Shown: one piece after another, positions 1 to 64,000 of the stretch | Numbering within the stretch: the stretch's first letter is position 1 | Layout: every line of letters begins with the position of its first letter | NCBI RefSeq assembly: GCF_021568775.1 | Contig: NZ_JAKGSG010000006.1 | Location: 1-64,000 of the forward strand | DNA length: 64,000 bases | Origin: Antribacter soli | GTDB taxonomy: Bacteria > Actinomycetota > Actinomycetes > Actinomycetales > Cellulomonadaceae | Reading direction: 5' to 3' | Position numbers and translations under genes: made by a program | Notes under the pieces: generated by a model | The model's input: only the letters and a program-made list of their open reading frames with translations | The model's database searches: none | Told to the model about the DNA's origin: nothing

Positions 1-4
1 GTCT

Positions 5-89
5 GGATGTCGTCGCGCCAGGCTGGATGGGCCTGGCGGGAGGCCGCGAGGAACGAGCGGCCGGATGGTCGCCTGGCGCGACGACATCC
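5..89. terminator. Long inverted repeat downstream of the nuclease/nucleotidase gene
   Basis: Positions 5-23 and 71-89 are perfect 19-bp reverse complements. The 47-nt spacer holds a second small hairpin (GGCCGC ... GCGGCC). The structure starts about 38 nt beyond the stop of the minus-strand nuclease gene, so a terminator or 3'-end stabiliser is the simplest reading. No clear U-tract follows. It lies at the window edge, so a role for a gene further left cannot be excluded. Confidence 0.55.
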
Positions 90-126
90 CGACTACTTCA
101 GCACGTGGGTCCGCAGTCTGGTTGGG

Positions 127-3100
127 TCAGCAGGCGCCCAGGTCCTGCCACGGGCCCCACGGCGAGGTGCCCGGCTCCTGGTTGCGGCTGTACCACTTCG
201 CCTGCCACAGGTGACCGGCGTGCACCACGGTCTCGCCACCGCGGTACACCCACGACCGGGTCCACTCGAGGTACGTGCCGGACGCGCAGGTCACGGACGC
301 GCCGACCTCGGCCCACGCGCCCCACGGGGAGGCACCCGGGACCTGGTTCCGCGTCCACCACAGCGCGGTGTAGACGCTCCCGTCGTACGTGACCTGGTCG
401 CCCGCCGTGTACACGGCCTTGCGGTCCCACTCGGGGACGGGCGGGGCCGCGACGGTCACGGGCAGGCTGACCAGCGTGCCGCTCGGGTCGGCGTCGACGT
501 ACAGCGTGTACGCGCCCGCCGCGGTCCCCTCCGGGACGACGGCGGACACCGCCGCCGCGCCGCCGGACGCCGGGAAGGAGCCCAGCGCCACGCCGTCGGC
601 CACGGAGCCGCCGGCCGGGGCGAGGAACGCCGCGACCGAGGTGTTCGCCGGGGCGCCCAGTGACGTGAGGTCGAGGCCGGAGACCGCCACCGAGAGGCTC
701 TCGCCGGCGGTGACGGTGCCGGGAAGCTCGTCCACGACGGCCCGCGTGCGGGCGAACGACGGCGTGATCGGCGAGTTGTCCTGCAGGTAGTCGATCCAGG
801 CCTCGCGGTCGACGAGGCCCGAGTCACGGGCGTCCGTGCCTGCCGTGAACGCGCGGAAGTTGTCGCCACCGGAGATCAGGAAGGAGAACGTCGCGACGCG
901 GTACTCCGCCGTCGGGTCCACCGGCACGCCGTCGATCGTGATCGACGTGACGTTGTCGCCCGGCGTGGCCAGCCGGTCCGCGGTACGGACCGTGTAGGAC
1001 ACGTTGTCCGACAGGCCGAGCGCCAGGTACGGGCGCGAGGGGCGGTTGCCCGCCGCGTCCGTCTGCCACTGCTGCTCCAGCAGCTCGTCGAGCTGGGCGC
1101 CCGTGAGCGTGGTGGTCCACAGGTTGTTCACGAACGGCAGCACCGCGTTCGCCTCGGCGTACGTGATGACGCCGTCCGCCCCGAAGTACAGCTCGTTGCG
1201 CAGGCCACCCGGGTTGACGACGCCGATGTCGGCGCCGCCGCGGGCTTCGTCGGCGAGCGTGTCGCGGAGCGAGCTCGCGACCAGGTTGCCGAGCGCCGAC
1301 TCGGAGGCGCGGTCGTCACGCCCCCCGCCGCTCCACACGCCGTCGACGTACGAGCCGCCGGCGAAGGCGGTCGTGACGTCGGCCGTGACCTTGCCGACCG
1401 GGTGGGCGCCGATGACGGCCGCCTGGGCCAGCGCGGCGTCGACGATCGTCTTGACCTCGGCGACGCGCGGGTAGGTGGCGACCAGGGTCGCGTCCGCGGT
1501 CGTGGTGCGGGCCACGTTCGCGACCGTGTAGTCGAGCACCTCGAACGTCTGCGGGTCGACGGTCAGCGAGATGTGACCGAGGAACTCGCCGTAATTGCCC
1601 GTCTGGATGATCGGGCGGGTCGCTCCCTCGACACCGGGGAGCGGGGCGTCCCACGCGTACTGCTTGTGGGTGTGGCCGGTGAGGATGGCTGCCACGCGCG
1701 GGTCGGTCTCGGTGACGAGCCGGGCGAACGGGCCGCCGGCCGCGATCTCCTCCTCGATCGTGGAGCCGTCGGGCGTGCCGGCGCTCGCGCCGTCGTGCGC
1801 CAGGGCGACCACCAGGTCGGCCTCGCCGTTGGCCGGGTCGCCGTCGAGCAGCTCACCCGTCACGCGGTTGAGCGCCGCGACCGGGTCGCCGAACGCCAGC
1901 CCCGCCACGCCGGACGGCGTGACGAGGGTGGGCGTCTCCTCGGTGACGACGCCGACGAAACCGATCCGGACACCGTCGGCCTCGACCACCTCGTAGCCCG
2001 GCAGGGCCGGCTCACCGGTGGCCGCGAGGTACACGTTCGCGCCGAGATGGTCGAAGTCGGTGCTCTCCTCGACACGGCCCGTGAGGTCCGCGAAGCCCTG
2101 GTCGAACTCGTGGTTGCCCACCGCGGACGTGGCCAGGTCGAGCGCGTCCAGCACGTCGAGCGTCGGGGTGTCCTGCTGCAACGCGGAGGCGAACAGCGAG
2201 GCACCGATGTTGTCACCGGCCGACACGAAGACCGTGCCCTCGGGGTTCTGCGCCCGGATGCCCTCAACCGTCCCGGCGAACTTCACCGTGTTGGCGTCGA
2301 TCCGCCCGTGGAAGTCGTTGATGTTCACGACGTCGATGTCGACCGGGTCCGGCACCAGGTCGAGCCCGACGACCGCCGGGTTGTGGTCGGACGACCGGAA
2401 CGGGCTCTCGTCGTAGAACAGCGTGCCGTGGTAGTTGTACCGGCTGTACTCCAGCGCGATGGACTCCTCGGCGTTGATCTCCCACACGTCCGCGCCGGTG
2501 GCCAGCTCGAGGGCCGCGCCGTTGAGGAGCACGTGGTCGAGCGAGCCGGACAGGCCGCTGAAGGAGTAGGAGTGCTGGCCCGCGGCCAGGGTCGACTCGG
2601 CGTCGGTGTAGCCCACGTCGTAGAGGACCTGCAGCGGGTCCTCCTTCGTGTAGGCGTTGAAGTCGCCGACGAGCGCGACCGGCTGGCCCGGCTCCGTCAC
2701 GGAGGCGACCCAGTCCCGCAGCGCGGTGGCCTGGCGGACGCGAGACTCGTTGGACGCGCCCTGGCCGTCGCCCGCGTCGGCGTCGCCGGGCCACGGACCG
2801 GCCGAGCCCTTCGACTTGAAGTGGTTGACCGAGACGAAGACGGTCGCGCCACCGCCCACGGGGGCGAAGGCCTGGCCCAGGGGCTCACGTGCGTTGTCGA
2901 ACGCGCCGCCCGCGGAGCTCTGCGTCCCGAGCGCGCGAGACTCGCCGACCCGCTCGACGGCGGCCGGCTGGTAGATGATCGCGTTGGTGATGACGTCCAT
3001 CTCCGAGGCGGCGGGCAGCTCGGCCGACGACGGCACGTACGCCCACTTCTCGGAGCCCGCGGCGGCGTTGAGGGCCGCGACGAGCGTGGCCGTGGCCTCG

Positions 3101-4917
3101 TCCGCCACGCCGTCCACCTTGACCGAGTTCTCGATCTCGAGGAGGCCGACCACGTCGGCGTCGAGCGCGTTGATCGCGGCGACGATCTTGGCCTGCTGAC
3201 GTGCCAGGTCCTCGGCCTCGTAGGCGCCGCGCGGGCCGGAGCCCGGGCAGGAGTTGACCGTGACCGGGTCGCCGGTGCGGTCGTTGAACGAGGTGCAGCC
3301 GGTGACCTGCTCACCCAGCGTGGTGAAGTAGTTCAGCACGTTGAACGAGGCGACGGAGACGTCACCGCCCACCGCCTCGGGGGCGGCCGTGCGGTCGTTC
3401 TCGAAGGCCGCCGGAGCGGCGCCGCCGGCCGTCACCTGACGCGTCGGGTTCAGCTTCCACGCGTTGTTGCGGTAGTCGACGATCACCGGCTCCGTGAAGT
3501 CCACCGACGCGCCCACGCGGACCGGGCTGCTCAGGGAGACGTACGGCGGCGTGAGGCCGGAGTTGGCGGCCGACAGGTAGTTCACCGACGCGCCGTCGTC
3601 GAGGGTCACCGCACGGGCGGTGTTCTCGGCGGCCTGGGCCGCGGCCTCCGGCGTGCTCGGGCGGGCCACGTCGGTCGGCTGGAGCAGCGGGCCGTCGCCG
3701 AAGGCGAGACCGACCTCGGCGTACTGGTTCGTGCTGAAGGTGTTGGAGACGGTCCAGTCGTCGCCGGCGTCGTACAGCATCGACTCGAGCGACTCGCGGA
3801 CGGCGCCCGTGGCGGGCCACGGCAGCACGGCCGGGGTGACGGAGCCGGTGCCCACGACCTGCAGGCCCGCGGTGCTCGTCACCGTGATCTCGGTGAGCCC
3901 GCTGAACTCGCTCACGGCACCGGTGACGCGCACCAGGTCGCCCACGGCGACCAGGTCGTCGGTCGAGGACGAGAAGACGAAGACGGCGTCCGACGCCGTG
4001 TGCGTCGCCGGGTCGATCGCGCCGCCGGTGCCGGCCGTCTGGATGACGTAGCCGTTGATGCCGCCCGACGGGTACGCGGCCGTGACCACGCCCTCGGCGG
4101 TGACGGTCTGCCCCACCAGCGGGGAGGCGGCACCCGTGCCCTGGATGTCGGCGATCGGCGTGACGCCGGCCGGCTCGGTCGGGCTCGGGGTCGGCGTGGG
4201 CGTCGGGGTGGGGGTCGGCGTCGGGGTGGGCGTCGGCGTCGGCTCCGAGCCGCCGTCACCGGCGTTGGCCGGGGTGGGCGCGCCCGCCGTGAAGTCGGCG
4301 GCGTTGTCGGCCGTGTTGGTGTGCGCGGCGTCGCGCGAGACCGACGTGGCGTTCGTGGTCGCGGGGGCCGGCGCCGAGCCGGCGTACGAGCTCGCCGTGG
4401 CGCCCCAGCCCACCAGGTCCACGACTGCGGGGTCCGTGGCGCAGGCGAGACCCGCGCAGCCGAGCCGGGTCGTCGAGCTGACCAGGGCCACCTTGGCACC
4501 CGTGCCCGACATCGCGATGGTGCCCGTGGCGTCCGGCGTCGGGAGCGAAGGCAGCGCCGTGTTGGAGCCGAGGGCCTGAGCGACGAGGAAGGAGCCGCCG
4601 GGCGCGACCGTACCGGTGAGGTTGGTCTGCGAGCCGTTCGCCCATGTGCCCGTGGCGGAGGCGTACTGGAGCGACCAGCCGTCCAGGGACAGCGGAGCGT
4701 CCGTCGGGTTGTACAGCTCGACGAAGTCCTGGTTGAAGGCCGCACCGCTGTTGCCGCCGCCGCCGTACACCTCGTTGATCACAAGGGGGGAGCCGGGTGA
4801 CGGAGCGGCGTCCGCCGGCAGCGCGAGCACCAGCGTCGCGGGCAGGGCGAGCGACGCGGACAGGGCCGCTGAGACGGCCCGCCCTTGTCGCGAGGATCGG
4901 AGCGTGCTGGGTGTCAC
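127..4917 (-). CDS. Secreted ExeM/NucH-type endonuclease fused to a 5'-nucleotidase, with C-terminal carbohydrate-binding modules
   Basis: A 1596-residue secreted enzyme expected to cut extracellular DNA and dephosphorylate the nucleotides. Order by eye: signal peptide (1-40, ending PADAAPS); lamin-tail-like domain (44-150, LVINEVYGGGG); Pro-Thr repeat linker (222-243); OB-fold (250-350); endonuclease/exonuclease/phosphatase domain (515-855) with ASFNVLNYF, LLEIEN, VGDFNAY and SSDHNPAV; metallophosphatase domain (860-1130) with NDFHGRID, GDNIG, GNHEFD and GHTHK; 5'-nucleotidase C-terminal domain (1170-1360, NPGGLRNEL, SGGDNFRAF); an Ig-like stretch; two ChtBD3/CBM5-12-like repeats (about 1496-1596, YTAGDQVTYDGSVYTA and HAGHLWQAKWYSRNQ). 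The reading frame stays open upstream to 6462, but the GTG at 4917 is preceded by GAAGGAG and starts the signal peptide. Phosphate scavenging is the likely role (inference). Confidence 0.93.
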   Translation of the reverse strand: MTPSTLRSSRQGRAVSAALSASLALPATLVLALPADAAPSPGSPLVINEVYGGGGNSGAAFNQDFVELYNPTDAPLSLDGWSLQYASATGTWANGSQTNLTGTVAPGGSFLVAQALGSNTALPSLPTPDATGTIAMSGTGAKVALVSSTTRLGCAGLACATDPAVVDLVGWGATASSYAGSAPAPATTNATSVSRDAAHTNTADNAADFTAGAPTPANAGDGGSEPTPTPTPTPTPTPTPTPTPSPTEPAGVTPIADIQGTGAASPLVGQTVTAEGVVTAAYPSGGINGYVIQTAGTGGAIDPATHTASDAVFVFSSSTDDLVAVGDLVRVTGAVSEFSGLTEITVTSTAGLQVVGTGSVTPAVLPWPATGAVRESLESMLYDAGDDWTVSNTFSTNQYAEVGLAFGDGPLLQPTDVARPSTPEAAAQAAENTARAVTLDDGASVNYLSAANSGLTPPYVSLSSPVRVGASVDFTEPVIVDYRNNAWKLNPTRQVTAGGAAPAAFENDRTAAPEAVGGDVSVASFNVLNYFTTLGEQVTGCTSFNDRTGDPVTVNSCPGSGPRGAYEAEDLARQQAKIVAAINALDADVVGLLEIENSVKVDGVADEATATLVAALNAAAGSEKWAYVPSSAELPAASEMDVITNAIIYQPAAVERVGESRALGTQSSAGGAFDNAREPLGQAFAPVGGGATVFVSVNHFKSKGSAGPWPGDADAGDGQGASNESRVRQATALRDWVASVTEPGQPVALVGDFNAYTKEDPLQVLYDVGYTDAESTLAAGQHSYSFSGLSGSLDHVLLNGAALELATGADVWEINAEESIALEYSRYNYHGTLFYDESPFRSSDHNPAVVGLDLVPDPVDIDVVNINDFHGRIDANTVKFAGTVEGIRAQNPEGTVFVSAGDNIGASLFASALQQDTPTLDVLDALDLATSAVGNHEFDQGFADLTGRVEESTDFDHLGANVYLAATGEPALPGYEVVEADGVRIGFVGVVTEETPTLVTPSGVAGLAFGDPVAALNRVTGELLDGDPANGEADLVVALAHDGASAGTPDGSTIEEEIAAGGPFARLVTETDPRVAAILTGHTHKQYAWDAPLPGVEGATRPIIQTGNYGEFLGHISLTVDPQTFEVLDYTVANVARTTTADATLVATYPRVAEVKTIVDAALAQAAVIGAHPVGKVTADVTTAFAGGSYVDGVWSGGGRDDRASESALGNLVASSLRDTLADEARGGADIGVVNPGGLRNELYFGADGVITYAEANAVLPFVNNLWTTTLTGAQLDELLEQQWQTDAAGNRPSRPYLALGLSDNVSYTVRTADRLATPGDNVTSITIDGVPVDPTAEYRVATFSFLISGGDNFRAFTAGTDARDSGLVDREAWIDYLQDNSPITPSFARTRAVVDELPGTVTAGESLSVAVSGLDLTSLGAPANTSVAAFLAPAGGSVADGVALGSFPASGGAAAVSAVVPEGTAAGAYTLYVDADPSGTLVSLPVTVAAPPVPEWDRKAVYTAGDQVTYDGSVYTALWWTRNQVPGASPWGAWAEVGASVTCASGTYLEWTRSWVYRGGETVVHAGHLWQAKWYSRNQEPGTSPWGPWQDLGAC

Positions 4918-5189
4918 GCTGACTCCTTCTTCAGTAAGGGAGAGTAGGGGCCGGTCAGAGGCGGCACCAACCAACCACAGCGCTGTGAACCGCTGGTTAC
5001 GGGCGGGACACCATCCCGGAAACGCTGTTTCTTCGACGTCGCCGGAACGAGTCAAGCTCCGCCCGCCGGAGCACCACGGCGGGGTGTGAGCCCGAGGGTA
5101 TCGGCGGCCACCGACACGCACGGACCAACACGCGGGTGAAGAACGCGCGGCGGCGCCGACGCACCCCGCACCGGGCGCGCGGCGGCGCG
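4918..5189. promoter_or_regulatory. Upstream region of the nuclease gene, with a possible PHO-box-like repeat
   Basis: A gap of about 270 nt between two minus-strand genes, which must hold the promoter of the nuclease/nucleotidase gene. On the minus strand around 4982-5001, GTAACCAGCG is followed directly by GTTCACAGCG, a 7/10 repeat including a GTTCA core as in actinobacterial PhoP boxes. The unit is 10 bp here rather than the usual 11, so the match is weak. Nothing else recognised. Confidence 0.25.
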
Positions 5190-5561
5190 TCACCGCTCCC
5201 GGGCCGCCTGCAGTGGCAGCAGTCCCGACAGGTCCGCGCGCTCCCCCGACGCCCGGACCCGCCCGTCGTCGACGGCGTCGGCCCAGGCCACCCGGCCGGT
5301 CACGAGTCCGAGCCACGTCTCGGGGTCCGTCTCCACCACGTTGGGCGGCGTCCCCCGGGTGTGCCGGGGTCCCTCGACGGCCTGCACGGCGCCGGCCGGC
5401 GGGACCCGCACCTCCACGGACGAGCCGGGAGCCACGTCCGCGAGCTCCTCGAGCGTGAAGCGGACGGCGGTCGTCAGGTCGGTGCGGGTCGCCTCCCCCC
5501 GCGACCACGCACCCAGGGCGAGGCGACCTACGGGGGGAGGAGTCCGGCGTCGGGCAGGCAC
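5190..5561 (-). CDS. Sterol carrier family (SCP-like) protein
   Basis: A 123-residue soluble protein with the layout of the actinobacterial SCP-ortholog family: an Ala/Arg-rich start, [15 protein letters not shown], a central [23 protein letters not shown] and a C-terminal [21 protein letters not shown] with the WL-L-TG-W pattern of SCP2-like folds. Ligand and function are unknown. It lies 9 nt downstream of the last ABC ATPase gene and may be cotranscribed with the importer, though SCP-like genes of this family are found in varied contexts and a functional link is not shown. Confidence 0.7.
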
Positions 5562-5570
5562 GGCAAGAGC

Positions 5571-6406
5571 CTAGGCGCGCTCCCCGGCGAGCTCCGCCCG
5601 GACCTCGTCCCGGAGCCTGCCGTGCCGCGCCGGGTCCGGCGCCGCTGCGAGCAGCGTCTTCGTGTAGGCGTGCTGGGGATCGAGGATGACCTGGTCGGAC
5701 GGCCCCCGCTCCACCACCTGGCCCCGGTACATCACGAGGATCTCGTCGCTGAAGTGGCGGGCCGTCGCGAGGTCGTGGGTGATGTACAGGACGCCGAGGT
5801 TCTCCTCCCGCTGCAGGCATGCCAGGAGGTTGAGCACCCCCAGCCGGATCGAGACGTCCAGCATCGAGACGGGCTCGTCGGCCACGAGGAACCGGGCGCC
5901 GGGCGCCAGGGCGCGCGCGATCGCGACGCGCTGGCGCTGGCCGCCCGACATCTCGTGCGGCCGCTTCGCCGCATAGACGTCGGCGGGTGTGAGGGACACG
6001 CGCTCGAGGAGGCCGGCGACCTGCTCGGCCACGGCCCCGCGCCCGCGCGCCACACCGTGCAGCTCGAGCGGTCGCTCCAGGTGGTGCGCCACCGTGTGGA
6101 ACGGGTTGAGCGAGGCGAAGGGGTCCTGGAAGACCATCTGCACGTCGTGCCGGTACGCACGCATGGCGGTGCGGCTGCCCGACACCGGGCGGCCGTCGAG
6201 CAGGATCTCCCCGGACGTCGGGGTCTCGAGCCGCGCGAGCGTGCGGGCCACCGTCGACTTGCCCGACCCGGACTCGCCCACGAGCGCGACGGTCTTTCCC
6301 GCCTCCAGCGTGAACGAGACGTCGTCCACCGCGCGCAGCCGCGAGCGCCGGAAGCCGTGGCCCACGCGGAAGTCCTTGACGAGGTTGCGGACCTCGAGCG
6401 TTCCCA

Positions 6407-6407
<1 letters not shown>
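5571..6407 (-). CDS. Family-5 ABC importer, second ATP-binding subunit (DppF/OppF type)
   Basis: A 278-residue ABC ATPase with Walker A GESGSGKST, Q-loop VFQDPFASLNP, signature MSGGQRQRVAIARAL, Walker B ARFLVADEPVSMLDVS and switch histidine in LYITHDLAT. The frame is open to 7157, but the ATG at 6407 overlaps the stop of the upstream ATPase gene (ATGA), indicating translational coupling. The C-terminus has the oligopeptide-ABC extension (RGQVVERGPSDQVILDPQHAYTK). It pairs with the ATPase gene at 6407-7288 to energise the two permeases upstream. Confidence 0.93.
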
Positions 6408-7284
<877 letters not shown>

Positions 7285-7288
<4 letters not shown>

Positions 7289-8214
7289 GCGGTCACCTCC
7301 GCCTTCGGCTCGGCGGGCTGCACGGGAGCGGCGGCGGGGGCGGCTGCCTCGGGTGCCCGACGCCGGTCGCCCGTCTCCGCGACGACGCGGAGCTTGGGGT
7401 TGACCACCTCGTCGATGGAGAAGTTGACGAGCGAGAGGCCGGCGCCGAAGACGGCGATGAGCAGCCCCGGCGGTACGAACCACCACCAGGCGCCCGCGGA
7501 CATCGCGTTGCCGCCGTACGCTTCCGTGATCATGGTCCCCCAGGTGATGGAGCCGTTGGGGCCGAGCCCGATGAAGGACAGGCCCGCCTCGCCGAGGATC
7601 GCGAACACCACGGCGAACAGGAACTGGGCCGCGAGGAGCGGCAGGAGGTTCGGCAGGATCTCGACGAGGAGGATCCGCCAGGTCCGCTCGCCGGCCACCT
7701 GCGACGCCTCGACGTAGTCGCGAGACCGCAGGGACCGGGCCTGCGAGCGCAGCACCACCGCGGAGCCGGCCCAGCCGGTGATGCCGAGGATGAAGGCCAC
7801 GAGCCAGAGGCTGCGGCTCTGCGCGTAGACGGCGATCACCATGACCAGCGGCAGACCGGGGATGACGAGCATGATGTTGGTGACCATGGTGAGGACCTCG
7901 TCGGTCCAGCCGCCCGCGTAGCCGGCGAAGATCCCGAAGATCAGCGACAGCGCGATCGCGATGGCGGCGGCGGCGAGGCCCACGAGGAGCGAGCCGCGGG
8001 CGCCGTGCGCGAGCTGCGCCAGCACGTCGTAGCCCAGCTTCGTGGTGCCGAGCAGGTGGTCCGCGCTGGGCGGCAGGAACGCGTCGTTCCCGGAGAACCG
8101 GGGGTCCTGGACGAGGAACGGCGCCACGACGGCGAACAGCACGATGCCGCCGGTGATGAAGAGCCCCGCGAGGAGCTTCTCGGAGCGAGGGGGAAGGATC
8201 CGGTACTCAGCCAT
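7285..8214 (-). CDS. Family-5 ABC importer permease (DppC/OppC type)
   Basis: A 309-residue inner-membrane permease. The N-terminus has the OppC/DppC pattern: a short cytoplasmic segment, one TM helix (LLAGLFITGGIVLFAVVAPF), a periplasmic-type region with HLLGTTKLGYDVLAQLAHG and then the five-helix transport domain. The EAA-like coupling loop is SRDYVEASQVAGERTWRI. The C-terminal tail is Ala/Pro-rich. The gene overlaps the upstream DppB-type permease by 8 nt and the downstream ATPase by 4 nt. Confidence 0.93.
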
Positions 8215-9199
8215 TGAGACGCGTCCTCGGGTCGACGAAGCCGTAGACGATGTCCATGAGGAACGTCGCCGCGAGCACGGTGAGGGTGATGACCAGGAAC
8301 AGGCCCTGCATGAGGGCGAAGTCGTTGCCCTGGACGGCGGTGATCATGAGCTTGCCGAGGCCGGGGTAGGTGAAGACCTGCTCCATGACGATCGCGCCCG
8401 TGACCACGAACGCGAGCGAGATGCCGAAGCCCGCGATGGACGGGAGGGCCGCGTTGCGGACGGCGTACCCGATCAGGATCCGGGAGCGCCGCAGGCCCTT
8501 GGCCTCGGCAGTGGTGATGTAGTCCTCCGACAGGGTGGACACCATCATGTTGCGCATCCCGAGGAGCCAGCCGCCGAACGACGACAGCACCACGGTCAGC
8601 GCCGGCAGGACGCCGTGGTAGATGACCGATCCCACGAACTCCGCGGTGGCCTCAGGTCCGTCGAACGTGAACACGTCGTAGCCGCCGATGCGGGGGAACC
8701 ACGGGTTGACCACCGCGAAGCCGTAGACGAGCAGCAGCGCCACCCAGAAGTACGGCAGAGACTGCAGCAGCGTGGAGCCGGGGATGATGTGGTCCACCCA
8801 GGTGCCGCGCCTCCAGCCGATCCACGCACCCGCCGCGATGCCGAGGACGAACGAGATGACCGTCGCGAGGCCGAGCAGCCCGATCGACCATGGCAGGGCG
8901 GCGCTGATGAGCTCCGTCACCGGGGTGGGGAACTTGGTGACCGAGACCCCCAGGTCGCCCCGGAGCAGGCTGCCCCAGTACGCGACGTACTGCTCCCAGG
9001 GGGTCTGGTTCGTGTCGGACCCGAGGAGGAGCCGGATGGTGCGCTCGACGCCGGGGGCGACCTCGCCGCTGCGGGCCATCTTGGCCAGCATGATGTCGGC
9101 GGGGTCGCCCGGCATGAGCCGGGGGATCAGGAAGTTCAGGGAGATGGCGGCCCACACGGTGATCGCGTAGAAGGCGGCCCGTCGCAGGTAGTACCTCAC
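8207..9199 (-). CDS. Family-5 ABC importer permease (DppB/OppB type)
   Basis: A 330-residue permease beginning MRYYLRRAAFYAITVWAAI, the typical DppB start with one TM helix, followed by LIPRLMPGDPADIM and a six-helix membrane domain. The coupling loop is DYITTAEAKGLRRSRIL. It ends in DIVYGFVDPRTRLNG, the conserved C-terminus of this subfamily. It lies 52 nt downstream of the binding-protein gene and forms the channel with the DppC-type subunit. Confidence 0.93.
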   Translation of the reverse strand: MRYYLRRAAFYAITVWAAISLNFLIPRLMPGDPADIMLAKMARSGEVAPGVERTIRLLLGSDTNQTPWEQYVAYWGSLLRGDLGVSVTKFPTPVTELISAALPWSIGLLGLATVISFVLGIAAGAWIGWRRGTWVDHIIPGSTLLQSLPYFWVALLLVYGFAVVNPWFPRIGGYDVFTFDGPEATAEFVGSVIYHGVLPALTVVLSSFGGWLLGMRNMMVSTLSEDYITTAEAKGLRRSRILIGYAVRNAALPSIAGFGISLAFVVTGAIVMEQVFTYPGLGKLMITAVQGNDFALMQGLFLVITLTVLAATFLMDIVYGFVDPRTRLNG

Positions 9200-9251
9200 G
9201 TGTCGCTCCCATCCGTCCGCACCGTCGCGGCTCCTCCTCGGGTCCTCGTCA

Positions 9252-10931
9252 TCACTCGACCGGCTCCAGGTTTGCCAGGATGAAGCCGGCGGAGACGGAG
9301 CCCCACGACGGCGGGAACGCGTAGAGGTCCTCGTCGGTGGGCCAGCCGGTGAACTCGGTGTCGTTGTAGAACGTCTGCGTCGCGTTGATCACGAGCGGGA
9401 TGTACGGCAGGTCTCGGGTGATCTCGTGCTGGATCTCCGCGTACGCGTCCATCTTGGTCTGCTCGTCGGACGCGGCCGCGGCCTGCGCGACCGCCGCGTC
9501 GACCACGGGGTTCGAGTAGCGCGTGAAGTTCCACTCGCCGGCCTCGAGCTGCGTGTCGACCGGCTGGGTGTACTCGCCCGAGAACCAGTCGCGGTAGATC
9601 TGGAACGGGTCGGCCACAGCCGTGCCGATGATGCCGCCCATGATGAGCTGGAAGTTGCCCGACTGGCGCGAGTCGGAGAACTCCTGCCACGTGGCCGTGC
9701 TCGCCGTGACCTTGATGCCGGCGGCCGCCACCTGCTCCGCGATCAGCTTCGCGGCGTCGTTGTAGTCCGTCCAGCCCTCGACGGACGTGAGGGTCAGCTC
9801 GACCTTGACCCCGTCCTTCTCGTAGACGCCGTCGGCGCCCAGGGTGTAGCCGGCCTCCTCGAGGATCGCCGCAGCGGCCTCCGGGTCGCCGCTCTGCGGG
9901 CTCTCCTTCTCGACGTCGGGGGCGATCCACTGGTCGTCCCGGCCGAGGAGCGCGTAGGTGGGCGAGATCGGGGCGGCCAGGCCGACGAACGCCTTGTCGT
10001 TGATGGTGCCGCGGTCGATGGCGATGTTGATCGCCTGACGCACCGCCACGTCCGTCTGCGGGCCCTTGCAGCCGAGGTCCGCGTTCGCGCAGGTGTACAG
10101 CACGGTCGGGTCCTGCGGCGTGTTCACGTAGCCCGTGGGGCCGCCGGCAGCGGCGACGCCCTCGGGGTCGGGAACGAACATGCCGGTCCAGTCGAGGTCA
10201 CCCGACTTGAGCAGGTCCTCGGCGGAGGCGTTGGCGTCGATGCCGAGGTATCGCACCTTCGCGACCGCCGGCTTGCCCTCCTGCCAGTAGTTCTCGTTGG
10301 CGACGAGCGTGTAGGACGCCTCGGAGACGGTGTCGACGGTGTAGGGGCCGGTGCCCACGGGCGCCTCGTTGGCCCAGGTGGTGGCCTCCTCGACCGACTT
10401 CTCGGCCCAGACGTGCTCGGGCAGCATCCACGCGCCGCCGAGGATCGCGGCCTCGTTGGTGAACTGCGGCGAGTCATACGTGACGACGACGGTGGTGTCG
10501 TCGCTCGCCTCGGCGGAGACGAGGTTCGCCGACCTGCCGACCTCGTTCGTCAGCGAGTAGATGACGTCGTCGACGGTGAAGTCCTCGCCGTCGCTCCACT
10601 GGACGCCCTCACGGATCGTGATCGTGAGGACGGTGCCGTCCTCGTTCCAGGCGAACGACTCGCCGAGCATCGGCACGGGGTCGCCGCCGCCGGCCTTGTT
10701 GTAGAAGAAGAGCGTCTCGTAGACCGGGCCGAGCGCGCCGTGCAGCACGGTGGGCGCGTAGGGGTTGAAGTTCGCGGTGATGGGGGTCTGGCTGCCGGCC
10801 CACACGTTCAGCGTGGTGTCGACGGGTCCCTCGTCGGACTCCGCAGGGCCGGAACAGCCGGCGGCCAGAAGCGTGACAGTGGTGAGCGCGGCGGCAAGGA
10901 GCATCCCCCTGCGGGCACGTGGTCGGGTCAT
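9252..10931 (-). CDS. Family-5 extracellular solute-binding lipoprotein
   Basis: A 559-residue SBP_bac_5 (DppA/OppA-like) lipoprotein. The signal peptide ends in a lipobox, LLAAGC (Cys at about residue 26), so it should be anchored to the outer face of the membrane. Family motifs: PVYETLFFYNKAGG, ITIREGVQWSDGEDFTVDDV and GTGPYTVD. It is the first gene of the importer operon. The substrate cannot be read from sequence: this family takes peptides, nickel, opines and also cello- or xylo-oligosaccharides. The polysaccharide-degrading setting elsewhere in the window makes an oligosaccharide possible (inference). Confidence 0.9.
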   Translation of the reverse strand: MTRPRARRGMLLAAALTTVTLLAAGCSGPAESDEGPVDTTLNVWAGSQTPITANFNPYAPTVLHGALGPVYETLFFYNKAGGGDPVPMLGESFAWNEDGTVLTITIREGVQWSDGEDFTVDDVIYSLTNEVGRSANLVSAEASDDTTVVVTYDSPQFTNEAAILGGAWMLPEHVWAEKSVEEATTWANEAPVGTGPYTVDTVSEASYTLVANENYWQEGKPAVAKVRYLGIDANASAEDLLKSGDLDWTGMFVPDPEGVAAAGGPTGYVNTPQDPTVLYTCANADLGCKGPQTDVAVRQAINIAIDRGTINDKAFVGLAAPISPTYALLGRDDQWIAPDVEKESPQSGDPEAAAAILEEAGYTLGADGVYEKDGVKVELTLTSVEGWTDYNDAAKLIAEQVAAAGIKVTASTATWQEFSDSRQSGNFQLIMGGIIGTAVADPFQIYRDWFSGEYTQPVDTQLEAGEWNFTRYSNPVVDAAVAQAAAASDEQTKMDAYAEIQHEITRDLPYIPLVINATQTFYNDTEFTGWPTDEDLYAFPPSWGSVSAGFILANLEPVE

Positions 10932-11220
10932 GTCGTTCCTCTCGCGTCGGCGGCGCGACGGCGTCGCGCGGTTCCACCGTTCGTACGGAAGGAGACCTAA
11001 CTAAAGATTGGCGACGAGCGGGAGGGGGTATGTCGTTGGAAAACGTTATAGTTACGGAATTGAGATATGAGTGACCTGCATCACGAGATGCCGGATCGCT
11101 CCTGGTCCGCGGAAACTCGCCCGCTCGAGACGGGGTCTCGCCCGGCGACGCGCTCGCTCACGAGGCCGAGCTACGGCTCGTGATCGAGCACGGCCGGCTC
11201 GCTCAAGGCTGGTGAAGCCA
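10932..11220. promoter_or_regulatory. AT-richer leader of the ABC operon with a LacI-type half-palindrome
   Basis: This gap separates the binding-protein start from the RNB gene stop and is the only place for the importer promoter. It is unusually AT-rich at 10995-11070. At 11040-11049 the sequence AAAACGTTAT is a 9/10 palindrome centred on CG, the layout of LacI/GalR-family operators. TATAAC on the minus strand (about 11046-11051) could be a -10 element. No LacI gene is in the window. The site is suggestive only. Confidence 0.35.
11157..11183 (-). terminator. Hairpin downstream of the RNB ribonuclease gene
   Basis: TCACGAG ... CTCGTGA with CCG/CGG inside and one bulged G forms a stem of about 10 bp, roughly 40 nt beyond the stop of the RNB gene. 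No T-run follows. The coordinate is accurate to about 1 nt. Confidence 0.4.
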
Positions 11221-13071
11221 TCACCAGTGGAAAGAAGCGGGCAGCTCGCCCGGGTCCTCCAGCGGCATGTCGAAGGACGCCAGCGGCATCTCGCCGGACG
11301 GGTGCACCGGCGGCAGGCCCGGCACAGTTCCCGGGTGGACGGGCGCCGCGAACGCCGCCTGCGGCGCGATCCCGGGGGGCGTGATCCCGAGCGCAGCAAT
11401 CCCGGGCGGCGTGGCCGGCGGCGCCGGCAGCACCGTCCCGGGCGGGAGCACTCCACGCCCCGGACCGCCCGCCAGGGGAACCTGGTCGCCCGGGGCGACC
11501 CGGACGTCGTCGGGCACCGGGACCTCCCGGGCGGGTGCCGCAGGACGTCCGCCGAGGAGGCTGAAGAGGACCTTCCGGTCCGCGACGGACACCTCGTACA
11601 GCTTGACCCGGACCTCCTCGCCGAGCGGGAGGATCGGCCCCTCGACCCGTGCGCGGACGGCCGGGTCCCGCAGGACGACCTGGCCGCGCTCGTTGGTAAC
11701 GGACGCCCCGGGTTCGTGCGTGTGAGTGGCGCGCGGCTCGTCGACGTCGACGACGAAGCCCTCGAACTCCTCGCCCTCGCGGCCCGTCAGGAGCGCCGCC
11801 TCGACGATGTCGATGCACGCGCGCTCGAAGCCGGACGTGCGGCGGCCGCCCTCGGCCATCCTCCTGGGCAGGTCCGCGAGCGCCGTCAGGACCCACTCCG
11901 GGACGGACTTCCCGGCGGCGACGGCGAGGCACACCTCGGTGCCGTAGCGGTCGACGAGGCGGCGCAGCGGCGCCGTCACGTGGGCGTAGTCCGCGGCGAT
12001 GGCGGCGTGCCGCGACTGCTTGGGCACCGGCACGGGCGTGCCGTCCGGGCCGGGCATGCCGAACGGCGCGTAGGTCGCACCCCGGAACAGCGAGGTGGCC
12101 TCGTTGAGGAACGCGGCGTGCTCCGGGAGGCGTGACTCCAGGGTGGGCACGAGCGCGGAGTACGGGACCCCCTCGGGCCACGCGATGTCGAGAGCCGCGG
12201 CGGTGCGGCGCAGGCGGGCGAGGTCGCGCGGGTCCGCGTCGGGCAGGGTGCGCAGGATCCCCACGCCCGCCTCCTGCATGAGGCGCGCGGCCGCCATGCC
12301 CGTGAGCAGGGAGATCTGGGCGTTCCAGCTCTCGACAGGGAGCGTGCGGCGGAACGTCAGCGCGAACGAGCCGTCCTCCCCCTGCTCGACCTGCTGCTCC
12401 GGCACGTCGAGCGACACCCCGCCCCGCTCGCGCTCGAGCGACTGCCGCAGCCGGCCGACGTCCGCGAGGAGCTGGAGCGACTCGGCCGCGGTGCCGTCGT
12501 CGAGGCTCGCCTGAGCCTGGTCGTAGGTGAGGCGGGCGCGGCTGCGGACCAGGGCGCGGGCCACAGTCGTGGACGTGACCTCACCGTGCGCGTCCAGGCC
12601 GATCGTCCACAGGACCGCGGGGCGGTCCTCGTCCGGGAGCAGGCTGGCCGCGCCCTCCGAGAGCGCCACCGGGTGCAGGGGCGTGCGTGCGTCGGGGCCG
12701 TAGACGGTCTGGACGCGGGCGTTCACCTCGGCGTCGAGGGCACCGCCCGGCGTCACGAACGCGGCGAGGTCGGCGATCGCGTACCGGACGATGTACCCGT
12801 CGCCCGAGTGCGCGACGTGCACGGCCTGGTCCAGGTCCATCGACCCCGGCGGGTCGATCGTCACGAGCTCGACGTCGCGGCGGTCCTGCCGGTCGGCGGT
12901 CACGTCCCGCTCGGCGGCCTCGCGGGCCTCGTCGAGCACCTCGGGCGGGAACATGGCCGGCAGGCCGACCTCCGTGCGCAGCGCGGCGAGGGCTCCCACT
13001 ACCTCGTCAGGCAGCGCGCGAGGGGTGGCGGGCGCGAGGCGCATCTGACGTGTCGGCACGGGACCGAACAT
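11221..13071 (-). CDS. RNB-domain (RNase II/R-type) ribonuclease with a Pro/Gly-rich tail
   Basis: A 616-residue predicted 3'-5' exoribonuclease. The RNB core starts near residue 50. The acidic metal-binding block is TIDPPGSMDLDQAVH, with YAIADLAAFVTPG following. The core continues through SRARLTYDQAQASLDDG and FGMPGPDGTPVPVPKQSRHAAIAADYAHVTAPLRRLVDRYG. A short S1-like segment may lie at 440-510. It lacks the N-terminal cold-shock domains of full RNase II/R, as is common for the actinobacterial RNB family. The last 100 or so residues are low-complexity (Pro, Gly, Ala, Val), ending SFHW. That tail is unusual. Confidence 0.88.
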   Translation of the reverse strand: MFGPVPTRQMRLAPATPRALPDEVVGALAALRTEVGLPAMFPPEVLDEAREAAERDVTADRQDRRDVELVTIDPPGSMDLDQAVHVAHSGDGYIVRYAIADLAAFVTPGGALDAEVNARVQTVYGPDARTPLHPVALSEGAASLLPDEDRPAVLWTIGLDAHGEVTSTTVARALVRSRARLTYDQAQASLDDGTAAESLQLLADVGRLRQSLERERGGVSLDVPEQQVEQGEDGSFALTFRRTLPVESWNAQISLLTGMAAARLMQEAGVGILRTLPDADPRDLARLRRTAAALDIAWPEGVPYSALVPTLESRLPEHAAFLNEATSLFRGATYAPFGMPGPDGTPVPVPKQSRHAAIAADYAHVTAPLRRLVDRYGTEVCLAVAAGKSVPEWVLTALADLPRRMAEGGRRTSGFERACIDIVEAALLTGREGEEFEGFVVDVDEPRATHTHEPGASVTNERGQVVLRDPAVRARVEGPILPLGEEVRVKLYEVSVADRKVLFSLLGGRPAAPAREVPVPDDVRVAPGDQVPLAGGPGRGVLPPGTVLPAPPATPPGIAALGITPPGIAPQAAFAAPVHPGTVPGLPPVHPSGEMPLASFDMPLEDPGELPASFHW

Positions 13072-13158
13072 AGAACGGATGGCCCCGATTCGCCCGCGCT
13101 GCCGTGCGCTGCGTCCGGTGACACGCTGCGCGCAGGGCTCAGGGCTACGCGACGCCGC

Positions 13159-13461
13159 TCACCAGGACCAGCCGCGAGAGCTGAGCTCGAGCTCCTCCCG
13201 CAGCCGCTCGTCGGCGGCGGCCCGCTCGTCGGCGCGCAGGGGCGCCGCCTGCGTCGGCAGGCCGGCGAGGCGGCAGGCCTCGCGCAGCAGCGCGTCGTAC
13301 GCGCCCTGCGCGGCGAGCCAGTGGTGGGCCCTGGCGTACACGCCGGGGTCCTCCTCGATGCGACGCAGCTCGGCCGCGAGCTCGCCGAGCCGGATCTGCA
13401 GGCGCAGCGTGACCAGCGGGTCGGGCACTCGCGCCGGCCGCGTGAGGAAGGTCCAGCTCAT
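13159..13461 (-). CDS. Small conserved-looking protein of unknown function
   Basis: A 100-residue soluble, Arg/Glu/Ala-rich, probably helical protein (RLQIRLGELAAELRRIEEDPGVYARAHHWLAAQGAYDALLREACRLAG). No catalytic motif or membrane segment was recognised. Codon use has strong GC3 like its neighbours. The ATG at 13461 is the first in frame. It lies between the RNB gene and an EEP-family gene, all on the minus strand. Confidence 0.6.
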   Translation of the reverse strand: MSWTFLTRPARVPDPLVTLRLQIRLGELAAELRRIEEDPGVYARAHHWLAAQGAYDALLREACRLAGLPTQAAPLRADERAAADERLREELELSSRGWSW

Positions 13462-13601
13462 GACGTGTCACCGCCGCGTCGTCATCGGCAGAACGGGTCA
13501 TCTCCAGCGTAGATCTTGGGGGCCCGTAAGGGCCATGTCTCAGGCGGCCGACGCCGGAGGCACGCTCCCGCGCCCGGGGCGAGCGACCGGCGTCGTGCCG
13601 C

Positions 13602-14573
13602 TCAGGAGACGCCGACAGTCGCGAGCACCGCCCGGTGGTCCGTCCCCGGGACCGTCACGGTCACCACGTCGGAGACCTGCATCGACCGCTCCACGACGAC
13701 GTGGTCGAGCGCGAACAGCGGCAGCGGTGGGAGCTGTCTGCCGACGGGCCAGGTGACGGTCGGGCCCGTGCCCCACGCGCGCGTCGCGTCCTGGAAGCGG
13801 TCGCCCAGGACGGCGCGGAACGACGCATGGTCGTAGGTGGCGTTGAAGTCGCCCAGGAGGATCTGCGGCGTCTCTTCCGCGTGGGCGCTGTCGCCGACGG
13901 CCGCGAGCTCGCTGTGCCACTGCCCGGTGTTGCCCGGCAGCGGCGGCACCGGGTGCACGACCGTGACGCGGACGTCCGTCCCGCCCGCGTCCACGAGCGC
14001 CGACGGCATGGCGAACGCCGTGCCCGGAACCTGATCGACCTCGCGCAGCTCGGTGGACGCCCACAGGCCGGTGCCGGCCGCGGGCTCGTCGAGCCGGTCG
14101 GTCACGTTGTACGGCAGGAGCTCGTCCAGGCCCGCCTCGGCGAGCCGGTCGCGCAGCTCGGGGGTGAGCTCCTGGACGGCGAGCACCTCCACGTGCTCGT
14201 TGCGCACCACGGCCACCACGGAGTCCGCGTCGACCCTGCCGTAGAGCGCGTTCACCGTCAGGACGCGCAGGGTCCCGGGGTCCTCCGGGTCGAGGTCGGC
14301 GGCCACGCTGGTCGACGGCCACCAGAACGGCGACACCCAGAACGCGAAGGTGCCGAGCGCCACGATGAGCAGCACCACGAGGAAGCGTCGCCCGGTGATG
14401 GCGGCCAGCAGGAGCACCGGGACGGTGGCGAGCGCCGCCCACGGCACGAGCCCCACCACCTGCGGCAACGGCAGGAACTCGTCGGTCGGCAGGGCCCGGG
14501 CCACGCCCACCCCGAGGACCGGGAGGGCGACGAGCCAGGTCAGGACAACGGCAAGGCGCCGGGCGGCAGTCAC
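13602..14573 (-). CDS. Membrane-anchored endonuclease/exonuclease/phosphatase (EEP) family protein
   Basis: A 323-residue protein with three N-terminal TM helices (about 7-27, 40-60, 65-85) followed by an EEP-fold catalytic domain outside the membrane. Motifs: LRVLTVNALYGRVD, VLAVQELTPE (catalytic Glu), LLGDFNAT and GTDHRAVL (catalytic Asp-His). Known members hydrolyse phosphodiesters in nucleic acids, lipids or inositol phosphates. The actinobacterial three-helix subtype has no fixed substrate. It is a single-gene unit on the minus strand. Confidence 0.85.
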   Translation of the reverse strand: MTAARRLAVVLTWLVALPVLGVGVARALPTDEFLPLPQVVGLVPWAALATVPVLLLAAITGRRFLVVLLIVALGTFAFWVSPFWWPSTSVAADLDPEDPGTLRVLTVNALYGRVDADSVVAVVRNEHVEVLAVQELTPELRDRLAEAGLDELLPYNVTDRLDEPAAGTGLWASTELREVDQVPGTAFAMPSALVDAGGTDVRVTVVHPVPPLPGNTGQWHSELAAVGDSAHAEETPQILLGDFNATYDHASFRAVLGDRFQDATRAWGTGPTVTWPVGRQLPPLPLFALDHVVVERSMQVSDVVTVTVPGTDHRAVLATVGVS

Positions 14574-14643
14574 CCCGAAACCGTAGCGGCCTTCGCCACC
14601 TGGTCTCGACCTCGTGCCTGCGCCCGGCCCCGGGCCGACGCCG

Positions 14644-15423
14644 TCAGAGCACCGCGCAGGTCGAGCCCCAGTCGGAGTGCCCGATCGTGACCTGCTTCCA
14701 GATGTGTGCGGAGTACCCGCCGTTCTGGGTCTGCGTCTTGGAGGTGGAGCGGGTCTGGCCGCTGCTCCACGTCGAGCTCGGGCCGGTGTGCCAGATACCG
14801 CCGGTCGGGCAGCCCGAGGACGAGGTGCTGATCTGGTAGATGCGGAGGAAGCCCGTCACGCTGCCCGAGCCGCGGTACTCCCAGGATGTCGTGATCAGAC
14901 CGGAACCCTTGTAGATGCAGATCGTGCCCGGTCCGGTTGTCGTGGCGCACTGCGTCCCGGACGGGAGGCTCAGCACGCTGATCCCGTCCGCCGTCGTCGC
15001 TCGCTGCGCCTCCGGCTTCGTGGCCGGCGCCATGGCGGGCGAGCCGGAGCAGTCCTCCGTGGTGTCCACGCGCGTGGTGACCAGGTCGGCCGGCGCCCCC
15101 ATCGCGCGGTTGTAGGCGACGTCCACCTCGTCGACGATCTCGACGCCCGTCAGGACGCAGCCGCGCGCGGCCGCCGCCGCAGCCCAGTCGGTGCTCGCCG
15201 CCTTCTGCCGGTCGGCGGCCGCCCAGGCCTGCCACACACCGTCGGGGCTGCCCGCAACGGGCACTCCGGGCACGGGCTCGACCTCGTACCTCGCCGTGCC
15301 GTCCCCGCGTGCCGCAGACGTCCCTGCGGTCGCCGTCGCGCCGGCCACGGCGACGAGCCCGCACGCTCCCACCAGCGCAGCGGCGAGCCGCAGTACCGAT
15401 CTTCCCGTCAGTCTTCGAGTCAT
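14644..15423 (-). CDS. Secreted protein of unknown function
   Basis: A 259-residue protein with a clear signal peptide (MTRRLTGRSVLRLAAALVG ... VAVAGATATAGTSA). The mature part is rich in Ser, Thr and Gly. Four cysteines in the C-terminal half (CATTTGPGTIC, SSGC, GSTC) could form two disulfides. The C-terminal portion (SGSVTGFLRIYQIS, GGIWHTGPSSTWSSG, YSAHIWKQVTIG) has alternating beta-strand character. No enzyme signature was found. The ATG at 15423 is chosen because it begins the signal peptide; the open frame upstream to 16398 runs opposite the sigma-factor gene and is spurious. The gene is divergent from that sigma factor. Confidence 0.7.
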   Translation of the reverse strand: MTRRLTGRSVLRLAAALVGACGLVAVAGATATAGTSAARGDGTARYEVEPVPGVPVAGSPDGVWQAWAAADRQKAASTDWAAAAAARGCVLTGVEIVDEVDVAYNRAMGAPADLVTTRVDTTEDCSGSPAMAPATKPEAQRATTADGISVLSLPSGTQCATTTGPGTICIYKGSGLITTSWEYRGSGSVTGFLRIYQISTSSSGCPTGGIWHTGPSSTWSSGQTRSTSKTQTQNGGYSAHIWKQVTIGHSDWGSTCAVL

Positions 15424-15561
15424 CGTCGATCCTCCCCGGTCGATCTGATCCCCTTTGGGTGGATCCAAGGTACCGAACGAACCGGACAATGAGACGTTCG
15501 TGGTGTAGTTCAGGTGCAGGTGGCGGCAATGTACGCGCAGGAGAACAAAGGAGAAGCGGGC

Positions 15562-16086
15562 TTGGACCAGGGTGACGCCGCTGACCGGCTGACCCGGTTG
15601 TGGGTGGCGAACCACGAGGACGTCACGCGGTTCGTCGCGCGCCGGCTCGACTCCGCGCTCGTCGACGACGCGGTGTCCGAGACGTTCCTCGTGGCGTGGC
15701 GGCGGCTCGAGGACGTGCCCGACGACGCACGGCCGTGGCTGTTCGGCGTCGCGCGCAACGTCGTGGCGACCAGGACCCGCAGCGAGGGACGCTGGCGGGC
15801 CCTGGGCGTTCGGATGGCTCGGCAGCCCGTCGAGGTGAGCCCGTCGGCGGACGACGTCGCCATCGACCGGCTGGAGCTCGAGGACGCCTGGCTCCGGCTC
15901 ACGGCAGGCGAGCGCGAGGTGATCGCCCTCGTGGCCTGGGACGGGCTGACGACGGAGCAGGCGGCCCGGGTCCTCGGGCTGCGCCCGTCCACGTTCTCCG
16001 TGCGCCTGACCCGCGCGCGACGGCACCTGGTCGAGGTGCTCGACGCGATGGCGCACCGCCAACCCGTACCGAGCCGCAAGGTTTGA
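15562..16086 (+). CDS. ECF-type RNA polymerase sigma factor
   Basis: A 174-residue sigma factor. Sigma-2 region: LWVANHEDVTRFVARRLDSALVDDAVSETF, then RPWLFGVARNVVATRTR. Sigma-4 region: RLTAGEREVIALVAWDGLTTEQAARVLGLRPSTFSVRLTRARRHL, a helix-turn-helix. The start is a TTG at 15562, preceded by AAAGGAG at 8-nt spacing. In-frame GTG/ATG codons upstream (15514, 15529) lack a ribosome-binding site and would add a non-homologous N-terminus. It is followed 10 nt later by a single-TM protein, the usual layout for a sigma factor and its membrane partner. Confidence 0.88.
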   Translation: MDQGDAADRLTRLWVANHEDVTRFVARRLDSALVDDAVSETFLVAWRRLEDVPDDARPWLFGVARNVVATRTRSEGRWRALGVRMARQPVEVSPSADDVAIDRLELEDAWLRLTAGEREVIALVAWDGLTTEQAARVLGLRPSTFSVRLTRARRHLVEVLDAMAHRQPVPSRKV

Positions 16087-16096
16087 GGAGACGACT

Positions 16097-16891
16097 GTGC
16101 ACTCTCCCGTGATGAAGGCAGTCGCCGAGCTCGACCCGGCGCGAGGACTTCGCTCGCCCGGCACGCCGCACGACGCGGCCCTGGAGGCCATCCTCCACAC
16201 CCGGCGCCGGGTACCGCTCCACACGCGGGCGGCTCGGCCGGCGCTGGTGTCGGCCGGCCTCGCCGTCGCGGCGGGGGTGGCGATCGTCGTGGCGTCGCCG
16301 TGGAGCACGCCGACGGCGTTCGCCACCTGGACGCGCGTGCCGTCCCAGGTGACCTCCGCACTGCCCGCCGGCCTCGCCGGCGAGTGCGCGCCCGTCACGC
16401 GGTGGGTCGACGACGACGCACCCGGCCTGCCGATCGTCGAGGTGCCCGTGCGGCCCGTCCTGACCGAGGTGCGCGGCGACTACACGTACGTGGTCCAGGC
16501 CGGCGAGGACGCCTGGAGCGAGTGCCTGGCCACGGTCGGCGCGGCGCCGGGTGCCTGGGACGTCGTCGAGAACGCGGCGCGGCTGCCGGAGCCGCTCGAC
16601 GAGGACCTTCCGGCCGCCGACGACGTCCTCACGTACCAGCTCGGCACGACGTCGTGGACCTCCGGCGCGGCCGGTGCGGGCGCCCTGACCTCAGCGTTCG
16701 GCCGGGCAGGCTCCGACGTCACCGCGATCGAGGTGATCCTCGAGGACGGAGCGACAGCGCAGGCGTCCGTCGACGGCGGCTGGTGGGCGGTCTGGGCGCC
16801 CGGCGCCGAGGCCCTCACCGGGGAGGCCAGGCTCACGTTGCGGGACGGGAGCCGGCGGGACGTCACGCTGGAGGTGCGGACGACGCACTGA
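16097..16891 (+). CDS. Single-TM membrane protein, probable partner (anti-sigma-like) of the ECF sigma factor
   Basis: 264 residues. A short cytoplasmic N-terminus (about 45 residues with LDPARGLRSPGTPHDAALEAIL) precedes one TM helix (PALVSAGLAVAAGVAIVVAS) and an extracytoplasmic domain of about 195 residues. The GTG at 16097 is preceded by AGGAGACGAC. This topology and position match actinobacterial genes annotated as anti-sigma or CU044_5270-like proteins. No zinc-binding anti-sigma motif (HXXXCXXC) is present, so the regulatory role is inferred from context only. Confidence 0.65.
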   Translation: MHSPVMKAVAELDPARGLRSPGTPHDAALEAILHTRRRVPLHTRAARPALVSAGLAVAAGVAIVVASPWSTPTAFATWTRVPSQVTSALPAGLAGECAPVTRWVDDDAPGLPIVEVPVRPVLTEVRGDYTYVVQAGEDAWSECLATVGAAPGAWDVVENAARLPEPLDEDLPAADDVLTYQLGTTSWTSGAAGAGALTSAFGRAGSDVTAIEVILEDGATAQASVDGGWWAVWAPGAEALTGEARLTLRDGSRRDVTLEVRTTH

Positions 16892-16937
16892 CGCCCGGCG
16901 CGGTGCACCCGGGCGCGCGGTCCGGCGTCGGACAGCG

Positions 16938-17552
16938 TCAGGATTCGCGGCCGGCGAGGCCGTGCAGGAAGAACGCCGTGAGGGTGTCGACGACGTCGTC
17001 GTCGGACACGTCCGGACCGCTCGGGCCCGCCGTGAGCAGCGCGTAGCCGAGCATGCTCATGGCGCCGCCCATCGCCGCGGCCACGAGGGCCGGGTCACCT
17101 GGTAGTTCGCGGCCGTTCTCGCGGGCCCGCTCGAGGTGCTCGCGCAGCGGCTCGGTGTCGGCGGCCAGGCGCTGCCAGGCCCGCCCGGTGCCAGGCTGCT
17201 CCGCCATCGTCTGCTGGAGGAGCGCCACCACGACGGGCAGATGATCGCGGAAGACCTGCCAGGCGACCCGGACGTGGTCGCGCAGGTGGGCAGGGTCGGT
17301 GAGGTCGTGCTCGGGCGTGCCCTCCTCGGACCTGAGGTCGCCGGAGGCCTGGTCCTCCATGTCCGCCAGGAGTGCCTGGAGCAGCTCCTCCTTGCTCGCG
17401 AAGTGGTCGTAGAAGGAGCCGGTCGCGCGGCCCGCGGCGGCGGTGATGTCCGTGATCTTCGTGTTCAGGTATCCCCGCTCGGCGAAGACCTGGCGCGCGG
17501 CATCCTTCAGCGCGGCCCGGGTCCGGTCCGCCCGCTCCTTGCGCACACCCAC
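16938..17552 (-). CDS. TetR/AcrR family transcriptional regulator
   Basis: A 204-residue repressor-type protein. The N-terminal helix-turn-helix reads [49 protein letters not shown], a classic TetR_N domain. The rest is an all-helical ligand-binding domain ending HGLAGRES. The GTG at 17552 has GGGAGG upstream at 5-nt spacing; the longer frame to 17837 crosses the divergent gene and is rejected. It is transcribed away from an FAD monooxygenase gene. The 82-bp gap contains two overlapping palindromes (17591-17623), so it probably represses the monooxygenase and itself. Confidence 0.92.
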
Positions 17553-17590
17553 GCTGACCTCCCTTGACGCCCCATCGTCGCACGCAACAT

Positions 17591-17623
17591 ACTGAATCAA
17601 CATTCGGTGAATTACTATTCGGT
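17591..17623. promoter_or_regulatory. Two overlapping TetR-type operators
   Basis: Site 1 is ACTGAATCAACATTCGGT (17591-17608) and site 2 is GGTGAATTACTATTCGGT (17606-17623). Both fit TGAAT-N4-ATTCGG, offset by 15 bp so that the ends overlap. They sit between the divergent TetR and monooxygenase starts. The second site ends 11 nt before the monooxygenase GTG and overlaps its ribosome-binding region. Two offset half-overlapping dyads are typical of TetR regulators that bind as two dimers. Confidence 0.75.
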
Positions 17624-17634
17624 GGAGGCGTCCT

Positions 17635-18822
17635 GTGCGTGCAGTGGTGGTCGGAGGAGGGGTCGGCGGGGCCGCGAGCGCCGTGGCGCTACGCCGGGCG
17701 GGCGCCGAGGTGGTGGTCCTCGAGGCGCACGAGGACCCGGCGGGACGGGTCGGCTCGTTCGTGAGCCTCGCCGCGAACGGCCTGAGCGCCCTCGGCGCGC
17801 TCGGCTGCGTGGACCGCGTCCGGTCCCGCGGGTTCACCGTCGCCCGTCAGCACCTGCGCTCGGGCAAGGGGCGGCTGCTCGCGGACGTCCCCCGGGGACG
17901 ACGCGGCGACAGCGCGGAGCACAGCGTGACCCTCCTGCGTGCGGACCTCGTCGCCGAGCTGCGCGGCGCCGCGGCCGAGGCGGGCGCACGCATCGTGACG
18001 GGTGAGCGACTGGTCGGGATGACCGGTGGCACCGCCCTGTTCGCGAGCGGGCGCACCGAGGAGGCCGACGTCGTCGTCGGCGCGGACGGCCTGTGGTCCA
18101 CCGCACGCACCGCGCTCAACCCGGCCCTGGCCGCGCCGCGATACGCCGGGATGTACGTGGTGTGGGGGCGCACGCGCGCCGGCGCGCCGCAGCCCGCCGG
18201 TGACCCGACGTTCACGATCACCTTCTGCCGCAACGGGGCCTTCCTGCACGTCACGACGCCGTCCGGCGAGGTCTGGTGGCAGGCGCAGGTCACGAGCCGA
18301 ACGGCACCGGCGCTCGGCGGCCAGGTCGACGACGAGTGGCGCCGCCGGCTCGGTGACCTCTTCCGGCACGAGCCCGTGCCTGCCGACCTGATCGCGAGCA
18401 CCGACACGCTGGAGCTCGCCACGCTGCAGCACATGCTGGCGCCCGTCCCCCGCTGGCACGACGGTACGGTCGTCCTGGTCGGGGACGCGATACACCCGGT
18501 CGGCGCTGGTCAGGGAGCGTCGATGGCGCTGGAGGACGCGGTCGCGCTCGGGTCTGCGCTGGCCGGCTCCTCAACCGTCCTCCGAGCCCTGCAGGACTAC
18601 GAGCTGGCGCGTCGGCCGCGGGTGACCGAGATGCTCAAGGCGTCCGACGACAACCGCGAGGCCAAGAGCCGCAGTCGCCTCGCGCTGCGGCTGCAGGAGA
18701 TCGTGATGCCGCTCGTCGTGCCGCTGGTCTTCGAGCGGGCCACCGGATGGCTCTACGACTACACGCCCCCGGTGCTGCCAGGCGCGGGCCCCGACCCGGC
18801 CGTCCACGGTGTCGCGCGGTGA
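17635..18822 (+). CDS. FAD-dependent monooxygenase (PHBH/TetX-like)
   Basis: A 395-residue flavoprotein hydroxylase. N-terminal FAD-binding Rossmann motif [21 protein letters not shown] (GxGxxG), an aromatic-hydroxylase DG motif at [14 protein letters not shown] and the second FAD motif [27 protein letters not shown] (GD). The fold is that of class A flavin monooxygenases, which use NAD(P)H and O2 to hydroxylate small aromatic or polyketide substrates, including antibiotics. The GTG at 17635 follows GGTGGAGG. Regulation by the divergent TetR protein is strongly suggested. The substrate is unknown. Confidence 0.9.
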
Positions 18823-18835
18823 TCCACGGGGCCGC

Positions 18836-19358
18836 TCACGCCAGAGCGGCGACCGGCTCCTTCGTGAGGGTCTCCAGGCGCCGGACCATCCGCAGCACGA
18901 CCCAGAGCGGGATCGCCCCGAAGACGCCGAACGACATGTCGATGAGGCTCCAGCCCCACGGGATCCCGCGGATCGGCCCGCACACGAGCGCGAGCGGGAT
19001 GATCCCGGCGCACGCGATCAGCCCGAACTGGATCACCCACACGTTCCGCACCGGGTCGCGGTACGGCCCCCAGAACGCCACGGCGATGACGAGGTGCGCG
19101 AACGCGAGCCAGTCCGTCCCGTAGAGCACGAAGGGGTACCGGGCGTCCGTCGCCTCGAGCCCCTCCCGGACCCGGGCGATCCACTCGGTGAGCGAGGGCA
19201 GCCAGGCGTCGACGCCCCACGCGCGGAGCAGGTCGTCCGCCCACCGGATCTCGGTGACCAGCGGGAATGCCGTCGCCCCGCTGAGCACCAGGGCCCACGA
19301 CGAACACGATCAGCCACGCCTTGATGCGGCGCTCCAGCGCGGCGGCCTCGTCAGTCAT
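18836..19358 (-). pseudogene. Frameshifted gene for a four-TM membrane protein
   Basis: The N-terminus (MTDEAAALERRIKAWLIVFVV) is in one frame and the remainder (LSGATAFPLVTEIRWADDLL ... ETLTKEPVAALA) in another. Removing one G from the GGGCCC run at about 19291-19296 joins them as WLIVFVVALVLSGATAFPLV. The rebuilt protein is about 173 residues with four TM helices. Its function is not recognised. A poly-G/poly-C tract lies just upstream of the start, so the shift could be a sequence error rather than a true mutation. Confidence 0.7.
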
Positions 19359-19380
19359 GCGGGGAGGCTACAGCCGGCGA

Positions 19381-19512
<132 letters not shown>

Positions 19513-19545
19513 CAGCGAGGGGCCTCACGCCGGGTCCGGAGAGAC

Positions 19546-19610
19546 GACGATGCCCGACGCCGTCGGGCGCGATCCGTGCGGAAGGCGACCGACCGGCGTC
19601 GGGCATCGTC
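19546..19610 (-). terminator. tig: Trigger factor terminator hairpin
   Basis: GACGATGCCCGACGCCG (19546-19562) and CGGCGTCGGGCATCGTC (19594-19610) are perfect 17-bp reverse complements with a 31-nt loop. The stem begins 11 nt after the trigger-factor stop codon. No strong U-tract follows. Confidence 0.65.
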
Positions 19611-19620
19611 AGGGCGGTTC

Positions 19621-20985
19621 TCAGGCCTTGGCCGACTCCGTCGCGGTGTCCTCGGCAGCCTCGGAGGCCTGCGCGACGGCGGCCTCGAGGGCCTCCTGTG
19701 CGGCGTCGTCCTCGTCCGAGCCGATGAACTCGCTCAGGTCGACGACGCTGCCGTCGGCGTCCTTGACCTCGACCTTGCGCAGCGCGACCGCGAGCGCCTT
19801 CGAGCGCGCGACCTCGCCGACCATGGACGGGATCTGACCGTTCTGGTCGAGCGTCGAGATGAACTCGTTCGGGTCCATGCCGTACTGGCGCGACGCGCTC
19901 ACCAGGTACTCGACGAGCTCGCCCTGGCCGACCTTGATCTCCAGCTTCTCGGCGAGGGTGTCGAGAAGGATCTGGTTCTTGATCGCCTTCGTGGCGTCCA
20001 CGGTCACCTCGGCGCGGTGCGTGTCGTCCTCGAGGCGGCCCTCGGACTCGAGGTGGCGGTGCACCTCGGCCTCGACCACGCCGTTCGGGACGGGGATCTC
20101 GACGGCGCCGATCAGCGCCTCCAGGAGGGCGTCGCGGGCGACGACCGCCTGGTTCGACGTCTTGATGGAGGCCACCTGCGAGCGCAGGTCGTCCTTCAGC
20201 TCGTCGAGGGTGTCGAACTCGGAGGCGAGCTGCGCGAAGTCGTCGTCCGCCTCGGGCAGGTCGCGCTGCTTGACCGTCTGGGCGGTGACCGTGACCTCGG
20301 CCTCCTGGCCCTCGTGCTCGCCGCCGGCCAGCGGGGCGCGGAAGGTCGTGGTCTCGCCGGCGGACAGGCCGGTCAGAGCCTCGTCCAGACCGTCCAGCAT
20401 GTTGCCGGAGCCGATCTGGTAGGAGACGCCGGAGACGGAGTCGACCTCCTCGTCGCCGATGAGCGCCTTGAGGTCGATGACGATGTAGTCGCCGTCGACG
20501 GCCGGGCGGTCGACGCCGACCAGCGTGCCGAAGCGCTCACGCAGCGCGTCGAGGCGCTCCGCGATGTCCTCGTCCGTCACGCTCGTCGACTCGACGGTCA
20601 CGTCCAGGCCGTCGAGCTCGGGCAGCTCGATCTCCGGGCGCACCTCGACCTCGGCCGTGAACTTCAGCTGGCCCTCGCCGGCCTTGGCGGGGACCTCGGT
20701 CACGTCGACCTCGGGCTGGCCGAGCGGGCGCAGGCTCGCCTCGTTCGCGGCCTGGCGGTAGAAACCGGACAGGGCATCGTTCACCGCGTGCTCGATCACC
20801 GCACCCCAGCCGACGCGCTGCTCGATGATGCGCGGGGGGACCTTGCCCTTGCGGAAGCCGGGGACGTTCACCTGCTCCGCGATGTGCTTGTAGGCGTGGT
20901 CGATGCTCGGCTTGAGCTCGTCGTAGTCCACCTCGACGGTCAGCTTGACCTTGGTGGGATCCAGGGTCTCGACGGCGCTCTTCAC
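19621..20985 (-). CDS. tig: Trigger factor, ribosome-associated chaperone and prolyl isomerase
   Basis: 454 residues, normal for actinobacterial trigger factor. The N-terminal ribosome-binding domain opens MKSAVETLDPTKVKLTVEVD and carries the signature VPGFRKGKVP (the FRK loop that docks on ribosomal protein uL23). The FKBP-type PPIase domain lies near 160-240, and the helical C-terminal chaperone arms near 250-420. An acidic, Ala/Glu-rich tail closes the protein (FIGSDEDDAAQEALEAAVAQ). The clpP genes that follow tig in many actinobacteria are not present downstream; a poly-G/C artefact and an unrelated gene are there instead. Confidence 0.97.
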   Translation of the reverse strand: MKSAVETLDPTKVKLTVEVDYDELKPSIDHAYKHIAEQVNVPGFRKGKVPPRIIEQRVGWGAVIEHAVNDALSGFYRQAANEASLRPLGQPEVDVTEVPAKAGEGQLKFTAEVEVRPEIELPELDGLDVTVESTSVTDEDIAERLDALRERFGTLVGVDRPAVDGDYIVIDLKALIGDEEVDSVSGVSYQIGSGNMLDGLDEALTGLSAGETTTFRAPLAGGEHEGQEAEVTVTAQTVKQRDLPEADDDFAQLASEFDTLDELKDDLRSQVASIKTSNQAVVARDALLEALIGAVEIPVPNGVVEAEVHRHLESEGRLEDDTHRAEVTVDATKAIKNQILLDTLAEKLEIKVGQGELVEYLVSASRQYGMDPNEFISTLDQNGQIPSMVGEVARSKALAVALRKVEVKDADGSVVDLSEFIGSDEDDAAQEALEAAVAQASEAAEDTATESAKA

Positions 20986-21105
20986 TTCGATGGTCTCCAG
21001 AGGACGGGGAATGGGATTGCGTGCAACCGGCGCACGGGCAACCCGTCCATGGTACGCGCGTACCGGTGGATACTCGAACCCGGAGGCTGTGCGCCCGGCG
21101 ACCGG

Positions 21106-22011
21106 TCACCAGTCCCAGGTGAAGCCGACGATGGCACGTTCCATGACGGACACGAAGCGCTGCACCGACAGCTCGTCGTCGAGCTCGACGGGCTCCAGCG
21201 ACGTCGGGTCGCCCTCGAGGTCGTCCCACTCCGCCCACCAGACCTTGCCGGGCACGAGCGCCTGGTCGAACTCGACCTGCATCCGCAGGCTCTCCAGGCG
21301 GCCGAACACCGCCCGCCGGTACACCCGCGGCGGCGGCTCCCGGTACCGGAACGACGTGCGGTACTCGACCGACGCGGTCTCCCCCGCCGCGAGCGTCCGC
21401 CTCAGGTGGATGTCGACGGCATGGAAGTGGTCGTCCAGCCGGTACAGCGGGCTCAGGGTCCCGCCCCGCAGCACCTCGATCTCGACGTCCGTGGTGTCGA
21501 AGCGGTAGCGGACGACGTCGAGCCCGTCGACGAGCGCCTCGACGACCTGGCTCGTGACGTGCTCGCGAGGCCGTCCGTCCGGACCGATGCGGTGCGTCTC
21601 GTACACCGTCACCGAGCGATACCGCTCCGGGCCCGAGCCCTCCGGGCTGCCCTTGGGCGCGCGCGCCCGGCCGGCGACCACCCGCGAGCGCGGGACCGCC
21701 CCCAGCAGCAGGGCCCACAGGGTCTCGGCCTCGTCCCGACGGAACCCGAACGCGTCCACGAACCAGGTCAGCGTCTGCGGGCTCAGCACCTCCCCGCGCA
21801 GCGCGCGGGCCACCCGGTCCTTGAGCGAGTCCTCCGGGATGTCCAGGCCGTCCGCCCAGACCACGGGCGCGAGCACGCGGCACACCGCACGATGGTTGAT
21901 CTCGTCGCCGCGCAGGCGTGTGGCGCGCGCCTGCCACTGGCGGCGGTACGGCCCCGGCCGGCCGAGCAGCTCGCAGAGGTACCGTGCCGCCTCGCGCGCG
22001 TCGTTGGTCAC
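21106..22011 (-). CDS. Actinobacterial protein of unknown function
   Basis: A 301-residue soluble protein. Residues 1-95 (NDAREAARYLCELLGRPG ... TLTWFVDAFGFRRDEAETLWALL) are helical and resemble a degenerate helix-turn-helix or adaptor domain. The rest (VTVYETHRIGPDGRP, SVEYRTSFRYREPPPRVYRR, WDDLEGDPTSLEPVEL) is beta-rich. No enzyme motif was seen. The GTG at 22011 is preferred because GGAGG precedes it and homology-like sequence begins there. Earlier ATGs at 22074 and 22116 would add a Gly/Arg-rich leader without a ribosome-binding site. It lies upstream of tig on the same strand. Confidence 0.6.
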   Translation of the reverse strand: MTNDAREAARYLCELLGRPGPYRRQWQARATRLRGDEINHRAVCRVLAPVVWADGLDIPEDSLKDRVARALRGEVLSPQTLTWFVDAFGFRRDEAETLWALLLGAVPRSRVVAGRARAPKGSPEGSGPERYRSVTVYETHRIGPDGRPREHVTSQVVEALVDGLDVVRYRFDTTDVEIEVLRGGTLSPLYRLDDHFHAVDIHLRRTLAAGETASVEYRTSFRYREPPPRVYRRAVFGRLESLRMQVEFDQALVPGKVWWAEWDDLEGDPTSLEPVELDDELSVQRFVSVMERAIVGFTWDW

Positions 22012-22168
22012 CCCGCCTCCCCGTCCGCCGTCGTGTCGCGGCTCTCCCGCCGCTGTGCGATCGTCCTGCGACATAAGGACCGTAACGTCCATCGCAGCAT
22101 GAGGCGAAATTCCCACGCCGGGTCCCGATGATGTGACCCGGCGTGTTCAGCGAACAAGGGGGTGCTCT

Positions 22169-22588
22169 GTGCCGGATACCGTCGTACGACCGCGCCCCCG
22201 CACCGTGTCCGCCGGCGTCGTCGCGCACGACCTGCGCTCCGCGGCCGTCGCGCAGGCGGCGCTTGCCGCTCAGCCCGGCCTCGAGGTCGTCGGCTCCGCT
22301 CTCAACGTGGGCACGCTGCTGCACCGCACCGGCCCGTTGAAGGCCGTCGCCCTCGAGGTACCGCCCGTCGACGACGTCGACGTGATGCTCCTCGCGACCT
22401 GTCTGCTCGCGACCGGGGCGGCCGTCGTCTGCTTCACGCTCGCCGACACCGACGTGCCCCAGCAGGCCCAGCTCGTCGCCGCAGGGATCGCCCTCGTGGG
22501 GGTTGCGCAACTGCCGCGCGAGCTGCTCATGTCGGCGCTGCTGCCCCTTCCTCAGTCTCCCGCCTGGCCCGGCGCCCGCCTCTGGTGA
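22169..22588 (+). CDS. Small protein of unknown function
   Basis: 139 residues starting at a GTG with AGGGGG upstream. The central part (AAVAQAALAAQPGLEVVGSALNVGTLLHR, VDDVDVMLLATCLLATGAAVVCFTLA) alternates strands and helices like a truncated receiver or Rossmann-like fold, but phospho-acceptor residues are not evident. It is divergent from the unknown gene at 21106-22011 and convergent with a flavin monooxygenase. Expression is not proven. Confidence 0.5.
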   Translation: MPDTVVRPRPRTVSAGVVAHDLRSAAVAQAALAAQPGLEVVGSALNVGTLLHRTGPLKAVALEVPPVDDVDVMLLATCLLATGAAVVCFTLADTDVPQQAQLVAAGIALVGVAQLPRELLMSALLPLPQSPAWPGARLW

Positions 22589-22591
22589 TGC

Positions 22592-22660
22592 CGGCCGGGT
22601 GATGCCCGGCCGAGCCAAGCCCCGCCCCGCGGACCGCCCCCCAACCGGGCCGCGGGGCGG
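22592..22660. terminator. Two hairpins between convergent genes
   Basis: CGGCCGGG/CCCGGCCG (22592-22599 and 22605-22612, 5-nt loop) is followed by an 11-bp stem CCGCCCCGCGG/CCGCGGGGCGG (22622-22632 and 22650-22660, 17-nt loop), then TCTTCGGTTG. They separate the small plus-strand gene from the minus-strand monooxygenase and probably end transcription from both sides. Confidence 0.6.
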
Positions 22661-22708
22661 TCTTCGGTTGCCGCCGCGCCTCGGGGTCGTGCGGACCCCT
22701 GCGGCGCC

Positions 22709-23827
22709 TCATCCCCGCGCGAGCGCGCGGGCGATCCGCCGGGCGTCGATCGCCATCTCCCGGAACATCCCGCTCAGCGGGTTCGTGTACCCGGTGAACC
22801 AGAGCCCCGGCGCCGCCGCACGGCCGCCGGTCGCGACGGGCACGCCGCGGTCGCCGAGCACGCCCAGGTGCCCGACCAGCGGCTCCAGCCCCCGCGCGTA
22901 CCCCGTCGCGGCCAGCACGACGTCGGGCGTCGCACGGCTGCCGTCAGCGAGCAGGACGGCGTCGCCGTCGAACCCCGTCACGGCCGGCACCACCTCGACC
23001 CGGCCTGCGAGGACCGCGTCGACCAGCCCGACGTCCTGCACCGGGATCGCGCCCTGCTGCACCCGCGTGTACAGGCCCTCCGCCGGCACCGGCAGCCCCA
23101 CGTGCGTCAGGTCGGGGACGCTGGCGCGCCGGACCGGACCGGCCATCCGGTCGACGAGCCCCACGGGCAGCCGTCGCACCAGGATGCCCGTGTACTGAGC
23201 GGCCCACGGGCCTTGCGACCGCCGGACGATGTGCGGCGGCGTGCGCACCGCCAGCCGGACGCGCGCCGCCCCGCCGTCGACCAGGTCGACGGCGATCTCC
23301 GCGCCCGTGTTGCCCACGCCCACCACGAGCACGTCGCGCCCCGCGTAGGGCGCGGCGTCGCGGTAGGCGCTCGCGTGCACCAGCTCGCCGGTGAACCCGT
23401 CGCGACCTGGCCAGTCCGGCGCGAGCGGGGTGTGGTTGTAGCCGGTCGCGACGACGACCGCACGCGCCTGCCGCTCCTCGCCGGACGCGGTGCGCAGCAA
23501 CCAGCCGCCGGACCTGGCGGGATCAGGGTCGATGCGGGTGACCTCCACGCCCGTCTCGACGTCGAGCCCGTGGCGCGCGGAGTACGTCTCGAGGTAGCGG
23601 ACGACGTCGGCCCGCGCGACCCAGCGGCCGTACGCCCGCGGGATCGCAAGGCCGGGCAGGCCGGAGAACCGGCGCGTGGTGTGCAGGTGGAGCCGCTCGT
23701 AGTGGCGCCGCCACGATGCGGCCACCGAGTCCCGCTCCAGGACCGTCACGCCGAACCCGCGGGCCTGGAGCGCGGCCGCGGCCGCGAGGCCACCCGGTCC
23801 GGCACCGACGACGTACACCGTGTCCAT
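22709..23827 (-). CDS. Flavin-containing monooxygenase-like oxidoreductase
   Basis: 372 residues with two dinucleotide-binding motifs: FAD-binding VYVVGAGPGGLAAAAALQARG at the N-terminus and NADPH-binding DVLVVGVGNTGAEIAVDLVDGG near residue 170. Between them lies VVATGYNHTP, the ATG-type FAD contact, and later VVLAATGYARGLEPL. This is the layout of bacterial FMO/YUCCA-like enzymes and related thioredoxin-reductase-fold oxidoreductases, which oxygenate N, S or carbonyl groups. ATG at 23827; the long frame upstream runs opposite the kinase gene. The substrate is unknown. Confidence 0.85.
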   Translation of the reverse strand: MDTVYVVGAGPGGLAAAAALQARGFGVTVLERDSVAASWRRHYERLHLHTTRRFSGLPGLAIPRAYGRWVARADVVRYLETYSARHGLDVETGVEVTRIDPDPARSGGWLLRTASGEERQARAVVVATGYNHTPLAPDWPGRDGFTGELVHASAYRDAAPYAGRDVLVVGVGNTGAEIAVDLVDGGAARVRLAVRTPPHIVRRSQGPWAAQYTGILVRRLPVGLVDRMAGPVRRASVPDLTHVGLPVPAEGLYTRVQQGAIPVQDVGLVDAVLAGRVEVVPAVTGFDGDAVLLADGSRATPDVVLAATGYARGLEPLVGHLGVLGDRGVPVATGGRAAAPGLWFTGYTNPLSGMFREMAIDARRIARALARG

Positions 23828-23903
23828 CCCGGAAGAGTAGCGGCGGGGCGGCCTGCGCAGGAGGTGCGTAGCGGGCGAATCGTGCACAGCGGGACGTCCC
23901 CGG

Positions 23904-23942
23904 TTGACATCCGGCCCGGCCGTCGGATGAGAGAGTGGGGCC
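23904..23942 (+). promoter_or_regulatory. Putative promoter of the PfkB-type kinase gene
   Basis: TTGACA at 23904-23909 is a perfect -35 hexamer. The -10 element is weaker (GAGAGT or ATGAGA around 23927-23935). With this spacing transcription would start close to the GTG at 23945, so the kinase mRNA may be leaderless. It lies between two divergent genes. Confidence 0.45.
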
Positions 23943-23944
23943 TC

Positions 23945-24796
23945 GTGGAACCTCAGGTGGTGGTGGCCGGCCCGGCGTCGTGGAACACCCTCGTGCGGCT
24001 CGACCGCCTTCCAGAACCCCGCCCGCAGACGGTGTTCGCCCGCGAGACGGTTCGCACGCTCGGCGGGACGAGCGCGGGCAAGGCGCTCCACCTTGCCGAT
24101 CTCGGCATGCGCGTGCGGCTCGTCACGACCGTCGGCACCGACGCCGAGGCGGACCTCGTGCTGGGCGCGCTCGACCGCGGCGGCATCGAGCTCGTCGCAC
24201 GACGCACGGACGGGCCCACCGAGCAACACCTGAACCTCATGACGGATGCCGGCGAGCGTGTGTCGATCTATCTCGCGACGGCGGAGCCGGCCGGACCGCC
24301 GTCGGCCGAGGTCCTGGCGGGTGCCGGGCACGTCGTCCTCGACCTGAGCACCGCCGGGCTGGAGCTCCTGCCCGCCGCCCGCGCGAGCGGGGCGACGCTG
24401 TGGACAGACCTGCACGACTACGACGGCGTCGCCGAGTTCCACCGCCCGTTCGCCGACGCCTGCTCGCACGTGTTCCTCAACGACGACGGCACGCCCGACC
24501 ACAGGGCCGTCATGGAGGGCCTCCTGGCCCGCGGCGCGACGACCGTCGTGTGCACGCTCGGCGCCCGCGGCGCGGTCGCGCTCACCGCGGACGGCTGGTC
24601 CACGTGCCCGGCCGAGCCGGTCGACGTCGTCGACACGAACGGGGCCGGCGACGCCTTCTTCGCCGGGTTCCTCGTCGCCCACCTACGAGGCGAGAGCACG
24701 ACCGCGTGCCTGCACGCGGGCGCCCGCCAGGCCGTGCGGGCCCTGCGCTCGCGCCACCTGAGCCCGCTCCTGGACGAGGTCCACCCGGCCGGGTAG
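23945..24796 (+). CDS. PfkB family carbohydrate/nucleoside kinase
   Basis: A 283-residue ribokinase-fold sugar kinase. The N-terminus (VVVAGPASWNTLVRLDRLP) carries the substrate-binding Asp region. GGTSAGKALHLADLG corresponds to the GG-N/S motif, and the C-terminal signature VDVVDTNGAGDAFFAGFLVA holds the catalytic Asp in the DTxGAGD anion hole. The start may be the GTG at 23945 or the in-frame ATG at 23927; a -35 hexamer at 23904 favours a near-leaderless GTG. Substrate not predicted: fructose, ribose, adenosine and 2-keto-3-deoxygluconate kinases all share these motifs. Confidence 0.88.
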   Translation: MEPQVVVAGPASWNTLVRLDRLPEPRPQTVFARETVRTLGGTSAGKALHLADLGMRVRLVTTVGTDAEADLVLGALDRGGIELVARRTDGPTEQHLNLMTDAGERVSIYLATAEPAGPPSAEVLAGAGHVVLDLSTAGLELLPAARASGATLWTDLHDYDGVAEFHRPFADACSHVFLNDDGTPDHRAVMEGLLARGATTVVCTLGARGAVALTADGWSTCPAEPVDVVDTNGAGDAFFAGFLVAHLRGESTTACLHAGARQAVRALRSRHLSPLLDEVHPAG

Positions 24797-24812
24797 ACCC
24801 GTCGAGCGCGGC

Positions 24813-25775
24813 TCACGGGCGGTCCCACTCGACGACGAGCCGGCCGCTCCTCTGCGTCACCTCCGTGCCGAACGTGGCACAGGCGCGCCGGAACCGGTCG
24901 GTGATCCAGCGAGCCTCGTCCGGTGCAGCGAGGCGGGTGAAGCAGTTGTCCAGCGCCAGGGGGACGCCTTCGAGCCGGACGAGCCGCCCGTCGTCGTCGA
25001 AGGTCACGAGGAACAGGAGCCCCAGATCGTTGCGCAGGCGGGGGTCGGTCGCGTAGTCGTCGATGAAGTCGCCGAGGTCGTACACGACGGAGTCGTCGAC
25101 ACCGTGGAAGACGTGGGCGGAGTGCCCGGCGACGAGGGTGGCGCCGGCCACCCGGAAGGTCGTCGCTGCCACCCGCACGTGCGGGACGGGATGGGTGACC
25201 ATGTTCGGGCCCCAGTGCGGAGTCACGAGGACGACGTCGGTGTCCAGCCCGCTGATCGTGTCGAGCAGCCAGGTCGCCGACCCGTGCTCGAGGTCCGCGA
25301 ACGCGACCCCCGGGCGGCCGGGACCCGCGGCGTAGTCGGCCGGGTGGTCGGTGACGGCCACGACCCCGACCCTGAGGCCGGCGGCCTCGAGGACGATCGG
25401 GGCGCGGGCGGCAGCCTCGTCGGCACCGGCACCGACCCAGCCGATCCCGGCATCGGCGAGGTGGCCGAACGTGTCGAGGAGCGCTTCCGCGCCGAAGTCC
25501 AGGGCATGGTTGTTGGCGAGGGTCACGCAGCTCACGCCGAGGTGCCGGAGCACCTGGGCCGCGACCGGTGGGGCGCGGAAGAAGAACGGCTTGTCCGGGT
25601 CGGGCCACGGTGCGCCGCGATCCGAGACGACGCACTCGAGGTTGAGCACGAACAGGTCCGCCTCGTGCGCGACGGCCACGAGCTCGTCGCTGAACAGCGT
25701 GGTCGGCGCGACGACCGCGAGGCGTTGGGCGACCTTGCGGCCCAGCATGGTGTCGCCCGCCAGTGCGACCTTCAC
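24813..25775 (-). CDS. CapA (PgsA)-family metallophosphatase-like protein
   Basis: A 320-residue CapA-family protein with the family's metal-site motifs: ALAGDTMLGR, LNLECVVSD, TLANNHALDFG, VTPHWGPN and VAGHSAHVFHGV. The family includes poly-gamma-glutamate capsule proteins, but most members are uncharacterised. No signal peptide or TM segment precedes the domain, so it is probably cytoplasmic, unlike PgsA. The GTG at 25775 overlaps the stop of the upstream phosphoribosyltransferase/hydrolase gene (GTGA), so the two are translationally coupled. Confidence 0.87.
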   Translation of the reverse strand: MKVALAGDTMLGRKVAQRLAVVAPTTLFSDELVAVAHEADLFVLNLECVVSDRGAPWPDPDKPFFFRAPPVAAQVLRHLGVSCVTLANNHALDFGAEALLDTFGHLADAGIGWVGAGADEAAARAPIVLEAAGLRVGVVAVTDHPADYAAGPGRPGVAFADLEHGSATWLLDTISGLDTDVVLVTPHWGPNMVTHPVPHVRVAATTFRVAGATLVAGHSAHVFHGVDDSVVYDLGDFIDDYATDPRLRNDLGLLFLVTFDDDGRLVRLEGVPLALDNCFTRLAAPDEARWITDRFRRACATFGTEVTQRSGRLVVEWDRP

Positions 25776-27109
25776 GGTCGGCCCGCCCGGGGCGCCGGAG
25801 CGAGGTGGCGGGTGAACCAGTCCCGGGCCGCTTCGGCGGCAGTCTCGAGCGTGCCGGGCTCCTCGAAGAGGTGAGTGGCACCGGGGACGACGGTGAGGTG
25901 GTTCTCGCACCCCCGGAGCTGGGCCTGCGCCTGGCGGTTGAGGTCGAGCACGACGTCGTCGGCGCCTCCGACGACGAGCAGCGTGGGGGCCGTGACCATC
26001 GGCAACCGGGCGGCCGCGAGGTCGGGGCGACCGCCGCGCGACACGACGGCGGCGATGCCGGCGTCGGGTTCGGTCGCGGCCCACAGGGCGGCCGCGGCAC
26101 CGGTGCTGGCCCCGAAGTAGCCGACGGACAGCTTGTCGAGGCCGGGCTGGGTGCGCAGCCACCGGGTGGCGTCGACGAGACGCTGAGCCAGGAGGCCGAC
26201 GTCGAACACGTTGGCGCGGTCCCGCTCTTCTTCGGCGGTGAGCAGGTCGAAGAGGAGCGTGCCGAGCCCGGCCTGGTTGAGGACGGTGGCGACGTAGCGG
26301 TTGCGGGGGCTGCGCCGGCTGCTTCCGCTGCCGTGCGCGAACACCACGACCCCGGCCGCCACGTCGGGCACGGTGAGGCGGCCGCCGAGGCGGACGGGCC
26401 CGGCGTGCACCGTGACCTCCTCGTCCTGCGAGGGCGGGTCGTCGCCCGCGGTGCCCGGCGCCGTCGTCGTCGCTCCTGCGCTCGCCCGCTCCAGGCATGC
26501 GATGACCTCGTCGTCGGAGGTCTGGGAGAAGTCGACGTAGTACTCGCTGATCGCGGAGAAGTGGTCGGGGGTGTCCAGGCAGACGAGCTCGTCGGCGTCG
26601 CCGCCGAGTCGGGCGGTCCAGTCGGGCGGCGCGACCGGCACGGCCAGCACCACCCGGCCTGCACCGTGCGCCCGGGCCACCTGGCAGGCCGCCCGGGCCG
26701 TCGAGCCGGTGGCGATCCCGTCGTCGACCACCACCGCGGTACGGCCCGCCAGCGGCACGCGCGGACGGTCGCCACGGAACCGCAGCGCGCGGCGCTCCAG
26801 CTCGCCCCGCTCGCGCGACTCGACGTCGGCGAACTGGTGCTCCGAGACGCCGACCTTGCGGACGATCTCGTCGTTGACGATCCGGACGCCGTCCTCGCCG
26901 AGGGCACCCATCGCCAGCTCGGGCTGGAACGGCACCCCGACCTTGCGGACCAGGATCACGTCCAGCGGCGCGCCGAGCGCCGTCGCGACCTCGAAGGCGA
27001 CCGGGACACCGCCTCGTGGAAGGCCGAGCACGACCACGGGTTCGTCTCGCAGGCGCAGGAGCTTCGTCGCCAGCTTCCGGCCGGCGTCCACGCGATCAGC
27101 AAAGGCCAT
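25772..27109 (-). CDS. Phosphoribosyltransferase / dienelactone-hydrolase fusion protein
   Basis: A 445-residue two-domain protein. Residues 1-215 are a type I phosphoribosyltransferase with the PRPP-binding loop TAVVVDDGIATGSTARAA and an early VVLGLPRGGVPVAFEVA. Residues 230-440 are an alpha/beta hydrolase of the dienelactone-hydrolase kind: GVVVFAHGSGSS oxyanion region, nucleophile Ser in GYFGASTGAA, acid Asp in VVGGADDVVLD and His in PGATHLFEE. The fusion recurs in actinobacteria and has no established substrate. The ATG at 27109 is the first sensible start. It is coupled to the CapA-like gene and divergent from the DeoR regulator. Confidence 0.88.
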   Translation of the reverse strand: MAFADRVDAGRKLATKLLRLRDEPVVVLGLPRGGVPVAFEVATALGAPLDVILVRKVGVPFQPELAMGALGEDGVRIVNDEIVRKVGVSEHQFADVESRERGELERRALRFRGDRPRVPLAGRTAVVVDDGIATGSTARAACQVARAHGAGRVVLAVPVAPPDWTARLGGDADELVCLDTPDHFSAISEYYVDFSQTSDDEVIACLERASAGATTTAPGTAGDDPPSQDEEVTVHAGPVRLGGRLTVPDVAAGVVVFAHGSGSSRRSPRNRYVATVLNQAGLGTLLFDLLTAEEERDRANVFDVGLLAQRLVDATRWLRTQPGLDKLSVGYFGASTGAAAALWAATEPDAGIAAVVSRGGRPDLAAARLPMVTAPTLLVVGGADDVVLDLNRQAQAQLRGCENHLTVVPGATHLFEEPGTLETAAEAARDWFTRHLAPAPRAGRP

Positions 27110-27258
27110 GGCCGCACCACCTCACTCCAAGCCTGCCTCCACGCCGTGCTCGAGGCACGGGTAGGGGCGGTGGCCACCAAGGAGATGCGCCTGCCGATTC
27201 CCGAATGTCGCGATAAGCGGCAGACTCAGAGAGGAACCGGACGACAGGAGGCTTGACG

Positions 27259-28071
27259 ATGGCGTTCGACGCGCCTGCCGGTACCGAGCCCACGATGCCG
27301 GAGCGGGGTGTGCGGCATGCGCCCCGGATCGAGGAGCTGCTCGCCCTCGTGCGCAGCCGCGGCCGGATCGAGGTGAGCGAGTCGGCCCGCCTGCTGTCCG
27401 TCTCGCAGGAGACCGTGCGCCGCGAGCTGCGCAAGCTGGAGGCGCAGGGCCTGGTGCGACGCAGCTACGGGCTCGCGTTTCCCGTGGAGACGAGCTCGTT
27501 CGAGACGGCGTTGTCGGAGCGCCGGCAGAGCTTCCCGGAGGAGAAGGCACGGATCGCGGCGGAGGCGGCGCGACACCTGGGCGAGGCGCAGACGATCTTC
27601 GTCGACGAGGGCTTCCAGCCGCTCCTCGCCGCGCGGGCCCTGCCGCGGGACCGCGAGCTGACGGTGCTCACGTCGTCCCTCCCGGTCGCTACGGAGCTGT
27701 CGGCCAGGCCGAACGTGCAGGTCATCATGATCGGCGGGCGGGTGCGCGGCAAGACGCTCGGCGTCGTCGACGGCAGTGCCGTGGACATGATCCGCACGTT
27801 CCGCCTCGACCTCGGGCTGATCGGCGCGAACGGCGTCACCATCGAGGACGGGCTGACCACGCCCGACCCCGCGGTCGCGCGCGTCAAGGCCGCCGCGATC
27901 GAGGTGAGCCGGCGGCGGATCTTCATCGGGGCGCACCACAAGTTCGGCGTCACCAGCTTTGTCCGGTTCGCGGGGCTGGAGGATTTCGAGGCGATGATCA
28001 CCGGCACGCAGCTCAGCTCCGTCCGTGCGCGCGCCTTCCACGCGGCCGGGGCGAACATCGTCCAGGTGTGA
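27259..28071 (+). CDS. DeoR-family transcriptional regulator, probably of the polyol operon
   Basis: A 270-residue DeoR/GlpR-type regulator. The N-terminal winged helix reads RIEELLALVRSRGRIEVSESARLLSVSQETVRRELRKLEAQGLVRRSYG. The C-terminal DeoRC sensor domain includes TIFVDEGFQPLLAA, LTVLTSSLPVATEL, IGGRVRGKTLG and the family end IFIGAHHKFG. Such sensors bind phosphorylated sugars. GGAGG precedes the ATG at 27259 by 7 nt. Immediately upstream of a complete polyol transport and dehydrogenase operon on the same strand, it most likely controls that operon. Confidence 0.92.
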   Translation: MAFDAPAGTEPTMPERGVRHAPRIEELLALVRSRGRIEVSESARLLSVSQETVRRELRKLEAQGLVRRSYGLAFPVETSSFETALSERRQSFPEEKARIAAEAARHLGEAQTIFVDEGFQPLLAARALPRDRELTVLTSSLPVATELSARPNVQVIMIGGRVRGKTLGVVDGSAVDMIRTFRLDLGLIGANGVTIEDGLTTPDPAVARVKAAAIEVSRRRIFIGAHHKFGVTSFVRFAGLEDFEAMITGTQLSSVRARAFHAAGANIVQV

Positions 28072-28424
28072 GACGAGCGCTCCCCGAGCGTGACCGATTG
28101 GCCTGCGGGGGGCACCAGTTCGTGCCCGGTTCGAGACCGGTTCCGCCACGCCCGAACGGACGAGGATCGAGCCCCGGAGCGCCGCAACCCGGGCAGACCG
28201 GCCCACCCCTCAAGCCTCGTCGGACCGCCTGCAGGACGGGACCCTCCGGCGTCCGACGTCGGGCCGCGCAATACCGCGTGCGTTTCCGCAATCCCGGTGA
28301 CCGTTTCGAAAACACCGTGATTGACCCCCATTCCGGCCCCGCCTGAGCATGTTCCAGTCCGCGTTTCACGACAGGACGACATCTCACGCCATCCCACGAC
28401 GAAGTGACGAGAAGGGTCAAAGCA
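28072..28424 (+). promoter_or_regulatory. Control region of the polyol operon
   Basis: A 353-nt gap between the regulator and the binding-protein gene. CGTTTC occurs three times in direct orientation, at 28281, 28302 and 28362; the first two are 21 bp apart (two helical turns). The middle copy sits in the palindrome TTTCGAAA (28304-28311). TTGACC at 28321-28326 could be a -35 element, with GAGCAT near 28345 as -10. DeoR proteins often bind such short direct repeats. A ribosome-binding site (GAGAAGGG) lies just before the ATG at 28425. Confidence 0.45.
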
Positions 28425-29786
28425 ATGATGCTCACGAGGATCTGGCGCCACAAGGCCGCGCCCGCCGGGCTCGCGGTCGGTGCGCTGGCCCTGGCGCTGA
28501 CCGCCTGTTCATCCTCCGGCGATGCCGGAGGAGGCGCCGGAGGCGACGTCAAGCTCACCATCGCGACGGTGAACAACCCGCAGATGCAGGACATGGAGGA
28601 GCTCAAGAGCCACTTCGAGGAGGACAACCCGGGGATCACCGTCGAGTTCGTCACCATGGAGGAGGGGGACCTGCGTGCAGCGGTGACTGCCGACGTCGCC
28701 TCCGGTGCCGGCCAGTACGACATCGTCACCGTCGGCGCCTACGAGGTCCCGCAGTGGGGTGCACAGGACTGGCTCCTGGACCTCACCGAGTCCCTCGAGG
28801 GGGATGCCGCGTACGACGTGGACGACATCCTGCCCCCGCTTCGTGACGCACTCTCGGTCGACGGCAAGCAGTACGCGGTGCCGTTCTACGGGGAGTCGTC
28901 GATCCTCATGTACAACAAGGCTATGTTCGCCGAGGCGGGCATCGAGATCTCGAACAACCCGACCTGGCAGGAGGTCGCGGAGTACGCGGCCGTCCTGGAC
29001 ACCGACGAGCACGCGGGCATCTGCCTGCGCGGCAAGCCCGGCTGGGGCGATCTCTTCGCTCCTCTGACCACGGTCGTGCAGACCTTCGGTGGCAACTGGT
29101 ACGACGAGAACTGGGACGCCCAGGTGAACTCGCCCGAGTTCGTGGAGGGCGTCGAGTTCTACGTCGATCTCCTCACCGAGCACGGGCAGGCGGACCCGGT
29201 GTCCTACAGCTTCACCGAGTGCCTGAACCTCCTGAGCTCCGGCAAGGTCGCCATGTGGTACGACGCTTCTGTCGCGGCGTCGATCCTCGAGGACCCCGAG
29301 GCGTCCGAGGTCGCGGGCCAGATGGGTTACACCCACGCCCCCGTGTACAAGACCGAGGAGTCCGGCTGGCTCTGGTCGTGGAACCTCGCGATCCCGAAGA
29401 CGACGAAGAACCCCGAGGCCGCGACCACGTTCGTGAAGTGGGCCACGAGCAAGGAGTACCACCAGCTCGTCGGCGAGGAGCTGGGCTGGACCCGCGTCCC
29501 GCCGGGCGCGCGCACGTCCACCTACTCCATCCCCGAGTACCAGGAGGCAGCGGCCGCGTTCGCTCCGATCACCCTCGAGGTGATGGAGAGCGTGAACCCC
29601 GAGCAGCCGGGCGTGGACCCACAGCCGTGGGTCGGGATCCAGTACGTCCCGATCCCGGAGTTCCAGGACGTCGGCAACCAGGTGGCGCAGCTCGTCGCTG
29701 ACGCGATCGCCGGCCGTACCACGGTCCAGGACGCCCTCGACCGCGGGCAGGACATCGCCCAGACCGCCGGCGACCTGCAGAAGTAG
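28425..29786 (+). CDS. Polyol (sorbitol/mannitol-type) ABC importer binding lipoprotein, SmoE-like
   Basis: A 453-residue family-1 solute-binding protein. The signal peptide ends in lipobox ALTAC (Cys near residue 27). The mature part shows the SBP_bac_1 pattern (KLTIATVNNPQMQDMEELKSHFEEDNPGITVEFVTM, GQYDIVTVGAYEVPQWGAQDWLLDLT, AVPFYGESSILMYNKAMF). GICLRGKPGWGD is characteristic of SmoE/MtlE-type proteins. Context (SmoF/G-like permeases and a mannitol dehydrogenase directly downstream) supports a hexitol substrate. Two adjacent ATGs (28425, 28428); the first is used. Confidence 0.9.
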   Translation: MMLTRIWRHKAAPAGLAVGALALALTACSSSGDAGGGAGGDVKLTIATVNNPQMQDMEELKSHFEEDNPGITVEFVTMEEGDLRAAVTADVASGAGQYDIVTVGAYEVPQWGAQDWLLDLTESLEGDAAYDVDDILPPLRDALSVDGKQYAVPFYGESSILMYNKAMFAEAGIEISNNPTWQEVAEYAAVLDTDEHAGICLRGKPGWGDLFAPLTTVVQTFGGNWYDENWDAQVNSPEFVEGVEFYVDLLTEHGQADPVSYSFTECLNLLSSGKVAMWYDASVAASILEDPEASEVAGQMGYTHAPVYKTEESGWLWSWNLAIPKTTKNPEAATTFVKWATSKEYHQLVGEELGWTRVPPGARTSTYSIPEYQEAAAAFAPITLEVMESVNPEQPGVDPQPWVGIQYVPIPEFQDVGNQVAQLVADAIAGRTTVQDALDRGQDIAQTAGDLQK

Positions 29787-29805
29787 TCCGCAACGACGGG
29801 CCGAT

Positions 29806-29850
29806 GCTCTCGGGTTCACCTGGCACGAGGTGCCAGGTGAACCCGGGAGC
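29806..29850 (+). promoter_or_regulatory. Intercistronic hairpin between binding-protein and permease genes
   Basis: Positions 29806-29826 and 29830-29850 pair over 21 bp with a single mismatch and a 3-nt loop (GAG). The hairpin lies in the 78-nt gap between the binding-protein stop and the first permease. Such structures typically protect the upstream mRNA from 3' exonucleases or partly terminate, giving far more binding protein than permease. Confidence 0.75.
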
Positions 29851-29864
29851 CGGCCGGAGGCGAC

Positions 29865-30869
29865 ATGACCAGCAACCCTGAAACGACATCACCGCGAGGT
29901 CCCGCTGTGGACACGAGCACCGCACCCAAGCCCCGCGGGATCGGGAACGGCGCGCGATCGAGGCGAGACGCACAGCCCGTCGCCGCCGGCGCGGCCGCCA
30001 AGCAGACAGCGAGGCTCGCCCGCGGCCTCGTCCTGCCCGGCATGACCTTCACGATCCTGCTGACCCAGATCCCGTTCGTCGTGACGATCGTCTTCTCGTT
30101 CCTGCGATGGAACCAGCTGCGTCCCGACGAGATCCGCTTCACGGGCTGGGACAACTACGCCGTCGTCTTCACCCGACCGGAGTTCCTCTCGTCCCTCGGC
30201 GCAACCGTCATCATCACGGGCTCGGCGGTCCTGCTGTCCTTGGTGTTCGGCCTGTTCCTCGCAGTCCTGCTGGACCGCAAGTTCCGCGGACGCGGCCTGG
30301 CCCGCACCCTGGCCATCACGCCGTTCCTGGTCATGCCCGCCGCCGCAGCGCTCGTGTGGAAGTGGCTCATGCTCGACTCCAACGTCGGCATGGTCAACTG
30401 GTCCCTCGGGCTGCTCGGGATCGACCCCGTGCAGTGGAACACCAACTTCCCGCTGGTCACCATCGTCGCCGTCCTGGTGTGGCAGTACACGCCGTTCATG
30501 ATGCTGATCCTGATGGCCGGCCTGCAGAGCCAGGGCGGGGACGTGCTCGAGGCGGCAGCCGTCGACGGCGCCGGACCGGCCCGCATCTTCTGGTCCCTGA
30601 CCCTGCCCCACCTGCGGCCCTATGCCGAGATCGCGACCCTCCTCGGGTCGATCATGCTGCTACAGGTCTTCGACCCGATCGCGATCATGACCAAGGGCAC
30701 CGGCGGCACGAAGACCCTGTCCTACCTGCTGTACGAACGAGCCTTCATCGGCCTGGACATCGGCCAGGCCGCCGCGTTCGGCGTCATCGCCGTCATCGTC
30801 ACCATCGGCGTCGCGATGATCGCGCTGCGCAGCACGTTCTCCATCTTCGTCGAAGGGAAGGTGCGCTGA
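29865..30869 (+). CDS. Polyol ABC importer permease, SmoF/MalF-like
   Basis: A 334-residue permease. A polar N-terminal extension of about 45 residues is followed by six TM helices starting LVLPGMTFTILLTQIPFVVTIVFSFLRW. The EAA loop is EAAAVDGAGPARIFWSLTLPHLRP, the site that docks the ATPase. GGAGGCGAC precedes the ATG. No ATP-binding subunit is encoded in this operon, so a shared MsiK/UgpC-type ATPase encoded elsewhere is probably used, as is usual in actinobacterial family-1 sugar importers. Confidence 0.92.
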   Translation: MTSNPETTSPRGPAVDTSTAPKPRGIGNGARSRRDAQPVAAGAAAKQTARLARGLVLPGMTFTILLTQIPFVVTIVFSFLRWNQLRPDEIRFTGWDNYAVVFTRPEFLSSLGATVIITGSAVLLSLVFGLFLAVLLDRKFRGRGLARTLAITPFLVMPAAAALVWKWLMLDSNVGMVNWSLGLLGIDPVQWNTNFPLVTIVAVLVWQYTPFMMLILMAGLQSQGGDVLEAAAVDGAGPARIFWSLTLPHLRPYAEIATLLGSIMLLQVFDPIAIMTKGTGGTKTLSYLLYERAFIGLDIGQAAAFGVIAVIVTIGVAMIALRSTFSIFVEGKVR

Positions 30870-31681
30870 TGCGGATCTTCAGGGAAAGCCTGATCACCAC
30901 CCTGACGTGGCTGATCGTGCTCCTGCTCTTCTTCCCGGTCGCGTGGATGGTCATCACCGCCCTCAAGTCCGAGAACGACGCCGCGGCCATCCCGCCCCGG
31001 TTCGACGCCGCCCTCACCCTGGACCAGTTCCGGGCGGTGATCGACACCGGGATCGGCGACTACCTCACCAGCTCCTTCATCGCGAGCGTCGGATCCACCC
31101 TCCTGGTCCTCGCCCTGTCCATCCCCGTGGCGTACGGGCTGTCGATCCGGCCCATCGTCAAGATCCGGGACGTGCTGTTCTTCTTCATCTCCACCCGGTT
31201 CCTGCCCGCCGCCGCATCCATCCTGCCGATCTTCATCATCCTCAAGACCCTCGGCCTGCTGGACAACATCAACGTGATGCTCCTGCTCTACACCGCGATG
31301 AACCTCCCCATCGCCGTCTGGATGATGAGGTCCTTCTTCAACGAAGTACCCGAAGAGATCGTCGAAGCAGCCCGCCTGGACGGCGCGAACCTCCGCACCG
31401 AGCTCATCCGCGTCGTCCTGCCCATCGTGCTACCCGGCGTCGCCGCCGTCGCACTGATCTGCTTCATCTTCGCCTGGAACGAATACTTCCTCGCGAACAT
31501 CCTCACGACCGTCGACGCCCGCACCGTCCCACCCTTCCTGGCCAGCTTCGTCTCCGGCCGTGGGCAGTTCCTCGCCATCCTCTCGGCCGCATCGACCCTC
31601 GCCGTCCTTCCGGTCGTGCTCGCCGGCTGGCTCGCCCAGAAGCAGCTCGTCCGCGGCCTGGCCATGGGGGCAGTCAAGTGA
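30869..31681 (+). CDS. Polyol ABC importer permease, SmoG/MalG-like
   Basis: A 270-residue permease with six predicted TM helices, beginning MRIFRESLITTLTWLIVLLLFFPVAWMVITALK. The EAA loop is EIVEAARLDGANLRTELIRVVLPIVLPG. The loop ILPIFIILKTLGLLDN and the FIFAWNEYFLANIL stretch are typical of MalG-type subunits. The ATG overlaps the stop of the first permease (TGATG) and the stop overlaps the dehydrogenase start (GTGA), so the three genes are tightly coupled. Confidence 0.93.
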   Translation: MRIFRESLITTLTWLIVLLLFFPVAWMVITALKSENDAAAIPPRFDAALTLDQFRAVIDTGIGDYLTSSFIASVGSTLLVLALSIPVAYGLSIRPIVKIRDVLFFFISTRFLPAAASILPIFIILKTLGLLDNINVMLLLYTAMNLPIAVWMMRSFFNEVPEEIVEAARLDGANLRTELIRVVLPIVLPGVAAVALICFIFAWNEYFLANILTTVDARTVPPFLASFVSGRGQFLAILSAASTLAVLPVVLAGWLAQKQLVRGLAMGAVK

Positions 31682-33180
31682 GCCTGAACCTCCGCAGCCC
31701 GCTCGGGTCTCTGGCCGGCACGGACGCGCCCGGCGTCGACCTGCCCTCGTACGACCGCTCCGGCATCCAGATGGGCATCGTCCACCTAGGCGTCGGCGGC
31801 TTCCACCGCGCTCACCAGGCGCTGGCGATCGACGACCTGCTGCGCCGTGGCGAGGCCCGCGAGTGGGGCATCTGCGGCGTCGGCCTGCTGCCCGGCGACG
31901 CCGCGATGCGCGACGCGCTGAACTCGCAGGACGGTCTCTACACCCTCGTGACGAAGCACCCCGACGGCAGGCTCGACGCCCGCGTCATCGGCAGCCTCGT
32001 CGAGTACCTCTTCGCGCCGGACGACCCGGAGGCGGTGCTGGAGCGCCTCGCCGACCCGGCGACCCGCATCGTGTCCCTGACCATCACCGAGGGCGGCTAC
32101 AACTTCGACCAGGTCACCGGCGAGTTCGACGCGACGACGCCCGCCGTCGTCGCGGACGCCCGTCCGGGGGCGGTCCCGACCACCGTGTTCGGCTACGTGG
32201 TAGAGGCCCTGGCCCGTCGCCGGGCGCGCGGCCTGGCGCCCTTCACGGTGATGTCCTGCGACAACGTGCAGGGCAACGGCGAGAAGGCGCGGACCGTCTT
32301 CTCTGCCTTCGCGGCCCTGCGCGACCCGGAGCTCGGGCGGTGGGTGCACGACGCCGTCGCGTTCCCCAGCTCGATGGTGGACCGCATCACCCCCGTGACC
32401 ACCGACGAGGACCGCGAGCTCGTCCGCGAGCGCCTCGGCGTCGAGGACCGGTGGCCCGTGGTGGCGGAACCGTTCTTCCAGTGGGTGCTGGAGGACCGGT
32501 TCCCGCTCGGCCGGCCGCCGTTCGAGGACGCGGGCGTCCAGCTCGTCGAGGACGTGGAGCCGTACGAGCTCATGAAGCTGCGGCTGCTCAACGCCAGCCA
32601 CCAGGCGATCGCGTACTTCGGGTGGCTGAGCGGCTACCGGTACGCACACGAGGCGGTCGCGGACCCGGTCGTGGCGACGTTCGTGCGCGACTTCATGGAC
32701 CGCGAGGCGACGCCGACGCTGCGGCCGGTGCCCGGCGTCGACCTCGACGCGTACAAGACGACGCTCCTCGAGCGGTTCGGGAACCCGGCGGTGCGCGACA
32801 CGCTCGCGCGGCTGTGCGCTGAGTCGTCGGACCGCATCCCGAAGTGGCTGGTGCCGGTGGTGCGCGAGCAGCTCGTCGCCGGGGGCGAGGTCGCCCGGTC
32901 CGCCGCCGTCGTCGCGAGCTGGGCCCGCTATGCCGAGGGCGTCGACGAGCAGGGCGAGCCGATCGACGTGGTCGACCGGCTCGCGGACGAGCTCGTCCCG
33001 CTCGCCCGGTCGCAGCGCGACGACCCGGTGGCGTTCCTGCGCAACCGTGCGCTGTTCGGGTCGCTGGCCGAGGAACCGCGCTTCGTCGAGGCGTACCTCG
33101 ACGCGCTCGGGTCCCTGCACCGCGTCGGCGCCCACGCGACGTTGGAGGCACTCGTCGCCGGTTCTCGGCGGTCGGGCTGA
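31678..33180 (+). CDS. Mannitol 2-dehydrogenase family oxidoreductase
   Basis: A 500-residue long-chain polyol dehydrogenase, which oxidises mannitol (or arabinitol, sorbitol) to the ketose with NAD(+). N-terminal Rossmann motif IVHLGVGGFHRAHQALAIDDLL; TITEGGYNFD; MSCDNVQGNG; FPSSMVDRITPVT; and the active-site segment with the catalytic lysine and its helix partners, ELMKLRLLNASHQAIAYFG. The length matches the family. The GTG at 31678 overlaps the stop of the second permease. Together with the importer, this makes a complete uptake-and-oxidation pathway; fructose phosphorylation would rely on a kinase elsewhere (a PfkB-type kinase lies at 23945). Confidence 0.94.
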   Translation: MSLNLRSPLGSLAGTDAPGVDLPSYDRSGIQMGIVHLGVGGFHRAHQALAIDDLLRRGEAREWGICGVGLLPGDAAMRDALNSQDGLYTLVTKHPDGRLDARVIGSLVEYLFAPDDPEAVLERLADPATRIVSLTITEGGYNFDQVTGEFDATTPAVVADARPGAVPTTVFGYVVEALARRRARGLAPFTVMSCDNVQGNGEKARTVFSAFAALRDPELGRWVHDAVAFPSSMVDRITPVTTDEDRELVRERLGVEDRWPVVAEPFFQWVLEDRFPLGRPPFEDAGVQLVEDVEPYELMKLRLLNASHQAIAYFGWLSGYRYAHEAVADPVVATFVRDFMDREATPTLRPVPGVDLDAYKTTLLERFGNPAVRDTLARLCAESSDRIPKWLVPVVREQLVAGGEVARSAAVVASWARYAEGVDEQGEPIDVVDRLADELVPLARSQRDDPVAFLRNRALFGSLAEEPRFVEAYLDALGSLHRVGAHATLEALVAGSRRSG

Positions 33181-33245
33181 GCGACGGGCGGCTCGACACG
33201 ACCTGAACTGGTCGCGGCTGCTCAGCCCGGCCAGGCTGCCGGCGT

Positions 33246-33300
33246 CGACCAGGTAGTTGTTCACGATCTGGACCTCAGAACGTGAACAACTACCTGGTCG
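33246..33300. terminator. Perfect 20-bp inverted repeat between convergent genes
   Basis: 33246-33265 and 33281-33300 are exact reverse complements over 20 bp, with a 15-nt loop. The structure follows the mannitol dehydrogenase gene and its right arm contains the stop codon of the convergent secreted-protein gene. A bidirectional terminator is the simplest interpretation. The arms are notably AT-richer than the surroundings and there is no flanking T-run. Confidence 0.6.
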
Positions 33301-33661
33301 TCTCGGCGCTGCCGAGGATGTCGTCGCCGTCGAGGTCACCGGCCGCGAGCGCGGCGTCGTAGCCGGACGGGAACGTCACGGCGTGGACCAGCCAGCGACC
33401 TCCGCTGTAGTCGGTGTCGCCGGGCGCGGCCTCTGCCACGTTGAGCTGGTGGCCGCCGAGGTCGTAGATGACGTCGAACGAGTGGACCGGCGCCCCGGTA
33501 CCGGACAGGTCGTTGGGCGTCGCGACGGTTCGGTACGCCACCCCGTCGACGTAGAACGCCTCCCCGCTCACACCGGCCTGGGCAGCCGCGGCGGGCGGCA
33601 GCACGGCGCCGGCCGCGAGTGCGACCGTGCCGACGGCGGCGAACACTCGGGTGCGGTTCAT
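33290..33661 (-). CDS. Small secreted protein of unknown function
   Basis: 123 residues. The signal peptide (MNRTRVFAAVGTVALAAGAV, cleavage after AAAQA) is clear. The mature part is about 95 residues (EAFYVDGVAYRTVATPNDLSG, HSFDVIYDLGGHQLNVAEAAPG) and acidic, with no cysteines. The pattern resembles actinobacterial exported proteins of unknown role. The ATG at 33661 is preceded by GGGGAG. Its last codons lie in the terminator stem described at 33246. Confidence 0.7.
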   Translation of the reverse strand: MNRTRVFAAVGTVALAAGAVLPPAAAAQAGVSGEAFYVDGVAYRTVATPNDLSGTGAPVHSFDVIYDLGGHQLNVAEAAPGDTDYSGGRWLVHAVTFPSGYDAALAAGDLDGDDILGSAETTR

Positions 33662-33832
33662 GGTTCTCCCCTCTCCGGCCGGCCCGTGCGGCCGGCTCTC
33701 CTCCACCTCACCGCGGCACGGCTGCCAGTTCCATGACGGCGGTCTTACCCCGTGCTGACAAGGTGGTGACGCGCCTGCCTGCCGGCTCCGACAACAGTCC
33801 TCACCCCACGTGCCCGCGCCTACGCTGGGTGC

Positions 33833-34588
33833 GTGGCCCGGGTCCTCGTGGTGGACGACGACGTCACCGTCGCCGAGGTGGTGGTGGCCTACCTGGAGCG
33901 CGCCGGGCTCGCGGCTGAGCACGCCGCCGACGGGCCTACGGCCCTCGAGGCAGCGGCCGCCCGGCCGCCCGACGCCGTCGTGCTCGACGTCATGCTCCCA
34001 GGCCTCGACGGGATCGAGGTATGCCGCCGGCTGCGGGCCGTCCGGCCCGGTCTGCCCGTGCTCATGCTCACCGCGCGCGGCGAGGAAGAGGACCGGATCC
34101 TCGGGCTCGAGGTCGGCGCCGACGACTACGTGACCAAGCCGTTCAGCCCCCGCGAACTCGTGCTGCGCGTGCGGTCGCTGCTGCGGCGCGCGCTCCCAGA
34201 TCCCGACCCCCGCGCGACGCCCGACGGCGACCCGGGGCACGTACTGCCGTCGGGCACGCTACGCGACGGCGACCTGGTGCTCGACGCCACGGCCCACCGC
34301 GTGCTGCGCGACGACCGGGAGCTGCAGCTCACCGTGCGCGAGTTCGACCTGCTGCACTATTTCCTCGCCCACCCGGGTCAGGTGCACGACCGCGAGACGC
34401 TGCTGCGCGAGGTGTGGGGCTGGGAGTTCGGCGACCGCTCGACCGTCACGGTGCACGTGCGACGGCTGCGGGAGAAGGTCGAGGCCGACCCGTCGCACCC
34501 GACCCGGCTCGTGACGGTGTTCGGCGTCGGGTACCGCTGGGACGCGTCGGTGCCCGCTCGCACGCAGGCCCAGGTTGGTGCGCCGTGA
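33833..34588 (+). CDS. OmpR/PhoB-family response regulator
   Basis: 251 residues. The receiver domain (1-120) shows the acidic pocket VLVVDDD, phospho-acceptor Asp in VVLDVMLPGLDG, Thr in LMLTARG and Lys in YVTKPFSPREL. The C-terminal winged-helix DNA-binding domain (about 150-240) reads LTVREFDLLHYFLAHPGQVHDRETLL and STVTVHVRRLREKVE ... TVFGVGYRW. The GTG start is followed closely by its kinase gene with a GTGA overlap. The cognate signal is unknown. Confidence 0.95.
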   Translation: MARVLVVDDDVTVAEVVVAYLERAGLAAEHAADGPTALEAAAARPPDAVVLDVMLPGLDGIEVCRRLRAVRPGLPVLMLTARGEEEDRILGLEVGADDYVTKPFSPRELVLRVRSLLRRALPDPDPRATPDGDPGHVLPSGTLRDGDLVLDATAHRVLRDDRELQLTVREFDLLHYFLAHPGQVHDRETLLREVWGWEFGDRSTVTVHVRRLREKVEADPSHPTRLVTVFGVGYRWDASVPARTQAQVGAP

Positions 34589-35622
34589 GCCCCGTGCTCG
34601 AGGGCGTCGCGCTGTCGGCCGGGGTGGCCGCGGGGGTGGGCGCGCTCGGAGCCGTCGTCGTGCTCACCGTCGGCCGACGGCGGCCCACGTCCGCGGCGGT
34701 GCTGGCGCCGCTCGTGGTGGTCGGGTCGGTCGCGGCCGCCGTCTACGCCAGCGCGCGGGCAATGTTCCTGTCCAAGGGCGACTCCGCGACCGTGCTCTGG
34801 CTGCTGCTCGCTGCAGTGCCCGTAGCGCTGGGGGTCGGGCTCGCGCTGGCAGTGCGCACGCAACGAATCTCCGCGGAGCGGACGGCGGCACTCGCGGCGC
34901 GAGACCGGGACCGTGAGATCGAGAAGCGCCGGCGCGAGCTCGTCGCGTGGGTGTCGCACGACCTACGCACGCCCCTGGCCGCAGTGCGCGCGCTCGCCGA
35001 GGCACTCGAGGACGGGGTCGCCGAGCCGGCCGTGGCCGTCAAGGGCATCCAGGCCGAGAACCTGCGCATGAGCGAGATGGTCGACGACCTGCTCGCGCTG
35101 TCGCGGCTGCAGTCCGCGGGACTTGAGCTGCGCCGCGACCCGGTCGCGGTGGGCGACCTTGTTTCAGACGCGCTCGCGGCCGCAGCGCCGTTGGCGGACG
35201 CCGCGAGGGTGACGCTGTCTGGCGAGGTCGAGTCGCCCGTGGTGGCGCGGGTCGACGCGCGTGAGGTGGCCCGGGCGCTGACCAACCTGGTCGCCAACGG
35301 CGTCCGGCACACCCCCGTGGGCGGTGCAGTGCGCGTACGGGTGAGTGCTTCGGGGCGCGGGGCCGACGGCGGCCCGGCGAGCACCGCCGTCGTCCAGGTC
35401 ACCGACGGGTGCGGCGGCATCCCGGCCGGCGACCTGGCTCGGGTGTTCGACGCCGGTTGGCGCGGAACCGCCGCGCGGACGCCCGGAGTCGGCGGAGCCG
35501 GCATCGGGCTGTCGATCGTGCGCTCGGTAGCGGACGTGCACAGCGGGAGCGTCATCGTCGAGAACGTGACACTGCCCGACGGCGGCACCGGCTGCCGCTT
35601 CACGCTGACTCTCCCCACGTGA
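34585..35622 (+). CDS. Sensor histidine kinase partner of the OmpR-type regulator
   Basis: A 345-residue membrane kinase. Three or so N-terminal TM helices (about 5-30, 35-55, 68-90) with very short outer loops suggest sensing within the membrane rather than by an external domain. The H-box is VAWVSHDLRTPLAAVRAL (catalytic His). The N-box is LTNLVANGVRHTP. The G1 box is changed to TDGCGGIP from the usual DxGxGIP, with G2 GIGLSIVRS. The GTG overlaps the regulator stop. Confidence 0.93.
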   Translation: MSPVLEGVALSAGVAAGVGALGAVVVLTVGRRRPTSAAVLAPLVVVGSVAAAVYASARAMFLSKGDSATVLWLLLAAVPVALGVGLALAVRTQRISAERTAALAARDRDREIEKRRRELVAWVSHDLRTPLAAVRALAEALEDGVAEPAVAVKGIQAENLRMSEMVDDLLALSRLQSAGLELRRDPVAVGDLVSDALAAAAPLADAARVTLSGEVESPVVARVDAREVARALTNLVANGVRHTPVGGAVRVRVSASGRGADGGPASTAVVQVTDGCGGIPAGDLARVFDAGWRGTAARTPGVGGAGIGLSIVRSVADVHSGSVIVENVTLPDGGTGCRFTLTLPT

Positions 35623-35739
35623 CTCGTGACCGTACCTGGGCATGGGTCCCGCTGCTCAGCGTCGCGGAGGTGCGTCGTGCAGAGCGCGCGTAACCAGGTG
35701 ACGGGACCCCGAGGATCGGTCCGATGACCTGACCTGCCG

Positions 35740-35763
35740 GTAGGGGCCTTGGAAGGCCCCTAC
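35740..35763 (+). terminator. Terminator hairpin after the OmpR-type two-component genes
   Basis: GTAGGGGCCTT (35740-35750) and AAGGCCCCTAC (35753-35763) form an 11-bp stem, with the innermost pairs likely opening to make the loop. It lies about 118 nt past the kinase stop and 13 nt from the stop of the convergent small ORF, so it may act on both strands. Confidence 0.65.
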
Positions 35764-35775
35764 GCGACGCCGGGT

Positions 35776-35862
35776 TTAGTTGGTGTCCCACCGCCACGAG
35801 GCCCGCACCGCGGCACCGAGGCAGATGGCTCCGAACAGGACGAGGACTGCTCTTGGGTTCAC
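35776..35862 (-). CDS. Possible 28-residue membrane peptide coupled to the DUF6326-like gene
   Basis: The GTG at 35862 overlaps the stop of the upstream membrane-protein gene (GTGA). The peptide reads MNPRAVLVLFGAICLGAAVR followed by ASWRWDTN: one hydrophobic segment of about 16 residues with a positively charged, Trp-containing end. The overlap and the topology argue for a real small ORF, but length alone cannot prove it. It is too short for similarity-based assignment by eye. Confidence 0.4.
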   Translation of the reverse strand: MNPRAVLVLFGAICLGAAVRASWRWDTN

Positions 35863-36347
35863 GCCTGCTGCTGGGCGCAAACGCCTTCACGGTCCGGGCT
35901 GGTCGCCGTGCTCGCCGACCGTGCGGTGCGGGGCCAGGTCCAGGCGTACCTCAGGATGAGGGCGAGAACGATCAGTTCCAGTACGACGCCAAGGCCGTAG
36001 AAGTACAGCCAGAACCCGCCAGCCACGTTGAATACCGTGACGGGGACGTAGAGCGCGGCCACGGCGAGGTTCGCGATGCGGCTCACGCGGGCGGGCAGCG
36101 TCATCGACAGCACGACCATGAAGATCGGGATGGCCATGAGGGTCAGCGCCGTGGTCGAAAAGGTCTGGGAGAGGTCGAACTCGAAGACCCGGCCGTCGAG
36201 GATGTCTTCGACGATGCCGGGCGTGAAGAAGCCGAGAATGTCCACGTAGGCGTACAGGAACATGAAGCTTGTCCACGCTGCGGCGAGCTTGGCTCTCACC
36301 GGGATCCGCTGGTCTTCCAGTGTGGTGGTGGGCTGACGTGTGCTCAT
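35859..36347 (-). CDS. DUF6326-like four-TM membrane protein
   Basis: 162 residues. Four TM helices are evident: AAWTSFMFLYAYVDILGFF, TALTLMAIPIFMVVLSMTL, IANLAVAALYVPVTVFNV and WLYFYGLGVVLELIVLAL. The N-terminal DQRIPVRAKLAAAWTSFMFLY and the loop TPGIVEDILDGRVFEFDLSQ fit the DUF6326 family, of unknown function. GGAG lies 6 nt before the ATG at 36347 (a second ATG at 36350 is closer, so less likely). It is divergent from a NarL-type two-component operon, a common pairing for small membrane proteins regulated by such systems (inference). Confidence 0.75.
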   Translation of the reverse strand: MSTRQPTTTLEDQRIPVRAKLAAAWTSFMFLYAYVDILGFFTPGIVEDILDGRVFEFDLSQTFSTTALTLMAIPIFMVVLSMTLPARVSRIANLAVAALYVPVTVFNVAGGFWLYFYGLGVVLELIVLALILRYAWTWPRTARSASTATSPDREGVCAQQQA

Positions 36348-36509
36348 CATGGGCTCCGTTGTCGTGGTGAGGATCGGTGGGTCCACGCTCGCTGAGCCCG
36401 GCGGCGGGCGCACCGGCCCGGAGGCCGGAGTTCACCTGGCCGATGGCATGGTCTCTCTCTCGTACTTTCGGCCGGTACGCCGAGGCACGCCGATCCCTAG
36501 GCTGGAGCC

Positions 36510-37649
36510 GTGGTCACCTTCCGGCGCTCCATCTGGCATGAGCCGCGGCCTGCTGACGCCCCACCCATCGGTCGGCTCGACTGGCTGCTGGTGGGCGTGT
36601 TCGCGGCCGCCGCCCTGGTCGAGGGCATCGTTCGGCCGGGCTTGGCCTGGCGACCCCTTGTGACGGTGCTCGCCCTGGCGCTGGTGCCCGCCCTGCTCTG
36701 GCGGCGGGGTCGCCCCCTCATGGCCGCCCTGGTCGGGTGGGGCGTCGCCGGGCTGCTCTCGGTCCTCCAGCTGACTGCGCACGCCGGGAACCTCGGCCTC
36801 TACTCCATGATGGCCGTCCTGATCCTGCTCTACTCCCTGGTGCGGTGGGGCTCGGGACGGGAGATGGTCTTGGGGACGGCGTTCGTGACAGTCGTCGTCG
36901 CGCTCGGGATGTACGCCTCCTCCGCGGGCTGGGCCGACGTTTTCGGCGGGAGCGTCCTCTTGCTGTTGTTCGTCGCCCTCGCGGCGGTGTTCCGCTACCG
37001 CGCGGACCTCTGGCATCGCCAACAGCGCGAGATCCGCAATCAGGAGCGGGTGGCGCTGGCGCGCGAGCTGCACGACACCGTGGCCCACCACGTCTCGGCC
37101 ATCGCGGTGCAGGCGCAGGCCGGTGGCGTGGTCGCCGGCACCCAGCCTGAGAAGGCTGCCGAGGTCCTGGCCGCGATCGAGTCTGAAGCGTCGCGAACCC
37201 TGGCGGAGATGAGATCCATGGTGCGGGTGCTGCGTGAGGAGGAAGCCGTCGCCTACTCACCGCAGCTGGGTGTCGCGGACCTGCCTGCTCTGGCGCGCGC
37301 CGACGCGACGCCGACCGTCGAGGTCTCGCTGAACGGTTCGTTGACCCGGCTGGCACGACCCGTGGACGCCGCGCTCTACCGGCTCGCGCAGGAGTCGCTG
37401 ACCAACGCCGTACGGCACGCCCGGAGCGCGACCCGCGTCGGGATCGACGTACGCCGGGAGGGCGACGCCGTCAGGCTGCGTGTCAGCGACGATGGACAGA
37501 CCGAGCCAGGGCCGGCCCCGGAGCCTGGGTTCGGCCTGCTGGGCATGGCCGAACGCGCCCAGCTCCTCGGCGGATCGCTCTCCGCGGGGCCGAGGCCCGA
37601 GGGCGGCTGGGTGGTCGAGGCCGTGCTGCCGGTGGAGGCGCTGGCATGA
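36510..37649 (+). CDS. NarL-type (HisKA_3) sensor histidine kinase
   Basis: 379 residues. Five or so TM helices occupy residues 22-160 with no sizeable external domain, as in DesK/LiaS-like intramembrane sensors. The dimerisation and phospho-acceptor region is RVALARELHDTVAHHVSAIAVQAQ (catalytic His in ELHD). The ATP-binding domain has YRLAQESLTNAVRHA, RVSDDGQ and FGLLGMAERA. The GTG at 36510 lies in the divergent gap with the DUF6326-like gene and has only a weak ribosome-binding site. The stop overlaps the regulator ATG. Confidence 0.93.
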   Translation: MVTFRRSIWHEPRPADAPPIGRLDWLLVGVFAAAALVEGIVRPGLAWRPLVTVLALALVPALLWRRGRPLMAALVGWGVAGLLSVLQLTAHAGNLGLYSMMAVLILLYSLVRWGSGREMVLGTAFVTVVVALGMYASSAGWADVFGGSVLLLLFVALAAVFRYRADLWHRQQREIRNQERVALARELHDTVAHHVSAIAVQAQAGGVVAGTQPEKAAEVLAAIESEASRTLAEMRSMVRVLREEEAVAYSPQLGVADLPALARADATPTVEVSLNGSLTRLARPVDAALYRLAQESLTNAVRHARSATRVGIDVRREGDAVRLRVSDDGQTEPGPAPEPGFGLLGMAERAQLLGGSLSAGPRPEGGWVVEAVLPVEALA

Positions 37650-38302
37650 CCATCCGTGTTGTCGTGGCCGACGACCAGGACTTGGTCCGGACCGGGCTGG
37701 TGATGATCCTCGGCGCGCAACCCGACCTCGAGGTCGTGGGGGAGGCAGCAGACGGGCTCGCAGCGCTCGACCTGGCGACCCGGCTGCGTCCCGATGTCCT
37801 CCTCGTCGACATCCGGATGCCCGGGCTCGACGGCGTCGAGGTGACGCGGCGCCTGGCCGGGCCAGACGTGACGGACCCGATGGCGGTCGTCGTGATCACC
37901 ACCTTCGACCTCGATGAGTACGTCCTCGGCGCCCTACGCGCCGGCGCCCGCGGCTTCCTGCTCAAAGACGCCGGGCCGGAGCTCCTCGTGCAGGCCATCC
38001 ACGCGGCGGCCAACGGGGACGCGCTGATCGCCCCCAACGTCACCCGCCGGCTGCTGGCGACCTTCGCCGACCAGGCACCGGGGGTACCGGTCCAGCCCAT
38101 CGACCCGCTCACCGAGCGCGAGGAGGAGGTGCTCGCGCTGGTGGCCCGGGGCCGGACCAACGCCGAGATCGCCACCGCGCTCTTCGTCGGCCTGAGCACG
38201 GTCAAGACCCACGTCGCATCGTTGATGACCAAGCTCGGCGCCCGCAACCGCGTCGAGATCGCGATGTGGGCATACGACACCAGACGCGTGAGAGCCGGTT
38301 AG
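37646..38302 (+). CDS. NarL/LuxR-family response regulator
   Basis: 218 residues. The receiver domain: VVVADDQ, phospho-acceptor Asp in VLLVDIRMPGLDG, VVITTF and FLLKDAGPELL. The C-terminal LuxR helix-turn-helix: LTEREEEVLALVARGRTNAEIATALFVGLSTVKTHVASLMTKLGARNRVEIAMWAY. The ATG overlaps the kinase stop (ATGA), so the two proteins are made together. Targets are unknown; the divergent membrane-protein gene is a candidate. Confidence 0.95.
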   Translation: MTIRVVVADDQDLVRTGLVMILGAQPDLEVVGEAADGLAALDLATRLRPDVLLVDIRMPGLDGVEVTRRLAGPDVTDPMAVVVITTFDLDEYVLGALRAGARGFLLKDAGPELLVQAIHAAANGDALIAPNVTRRLLATFADQAPGVPVQPIDPLTEREEEVLALVARGRTNAEIATALFVGLSTVKTHVASLMTKLGARNRVEIAMWAYDTRRVRAG

Positions 38303-38443
38303 TGGTTACGGATCGCAGCGTGGGCCCGTGGGAGCGCTCGGCGGGACATACCGGACAGCGCGGCTCGAGCCATCCGCAGCAGCGCTCGTGGACCGGGTGT
38401 GTGGACAGGTCCTGAGCGGTTCTACAAGGCCTCAGACTCCAAA

Positions 38444-38472
38444 GGCCGCGGAAACGTTGAGTTTCCGCGGCC
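38444..38472 (-). terminator. tRNA-Pro terminator
   Basis: GGCCGCGGAAAC (38444-38455) and GTTTCCGCGGCC (38461-38472) form a perfect 12-bp stem with a 5-nt loop. On the minus strand it is followed by TTT. It begins 7 nt after the tRNA-Pro 3' end. Confidence 0.8.
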
Positions 38473-38478
38473 GGCGAG

Positions 38479-38552
38479 TCGGGCTGACAGGATTCGAACC
38501 TGCGACCTTCCGCTCCCAAAGCGGACGCGCTACCAACCTGCGCCACAGCCCG
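38479..38552 (-). tRNA. tRNA-Pro (anticodon TGG)
   Basis: A 74-nt cloverleaf on the minus strand. The acceptor stem is CGGGCTG paired with CAGCCCG plus discriminator A. The anticodon arm is TCCGC-TTTGGGA-GCGGA, giving TGG, and the T arm contains GGTTCGAATCC. CCA is not encoded. A terminator hairpin follows directly. Confidence 0.97.
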
Positions 38553-38731
38553 CGGCATGGGCGACCTGCCCGTACGCACCGCGCCAGTGTAGTGCCCCGG
38601 GCAGTGCTGGCACGCCTCGGAGTACGTTCCACCGGGTGGGGTTTGCTAGGGTGAGGCCCGCGGTCCGACGACCGGTGGCGTACCCAGGGCGATCCGTCCC
38701 CGGGGGCGCGCGGGACGTCGCCGGGCACCGT

Positions 38732-38802
38732 GCGGGCGTAGCTCAATGGTAGAGCCCTAGTCTTCCAAACTAGCTACGCGGGTTCGATTCCCGTCGCCCG
38801 CT
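38732..38802 (+). tRNA. tRNA-Gly (anticodon TCC)
   Basis: A 71-nt cloverleaf on the plus strand. The acceptor stem is GCGGGCG paired with CGCCCGC plus discriminator T. The anticodon loop CTTCCAA gives TCC. The T arm contains GGTTCGATTCC. CCA is not encoded. The region directly downstream is a patchwork of broken glycosidase genes, so this tRNA marks the left edge of the accessory island. Confidence 0.97.
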
Positions 38803-38813
38803 CTCCCCCGCGA

Positions 38814-38848
38814 GAGCGCAGGTCAGAAGCAGTTTCTGACCTGCGCTC
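38814..38848 (+). terminator. tRNA-Gly terminator
   Basis: GAGCGCAGGTCAGAA (38814-38828) and TTCTGACCTGCGCTC (38834-38848) form a perfect 15-bp stem with a 5-nt loop, 12 nt after the tRNA-Gly 3' end. Confidence 0.8.
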
Positions 38849-38887
38849 CCCGCGTTCCGGAGGCTCTGGGTGCTCCGCGTACGCCCG

Positions 38888-39255
38888 TCAGTTCTCGATG
38901 CCTATCGCGCACAACTGGCCGGCGACCTGGTTCGCGTCGGTCACGCCGATCGAGGGGCACTTGCGGTACAGCCAGAGCGGCAAGGTCGCACTGCGATGTC
39001 GAGGATGACGCGTATGCCGTAGTCGTACATGAGGTCCATGACCTCGTCGAACCACTCGAACCGGAATTTGCCGTCCGTCGGTTCAAAGGTGTCTCAGGCG
39101 AGATGGCCCAGTCGCACGATCTGGGTGCCGGCCTCCCGCATCATCGCGACGTCGCGACGCCAGGTTGAAGGACCGGAATCGTGCGGGTGGTAGTTGGCGC
39201 CGACGAGAAGTCCTCGGTCGGATCCGTTTCCGGGTTCTGGCGCATGAGTGCTCAA
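38888..39255 (-). pseudogene. Broken N-terminal fragment of a GH42 beta-galactosidase
   Basis: The minus strand begins MSTHAPEPGNGSDRG (TTG start at 39255) and continues LLVGANYHPHDSGP, TWRRDVAMMREAGTQIVRLG: the start of the GH42 catalytic barrel. At 39094-39096 a TGA stands where Trp is expected (LGHLA-stop-DTFEPTDGKF). The frame then continues FEWFDEVMDLMYDYGIRVIL and shifts at about 38981-38990 into LPLWLYRKCPSIGVTDAN. A stop follows at 38888. About 120 of the usual 650-700 residues remain, and the active-site residues are missing. This is a clear relic. Confidence 0.85.
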
Positions 39256-39314
39256 ATTGACTCGCAGTTCCTCGACGTCGACGGGCTGCTCGGGGAGGCG
39301 ACAAGGGAGCCACG

Positions 39315-39350
39315 CCTTCGGGGGCGGCGCGTCCACGCCGCCCCCGAAGG
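39315..39350 (-). terminator. Terminator hairpin of the lost GH5-type gene
   Basis: CCTTCGGGGGCGGCG (39315-39329) and CGCCGCCCCCGAAGG (39336-39350) form a perfect 15-bp stem with a 6-nt loop, 11 nt beyond the stop of the CBM46 remnant. Survival of this terminator supports the remnant being the true 3' end of a former gene. Confidence 0.75.
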
Positions 39351-39360
39351 TGTCCGCATG

Positions 39361-39885
39361 TCAGGCGGTGCCGGTGACGGCGGTGCCGTCGCGGGTCACG
39401 GTGTACTCGATCGTCTGGCCGCTCCAGAAGTGGAACGTCAGGAAGACCGGCTCGCCGTCCTTGAGGCAGTCCAGGTACAGCTTGGTCAGCAGGATGGTCC
39501 CGCTCTCGTAGTCAGGCCGGAAGTCCTCCCAGAACCCCAGGAACGTGGTCCAGTCGATGGAGCCGGCCGCGGTGCCGTCGGCGTAGACCGACTCCATCAT
39601 GGACAGCCGGTCGCCGTTGAACGCGGTCGGGATCGTCAGCCCCGCGTTGGTTCCGGTGGCGTCCTCGATGACGACGTCCTCGGAGTTGATGAAGTTGAGC
39701 TTCCAGGGCATGCCGTCGGAGAAGTAGATCTTGAGCTGACCGCTGGTGCCGATCTCCCGGTCGCCGAGGATGCGCTTGATGAACTTCGCCTTGATCGTCA
39801 ACGTGGTGCCGTCCAGCGAGTAGTCCTTGCCGGCCTGCAGCGTGGTGGTCCCGCCGTGGGACGTGAAGGTACTGCTCGAGAACCG
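39361..39885 (-). pseudogene. C-terminal remnant (CBM_X2 plus CBM46) of a GH5-type cellulase/xyloglucanase
   Basis: The open frame starts after an in-frame TAG at 39886-39888 and has no convincing start codon. The first 40 residues (FSSSTFTSHGGTTTLQAG, KDYSLDGTTLTIKAKFIKRI) match the X2 Ig-like module (g-TTL-AG-DYs--G-tlTIk). The remaining part (GQLKIYFSDGMPWKLNFIN, DWTTFLGFWEDFRPDY, GEPVFLTFHFWSGQTIEYTV) looks like CBM46. The order X2-CBM46 occurs at the end of GH5_4 endoglucanases such as Bacillus halodurans Cel5B. The GH5 domain is absent upstream, so this is a truncated relic. Confidence 0.7.
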
Positions 39886-39975
39886 CTAGGGAGGGCGCTC
39901 CCCGAAGACCGCTTGCGGGGCCCCTCATCGGCGAAGGTATGCGGTACCCGCACTTCCTCGGATTCATCTGACCTA

Positions 39976-40010
39976 TTGACAGGTGATATGTGTAGATGCA
40001 TCCTAGTTTG
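39976..40010 (+). promoter_or_regulatory. Putative promoter of the GH12 gene
   Basis: TTGACA at 39976-39981 is a perfect -35 hexamer in an AT-richer stretch (GGTGATATGTGTAGATGCAT). A -10 element is not clear: CATCCT or TAGATG at 15-17 bp spacing. AGGGAGACATGA precedes the GH12 ATG at 40083. No LacI-type palindrome was found here. Confidence 0.4.
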
Positions 40011-40082
40011 GACACATGACCCAGCAAACATCGATGTTCCGGTCGCACAAACGGACCAAGGGCTCGATGAAGGGAGACATGA

Positions 40083-40892
40083 ATGCTCGCAACGAAGCGA
40101 ATCTCATTCATCAGACGTCTTGTCAGGGGCGCGGCCGTCGCAATCAGTGCCGCTCTGGCTTCGACGCTGGTCGGGGTCGTGCCCGCGCAGGCGGCCTCGA
40201 CCTGCTCGTCGGGCGGCACGGTCGCGATGGGCAAGTACTACGTGAACAACAACCTCTGGGGTGCGGGCTCGGGTTCGGGCTGGCAGTGCTCGTGGGACTC
40301 CTGGCAGTCCGGCGACACCATCGGGTGGGGAACCACCTGGAACTGGAGCGGCCAGACGAACTCGGTCAAGAGCTACTCCAGCGTCGTCCTGGGGTGGCAC
40401 TGGGGCTGGCAGCGGCCGGGCACCGAGCTTCCGGTGCGCGTCGGCGACTACCGCTCCATCCCGACCACGTGGAACTACACGGTGAACCAGGCCGGGACGA
40501 TGAACGTCGCCTACGACCTGTGGCTGCACCCGATGTCCAACCCCGGCTCGTCGAACAACCCCACCGACGAGATCATGATCTGGCCCTACCGTGACGGCGG
40601 GGCAGGACCGGCCGGGAGCTACCAGGCGACCGTCACCATCGGCGGCGCCTCCTGGGACCTGTACCGAGGCTGGATCGACGCCGGCAACGGCGTCGGCTGG
40701 AACGTCTACTCGTTCATCCGCACCTCCAACACCACCTCGGTCAACCTCAACCTGCGCGACTTCACCGGCCACCTGATCTGGCGCGGATGGCTCAGCGGCG
40801 ACAAGTACCTCTCCAGCATCCAAGCCGGCACCGAGATCTTCCACGGCAACGGTCGCGTCGACACCAACAACTACTGGGTCGACATCCAGTAA
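40083..40892 (+). CDS. Secreted GH12 endo-beta-glucanase / xyloglucanase
   Basis: 269 residues. Signal peptide to about residue 37 (VVPAQA-AS). The mature domain is a single GH12 jelly roll without a binding module. Family motifs: MGKYYVNNNLWG at the start, WNWSGQTNSVKSYSSV, the nucleophile Glu in NPTDEIMIWPY, and the acid/base Glu in SSIQAGTEIFHGNG. GH12 enzymes cut beta-1,4-glucan or xyloglucan internally with retention. Length (about 232 mature residues) is normal. Codon use is GC-rich like its host, but its neighbours are gene fragments. Confidence 0.94.
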   Translation: MLATKRISFIRRLVRGAAVAISAALASTLVGVVPAQAASTCSSGGTVAMGKYYVNNNLWGAGSGSGWQCSWDSWQSGDTIGWGTTWNWSGQTNSVKSYSSVVLGWHWGWQRPGTELPVRVGDYRSIPTTWNYTVNQAGTMNVAYDLWLHPMSNPGSSNNPTDEIMIWPYRDGGAGPAGSYQATVTIGGASWDLYRGWIDAGNGVGWNVYSFIRTSNTTSVNLNLRDFTGHLIWRGWLSGDKYLSSIQAGTEIFHGNGRVDTNNYWVDIQ

Positions 40893-41034
40893 GGCCATGA
40901 AGGTGTTGTCACTGGCGTTGAGTCCCGCGAGCCGGTCGATCAGGCCACCGACGTCGTCGGGCACGCCGGGGCGCGCCCGACAGGGGCGTGGGAGCGACCG
41001 ACGTGAGTGGAGGTTCAGGTACTCCCTGGTCTTC

Positions 41035-41298
41035 TCCGTCACCGGGACCAACCGGATCAGCACCGGCGGGAAGTGCCTCGACGCGGAGAGCAACGGCACC
41101 GCCAACGGTACCCGGGTCATCTGGTGGGCCTGCGGGTCCGGGACGAACCAGCAGTGGACGTTCCAGCCCGACGGCACCATCAAGGGCGTCCAGTCCGGCA
41201 AGTGCCTCGACGTACGCCAGGCCGCCACCGGTAACAACAGCGTGCTCATCCTCTGGACCTGCAGCGCCGCGAACAACCAGAAGTGGACACGGTTCTGA
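41035..41298 (+). pseudogene. Orphan CBM13 (ricin-B-like) domain fragment
   Basis: The plus-strand frame encodes TGGKCLDAESNGTANGTRVI, WWACGSGTNQQWTFQPDGTI, KGVQSGKCLDVRQAATGNNS and LWTCSAANNQKWTRF: about two of the three QxW repeats of a beta-trefoil. There is no signal peptide or catalytic domain in frame, and about 140 nt of unrelated sequence separates it from the GH12 stop. A nominal ATG at 40897 would give an odd Arg/Pro-rich leader. It is best read as the detached tail of a former CBM13 enzyme. Confidence 0.7.
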
Positions 41299-41312
41299 CC
41301 CGTCCACGAAGA

Positions 41313-41358
41313 CCGACGCCGGGCAGCCTGGGTCAGCGACTCAGCCGCCCGGCGTCGG
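41313..41358 (+). terminator. Terminator after the CBM13 fragment
   Basis: CCGACGCCGGGC (41313-41324) and GCCCGGCGTCGG (41347-41358) form a perfect 12-bp stem with a 22-nt loop, 15 nt after the stop of the CBM13 fragment. Confidence 0.6.
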
Positions 41359-41452
41359 CGCCCCGCGAGCCTGAAGGAACGGCCTCCGTGCGGACCTACA
41401 TCTGAACAGAACTCCTGACTCAAGGCACTGGTGCCGACACCTCGCCCCGCTT

Positions 41453-41484
41453 GCGGCCCGCGTGTTCAACTACCCGCGGGCCGC
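41453..41484 (-). terminator. Terminator of the GDSL-CBM13 esterase gene
   Basis: GCGGCCCGCG (41453-41462) and CGCGGGCCGC (41475-41484) form a perfect 10-bp stem with a 12-nt loop. It lies 11 nt past the stop of the minus-strand GDSL gene. Confidence 0.65.
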
Positions 41485-41494
41485 CACGCCGGAG

Positions 41495-42595
41495 TTACCG
41501 TCTGGTCCACTGCTGGTTGACCTGTCCGCCGCCGCAGGTCCAGAGAGTGACCTTCGTGCCGTTGCTGGTGCCCCAGCCCGAGGCGTCCAGGCACAGGCCG
41601 GACTCCACCCCGGTGATGGTGCCGTCGGCGTTGACGTTCCACTGCTGGTTGGCTTGTCCGCTGCAGTCCCAGATGACCACCTGGGTACCGTTGCTGGTGC
41701 CGTGCCCGTAGGCATCCAGGCATTTGTTGCCGTACACCATGAGCTGCTTGCCGGCGGTGTAGGTCCACCGCTGGTTGGAGCCACCCCAGCAGTCCCACAG
41801 CTGCACGCCGGTACCGTTGGCGGTGCCGAGCCCGGTGACCTCGAGGCAGCGACCGGACTGGACACCCACGATCTCGGTGGTGCCCGCGGAGCCAACGCTG
41901 CCGGGTACTGATCGCAGTGCGTCGTACCAGACCGCGGCCATCTTGTCGTATCCGGCGGCGGTCGGGTGGACGCCGTCGGTCAGGTCGGCGGTGGTCAGGG
42001 CGCCGTGCATGTCGACCAGGTGCACGTTCTTGCCGGCGTTCATCTTGCTCTGGACGATGCCGGGGATCGCGGCGTTGTAGCTGTTGACCGCGGCATCCCC
42101 CTCGCTCCAACCGAGCGGAGTGATCTGCGCGACGAACACCTCGGCGTTCGGCGCCGTCGTGGTGATGCGGTCGATCAGTGCGGACAGCCGGTTCGGGGCG
42201 CTGGAGACGTTGAAGTCCTGCAGGATGTCGTTGGTGCCGATGTGCAGCAGCACGGTGCGCGGCTGGTAGGTGTTCAGCCAGCCGACGATGTTTGCGTCGA
42301 TCTGGTCGATACGCCAGCCGGGGTGGCCTTCGTGATCGTGGTCGCCGAGACTCGCGGGCCCGTTGAACTGCGACCCGACGAAGTCCGTGGTGTACCCGGC
42401 GTTGGCCAGGCGCTGCCACAGGCCGATCCGGTATCCGCCCGGCGTCTGTGTGCCCTCGGTGATGGAGTCACCCAGCGGCATGACACGTACCCCGCCGTTG
42501 GACTCCGCACTCGCGGGACCGATCGGCGTCATCGCCATGGCCACCACGACACCAAGCGCCGCGATCGGCCCGAGCCACCTTGCTCTTGTTCGCAT
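41495..42595 (-). CDS. Secreted GDSL/SGNH (CE3-like) esterase with C-terminal CBM13
   Basis: 366 residues. Signal peptide to about residue 31 (GPASA-ES). The SGNH hydrolase domain (36-230) has block I VMPLGDSITEGTQTPGGYR (nucleophile Ser), block III VLLHIGTNDI and block V LTDGVHPTAAGYDKMA (Asp and His). This is the pattern of CE3 acetyl-xylan esterases. A ricin-type CBM13 follows (about 240-366) with three repeats: SGRCLEVTGLGTANGT, NKCLDAYGHGTSNGT, SGLCLDASGWGTSNGT, each ending QxW. The ATG at 42595 has AGGAG at 6-nt spacing. It probably deacetylates xylan for the neighbouring enzymes. Confidence 0.92.
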   Translation of the reverse strand: MRTRARWLGPIAALGVVVAMAMTPIGPASAESNGGVRVMPLGDSITEGTQTPGGYRIGLWQRLANAGYTTDFVGSQFNGPASLGDHDHEGHPGWRIDQIDANIVGWLNTYQPRTVLLHIGTNDILQDFNVSSAPNRLSALIDRITTTAPNAEVFVAQITPLGWSEGDAAVNSYNAAIPGIVQSKMNAGKNVHLVDMHGALTTADLTDGVHPTAAGYDKMAAVWYDALRSVPGSVGSAGTTEIVGVQSGRCLEVTGLGTANGTGVQLWDCWGGSNQRWTYTAGKQLMVYGNKCLDAYGHGTSNGTQVVIWDCSGQANQQWNVNADGTITGVESGLCLDASGWGTSNGTKVTLWTCGGGQVNQQWTRR

Positions 42596-42741
42596 CACTT
42601 ACTCCTGGCATGCGTAGGAATATTTTCGTTGTGGGCGTTGCCAGCCGGCGCCGGTCCGGGTCGGCGTCGACTGTCCCGACCTGTGCATTCCCCGACTAGC
42701 CGCCGTCAAGCTCGCTCAGCGTCCCTGCCGCCGGATCTGCG

Positions 42742-42772
42742 GGGCGGGCTCGGCCTTGCACCGAGCCCGCCC
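42742..42772 (-). terminator. Terminator of the GH62 gene
   Basis: GGGCGGGCTCGG (42742-42753) and CCGAGCCCGCCC (42761-42772) form a perfect 12-bp stem with a 7-nt loop. It lies about 110 nt past the GH62 stop and upstream of the GDSL gene on the same strand, so the two are probably separate transcripts. Confidence 0.65.
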
Positions 42773-42880
42773 GCTACATCCCCACGCGATCCTGATCGCA
42801 GCAACCTGTGACATCGCTCAGCCGATTCGGCATGAGCTGTTGCCGGCGAACGTCAGGTACACCAGACCTGCGTCACGCCA

Positions 42881-44392
42881 CTAGCGCTGCAGAGTCAGCA
42901 GACCCGGCCGATAGGGCAGGCGGCCGTAGTCCATACCGTCAGAGCTGGGGTCGCGCCCCTGGTAGAGGAACTGCAGGTTGCAGGGGTCGATGGTCTTGGT
43001 CTGGTCGGGGTTGGTGCGAACCAGATCGCCGTGGCTGATGTCGTTGGTCCAGGTGGCGCCACTGTTGGCCTTCCCTGCGAAGGGGTTGCTCTCGGTGGCG
43101 GCCTGCGGGGTCCACGTGCCGTCGAGGCTGGTGGCCGTGAACGAGCGGAAGTAGCGACCGTTGTTCCCCATGGCCTCGACGATCATGAGGTACTGGTTCT
43201 GACCCTGGACCTTGTAGACCTCAACCGCCTCGAACAGGTTTGCCTTCGTGTCGGTCATGATCTTGGTGTAGCTCGAGCCAAAGCTGCCCGGGAAGTTCCC
43301 GAGGGGCATGCTGGACCGGTAGATGTTGCCTTCGTCGTCGGCGAAGAACATGTACATGTTCCGGTCGTCAGCGATGAGGGTCTGGTCGATGGGAGCCCCG
43401 ACGGGAAGGGTCCCTGTGAAGAGTTCCTGGTGCGGGCCCCAGCCGTTGGGGTTGGTGGGGTCGCTCGAGGTGCGGTAGGAGAAGGTGTATGGCCAACCCC
43501 ACTGGTAGGCGAGCACCCAGGTGTTCTTCGGGGCGAAGTAGAGAAGCGTCGGCGCAACAGCATTGAAGCTCGTCATCTGGGTCTGGCCGGCCGAGGCCAT
43601 GTCGGACCAGTTCGTGAAGGGGCTGAAGGCCATCGAGCCCCAGCTGCCGCCCGGAGGGGCTACGTTGTCGTGAGTCGACCCGTAGACGAGGTACTGGCCG
43701 TTGTGGCGGACTGCGGTGAAGTCCTTGAGCGCGACCGACCCGTTCTGCGGTTGTGCCAGCGGGCCGGTCGATGTCCAGTTGTACGTCGACGGAAGAGTGC
43801 ACGTGCCGCTCCCGCCGTCGACCCGGACGAGCTGCCACTGCTGGTTGCTGCCGCCCCAGTCGCTGTACTGCACGACGTTGGCGCCGTCGTTGGTCGCCGC
43901 GTTCTGGACCTCGACCGCCTTGTTGCTGTTGCGGTTGATCAGGCGCACGTAGCCGCTGTCGGAGTCGGCCAGCCGGAACTGCTGGTTGGCGCCGCCGGTG
44001 TCGGTCCACTGGTGGATGGCGGCACCGTCGGCGGTCGACCAGCTGGACACGTCGACCACCTTGCCGGAGTGCCGCGCGCGCAGCTTGTAGTAGCCGCCGC
44101 CGGCGTCCACGAACTGGAACTGCTGGTTGGTGCCGTTCGTGCGGGTCCACTGGTGGAGCCGGGCCCCGTCGGCGGTGGACACGCCGCTGACGTCCAGGGC
44201 CTTGCCACTGTTGCGGTTCAGCAGCACGTACCAGGCGGTCGTGTCGACCGTGGCAGCTGAGGCCGGGCCGGTGGCCGCGACGATGCCGCCACCGGCCATC
44301 ACCGCCGCCACTCCAGCGGCGACGACCCGCATCAACCACCGACGTCGCCGCGACGGCGGCGCGATCGATGAAGAGCTAGCAAAGGCAGACAT
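42881..44392 (-). CDS. Secreted GH62 alpha-L-arabinofuranosidase with N-terminal CBM13
   Basis: 503 residues. A twin-Arg-rich signal region ([20 protein letters not shown]) ends near residue 47. A ricin-type CBM13 (50-190) has the repeats [42 protein letters not shown] and [20 protein letters not shown]. The GH62 five-bladed propeller (205-503) follows. Likely catalytic acids: base Asp in VALKDFTAV, pKa-tuning Asp in GAPIDQTLI and acid Glu in [12 protein letters not shown]62 enzymes remove arabinose from arabinoxylan with inversion. Two LacI-type operators lie upstream. Confidence 0.95.
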
Positions 44393-44470
44393 GATCCTCC
44401 TTGATCAAGAGCCGAACGGTTCACCCGAAGAGGGCGCACTGCGACGCATGCCCGGGCGCATGCTTCGAAG

Positions 44471-44484
44471 TGTTAGCGCTAACA
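44471..44484. promoter_or_regulatory. LacI-type operator, copy 1
   Basis: TGTTAGCGCTAACA is a perfect 14-bp palindrome centred on GC, of the form bound by actinobacterial LacI-family sugar regulators. It lies 79 bp upstream of the GH62 start. Confidence 0.85.
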
Positions 44485-44567
44485 ATCCCGTGTTGGCGTG
44501 GCCACGCCGATCAACGCTCCGACGAAGCAAATTGCCCGGTAAGTCAGGCTTCGTCGGCTGACCAGAT

Positions 44568-44581
44568 TGTGAGCGCTAACA
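44568..44581. promoter_or_regulatory. LacI-type operator, copy 2
   Basis: TGTGAGCGCTAACA differs from the perfect copy at 44471 by one base. The centres are 97 bp apart, close to nine helical turns, so a repressor loop is possible. The regulator is not encoded in this window. Confidence 0.8.
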
Positions 44582-44584
44582 CGC

Positions 44585-44815
44585 CGTTGCGTCAAGTAGT
44601 AAACGTTCTATGTCCACCAGCTGCAGCCGGTTCCCCGGCAGGCCCAACGGACTCTTGGGCCCGGGCGGGTCCCGCTGAGAACACCATGCCGGACGCCTGC
44701 ACCACATCGGAATCGGTCGAACCCAAGCCGGAACCTACGTCCTGAACCTGGCCGAAGGCCTCAACATCCAGACCATCGGACGCCGCCACGGACGAGATCT
44801 TGCGCCCGAATTTTC
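44585..44815 (+). mobile_element. C-terminal remnant of an IS481-like transposase
   Basis: From about 44685 the plus strand reads MPGRLHHIGIGRTQAGTYVL then NLAEGLNIQTIGRRHGRDL. The phrase GRLHHIGIGR-A-T-VL--- with a following l-i----G-- is the conserved end of IS481-family transposases common in actinobacteria. The catalytic DDE core is missing and no intact inverted repeats were found. Sequence 44585-44685 is unassigned. This marks the right edge of the glycosidase island, with the start of the ATP-grasp gene at 44871. Confidence 0.55.
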
Positions 44816-44870
44816 CAGTTCACCCGCTCTGTGCCCCAACCTTCCTCGCGCGTCGCCCGTCTGACGTGGC

Positions 44871-46121
44871 ATGAGGAACTACGCAGCGGTACATCCGGTC
44901 ATCCTCGGTGGCGACGCCGGCGCCTACAGCCTCGCTCGCGCCTTTCACGAGGGCTACGGCGTCAGGTCGACCGTCGTGTCCATCCGCCCGACGCCCACCG
45001 TCGCGCACTCCAACATCATCCGGAACGTCGTCGAACCGCGCCTCGACGACCCCGCCGTCATGGTCGAGCTGATCCGCCGGGCCGCCGCGACGGCCCCGGG
45101 CCCGGTCATCGCGCTCACCTGCGTGGACTGGTACGTGCGGGCGCTCGCGGAGCACCGCGCGCGTCTGGAGGACGTGGCGGTCGTCCCCTACCCGCCGGTC
45201 GGTCTGCTCGACAGGGTGATGGACAAGCGGCGGTTCTCCGAGCTCTGCCATGAGATCGGGGTCCCACACCCGCGCACGGAGGTTCGCGACGGCGGGGAGC
45301 CCGTCGGCGACCTTGACCTGCGCTATCCGGTGATCGCCAAGCCCGGTGACAACACGGCGTGGCACCAGGTGTCGTTCCGCGGCAAGGCGAAGGTGCACCT
45401 GGTGCGGGATCGCGCCGAGCTGGCCGCGCTCCTGAAGGCGGCCGGGGAAGCGGGCTACCGACGGCCGATGATCCTCCAGGAGTACGTGCCCGGCGACGAC
45501 TCGCAGATGCGGATCATGACCACGTACTCAGATCTCACGGGCGCGGTGCGCATGGCGTGGGGCGGTCGCGTGCTGCTCGAGGAGCGCACGCCCGGGACGC
45601 TGGGAAACCCGGCGGCGATCCTCACCGGCGGGCTTCCGCAGGTCGAGGCAGACGCCCGCCGGCTCGTGGAGCACCTGGGCTGGACCGGGTTCGCGAACTT
45701 CGACGTGAAGGTGGACCCGCGTACCGGCGTCGGGCACTTCTTCGAGCTGAACCCGCGCACGGGGCGGTCCAACTACTACCTGACCGCGAGCGGGCTGAAC
45801 CCCGCTGCCTACTGGATGGCGGACCATCTCACCGGGCACTGGCCGCACGCCACGGAGCCGCTGGAGGTGCTGTACCGGATCGTCCCGGGCTTCCTCCTGG
45901 ACAGGTACGTGCACGACGAGTCGGTACGCGCCGCCGTGCGCCGCGCCCGCGTCGTGCACCCGCTGAAGTACAGGCGGGACCCGTCGCCGCGCCGCGACGC
46001 CTGGGTACGTCTCGCTGAGCTGAACCAGGTGCGCAAGTTCTCGCAGTACCACCCGCTGCAGGAAGCGGGCGGGGTGCCCGGGCAGCCTGAGGCCCCGTCC
46101 GCGGAGCGTGAGGTTGCCTGA
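44871..46121 (+). CDS. ATP-grasp ligase, probable D-aspartate (or D-glutamate) ligase for the peptidoglycan bridge
   Basis: 416 residues with an ATP-grasp fold. The N-terminal pre-ATP domain starts VHPVILGGDAGAYSLARAFHEGYG. ATP-binding elements: RYPVIAKPGDNTAWH, MILQEYVPGDDSQMRIM and the metal-binding FFELNPRTGRSNYY. The arrangement (ligase overlapping an Asp/Glu racemase gene) mirrors the Enterococcus faecium Asl-fm/Rac-fm pair, which makes D-Asp and joins it to the stem-peptide Lys. Cellulomonadaceae and Promicromonosporaceae use D-Asp or D-Glu bridges, which fits. Substrate identity is inferred, not shown. Confidence 0.82.
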   Translation: MRNYAAVHPVILGGDAGAYSLARAFHEGYGVRSTVVSIRPTPTVAHSNIIRNVVEPRLDDPAVMVELIRRAAATAPGPVIALTCVDWYVRALAEHRARLEDVAVVPYPPVGLLDRVMDKRRFSELCHEIGVPHPRTEVRDGGEPVGDLDLRYPVIAKPGDNTAWHQVSFRGKAKVHLVRDRAELAALLKAAGEAGYRRPMILQEYVPGDDSQMRIMTTYSDLTGAVRMAWGGRVLLEERTPGTLGNPAAILTGGLPQVEADARRLVEHLGWTGFANFDVKVDPRTGVGHFFELNPRTGRSNYYLTASGLNPAAYWMADHLTGHWPHATEPLEVLYRIVPGFLLDRYVHDESVRAAVRRARVVHPLKYRRDPSPRRDAWVRLAELNQVRKFSQYHPLQEAGGVPGQPEAPSAEREVA

Positions 46122-46926
46122 CGTCGGCGCGCCCGGCGCCGGGGCCGCGGAAACGTTCGTCGGCGTGCTGGGCGGGGTCGGGCCGCTCGCGACGGTCCTG
46201 TTCATGGAACGCGTCGTCCGGTTGACCGACGCGGCACGCGACCAGGACCACGTCGACATGGGTCTGCAGCACGCGACCGTCCCGGACCGGACAGCGTTCG
46301 TGCTGGGGCGCTCCGTCGACGATCCGGGGCCTGTGCTTGCTGCCGACGCGCGGCGACTCGCCGGGGCGGGGGCCGCCTTCCTCGTGCTGCCGTGCAACAC
46401 GGCACACGCGTTCGCCGGCGCGATCGCCGGGGCGACATCGATCCCGCTGCTGTCCGCCGTGGACGTGACGGTGTCCGCGGTGCTGTCGAGCGACGCCTGG
46501 ACCGGTTGCCTCAGCGGGTCGCGGCCGGAGGCCGTCGGCCTCCTCGCGACGGAGGGGACGATCGAGTCGGGCGTCTATGTGGACGCCTTCAGCGCGCGCG
46601 GCATCAAGGCCCTGGTTCCGGACGTCGTCGGTCAGGCGACCGTGACGTCCCTGATCTACGACGGCGTGAAGGCGGGCCGTGGCAGTGACCTGACCGCGCT
46701 GGAGGGCGTCGTCGCCAACCTGCGCCTCCGTGGGGCGGGCGCGATCGTACTGGGGTGCACCGAGCTGTCGGTCGCGGCGGCGGCGACCCCTCCGGGCCTC
46801 CTGCCCGACGTCGTGCTCGTGGACGCCCTCGACGAGCTGGCCCGGGCAACGGTGCTGCGCGCGGGACGCAGGCTGCGCGCGGACGGACAGCACTCGCCGA
46901 TGCGGCGACGACCCCCGGGCCCCTGA
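46108..46926 (+). CDS. Aspartate/glutamate racemase family protein
   Basis: 272 residues. The N-terminal VGVLGGVGPLATVLFMERVV is the family signature (GGxGPxAT). The two catalytic cysteines sit in FLVLPCNTAHAFA and IVLGCTELSVA, so the enzyme should be a PLP-independent racemase. The GTG at 46108 overlaps the ligase gene by 14 nt. It probably supplies D-Asp or D-Glu to the ligase. The C-terminus (RADGQHSPMRRRPPGP) is a short disordered tail. Confidence 0.87.
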   Translation: MRLPDVGAPGAGAAETFVGVLGGVGPLATVLFMERVVRLTDAARDQDHVDMGLQHATVPDRTAFVLGRSVDDPGPVLAADARRLAGAGAAFLVLPCNTAHAFAGAIAGATSIPLLSAVDVTVSAVLSSDAWTGCLSGSRPEAVGLLATEGTIESGVYVDAFSARGIKALVPDVVGQATVTSLIYDGVKAGRGSDLTALEGVVANLRLRGAGAIVLGCTELSVAAAATPPGLLPDVVLVDALDELARATVLRAGRRLRADGQHSPMRRRPPGP

Positions 46927-47043
46927 CGATGTTCGAGGACGACGCCACCGTCCATGCAGCGGTGGGACTCCCCACGCACTCCGTCCCTGACGCGGCGACG
47001 ACACCCGGTCTGGGGATGCCGGTCCGACAGTAGGTTGGGACTC

Positions 47044-47508
47044 GTGAGCGAAGTCGAGTGGCTGAACCAGCACGAGCAGCAGGCGTGGGTCACGTTCGTG
47101 AGCGGCACGGTGCTGCTCAACCGGGTGCTCGATCAGCAGCTGCGCGCCGACGCCGGGTTGTCCCACGTGCAGTACGGCATCCTGGCCCGCCTCTCCGATG
47201 CACCCGGTGGGTCGATGCGGATGCTGGCGCTCGCCGAGGCCATGGCGGTCTCCAAGAGCGGCCTGACCTACCAGGTCGTGCAGCTGGAGAAGGAGGGCCT
47301 GGTCAGTCGCGCGGCCTGTACCACCGACGACCGCGGGGTGATCGCTGCCATCACCCCGCTCGGCATGGAGGCGATGCGCCGAGCGGCACCCGGCCACGTC
47401 AACCTGGTGCGTGAGCTGGTCATCGACGCCCTCACCCCCCAGCAGCTGGACCTCCTGGCCGAGTGCCTGGCCCAGATCCAGCGCAAGATCGTCGAGCGCC
47501 AGATGTAG
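47044..47508 (+). CDS. MarR-family transcriptional regulator (copy A)
   Basis: 154 residues, full length for MarR. Winged helix: LSHVQYGILARLSDAPGGSMRMLALAEAMAVSKSGLTYQVVQLEKEGLVSRAACTTDDRGVIAAIT. It resembles the minus-strand MarR at 47554-48060 closely (both contain SKSGLTYQV-QLEK-GLV-R). The GTG at 47044 has no good ribosome-binding site. TAGGTT at 47031-47036 could be a -10 element for a leaderless mRNA. It may control the ligase/racemase pair or the downstream riboflavin-type operon. Confidence 0.88.
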   Translation: MSEVEWLNQHEQQAWVTFVSGTVLLNRVLDQQLRADAGLSHVQYGILARLSDAPGGSMRMLALAEAMAVSKSGLTYQVVQLEKEGLVSRAACTTDDRGVIAAITPLGMEAMRRAAPGHVNLVRELVIDALTPQQLDLLAECLAQIQRKIVERQM

Positions 47509-47553
47509 CGGAGGCGCCCCGGGACGCACGGCCGGCTGCGACGGCGGCGCCCC

Positions 47554-48060
47554 TCATTCACATGGCTCGGCCTCGGTCGCCCGGTCAGGCCGAGAGCATC
47601 CGGCGCCGTCGGCCATGCGGCGGCCGGCTTCCCCGAGCCCGTCGGCGAGCGCCTGCAGCTGGTCGGGCGTGAGCACGTCGATGAGCAGCTCCTTGACCCT
47701 GGTGACATGGCCGGGGGCTGCCCGCTCCAGCAGCGCCATGCCCTCATCGGTGATTCCGGCGAAGACGGCGCGCTCGTCGCTCGTGCACGAGCGCCGACGC
47801 ACGAGCCCCGCCTTCTCCAGCTGCGCGACCTGATAGGTCAGCCCGCTCTTGGAGTTGACCAGGTCACCGGCCAGCTCCGCCATCCGCATCTCCCGGCTCG
47901 GAGCCCCGCTGAGCCGGGCGAGGATCTCGTACTGCAGGCCGGACAGGCCGACCTCCTCCTTGAGCCCGTGGTCCAGCCGGCGGTACAGCAACGCGTGAGC
48001 GTTGGTGAACGCCCGCCATGCCCGCATCTCGTCGTCACTCAGCCATCTCGTGTGACCCAC
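47554..48060 (-). CDS. MarR-family transcriptional regulator (copy B), divergent from the ribA-type operon
   Basis: 168 residues. Winged helix: LSGLQYEILARLSGAPSREMRMAELAGDLVNSKSGLTYQVAQLEKAGLVRRRSCTSDERAVFAGIT. The GTG at 48060 has GGAG at 7-nt spacing; the longer frame to 48099 includes likely operator DNA and is rejected. It is divergent from the GTP cyclohydrolase II gene, and the gap carries two 14-bp near-palindromes. It therefore probably represses both itself and that operon, perhaps in response to a redox-active or phenolic ligand (inference). Confidence 0.9.
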   Translation of the reverse strand: MGHTRWLSDDEMRAWRAFTNAHALLYRRLDHGLKEEVGLSGLQYEILARLSGAPSREMRMAELAGDLVNSKSGLTYQVAQLEKAGLVRRRSCTSDERAVFAGITDEGMALLERAAPGHVTRVKELLIDVLTPDQLQALADGLGEAGRRMADGAGCSRPDRATEAEPCE

Positions 48061-48079
48061 GCCACAGCTCCGTCTGGTT

Positions 48080-48130
48080 GTTCGAATTGGAACGACCATC
48101 GTATCGTAGCGCCGTCGTTCGAATTTTAAC
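48080..48130. promoter_or_regulatory. Two MarR-type operator sites
   Basis: GTTCGAATTGGAAC (48080-48093) and GTTCGAATTTTAAC (48117-48130) share GTTCGAATT-N2-AAC and are near-palindromic. They start 37 bp apart and flank the divergent promoters of MarR copy B and the ribA-type gene. CATCGTATCGTAGC between them may include a -10 element. Confidence 0.65.
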
Positions 48131-48154
48131 TAACGGAAGCGATCTGGAGACGCC

Positions 48155-48796
48155 ATGACCACCAGCACCCCCGCCGCCGCCGTGCGCACCCGGGTCCGCA
48201 TCCCGCTGCGCTTCCCCGACGGCTTCGAGGTGGCGACCGAGGCGATCACCTTCCACGGCCTGGTCGACGGCGCCGAGCACGTCGCCCTCGTCCTCGGGGA
48301 CCCGACGGCCACGCCCACCCCGCTGGTGCGTCTGCACTCCGAGTGCCTCACCGGTGACGTATTCGGCTCCGCCCGCTGCGACTGCGGCCCTCAGCTGCGC
48401 GAGGCCACCGAGCGCATCGCCGCAACCGGCGGCGTCCTGCTCTACCTGCGCCAGGAGGGCCGCGGCATCGGCCTGTACAACAAGCTCGACGCCTACGCCC
48501 TCCAGGACGCGGGACTGGACACCTACGAGGCGAACCTGGCCCTGGGCCTGCCGGAGGACGCCCGCGACTACACCGCCGCCGCCCAGATGCTCAGCGCTCT
48601 CGGCATCGCCGAGCTGGACCTGCTCACCAACAACCCAGACAAGGCGCAGCAGCTGCGGGCGCTCGGCCTGTCGGTGTCCCGGAGCGTCCCCACCGGCGTG
48701 CACACCAACCCCAGCAACCTGCGCTACCTGCACGCCAAGGTCCAGCACACCCACCACACCATCGACCTCGCGCCTGTGGCGTCCCTGGTCGGCTGA
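48155..48796 (+). CDS. ribA: GTP cyclohydrolase II
   Basis: 213 residues, a stand-alone GTP cyclohydrolase II, which opens GTP to 2,5-diamino-6-ribosylamino-pyrimidinone phosphate, formate and pyrophosphate. The three zinc cysteines are in SECLTGDVFGSARCDCGPQL. LLYLRQEGRGIGLYNKLDAYALQD carries the catalytic Arg/Tyr region, and LLTNNPDKAQQL the guanine site. It is not fused to RibB (the usual actinobacterial ribBA arrangement), and the other riboflavin genes are absent nearby. This suggests a dedicated copy for a special pathway or a stress-regulated copy. Confidence 0.93.
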   Translation: MTTSTPAAAVRTRVRIPLRFPDGFEVATEAITFHGLVDGAEHVALVLGDPTATPTPLVRLHSECLTGDVFGSARCDCGPQLREATERIAATGGVLLYLRQEGRGIGLYNKLDAYALQDAGLDTYEANLALGLPEDARDYTAAAQMLSALGIAELDLLTNNPDKAQQLRALGLSVSRSVPTGVHTNPSNLRYLHAKVQHTHHTIDLAPVASLVG

Positions 48797-48825
48797 CCGT
48801 CGGGACGGACAGGCCGGAGATCCTC

Positions 48826-49545
48826 ATGGCTACTCGTCCACGCGTGCTGCTCTCCAGTGCGATGTCGATCGACGGCTACATCGACGACACCGACGAGCAG
48901 CGCCTCATCCTTTCGAACGACGAGGACTGGGAGCGCGTCGACTCGCTGCGCGCCTGGGCCGATGCCATCCTCATCGGCGCCGGGACGCTCCGCTCGGACA
49001 ACCCCCGCCTGCGTGTGCGCTCGGCGCGCCTGCGTGCCGAACGCCGTACCGAGGGGCGGTCGGAGTCTCCTGTCCGAGTCGTGCTGACGGCCACCGGAGA
49101 CATCGACCCCGACGCCGCCTTCTTCGCCGGGGACGGCACCGACCGGCTCGTCTACTCCGACCGCGCGGGCGCGGCCAAGAGCCGCCGCCGTCTCGGTTCG
49201 GCCGCGACCGTCGTCGACGCCGGAAGCCCGCTGGAGCTCGCCGCCGTCCTGGCCGACCTCGAGGCGCGCGGGATCCGGCGGCTCCTCGTCGAGGGCGGCG
49301 GAAGCATCCACACCCAGTTCCTCGCCCAAGGGCTCGTCGACGAGCTGCACCTGGTGACCGCCCCGTTCTTCATCGGCGATGCCAGGGCCCCCCGCTTCGT
49401 CGGCCCCGGCCCCTTCCCCCACGGTCCCGCACGGCCCCTCCGGCTGGCCGAGACCCGTCCCATCGGCGACCTGGTGTACAGCCGCTACCTCGCCGAACCC
49501 GCTCACCGCACAACAACCGACCAGCCACGAAGGACATCGAGATGA
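48826..49545 (+). CDS. RibD C-terminal-domain (dihydrofolate-reductase-like) reductase
   Basis: 239 residues. N-terminal LLSSAMSIDGYIDDTD is the RibD_C signature for substrate and NADPH binding. ADAILIGAGTLRSDNPRL and RRLLVEGGGSIHTQFL are the following conserved blocks. Beside a GTP cyclohydrolase II, it may reduce the ribosylamino-pyrimidine product to the ribitylamino form before deamination, the order used in archaea and fungi, rather than after it as in most bacteria. No deaminase domain is present. Confidence 0.87.
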   Translation: MATRPRVLLSSAMSIDGYIDDTDEQRLILSNDEDWERVDSLRAWADAILIGAGTLRSDNPRLRVRSARLRAERRTEGRSESPVRVVLTATGDIDPDAAFFAGDGTDRLVYSDRAGAAKSRRRLGSAATVVDAGSPLELAAVLADLEARGIRRLLVEGGGSIHTQFLAQGLVDELHLVTAPFFIGDARAPRFVGPGPFPHGPARPLRLAETRPIGDLVYSRYLAEPAHRTTTDQPRRTSR

Positions 49546-50489
49546 AGGCCGTCGTCGTCACCGATTTCGGGACCCACCCGCTGCTCACCGACCTGCCCAT
49601 GCCCAAGCCCGGCCCCGGCGAGCTCCTCGTGCGCATCCACGCCGCCGGCGTGAACCCCTTCGACTGGAAGGTCGCCGACGGCGCCCTCAGGGACGCCGTA
49701 CCGCACGCCTTCCCCCTGGTCATGGGCTCGGACGGGGCGGGCGTGGTCGTGGAGACGGGGCCGGGCGTGACCCGCTTCCGCCCGGGCGACCGTGTCTACG
49801 GGCAGTTCATGAGCCTGCCGCAGGGCCATGGCTCCTACGCGGAGTACACGCTCGCCGACCAGGACGGCAAGATCGCCCGCATCCCCGAGAGCGTGCCCTT
49901 CACCCTCGCCGCCGCACTCCCCACGGCCAGCGTGACCGCCTACCAGGCCGTCGAGGCCGCGCGCCTCGAGGAGGGGCACACCTTCCTGATCAACGGCGCC
50001 AGCGGCGGCGTCGGGCAGTCCGCCATCCAGTTCGCGGCCCGGGCAGGCGCCCGCGTTCTCGCCACCGGAACCCCGGACCTGGCCGACCACCTCCGCGACC
50101 TCGGTGCCCACGCAGTCATCGACTTCACCGTGGCTCCCACTCACGAGCAGGTGGCCGCTGCCCACCCCGAGGGCATCGACGCCGTCCTCGACCTCGTCAC
50201 CCCGACCGGCGGCGACACGAGCCCCATGGCCGGCCTGCTCCGCGCCGGCGCCACCCTGGTCAGCACAAACTTCGCCACCGATCCCGGCGCCCTGGCCGCC
50301 CGCGACATCCTCGGCGTCAACCTCGGCAACAGCCCCACCGCCGAGACGCTGTCCGCGCTCGCCGAGCTCGCCGCCTCCGGAGAGCTGCGCGTCCGCATCG
50401 ACGCCGAGGTCCCGCTCCACGAGGCACCCGCCACCATCGCCAAGGCCCGCACGGGCCACTCCACCGGGAAGACCGTCATCGTCCCTTGA
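49542..50489 (+). CDS. Zinc-less quinone oxidoreductase-like MDR enzyme
   Basis: 315 residues of the medium-chain reductase superfamily, quinone-oxidoreductase type. N-terminal MKAVVVTDFGTHPLLTDLPMP-PGPGELLV and GVNPFDWKVADG; NADPH-binding GASGGVGQSAIQFAARAGARV (GGVG). Structural-zinc cysteines are absent. The ATG at 49542 overlaps the stop of the reductase gene (ATGA). Members reduce quinones or enones. Coupling to a flavin-precursor enzyme pair under MarR control is unusual. Confidence 0.88.
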   Translation: MKAVVVTDFGTHPLLTDLPMPKPGPGELLVRIHAAGVNPFDWKVADGALRDAVPHAFPLVMGSDGAGVVVETGPGVTRFRPGDRVYGQFMSLPQGHGSYAEYTLADQDGKIARIPESVPFTLAAALPTASVTAYQAVEAARLEEGHTFLINGASGGVGQSAIQFAARAGARVLATGTPDLADHLRDLGAHAVIDFTVAPTHEQVAAAHPEGIDAVLDLVTPTGGDTSPMAGLLRAGATLVSTNFATDPGALAARDILGVNLGNSPTAETLSALAELAASGELRVRIDAEVPLHEAPATIAKARTGHSTGKTVIVP

Positions 50490-50595
50490 CAGGTCCGCCG
50501 GTGCGGCCGGTTCGACTCCCGCCGGAACGATCCGCGCATTCGGCACGTTCCGTAGCCGGAGCATGTCAGGACGACTGTTGGGAGTGGAAACGTCG

Positions 50596-51546
50596 ATGGT
50601 TTTCAAGAAGCTGCTCGGTGCGCTCGGCGTGGGCGGGCCCATGGTGGACACCGTGCTGGAGCCGGTCGCCGTGCGCCCCGGCGGGACGGTGAACGGCGAG
50701 GTGCGCCTGAAGGGCGGCGCCTCCGACGTCGAGGTCCAGCACGTCACCCTCGAGCTGGAGGCCCGCGTCGAGGCCGAGCACGGCGGCGGTGAGAGCCGCG
50801 GCACCGTGACGTTCGGGCGCATCACCGTGGCCGGGGGCTTCCGGTTGGGCGCCGACGAGGAGCGGACGGTGCCGTTCTCGTTCCCGCTGCACCCGGAGAC
50901 TCCGCTCAACGAGCTGGATGGCCGGCCGATCGGCGTCGGGCTGGGCCTGCGCACGGAGCTCGCGATCGCGCAGGCGGTCGACAAGGGCGACCTGGACCCG
51001 CTGCGGGTGGCACCGCTGCCGATCCAGGAGGCGATCCTCGACGCGTTCTGGCGGCTCGGGTTCGGCTTCCGCTCGGCCGACCTCGAGTACGGGCGCCTGC
51101 ACGGGGTCGCGCAGCAGCTGCCGTTCTTCCAGGAGATCGAGCTGATGCCGCCGGCGCAGTACGCGAGGCAGATCAACGAGGTCGAGCTGACCTTCGTCGC
51201 CGGGCCGCACAGCATGGACGTGATCCTCGAGGCCGACAAGCGCGGCGGGTACTTCGGCGGCGGCCAGGATTCCGTGCTGCGGATCACGGTCGGCCTGGAC
51301 GAGCGGCGCGACTGGGTCCACGAGGTGGAGGGCTGGGTGGGGCAGCTGGCCGAGCGGCGGTCCATGTTCGGCGGTCACGCGGGTCACCGCGGTCTGAAGG
51401 GTCACGGTCACGGCGGACACGGGGGTGGCGTCGGCCTCGGCGGCGTGGTCGGCGGAGTGGCCGCGGGCGTCGTCGGCGGCATGGTCCTCGGCGAGATGTT
51501 CGACGAGGTCGGGGACCTCTTCGGGGGCGACTTCGCCGAGGAGTAG
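50596..51546 (+). CDS. Spo0M-like (sporulation-control/arrestin-fold) protein
   Basis: 316 residues. MVFKKLLGALGVGGPMVDTVLEPVAVRPGGTVNGEVRLKGG is the typical Spo0M start. The two arrestin-like beta domains follow (VEVQHVTLELEARVEAE, VPFSFPLHPETPLNEL; VAQQLPFFQEIELMPP). A Gly/His-rich segment (GHAGHRGLKGHGHGGHGG) precedes a hydrophobic Gly-rich stretch (VGLGGVVGGVAAGVVGGMVLG) and an acidic tail. Bacillus Spo0M affects sporulation and the cytoskeleton; the role in non-sporulating actinobacteria is unknown. Confidence 0.88.
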   Translation: MVFKKLLGALGVGGPMVDTVLEPVAVRPGGTVNGEVRLKGGASDVEVQHVTLELEARVEAEHGGGESRGTVTFGRITVAGGFRLGADEERTVPFSFPLHPETPLNELDGRPIGVGLGLRTELAIAQAVDKGDLDPLRVAPLPIQEAILDAFWRLGFGFRSADLEYGRLHGVAQQLPFFQEIELMPPAQYARQINEVELTFVAGPHSMDVILEADKRGGYFGGGQDSVLRITVGLDERRDWVHEVEGWVGQLAERRSMFGGHAGHRGLKGHGHGGHGGGVGLGGVVGGVAAGVVGGMVLGEMFDEVGDLFGGDFAEE

Positions 51547-51556
51547 TGGCCGACGG

Positions 51557-51596
51557 CGGCGCCGGGCTCCCTCGTCAGCGAGGGAGCCCGGCGCCG
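51557..51596 (+). terminator. Terminator of the Spo0M-like gene
   Basis: An 18-bp perfect stem (51557-51574 with 51579-51596) closed by a 4-nt loop TCAG, 10 nt after the stop codon. Confidence 0.85.
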
Positions 51597-51603
51597 TGGT
51601 CGT

Positions 51604-51651
51604 CTCACCAGGACGGTCGCGAGTGGCCTCACCAGGACGGTCGCGCGTGGC
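51604..51651. repeat. Tandem 24-bp duplication
   Basis: Positions 51604-51627 and 51628-51651 are two 24-nt units, identical except one base (GAGTGG versus GCGTGG). On the minus strand each ends a possible small ORF with RPSW-stop, so the duplication copied the last codons and stop. Confidence 0.85.
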
Positions 51652-51715
51652 GGGGCGGCACGAGGTGGACGAACGCCGGCTCGTGGTCCGACTCCCCCGA
51701 CACCGGGTCGAACAC
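51629..51715 (-). CDS. Possible 28-residue small protein
   Basis: The GTG at 51715 is preceded by GGAG at 8-nt spacing. The peptide reads MFDPVSGESDHEPAFVHLVP then PRHARPSW. All codons follow the genome's GC3 preference and the composition looks protein-like, but the length makes this uncertain. The end lies in a 24-bp tandem duplication. Confidence 0.35.
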   Translation of the reverse strand: MFDPVSGESDHEPAFVHLVPPRHARPSW

Positions 51716-51744
51716 CCCGAAGTGCTCCGGCCCGTCTGACCGGC

Positions 51745-52224
51745 TCAGTCCCGCCGCGCGCCTGCGGGCCAGACGACGGTGACCGGCATGGCGCGTCGCC
51801 GGGCTTCGGCGACGACGTCGGCCGTGCCGCCGTACCCGCGAGCGGGCTCCCCGTCCCAGACGGCGACGAGCTCGTCGGCGTCGTCGAGCATCCGGTGGGC
51901 CGCGGCCATGTGCGACTCGCCGGTCGACTCGGGATGGTCGAGCGTGATGACCGTGGCGGCCCGGGCGAGGAGGTCGTCGAGCACGGGGCGATGATCGGCG
52001 CGGACCGCGTCCCGGTAGTCGGCCGCGGGGATGACGGCGGTCAGGCTCCCGCCGGCGTCGAGGACGGCACGGGCGAAGAGCGTGTCGGCGCCGTCGGCGA
52101 GCGACGTGGTACCGACGAGGCCGCCCGCGTCGAAGCACTCGAGCGCGGCTCGTAGAGCGTGGTCGACGAGCGGCACGACGTCGTCGGGCAGGCCGCGGTG
52201 TCCGGTGAAGGCGACGTGGGTCAT
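51745..52224 (-). CDS. Small SLOG/LOG-like putative nucleotide-binding protein
   Basis: 159 residues. N-terminal MTHVAFTGHRGLPDD with GTTSLADGADTLFARAVLDAGG resembles SLOG-superfamily (DprA/LOG-like) Rossmann folds that bind nucleotides or their derivatives. ADELVAVWDGEPARGYGGTADVVAEARRRAMPVTVVW carries the second conserved glycine block (G-GGTADVV), typical of this superfamily. The exact ligand is unknown. ATG at 52224, 30 nt downstream of glmS on the same strand. Confidence 0.72.
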   Translation of the reverse strand: MTHVAFTGHRGLPDDVVPLVDHALRAALECFDAGGLVGTTSLADGADTLFARAVLDAGGSLTAVIPAADYRDAVRADHRPVLDDLLARAATVITLDHPESTGESHMAAAHRMLDDADELVAVWDGEPARGYGGTADVVAEARRRAMPVTVVWPAGARRD

Positions 52225-52253
52225 GGGGCCGGAGCGTATTCGCCGGGGGCGTA

Positions 52254-54077
52254 TCACTCCACGGTCACCGACTTCGCGAGGTTCCGCGGCTTGTCGACGT
52301 CGTGCCCCAGCACCAACGCCGCGTGGTACGCGAGAAGCTGCAGCGGCACCGTGAGCAGCAAGGGGTCGAGCTCGGTCTCGTTCTTGGGCACGTCGATCCG
52401 CTCGACCTCCAGCGCCCCCAGGTCGACCCCGGCGTGCGTGACCACCACGAGCGGCCCGCCGCGGGCGGCGATCTCGTGCAGGGCGGCCACGTTCCGGTCG
52501 GTGAGCTCGTCGTCGGGCACGATGGCGACCGTCGGGACGTCCGGTGAGATCAGGGCCAGCGGCCCGTGCTTGAGCTCGGACATCTGGTAGGCCTCGGCGT
52601 GCCGGTAGCTGATCTCCTTGAACTTCTGCGCGCCCTCGCGCGCGACGGGGAAGCCGCGCACCCGCCCGACGAAGAACATGCTCTCCGACCGCGCGAGCGT
52701 CGCTGCGAGCTCCGCGATCCGGTCCTCGGTCGCGAGCACCTGCCCGATCTGCGCCGGCAGCTTCTGCAGGCCTGCGACGAGGCGCTTGCCGTCGGCGACC
52801 GACAGGTCTCGCACGCGGCCCAGCTGCAGCGCCAGCAGCGCGAAGCCGACGTACATCGTCGTCAGCGCCTTGGTGGAGGCGACGGCGATCTCGGGCCCGG
52901 CGTGCAGGTAGATCCCGCCGTCGCAGGCGCGCGCGACCGCCGACCCGACCACGTTGACGAGACCGATGACGCGCCCGCCCTTGCGCTTGATCTCCTCGAC
53001 CGCGAGCAGGGTGTCGATGGTCTCGCCGGACTGGCTCACCGCCACGTACAGCGTGTCCGGCTCGATGATCGGGTTGCGGTACCGGAACTCGCTGGCTGCC
53101 TCGGCATCGGCGGGGATGCGCGCGAGCTCCTCGACGAGCAGGGCACCCATCTGCCCCACGTAGTACGCCGACCCGCAGCCGAGGATCTTCACGCGGCGGA
53201 TCGCGCGCAGCTCGCGGGCGTCGAGGTCCAGCCCGCCCAGGTGCGCGGTGCCGAACCGCTCGTCGAGCCGGCCGCGCAGCGTCCGGTCGACGCTCTCCGG
53301 CTGCTCGAGGATCTCCGTGTACATGCGCGGCCGGCCGTCGCCCGCTCCGTGCTCGTAGGCGCTCGGGTCGACGTCGACCTGGCGCGCCTGCGTCTCGGTG
53401 CGGGTCAGGTCCCGGCGGAACGTCCTGAAGCCGGACGCGGTGACGGTGGCGAGCTCGCCGTCCTCCAGGTGCGCGACAGTGGTGGTGTGCCGCACGAGGG
53501 CCGCGAGGTCGGACGCGACGAACATCTCCTTCTCGCCGACGCCGACCAGCAGCGGGCTGCCGTTGCGGGCGACGACGATGCGGTCCGGGAATCCGGCGTG
53601 CAGCACGGCCAGGCCGTAGGTCCCCTCGATCGAGGCCAGCGCGTCGACGACCTTGCCCTCGAGCGTGTCGGCGTCCGACAGGGCGATGAGGTGCGCGAAG
53701 ACCTCGCTGTCGGTGTCGCTCGCGAGCGCCACGCCCTGGTCGGTCAACCGCTGGCGCAACGCGGCCGCGTTGTCCACGATCCCGTTGTGCACCACGGCCA
53801 CGGTGCCGGTCGCGTCCGTGTGCGGGTGCGCGTTCGCGTCGTTCGCGGGGCCGTGGGTCGCCCACCGGGTGTGCCCGATCCCGATCCGGCCGGCCATCCG
53901 CTTCGGCAGCGCCGCGGCGAGGTCCCGCACGCGCCCGGCACGCTTGGTCACCTGCAACCGGGAGCCGACGACGGCGACGCCCGCCGAGTCGTAGCCGCGG
54001 TGCTCCAGCCGGGTCAGCGCCTCGACGAGCAGCGGCGCGGCCTGCTGCCCGCCGACGTAACCGACGATTCCGCACAT
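52254..54077 (-). CDS. glmS: Glutamine--fructose-6-phosphate aminotransferase (isomerising)
   Basis: 607 residues, the full family length. The N-terminal Ntn glutaminase begins MCGIVGYVGG (Cys2 nucleophile). RGYDSAGVAV, HTRWATHGPANDANAHPH and the two SIS domains (YVAVSQSGETIDTLLAVEEIKRKGG, KEISYRHAEAYQMSELKHGPLALI) follow. It ends LGHDVDKPRNLAKSVTVE, the conserved C-terminus. It makes glucosamine-6-phosphate for cell-wall precursors. No ribozyme-type leader is visible. A small unknown gene lies 40 nt upstream on the same strand. Confidence 0.98.
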   Translation of the reverse strand: MCGIVGYVGGQQAAPLLVEALTRLEHRGYDSAGVAVVGSRLQVTKRAGRVRDLAAALPKRMAGRIGIGHTRWATHGPANDANAHPHTDATGTVAVVHNGIVDNAAALRQRLTDQGVALASDTDSEVFAHLIALSDADTLEGKVVDALASIEGTYGLAVLHAGFPDRIVVARNGSPLLVGVGEKEMFVASDLAALVRHTTTVAHLEDGELATVTASGFRTFRRDLTRTETQARQVDVDPSAYEHGAGDGRPRMYTEILEQPESVDRTLRGRLDERFGTAHLGGLDLDARELRAIRRVKILGCGSAYYVGQMGALLVEELARIPADAEAASEFRYRNPIIEPDTLYVAVSQSGETIDTLLAVEEIKRKGGRVIGLVNVVGSAVARACDGGIYLHAGPEIAVASTKALTTMYVGFALLALQLGRVRDLSVADGKRLVAGLQKLPAQIGQVLATEDRIAELAATLARSESMFFVGRVRGFPVAREGAQKFKEISYRHAEAYQMSELKHGPLALISPDVPTVAIVPDDELTDRNVAALHEIAARGGPLVVVTHAGVDLGALEVERIDVPKNETELDPLLLTVPLQLLAYHAALVLGHDVDKPRNLAKSVTVE

Positions 54078-54117
54078 ATGGTTCTCCTCGTTTGTGGAAC
54101 GCCCCGACGACGGCCGG

Positions 54118-54381
54118 TCAGCCGTAGATCATCCGGCGCAGCTGACGCTCGGTGAGCACGGGTGCTGCGACGACACGGTCCTCCAGCTCGGCGGCGATCC
54201 GGGCGAAGATCTCGGGGTTCTTGGCCCCGTAGGTCTGCAGCTCGGCGTGCCGGCGTCGGACGACCTCCTCGACCGGCGTGGCGTAGTACGCCACCACGTC
54301 CCCGATGACCCGGGCCGCCTCGGCGGGTGTCATCCCGGTGGTCGACACCACGTGCGCGACCAGGTCCGATGCCGTCCTCAT
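54118..54381 (-). CDS. Small protein of unknown function upstream of glmS
   Basis: 87 residues from the ATG at 54381 (a GTG at 54399 is possible; neither has a clear ribosome-binding site). The protein is helical: TTGMTPAEAARVIGDVVAYYATPVEEVVRRRHAELQTYGAKNPEIFARIAAELEDRVV. YGAKNPEIFARIA looks like a conserved core. It may share a transcript with glmS. Function is unknown. Confidence 0.6.
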   Translation of the reverse strand: MRTASDLVAHVVSTTGMTPAEAARVIGDVVAYYATPVEEVVRRRHAELQTYGAKNPEIFARIAAELEDRVVAAPVLTERQLRRMIYG

Positions 54382-54469
54382 GGGGCACGACACTGACACT
54401 CGTCGACGGCACCGGCAACTTCTTGCCCGATCTCGGGCAAGAATCGGCAGCCGTCGGGCCGAATGCTCC

Positions 54470-55996
54470 TCAGTCGCGCGCCAGCCTGGCCAGCAGCCGA
54501 GCTCCGGCGGCTGACGCTACGACGTGGATCCCGAGGAGCACCGCCGAGGGCACGGGAGGCGCCCACGGCCCGTCGAAGACACCCCACCACGATCCCTGGT
54601 CGCCGATCGTGTACCGGCGAAGGGTGACCACGAGCGCGAGGGTGAGTCCGGTGGCCATGAGCGACGCGACGAGGTTGAGGGTGCGCTCGGCGAGCCGGCG
54701 TGGCAGCTCGATGAACGCGTCGCGGCACACGAAGCCTGCCGTGGCGGCCACGCCCACGTAGAGCGGCATCGAGTAGCGAGCGGTCCAGATGTAGCCGACG
54801 TTGCTCGCCTGCCAGGCATGGACGATCACCGGCAGCAGCACGGCGACCGCCAGGACGCTCACCATCGCCACGCGCCCACGCCGGTCGCCCAGGAGGAACG
54901 CGAGGAGCACGAGGAAGCCACCGACCGCGGCGAAGGCCACGTATCCCAGCGTCGGCAGGCTCGTGTCCAACCAGCCGAACCGCCCGATGGCCACGAGGAG
55001 GAAGTCCCCGGTCTCGAAGAACGTCCGGTTCGCAGTGGTGCGGAAACCGAGCTCGGGGTGCCCGCCGCCCCCGCCCTCGAGCGTGCCGGCGGACAGGGTC
55101 CACCACAGAGCGGGGACGGTACCGGCGACGACGAGGCCGAGCCACGGCCAGGACCTGCGGTCGAGCATCGTTCGCCGCACAGTGGCCCACGGGCCGACCA
55201 CGACGGCGACCATCACGACGATTGCGGCGATGTACAACGGCGACAAGCCCCGGGAGTTCAGGAGCACTACGGTCACGACCGCGATCCCCGCCATGCGCGA
55301 GGTGAGCCGCGCCGGGTCCGGGGCTCGCACGAGGGCGAGCAGGGTGATCCAGAGCGTCAGTGCGGCGCTGATCTCGAGCCCTGACGAGTTCACGATGCTG
55401 TTGAGGTAGACGACCATCGGCATGAGCGCCGTCGCCACCCCCGCGGCGACGAAGGTACGTCGCGTGACGTCGGCGAGGGCGACGAAGCCCCAGGCGAGGA
55501 CCAGCGAGCAGAGGCCGGCGCTGACCAGGCGCATGAGGTAGAACACGTACTCACCGGGCGGGAGGAAGGTGGGGAGCCCGACGACGGCGTAGTACGCGGG
55601 GTTGTTCCTGATCACCCACGTGCTCGCCGTCATGGTCTGCTCGGCCGCCTCGCCCCTCGGCAGCTCGGGGGCGCAGTCCGCCGCTACCCCACCGCGGAAG
55701 GCGAAGCACACCGGGTACGACGCCGTGACCGCGTAGATCGCAGGGATGTCCACCTCGCCGGCGCCCGGGTTCCCCGGGGCCGAGCGCCCGTACAGGTCGC
55801 CGCGGACGACGGCGGCGGCCTTGATGACGTGGACGTTCTCGTCCGGCCCGCTGACGACGGGTGTGGCGAGCGACCAGAGCGACGTCAGGGTCATGAGCAC
55901 CGCGAATGCCGTCCAGTACACGCGCGGACGCGCCGGCGCCGGGCGCGCAGGGGTCACGGACGCGGGACGGGTCGTATTCCCGGCGATGGTCGTCAT
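54470..55996 (-). CDS. DUF2142-family polytopic membrane protein
   Basis: 508 residues with about 11 TM helices. The N-terminal helix WTAFAVLMTLTSLWSLATP is followed by PDENVHVIKAAAVVRGDL, the DUF2142 signature (x-PDE-xH). A Pro-rich external loop, then NPAYYAVVGLP and ARYSMPLYVGV, fit GT-C-like membrane enzymes. The family is widely linked with polysaccharide biosynthesis and may be a polyprenol-dependent glycosyltransferase. GAGG lies 7 nt before the ATG at 55996. It is divergent from four glycosyltransferase genes. Confidence 0.85.
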   Translation of the reverse strand: MTTIAGNTTRPASVTPARPAPARPRVYWTAFAVLMTLTSLWSLATPVVSGPDENVHVIKAAAVVRGDLYGRSAPGNPGAGEVDIPAIYAVTASYPVCFAFRGGVAADCAPELPRGEAAEQTMTASTWVIRNNPAYYAVVGLPTFLPPGEYVFYLMRLVSAGLCSLVLAWGFVALADVTRRTFVAAGVATALMPMVVYLNSIVNSSGLEISAALTLWITLLALVRAPDPARLTSRMAGIAVVTVVLLNSRGLSPLYIAAIVVMVAVVVGPWATVRRTMLDRRSWPWLGLVVAGTVPALWWTLSAGTLEGGGGGHPELGFRTTANRTFFETGDFLLVAIGRFGWLDTSLPTLGYVAFAAVGGFLVLLAFLLGDRRGRVAMVSVLAVAVLLPVIVHAWQASNVGYIWTARYSMPLYVGVAATAGFVCRDAFIELPRRLAERTLNLVASLMATGLTLALVVTLRRYTIGDQGSWWGVFDGPWAPPVPSAVLLGIHVVASAAGARLLARLARD

Positions 55997-56107
55997 GACT
56001 GGTCCTCGATGGATCGTCGCTCGCGTCTCCGCGTCCCGAACCTGCTCGGCAGGACCGGCCACATGCTATCCGGGGTACCGCGGACCCACATCGGCTAGCC
56101 TCGCCGG

Positions 56108-57295
56108 GTGCGCATCGCGGTTGTCTACGACTGCTTCTTCCCGCTCACGACAGGGGGCGGCGAACGGCAGTACGGCCTCTTCGCGGACGCGTTCGCCCGT
56201 GCCGGGAACGACGTCGACTACCTCACCCGGCGGCAGTGGGACGGGGCGGCACCCACCCCGGTGTCGGGCGTCCGCGTCATCGCCGCGAGCGGCCCGTTCG
56301 AGCTGTACGACAGCACGGGGACACGCCGCACGCCGGGCGCCCTGAAGTTCGCCGCCTGCCTCTTCACCTACCTGGTCCGCCACCGGCGGGACTACGACGC
56401 GGTCCTGGTCAGTGCGCTCCCCGCGCTCAACGTCTTCGCGGCCCGCCTCGCGCTCCTCGGCACGCGCACCAGGTTCTGCGCCGACTTCCTCGAGGTGTGG
56501 CGGCCGGACCAGTGGCTGGACTATTCGGGCCCCGTGATGGGGCGGGTCGCGCGGACGCTCCAGCACCTGGCGGTCCGCGTGAGCCCGTGGGTCTCGTGCC
56601 ACTCGGACATGAACGGCCGACGCCTCGCCGCGGAGGGCGCCCGCCGCGCGCCGATCGTCAGCCCCGGCCTCATCTCCCAGGAACTGATCGACGCACCGGC
56701 TCCGGCAGACCTCGACGCCCTCCGCACCCCGACGGTCGTGTTCGTCGGCCGCCACATCCCCGACAAGCAGGTCGAGGAGATACCGGCAGCCGTCGCCTGG
56801 GCGCGCGAGCGCGTCCCCGGCCTGGATGCGGTGATCCTCGGCGAGGGGCCGCAGCGCGAGGCGGTCACGGCGGAGATCGAGCGACTCGGTCTCGGCGGCG
56901 TCGTGAGCCTCCCGGGGTTCGTGGACGAGGAGGAACTGACCGAGCGGGTGCGCACGGCCGCCGTGCTCGTGAACCCGTCCCGCCGCGAGGGTTACGGCCT
57001 CGTCGTCGTCGAGGCCGGCTCCGTCGGCACCCCGGTCGTCCTCGTCGATGCCCCCGACAACGCCTCCGTCGAGCTCGTGGAGGACGGCGTCAACGGATAT
57101 GTCGCGCCGTCGGTCGCCCCCGAGGACCTCGGCTCCGCGATCGTCCGCGCGGTCGAGGGCGGCGCGGCGCTCAGGAGCAGCGCCCGGGCGTGGTTCGACG
57201 ACGCGGCGCGGCACCGTACCGCGGAGGCGGCCGCGCTCGCGATCCTGGTCCAGATCGGCGCGCGCGCCCCGGACGTGCGCCGACGGATGCGCTGA
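56108..57295 (+). CDS. GT4-family glycosyltransferase (first of cluster)
   Basis: 395 residues of GT-B fold. The N-terminal MRIAVVYDCFFPLTTGGGERQYGLFADAF is the acceptor-side loop of GT4 enzymes. C-terminal donor domain: VVFVGRHIPDKQVEEIPAAV, VILGEGPQREAV, VSLPGFVDEEELTERV, VNPSRREGYGLVVVEAGSVGTPVV (the E-x7-E motif). GTG start at 56108. It probably adds a hexose to a lipid-linked or surface glycan. The donor sugar is unknown. Confidence 0.92.
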   Translation: MRIAVVYDCFFPLTTGGGERQYGLFADAFARAGNDVDYLTRRQWDGAAPTPVSGVRVIAASGPFELYDSTGTRRTPGALKFAACLFTYLVRHRRDYDAVLVSALPALNVFAARLALLGTRTRFCADFLEVWRPDQWLDYSGPVMGRVARTLQHLAVRVSPWVSCHSDMNGRRLAAEGARRAPIVSPGLISQELIDAPAPADLDALRTPTVVFVGRHIPDKQVEEIPAAVAWARERVPGLDAVILGEGPQREAVTAEIERLGLGGVVSLPGFVDEEELTERVRTAAVLVNPSRREGYGLVVVEAGSVGTPVVLVDAPDNASVELVEDGVNGYVAPSVAPEDLGSAIVRAVEGGAALRSSARAWFDDAARHRTAEAAALAILVQIGARAPDVRRRMR

Positions 57296-57405
57296 CCGCG
57301 CGCGCGGACCAACCTTCGCAGATCATGGGTCTCGGCCCTGACCCTGGTCCGCCGGCCGCGATTCCTTGCGGCCACCTCCCTGTGATCTCCCTGGACGAAC
57401 CTGCC

Positions 57406-58701
57406 ATGGCAGCTACGCCGAGCCTCGAGCTCACCATCCTCATGCCGTGCCTCGACGAGGCCGAGACCCTCGAGGTCTGCATCCGCAAGGCGCTCGGCTT
57501 CCTGGAACGCTCCGGCATCCAGGGCGAGGTCCTCGTCGCGGACAACGGGAGCAGCGACGGCTCCCAGGCGATCGCCGAGGCGTGCGGTGCCCGCGTGGTC
57601 CCGATCGCCGAGAAGGGCTACGGAGCGGCCCTCCTTGGCGGCATCGCCGACGCGCGCGGCCGGTACGTCATCATGGGCGACGCCGACGACAGCTACGACT
57701 TCTCGAGGCTGGACCCGTTCGTCGCCAAGCTGCGCGAGGGCTTCCAGCTGGTGATCGGCAATCGCTTCCAGGGCGGCATCGCACCGGGCGCCATGCCGCC
57801 CCTGCACAAGTACCTGGGCAACCCGGTGCTCTCCGGCATCGGCCAGCTCTTCTTCAAGCCGGGCGTGGGCGACTTCCACTGCGGCCTGCGAGGGTTCGAC
57901 CGCGAGGCGATCCTTGCCCTCGGCCTGCGCACCTCGGGCATGGAGTTCGCCTCCGAGATGATCGTCAAGGCGTGCCTCGCCAAGCTGTCGGTCGCCGAGA
58001 TGCCGACCACGCTGAGCCCCCACGGGCGGTCCCGTCCGCCGCACCTGCGCAGCTGGCGCGACGGCTGGCGTCACCTGCGGTTCCTCCTGATCTTCTCGCC
58101 GCGCTGGCTCTTCTGGGTGCCGGGCGTCACGCTGCTCACGCTGGGCGTCGTCGCCAGCCTGGTGCTGCTGTTCGGACCCATCGAGATCGGGTCGGTCGGC
58201 TTCGACGTGTCGACCATGATCTACGCGATGGCTGCCGCGGTCGTCGGCTATCAGAGCATCCTGTTCGCCATCCTCACCAAGGTCTACGCCTGGCACGAGG
58301 GCTTCATCCCGACGGGGTCACGCTTCCGGTCGGCGATCGACAAGCTCAGCCTGGAGCGGGGCCTGCTCACCGGCCTCGGCCTGTTCCTCCTCGGCCTGGT
58401 GGCCGCGATCGTCCAGGTGGTCCGCTGGGGTGGTGGCGAGGGCTTCGGCGCGCTCGACGCACGCGCCGCGGTCCGGGTCGCGGTTCCGGCCGTCCTCGGG
58501 CTCATGCTCGGCTTTCAGACCCTGATGTCCAGCATGTTCATCGGCATCCTCGGGATTCCGACCCGTTTCGGCTCCAACCCGTCCGCCACGGACGTCGAGT
58601 CGCACGCCGTGCCCACACCGGCCGGTGCGGTACGGGACACGGTGGTGGTCGACAGCCGGGCCCCCGAGCAGGCGGTCCCGGTGGGCGACGGGGTGCGGTG
58701 A
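57406..58701 (+). CDS. GT2 polyprenyl-phosphate glycosyltransferase (DPM1-like) with membrane tail
   Basis: 431 residues. The GT-A catalytic part (1-230) reads LELTILMPCLDEAETLEVCIRKAL, VLVADNGSSDGSQAIAE, the DXD region YVIMGDADDSYDF and GDFHCGLRGFDREAIL. Four TM helices follow (about 238-260, 270-295, 325-350, 365-385). Such proteins move a sugar from a nucleotide to undecaprenyl phosphate. The ATG at 57406 is used; a GTG at 57382 is possible. It overlaps the next gene by 4 nt. Confidence 0.9.
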   Translation: MAATPSLELTILMPCLDEAETLEVCIRKALGFLERSGIQGEVLVADNGSSDGSQAIAEACGARVVPIAEKGYGAALLGGIADARGRYVIMGDADDSYDFSRLDPFVAKLREGFQLVIGNRFQGGIAPGAMPPLHKYLGNPVLSGIGQLFFKPGVGDFHCGLRGFDREAILALGLRTSGMEFASEMIVKACLAKLSVAEMPTTLSPHGRSRPPHLRSWRDGWRHLRFLLIFSPRWLFWVPGVTLLTLGVVASLVLLFGPIEIGSVGFDVSTMIYAMAAAVVGYQSILFAILTKVYAWHEGFIPTGSRFRSAIDKLSLERGLLTGLGLFLLGLVAAIVQVVRWGGGEGFGALDARAAVRVAVPAVLGLMLGFQTLMSSMFIGILGIPTRFGSNPSATDVESHAVPTPAGAVRDTVVVDSRAPEQAVPVGDGVR

Positions 58702-59840
58702 CCCACCGGTCGAAGGTCGTCGTCGACCTGCTCTTCGTGTCGGGAGAGCGCGGCGGCATGGAGACGTACGCCCGCGAGCTGCTGCCACGGACGGCGGGCC
58801 ACCTGCCGGACGTCGATCTCGTGGCGCTGACCAGCACCACAGGCAAGGACGAGGTGGCCGGCTGGTTCCCGGGCGAGGTGCACGCGCTCGCGCTCGACGC
58901 GGACAGCCGCGCGCTCTGGGCGGCTGCCGAGGTCCTCGCAGTGGAGCGGCGGGCCCGCCGAGCCGGGGCGGACCTGCTCTGGTGCCCGGCAAACTTCGGC
59001 CCGGCCGGGCGGCGGGTGGCGACCCTCGTGACGGTGCACGACGTCACGATGCTCGAGCTGCCGAACCGGGACCTGCACCAGGCGGCGCAGGCCGTCACCT
59101 CGTGGCTCGTGCGCCGCGCGGCACGGGGTGCCACGAGGATCCTCACGGTGAGCGAGGACGCGGCGCGCGGAATCAGCCGCGCGCTCGACGTCCCCGCGGA
59201 CCGGATCGACGTCGTGCCGAACGGTGCTCAGGAGGTGCGTCCCGGCATCGACGTCGAGGCGGCTCTCGCCGGCCTGCCCCCGATCTCGGGCCGGCCGGTC
59301 GTCCTGTCGACCGGGAACCGCATGCCGCACAAGAACTTCGACGGGCTCCTCCGGGCACTTGCCGCGATCCCCCCAGGACAGCGCCCGACGACGGTCGTCA
59401 CGGGCAGCCGCAGGGACGTCCACTTGCGCGAGCAGGTGCGCCAGCTCGGGCTCGAGGACGACGTCGTGCTCCTCGGGTGGGTGACGCAGGACCAGCTCGA
59501 GGCGCTCTTCGCCTCGGCGACGGTCTACGTCTGCCCGTCGCTCGCCGAGGGTTTCGGGCTTCCCGTCGCGGACGCGATGAAGCGAGGCGTCCCGGTGCTG
59601 GCGAACGACATCCCGGTCCTGCGTGAGGTGGGCGGCACGGCCGCACGGTACGCCGATGCAACCGACCCGGCCGCGCTGGCGAAGGCGCTCGTGAGCATCG
59701 TCGCCGACCCGGCCGAGCGCGAGCTCATGAGCGCGGCCGGACGTGCCCGCGCCACGCTGTTCACCTGGGACGCGTCGGCCGAGCGGACCGCGCGCGTGCT
59801 GGCCCGCACGCTGGACGAGGTGCAGGCGCGCCGTGGCTGA
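58698..59840 (+). CDS. GT4-family glycosyltransferase (second of cluster)
   Basis: 380 residues. The N-terminal VVVDLLFVSGERGGMETYARELLP is the acceptor loop. The donor domain: VVLSTGNRMPHKNFDGLLRALA, VVLLGWVTQDQLEALFASATVYVCPSLAEGFGLPVADAMKRGVPVLANDIPVLREVGG, the strongly conserved mannosyltransferase-like E-x7-E region. The GTG at 58698 overlaps the stop of the GT2 gene (GTGA). Mannose or rhamnose donors are common in this subfamily but unproven here. Confidence 0.92.
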   Translation: MTHRSKVVVDLLFVSGERGGMETYARELLPRTAGHLPDVDLVALTSTTGKDEVAGWFPGEVHALALDADSRALWAAAEVLAVERRARRAGADLLWCPANFGPAGRRVATLVTVHDVTMLELPNRDLHQAAQAVTSWLVRRAARGATRILTVSEDAARGISRALDVPADRIDVVPNGAQEVRPGIDVEAALAGLPPISGRPVVLSTGNRMPHKNFDGLLRALAAIPPGQRPTTVVTGSRRDVHLREQVRQLGLEDDVVLLGWVTQDQLEALFASATVYVCPSLAEGFGLPVADAMKRGVPVLANDIPVLREVGGTAARYADATDPAALAKALVSIVADPAERELMSAAGRARATLFTWDASAERTARVLARTLDEVQARRG

Positions 59841-60750
59841 GGCAGACCGGACGTCCGTCGCCGGCACGAGGGTCGACCTTGGCCTCGTCGTCTCCACCCT
59901 CGGCCGGGTCCGGGCGCTCGACCGCCTCCTCGCCTCGCTCGACGGCCGGCTCGGCCCGTCGGACCGGGTCGTGGTCGTGGCGCAGGGCGCCGTCCCAGAG
60001 GTGCGCGCGCTGGCTGCCCGGTACGCGGACAAGGGTCTGCCCGTCGTGGTCACCACGTCCAAGCGTGGGGCCGCTCTCGGCCGGAACACGGGAGTCGCCG
60101 CTCTGCCCGCGCGGGACTTCCTGCTGGGCTTCCCCAACGACACGACCTGGTTCCCGGACGGCGCCGTCGAGGCGTTGCGTTCGGCGGCCGAGGCGTCGGG
60201 CCTGCAGGCGGGGGCGCTCACCGTCGTCGACGAGAACGGGCCGAAGTTCGTCCTCCCTCCGGCGGGTACGGTGCTCGACCGGCGGTCGGTGTGGTCGGTG
60301 ATCGAGATGGGCCTCCTCGTCAGGCGGGACGTCTTCCTCGAGGTGGGCGGCTTCGACGCGGCGATGGGCACAGGCGGGCCGACGCCGTGGCAGGCGGGCG
60401 AGGCCACCGACTTTCTGCTGCGCCTGGTCCGGCGGCGTCCTGACCTGGCGCAGCGGTTCGAGTGGCTGCCGCCGGACGTGCGGGTGGGCGGTGTGCCGGA
60501 CCCGCACGGGCTGAGCGCCGCGGAGCGCCGCCGCAAGCTCCGCAGCTATGGCCGGGGCCTCGGGCGGCTGGTGACGGTGCACGGGTACCCCCTCTGGTGG
60601 CGGGCCGCCTACCTGCTCGCCGGGCTCGTGTTCGGCTTCCGCAACCCGGCCACCCATACGCCGGGGGACGGCTGGTGGGCGTTCCTCGGCAGGCTCGAGG
60701 GGTACACGGGCCGGACGATCGGCGGCCAGACGGCGGCGGTGCAGCGGTGA
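59833..60750 (+). CDS. GT2-family glycosyltransferase
   Basis: 305 residues of GT-A fold. LGLVVSTLGRVRALDRLLASL begins the nucleotide-binding half. KRGAALGRNTGVAAL and FLLGFPNDTTWFPDGAVEAL (a variant D-x-D position, PNDT) follow, then WQAGEATDFLLRL. The C-terminus has one possible membrane-associated helix (WWRAAYLLAGLVFGFRNP). The GTG at 59833 overlaps the upstream gene by 8 nt and the stop overlaps the flippase-like gene by 4 nt, so all are cotranslated. Confidence 0.85.
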   Translation: MAEADRTSVAGTRVDLGLVVSTLGRVRALDRLLASLDGRLGPSDRVVVVAQGAVPEVRALAARYADKGLPVVVTTSKRGAALGRNTGVAALPARDFLLGFPNDTTWFPDGAVEALRSAAEASGLQAGALTVVDENGPKFVLPPAGTVLDRRSVWSVIEMGLLVRRDVFLEVGGFDAAMGTGGPTPWQAGEATDFLLRLVRRRPDLAQRFEWLPPDVRVGGVPDPHGLSAAERRRKLRSYGRGLGRLVTVHGYPLWWRAAYLLAGLVFGFRNPATHTPGDGWWAFLGRLEGYTGRTIGGQTAAVQR

Positions 60751-61892
60751 GCGCCGGGAGGCGACTCGCCCGCGCCGGCTCGAGCGGTGTGACCCTGCTC
60801 GGCGGGGTAACCCTGGCCGTCGTGCCCGCTGCCGTGGTCTCGATCTCGGCGCGGCTCTTCACGGCGCCGGAGCAGGGCCGTATCGCGGTCGCCGTGCTGG
60901 TCGCCACCTTCGTCGGCCAGCTTGCGTTCGCGGTCGTCGTCGAGTCCCGGTTGGCGTCTCCAGGCTCCGGCCGCCGCGTCGTCTTCCCGCGGTGGCTCGC
61001 GCTGCTCGGGATCGCCACGGCGCTCGTGCTGTGCGTGTTCCCGGCCGACGCCGTCCTGCTGTGCGTCGGCCTGCCGGTGCTCGCCGCGGCGCTGGAGGTC
61101 GGCCGGGGGGTGTCGGTCGCGGAACGGCTCGACGGGCGGGAGGCGTACGCCTCGATCGCGGTCGGTGCGGGCGCGCTCGGCGGCGTGCTGGCGGGCCTCG
61201 CCGGCCAGCGGTGGGCCCTGGTCCCGCTGTTCGCGGGGATCGCCGTCGCCACGCTGGTGCGGAGCGCCCCCGTCGGTGACCGGTCCGGGCGCCGTGACCC
61301 CGGCGTGCTGCGCTGGGTACTGGCGGACACCGTGATCACCGGCGTCATCCCGCCGTTGCTGAACGCGATGATCCTTGCGTTCCTGGGGCCGGTGGAGGCC
61401 GTCCTCTTCACGTCGGTGTCGACAGTCTCAGGACTGCTGGCCATCCCGCTCAACTTCATGCGCCTGAGACTTCTCAAGGAGCACTCCCGGCTCGACGTCG
61501 TCGTCTCGGGCACGGCGGTCGTGGGCGCTGCGGTGGTGCTGCTGGTCCTGGACCGCCTGCGGGGGTTCGGCCTGCTGTTCGGGGAGGCCTGGAACGCCGA
61601 GACCGCGCTGGTCCCGCTGCTGGTCGCGTGTGCCTGGCGCGCGCTGTCGTTGCTGACGACGATCCCGTTCACGGCGCTGCGCCGGGCCGGGGAGGTGCGG
61701 GTCCTCACCGCCCTGCGGGCCGTGGTCGCGGTCGCGACGTTCGCGCTCGCCGTGGCGAGCCTGAGGCTCGGCTCCCTGGTCGCGGTGTTCGCAGGGCTCG
61801 CCGTGGCGGAGGCGCTCGCGGCGCTCGTCTACGAGCGGGCCGCCCAGGCGCGCGTGGGCCGGCAGCCGAAAAGGTTTCAGCCGCTGCCGTGA
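60747..61892 (+). CDS. Polytopic membrane protein, possible glycan flippase
   Basis: 381 residues with about 10-12 TM helices (SGVTLLGGVTLAVVPAAVVSIS, VAVLVATFVGQLAFAVVVES, LALLGIATALVLCVF and so on). The layout (two helices near the start, an ARL/RL loop, repeated pairs) resembles polysaccharide-biosynthesis or MurJ/Wzx-type transporters, but no decisive motif is present. Position as the last gene after four glycosyltransferases supports export or flipping of the assembled glycan-lipid. Starts at a GTG overlapping the GT2 stop. Confidence 0.65.
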   Translation: MSAGRRLARAGSSGVTLLGGVTLAVVPAAVVSISARLFTAPEQGRIAVAVLVATFVGQLAFAVVVESRLASPGSGRRVVFPRWLALLGIATALVLCVFPADAVLLCVGLPVLAAALEVGRGVSVAERLDGREAYASIAVGAGALGGVLAGLAGQRWALVPLFAGIAVATLVRSAPVGDRSGRRDPGVLRWVLADTVITGVIPPLLNAMILAFLGPVEAVLFTSVSTVSGLLAIPLNFMRLRLLKEHSRLDVVVSGTAVVGAAVVLLVLDRLRGFGLLFGEAWNAETALVPLLVACAWRALSLLTTIPFTALRRAGEVRVLTALRAVVAVATFALAVASLRLGSLVAVFAGLAVAEALAALVYERAAQARVGRQPKRFQPLP

Positions 61893-61910
61893 GTGTGGCA
61901 TCGTCGTGCC

Positions 61911-63392
61911 GTGCCTGAGCTCACCGCTGCGCTGCCCGATGCACCGACCATGCCCGTTCGCCCGGTGGTGGCGGGTTTCCATCCGGATCCGACGGTGGTC
62001 CGGGTGGGTGATCAGTTCTACCTGGCCTGTTCGAGCTTCGAGTACGCGCCGGGAGTTCCGATCTTCCGGTCGACGGACCTCGTCTGGTGGGAGCTCGTCG
62101 GCCACGCGCTGCACCGACCGTCTCAGCTGGCGCTTCGGGACGGGTCCCCGTCGAGCGGCGTCTACGCGCCGACGCTGCGGCACCACGACGGGAAGTTCTG
62201 GCTGGTGACGACCAACGTGTCCGACGGCCCGGGCCACCTCCTGGTGTCCGCCGCCGACCCGGCCGGTCCGTGGTCGGAGCCGGTGCGGATCACGGCCGCC
62301 GGCGGGATCGATCCGGACCTCGCGTGGGACGACGACGGGACGTGCTACCTCACCTGGTCGGACTCCGGGATCCGTCAGGCCGTCCTCGACCCGGCCTCCG
62401 GACAGCTGCTGTCCGAGCCTCGTCGCCTCTGGAGCGGTACCGGTGGCCAGCACCCCGAGGGTCCGCACCTGCACCACGTCGGGCAATGGTGGTACCTGAT
62501 CGTCGCCGAAGGCGGCACCGGTCATGGTCACGCCGTGACGGTCGCCCGCGGCCTGTCCCCGTCGGGCCCGTTCGCGCCGAGCCCGGACAACCCGGTCCTG
62601 ACGGCCAGGGGCACTCTCGGACCGGTGCACAACACCGGCCACGCCGATCTCGTCGAACGACCCGACGGCTCCTGGGCGATGGTGTTCCTCGGGGTGCGTC
62701 CGCGGGGCCACTTCCCCGGGTGGCACGCCCTGGGCCGCGAGACGTACGCCGCCGAGGTGGCGTGGCACGACGGTTGGCCGCGGGTCGTCGGCCCGCTGCA
62801 GCCGGCCGCGGTGCCCTCCGTCGAGACGGGCCTGGGTGACCGCGTCATCCCGCTCGACTGGGTCGGCGCCGGGGTGTTCCCGGACGAGGTCCTGGCGTGG
62901 TCGGACGACCGTTGGCTGATGACGGGCCGCGCCGACGAGCGCACGTTCGTCGGACGCCGTCAGGAGCACGCCGGCGTCGTCGTGCGCGCAGAGGTCGAGG
63001 CGACCAGGGGCGCCGTCGGCGGGCTGGAGATCCGGATCGACCCGTCCCACGCCGTCGGTCTCGAGGTCCAGGACGGGACGGTCCGGGCCGTGGCGCGCAT
63101 CGGACCGGTCGTGTCGGTGCTCGGCGACTCACCGGCGCCGGCCGGGACGGTCCTGGAGCTGCAGACGGTGCCCGCGGGCGGTCCTGGGAACACCAACGAG
63201 CTGGGTCCCGACCAGATCGTGGCGGTCGTCCATGGGCCCGGTGGCCCCGTCGAGCTGGCCCGTATCGACGGCCGCTACCTCTCGACCGAGGTCGCGGGCG
63301 GCTTCACCGGCCGGATGGTCGGCCTCGTCTGCACGCGAGGAAGCCTGACCGTCCGGTCCTTCGAGTACGCCGGGCACGACCAGGACGGGTGA
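61911..63392 (+). CDS. GH43-family glycosidase (beta-xylosidase / alpha-L-arabinofuranosidase type)
   Basis: 493 residues. The five-bladed propeller (15-300) starts VVAGFHPDPTVVRVGDQFYLACSSFEYAPGVPIFRSTDL; catalytic base Asp in HPDP, pKa Asp in GGIDPDLAWDDDGTCYLTW and acid Glu in HPEGPHLHHVGQWWYL. A C-terminal beta-sandwich (300-493) completes a GH43_11-like enzyme. No signal peptide, so it is probably intracellular and acts on imported xylo- or arabino-oligosaccharides. GTG at 61911 is chosen without a good ribosome-binding site; 61893 is an alternative. GAAAAGGTTTC, a short palindrome at about 61868-61878, lies just upstream. Confidence 0.92.
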   Translation: MPELTAALPDAPTMPVRPVVAGFHPDPTVVRVGDQFYLACSSFEYAPGVPIFRSTDLVWWELVGHALHRPSQLALRDGSPSSGVYAPTLRHHDGKFWLVTTNVSDGPGHLLVSAADPAGPWSEPVRITAAGGIDPDLAWDDDGTCYLTWSDSGIRQAVLDPASGQLLSEPRRLWSGTGGQHPEGPHLHHVGQWWYLIVAEGGTGHGHAVTVARGLSPSGPFAPSPDNPVLTARGTLGPVHNTGHADLVERPDGSWAMVFLGVRPRGHFPGWHALGRETYAAEVAWHDGWPRVVGPLQPAAVPSVETGLGDRVIPLDWVGAGVFPDEVLAWSDDRWLMTGRADERTFVGRRQEHAGVVVRAEVEATRGAVGGLEIRIDPSHAVGLEVQDGTVRAVARIGPVVSVLGDSPAPAGTVLELQTVPAGGPGNTNELGPDQIVAVVHGPGGPVELARIDGRYLSTEVAGGFTGRMVGLVCTRGSLTVRSFEYAGHDQDG

Positions 63393-63426
63393 GGCGGGGA
63401 CGGCCGGCGCGCCGAGGTCCGGCGCG

Positions 63427-64000
63427 TCAGCCGCGCGGGAGGACCCAGCCGTTCCCGATGCTGCCCCAGGGTCGCTGGAAGAAGCCCACCCACGTCTGCC
63501 CGCCGAACCGCTCCCCCGCCGCCATGAGGTTCTTCCACGAGTGGTACGCCGGACCGACCGGCACGTACCAGCGGACGGCGGGCAGACCCGGCGCCGGCTG
63601 CGGGTCGGGCTTGCGGTACTTCATCAGGCGCGGCAGCGCGGCGAGGTCCTCGTCGCGCGCGGGCACGATCTCCAAGGCTGTCCGGCGCTTGTCGGTCACG
63701 CGCAGCGCCTCCATGACCTTGTCGCTCGCCCAGCCGGTCACCGTGTCCTGGAGGGTCAGGGCCGGCACCCCCGGCGGCAGCTCGAACGAGACGCCCGCGC
63801 GGGCCATCTGGCTCCAGGCGATCCGGTCCCAGTCCTTGCCGTGCCAGAACCAGATCCCCGTCACGTCGACGACGACGCCGCGCGGCCGGAGCGCGGCGCG
63901 GGCGCCGAACACGAACAACACCGTCAGGCTGCCGAACAGCAGGGCGAAGAACAGGCCGACCCAGCGGGCGCCGCCGGCGGTGGGGTCCAGGACCACCGTG
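63427..64000 (-). CDS. Partial membrane protein of unknown function
   Basis: At least 190 residues; the frame is open to the window edge, so the start is probably outside. One clear TM helix (VGLFFALLFGSLTVLFVFG) is followed by a cytoplasmic-type domain with VVVDVTGIWFWHGKDWDRIAWSQMARAGV and ALPRLMKYRKPDPQPAPGLP. It resembles actinobacterial PH-domain-like membrane proteins (a helix followed by GI-W-G--W-RI-W). Function is unknown. Confidence 0.6.
   Translation of the reverse strand, partial: TVVLDPTAGGARWVGLFFALLFGSLTVLFVFGARAALRPRGVVVDVTGIWFWHGKDWDRIAWSQMARAGVSFELPPGVPALTLQDTVTGWASDKVMEALRVTDKRRTALEIVPARDEDLAALPRLMKYRKPDPQPAPGLPAVRWYVPVGPAYHSWKNLMAAGERFGGQTWVGFFQRPWGSIGNGWVLPRG

Follow-up and report, generated by a model that had tools for sequence, protein, structure and literature searches.

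What does a GTP cyclohydrolase II do when it stands, together with a RibD_C reductase and an MDR-superfamily oxidoreductase, beside a divergent MarR regulator instead of in a riboflavin operon? This question is raised by positions 47554-50489 of the 64,000-nucleotide stretch of Antribacter soli DNA analysed here (the window), for which a preliminary description had proposed either a boost of a flavin precursor or the synthesis of a pyrimidine-derived metabolite.

A four-gene cassette separate from the housekeeping riboflavin operon

Genes were named with Pfam and NCBIfam profiles, which recovered the stand-alone RibA, the RibD_C reductase, the MDR oxidoreductase and the divergent MarR regulator where the preliminary description had placed them and in the same orientations (Table 1). 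As it had also claimed, the deaminase, RibB, RibE and RibH are absent from the four-gene block. A spacing of 29 bp between ribA and ribD_C and an ATGA overlap of ribD_C with the oxidoreductase gene (49542-49545) make a single operon likely. Just outside the block lies a second MarR gene, convergent with the first, whose product is 52% identical to the first MarR.

Table 1 Features of the cassette and its flanks in the window
Feature	Position	Strand	Sequence	Details
Second MarR paralogue	47044..47508	+		PF01047; membership of the system uncertain
MarR-family regulator	47554..48060	-		168 aa from GTG at 48060; PF01047
Operator 1 (predicted)	48075..48098		TGGTTGTTCGAATTGGAACGACCA	24-bp imperfect palindrome, upstream of marR and ribA
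Operator 2 (predicted)	48117..48130		GTTCGAATTTTAAC	Second motif copy, directly preceding the ribA Shine-Dalgarno sequence
RibA, stand-alone GTP cyclohydrolase II	48155..48796	+		213 aa; PF00925, NF001591
RibD_C reductase	48826..49545	+		239 aa; PF01872; RIB7-type as suggested by its substrate-choice residue
MDR-superfamily, quinone-oxidoreductase-like enzyme	49542..50489	+		315 aa; PF08240/PF13602

Another contig of the assembly, C18, duplicates window positions 19506-51600 near-exactly (one mismatch). Because a poly-G/poly-C junk run (19384-19501) sits right at the point where the two copies diverge, C18 is most likely a redundant contig from assembly, and a real second genomic copy was rejected.

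On contig C55, the genome does contain a separate riboflavin operon that is complete (ribD-ribE-ribBA-ribH) and carries an FMN riboswitch (Rfam). Rfam found no such riboswitch at the cassette; riboswitch and full gene set occur only on C55. The statement that this is not the standard riboflavin operon is therefore right, and the presence of another ribA on C55 excludes the possibility that the cassette is simply the housekeeping copy. The two loci are alike in that RibA performs the same first step and that RibD_C and the reductase domain of RibD fall into one Pfam family. In contrast to the housekeeping operon, the cassette has neither RibB, RibE, RibH nor the deaminase, and it has a MarR regulator instead of a riboswitch and, in its reductase, a Ser instead of a Lys at the substrate-choice position.

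RibA has the residues of a GTP cyclohydrolase II

RibA matched PF00925 with 198.8 bits (cut-off 23.3; E 5.8e-59) and NF001591 (PRK00393) with 269.8 bits, above the cut-off of 148; its 198.8 bits against TIGR00505 are slightly below the cut-off of 205.85. The zinc cysteines and catalytic residues are intact, with Cys54/65/67, Glu92, Arg94, Tyr105, Asp126, Arg128, Thr149 and Lys154 (E. coli numbering) all kept. SCO2687 of Streptomyces coelicolor is presumably the Streptomyces member of the set in which MarR accompanies RibA, and the altered, FAPy-type activity reported for SCO6655 rests on the loss of a Tyr. Three GCHII isogenes were reportedly found in S. coelicolor by Spoonamore et al. in 2006 (cited in PMC3509567). 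Like these paralogues, the window RibA is an extra stand-alone GCHII next to a housekeeping one, but unlike SCO6655 it retains Tyr105, so that a FAPy-type (GCH III-like) cyclohydrolase is unsupported.

The reductase resembles fungal RIB7 and archaeal RED at the substrate-choice position

RibD_C (PF01872, E 3.5e-43) presented every catalytic residue that was tested: Thr54, Asp58, Glu156, Gly157 and Gly158 match the catalytic and NADPH residues Thr79, Asp83, Glu180 and Gly181-182 of ScRIB7, with no gaps in the mapping close to these residues or the other key positions. The residue that decides substrate choice between DAROPP (2,5-diamino-6-ribosylamino-4(3H)-pyrimidinone 5'-phosphate) and AROPP has been validated experimentally by a T35K exchange (PMC3631187). 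At this switch position (Thr35, equivalent to EcRibD Lys152), where fungi have Thr, archaea Asn and bacteria Lys, the window enzyme has Ser10. Ser also occupies it in 45 of 46 scored rows of the subfamily, some loci being counted twice, whereas the genome's own housekeeping RibD has Lys and archaeal MmRED has Asn.

Among NCBIfam models the best match was the archaeal reductase TIGR01508 (130.5 bits, under the cut-off of 186.45). By its residues, RibD_C thus appears RIB7/RED-like, although its score leaves it outside TIGR01508. An identity as a bifunctional eubacterial RibD/RibG was rejected: the deaminase domain is absent, Ser replaces Lys, and the 87.2 bits against TIGR00326 do not reach the cut-off of 156.35. 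Judging from these features, RibD_C differs from the usual reductase of bacterial RibD.

Relatives carry a Rib2-type deaminase that the window genome lacks

In Streptomyces-like genomes a deaminase is fused behind a reductase of the same RibD_C family, and in other relatives the deaminase gene overlaps the reductase gene start-to-stop. The profile of these cognate deaminases had fungal Rib2 (7drz) as its top match among all solved structures. All 16 that were checked possess PCX9C, an Arg at C+3 and a Glu in [RS]EP, in contrast to PCX8C and DPN in the housekeeping RibD, and alignment to 7drz indicated that they carry the equivalents of Arg105 and Glu136, determinants taken from the work on Rib2 (PMC8256712). 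Based on the Ser at the switch position and the Rib2-type deaminases of relatives, the reductase/deaminase set probably represents a branch of archaeal/fungal order, with reduction before deamination. RibD_C shares with fungal RIB7 and archaeal RED the catalytic Thr/Asp/Glu/Gly-Gly and a non-Lys specificity residue, and the relatives' deaminases bear the Arg, Glu and PCX9C determinants of Rib2. The set differs from the fungal and archaeal route in that it occurs in Actinomycetota as an accessory to a classical RibD operon, under MarR control, with reductase and deaminase fused in Streptomyces-like genomes and the deaminase absent from the window.

Neither the window nor the genome as assembled yielded a Rib2-type deaminase; two weak matches elsewhere in the genome proved to be other deaminase-like genes or unrelated ones, and the signature was absent from both. 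Flux to flavin is therefore not guaranteed, and since the cognate deaminase is missing, the pyrimidine-derived metabolite of the preliminary description may be the product. In one such scheme, which we consider rather unlikely, the lack of a deaminase is by design and the end product is a reduced diaminopyrimidine (DAROPP/DARIPP) serving as a redox-active scavenger of reactive nitrogen/oxygen species, with the reductase turning the labile ribosyl form into a stable ribityl form. This is consistent with the absence of the deaminase from a genome whose reductase has relatives that often possess one, and with a MarR regulator and a quinone-oxidoreductase-like partner, which suit a stress operon. 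Moreover, the tolerance to nitrosative stress that GTP cyclohydrolase II confers in yeast depends on its product DARP and not on riboflavin, NO derivatives being scavenged by the triaminopyrimidinone moiety (PMC7138843). However, the deaminase is present in the closest relatives that share the MarR-RibA core, which makes ARIPP the probable ancestral product; loss of the partner gene may be mere decay, and a bacterial precedent was not found.

Predicted paired operators link MarR to ribA

The product of 48060-47554 contains a MarR winged-helix domain (PF01047, 37.6 bits, cut-off 24.6), and its closest solved structures are those of S. coelicolor MarR SCO3205 (3zpl, E 4e-31) and 3zmd. A GGAG Shine-Dalgarno sequence precedes the GTG at 48060, which is most likely the start of marR rather than the listed ORF start, an ATG at 48099. 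The resulting 94-bp gap to ribA (48061-48154) contains both predicted operators. In Operator 1, whose half-site TTCRAA is spaced as in the operators of Streptomyces-like genomes, 20 of 24 positions are self-complementary; when the gap was dinucleotide-shuffled 2000 times, 10 shuffles gave a palindrome as good. Operator 2, 37 bp from Operator 1, is only a half-good palindrome. The operator core GTTCGAATTNNAAC occurs with zero mismatches genome-wide (5 Mb) only at 48080 and 48117, plus the duplicate contig.

Paired palindromic operators were also predicted in the MarR-ribA gap of Streptomyces-like relatives, and none precedes the reductase/deaminase pairs from which both MarR and RibA are missing. 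Control of the block by MarR, as originally claimed, is very probably right. The closest solved relative of the window MarR belongs to the SCO3205 type, in which MarR is divergent from a LigB-like dioxygenase gene (PMC3737563). By layout alone, the two systems are alike in having two TT/AA pseudo-palindromic operators, predicted ones in the window, in the divergent gap, and a LigB ring-cleavage dioxygenase gene adjoins MarR and RibA in one relative (L117); the divergent target in the window, in contrast, is ribA-ribD_C and not a dioxygenase gene.

The core recurs in another family, without the oxidoreductase

The four-gene block with its oxidoreductase was not found again, neither in ~640 genome scans for the oxidoreductase nor in the RibA neighbourhoods read, but five Streptomyces-like genomes of another family (f21) have the core of MarR, RibA and RibD_C in a different arrangement. 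Conservation of the block, the lack of which the preliminary description had named as a refutation, is therefore partial. Their RibAs are the closest to the window RibA (75-77% identity). The oxidoreductase falls in the MDR superfamily but not in the PIG3 type (best NCBIfam match TIGR02824, 134.2 bits, below the cut-off of 296.8). No close homologue was detected in 248 genomes of the order, and none of the six in 395 genomes of the class adjoins RibA. Within this sample the oxidoreductase partner is private to the window genome, and its tie to the branch is therefore an arrangement of one genome.

The cassette could also be a horizontally acquired, functionally redundant second set of ribA and ribD_C under weak regulation that simply adds flavin capacity and has no stress role, which we regard as an improbable explanation. 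In its favour, the closest RibA is in a different family and matches to the window RibA are patchily distributed: at E<=1e-55 they were found in 65 of the 396 genomes scanned in the order (many of these matches being weaker) and, in a draw across the phylum, in 11 of 396 genomes at 1e-60, the window's own genome counted. The private oxidoreductase fits this too, as does a genus-mate in which the contig with reductase and deaminase has no RibA; paralogous rib enzymes occur in many bacteria (PMC13028884). A dedicated divergent MarR with predicted private paired operators, a related operator architecture in other families, and conserved RIB7/Rib2-type residues unlike those of the housekeeping enzyme argue against it.

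Related RibAs also occur in other settings: in a PTPS/glycosyltransferase/methyltransferase cluster that also contains a member of this RibD_C family, in toxoflavin-like RibA-WD40-SUMF1 sets and in a condensation-domain cluster. These would be compatible with a role in providing the precursor of a specialised metabolite (azapteridine, deazaflavin/F420 or similar) whose synthesis is encoded at another locus, but this is very unlikely, as no such partners surround the cassette, and the window RibA, while outside any strongly supported clade of the RibA tree, groups with the MarR type and not with the PTPS-cluster type, which was accordingly set aside. Toxoflavin-type clusters share an extra stand-alone RibA with the cassette, but their WD40, SUMF1 and methyltransferase partners are absent near it, and this reading was rejected. 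Supply of F420 is excluded because CofH_C (FO synthase) had no match in the genome; control genomes did match.

A possible inducible branch of flavin supply

We lean slightly towards an accessory, MarR-repressed "upper riboflavin" branch that acts as an inducible booster of flavin precursors. In the uninduced cell, a MarR dimer would occupy both operators in the marR-ribA gap and repress both transcripts until released by a ligand that is likely to be a reactive aromatic or quinone compound. RibA would then convert GTP to DAROPP without being subject to the FMN riboswitch by which the housekeeping rib operon is held back, and the putative RIB7-type RibD_C, given its catalytic and specificity residues, would turn DAROPP directly into DARIPP in the fungal/archaeal manner. 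In many relatives with the same reductase, the Rib2-type deaminase would finish the step to ARIPP; as it is missing here, the product would enter the pathway via another deaminase or stay DARIPP. The MDR oxidoreductase would be a lineage-specific addition that probably detoxifies the inducer, and the net role would be to increase the supply of flavin precursor when aromatic compounds have to be handled by flavin-dependent or redox reactions. A flavin boost is the best fit because related RibAs occur fused to an acyl-CoA-dehydrogenase-type (group-D flavin monooxygenase-like) domain, next to a nitroreductase with reductase and deaminase, or next to the aromatic-ring dioxygenase mentioned above. 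Likewise, rib genes of C. glutamicum rise upon derepression of the SigH stress regulon (PMC3489674). A bolder version, doubtful at present, would have actinomycetes maintain a second inducible route of fungal/archaeal order beside RibD, from which the deaminase was dropped here, leaving DARIPP and the quinone reductase as protection.

The cassette had been put forward as an undescribed small system. For the whole this is too strong, because each protein family is known; what is new are the substrate-choice residues of RIB7/Rib2 type and the predicted private operators, and no description of a MarR-controlled ribA system was found in the open full-text literature, also not in connection with SCO2687 or SCO6655. 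Bacteria, as a textbook rule, deaminate first and reduce second. If the residues mean what they do in yeast and Aspergillus, this branch would be a recurrent exception to that rule, maintained alongside the normal pathway and controlled by a dedicated regulator rather than by the FMN riboswitch. It would explain the extra ribA and stand-alone RibD_C genes without known use in many actinomycetes, and would be relevant to strains that overproduce flavin and to the way in which bacteria increase their flavin supply under chemical stress.

Gene content and genomic context of the cassette

Re-reading of the window confirmed the positions of the four genes in the preliminary description, which had proposed a MarR-controlled operon of RibA, a RibD_C reductase and a quinone oxidoreductase. 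The GTG codon is the likelier MarR start because it is preceded by a GGAG Shine-Dalgarno sequence, and the divergent gap to ribA is therefore 94 bp. Since ribA and ribD_C are spaced by 29 bp, ribD_C and the oxidoreductase gene overlap at ATGA, and all three lie on the plus strand, they likely form one operon. The G+C content of the cassette is close to that of its surroundings except in the intergenic gap (0.54 vs 0.72). Adjoining the cassette is a co-directional unit encoding a 416-aa protein without a Pfam match that looks ATP-grasp-like by eye, a member of the Asp/Glu racemase family and a second MarR.

Features of the cassette and related sites (window positions unless a locus is named)
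Feature	Position	Strand	Pfam
MarR regulator	listed ORF start 48099; likelier start GTG 48060	-	PF01047
Predicted operator 1	48075-48098		
Predicted operator 2	48117-48130		
RibA	48155-48796	+	PF00925
RibD_C reductase	48826-49545	+	PF01872
MDR oxidoreductase	49542-50489	+	PF08240/PF13602
Adjoining co-directional unit	44871-47508		
Region repeated on contig C18	19506-51600		
Poly-G/poly-C junk run	19384-19501		
FMN riboswitch, contig C55	L013:5338-5471		
RibA/acyl-CoA-dehydrogenase-like fusion	L104:7235-9082		

The same genome carries ribD, ribE, ribBA and ribH in a single operon on contig C55, with an FMN riboswitch (97.1 bits) immediately 5' of it; no riboswitch was found at the cassette. This complete operon rules out the cassette as the housekeeping copy, an alternative raised in the preliminary description. 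Contig C18 (40 kb) repeats window positions 19506-51600, the cassette included, with one mismatch. Because the junk run stands exactly where C18 and the window diverge, this apparent second copy is probably an assembly artefact (misassembly or redundant contig).

Recurrence of the block and predicted operators

The searches for RibA covered 396 genomes from the order and 396 from the phylum, and those for RibD_C covered 59 relatives together with GTDB contigs; gene neighbourhoods were inspected at about 40 RibA loci. MarR, RibA and RibD_C recurred together in five genomes of one genus of a Streptomyces-like family (f21), where the reductase gene diverges from marR followed by ribA. The f21 RibAs (75-77% identity) are the nearest to the window RibA in the tree, joining it without strong support. 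No close homologue of the oxidoreductase was present among 248 genomes from the order; 395 genomes of the class yielded six, none of them (0/6) beside RibA. Since these homologues are rare and never adjoin RibA, the four-gene block is private to this genome within the sample; what recurs is the three-gene core.

Predicted operator 1 forms an imperfect palindrome of 24 bp, equalled by 10 of 2000 shuffles, and its core recurs at a distance of 37 bp as operator 2. With the redundant contig counted once, GTTCGAATTNNAAC matched exactly in the genome only at these two sites. Two palindromes, e.g. TGCTTCAAATYTGAAGCA, are also present in the f21 gaps; their TTC(R)AA half-sites are spaced identically. 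Related TTGAA/TTCAA palindromes occur at several other RibA loci; none was found at reductase/deaminase loci lacking MarR and RibA. For S. coelicolor SCO3205, the closest MarR of solved structure, the binding sites are two pseudo-palindromes located within a divergent gap (PMC3737563).

RibAs of the same subfamily were found with full RibD and MarR (L102, L103, L063, L066), with a nitroreductase, RibD_C and a deaminase (L106), and with a LigB dioxygenase and MarR (L117). Others lie with RibD_C in a PTPS/glycosyltransferase/methyltransferase cluster (L054, L114, L115, L118-L121, L128, L129, L132-L135), possibly of the SCO6650-SCO6655 type; this recurrent actinomycete cluster comprises a PTPS homologue, glycosyltransferase, methyltransferase, LPG-synthase-like membrane protein, RibD_C and RibA. 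In three genomes of one family, RibA forms a fusion protein of about 620 aa with an acyl-CoA-dehydrogenase-type domain, as known from group-D flavin monooxygenases; the domain was recognised by Pfam in L104 and from length and sequence in L107 and L108. We know of no description of such a fusion, which joins flavin supply with flavin use. RibA genes were also noted on plasmids. Salmonella enterica plasmid pRSE21 (L101, 23.6-30.0 kb) carries genes for a RibD-like deaminase, RibA, a methyltransferase, a riboflavin synthase subunit and MFS proteins, which probably make a flavin-like or pteridine-like specialised metabolite. On Streptomyces and Agrobacterium plasmids (L099, L100), RibA adjoins WD40/PQQ beta-propeller and SUMF1 proteins in an arrangement reminiscent of toxoflavin-type clusters, and on another Streptomyces plasmid (L098) it lies in a biosynthetic cluster with lantibiotic dehydratase, AMP-binding, acyl carrier, ATP-grasp and condensation-domain proteins.

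A RIB7-like reductase and its absent deaminase partner

Mutagenesis of yeast RIB7 showed that Thr79, Asp83, Glu180 and Gly182 are needed, and the choice between DAROPP and AROPP is set by a single position, which is Thr35 in yeast and is occupied by Asn in archaea and by Lys in bacteria (EcRibD Lys152) (PMC3631187). In our alignment, the window RibD_C keeps every catalytic residue and has Ser10 at the switch position, where the genome's own RibD has Lys and archaeal MmRED has Asn. Of the 46 subfamily rows scored, 45 have Ser at this position and one has Glu, some loci being entered twice; the reductase tree holds about 36 distinct sequences. Because the catalytic residues are intact and the switch residue is not Lys, the enzyme is predicted to accept the RibA product directly, with no need for prior deamination. 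Its top NCBIfam match, the archaeal-enzyme model, fell below cut-off (130.5 vs 186.45 bits), and it is therefore RIB7-like by residues, not a family member by model score.

In the f21 genomes, a deaminase is fused to the reductase C-terminus, reversing the domain order of RibD; in L122-L126, RibD with the reductase first and a Rib2-like deaminase second is about 375-430 aa as called. Separate deaminase genes lie directly 3' of the reductase gene in genus-mate G001, in G014, G036, G166 and G206, and on several Catellatospora, Kitasatospora and Streptomyces contigs, mostly with stop/start overlap. Against all solved structures, a profile of ten cognate deaminases matched fungal Rib2 best (7drz, E 1.6e-18), with bacterial RibD a close second. 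All 16 cognate deaminases checked have PCX9C, Arg at cysteine +3 and Glu in [RS]EP, and thus carry equivalents of the Rib2 determinants Arg105 and Glu136 (PMC8256712). In contrast, the corresponding features of the housekeeping RibD are PCX8C, His and DPN, and no match to Rib2 was obtained with its deaminase domain. Since the cognate deaminases are Rib2-like and RibD is not, the family overall looks like a fungal/archaeal-order route, judged by sequence. No Rib2-type deaminase was found in the window or its genome.

Proposed role of the cassette

Every protein family of the cassette is already known; the apparent novelty is that a RIB7/Rib2-type branch in bacteria is paired with MarR control, for which the open-access papers searched yielded no description, which is not proof that none exists. 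Computation shows the gene content, the operon layout, a distinct rib operon under riboswitch control, intact catalytic residues and the paired operator sites; the mechanism built on them is inferred. In it, MarR would repress the cassette until a ligand releases it, and the reductase would then turn DAROPP into DARIPP, giving a flavin boost. Because the cognate deaminase is missing here, DARIPP itself may instead be the end product, serving as a scavenger; in yeast, the GTP cyclohydrolase II product DARP confers nitrosative-stress tolerance independently of riboflavin (PMC7138843). Related RibAs sit among flavin- or aromatic-handling enzymes, and this analogy favours a role of the cassette in supplying precursor on demand.
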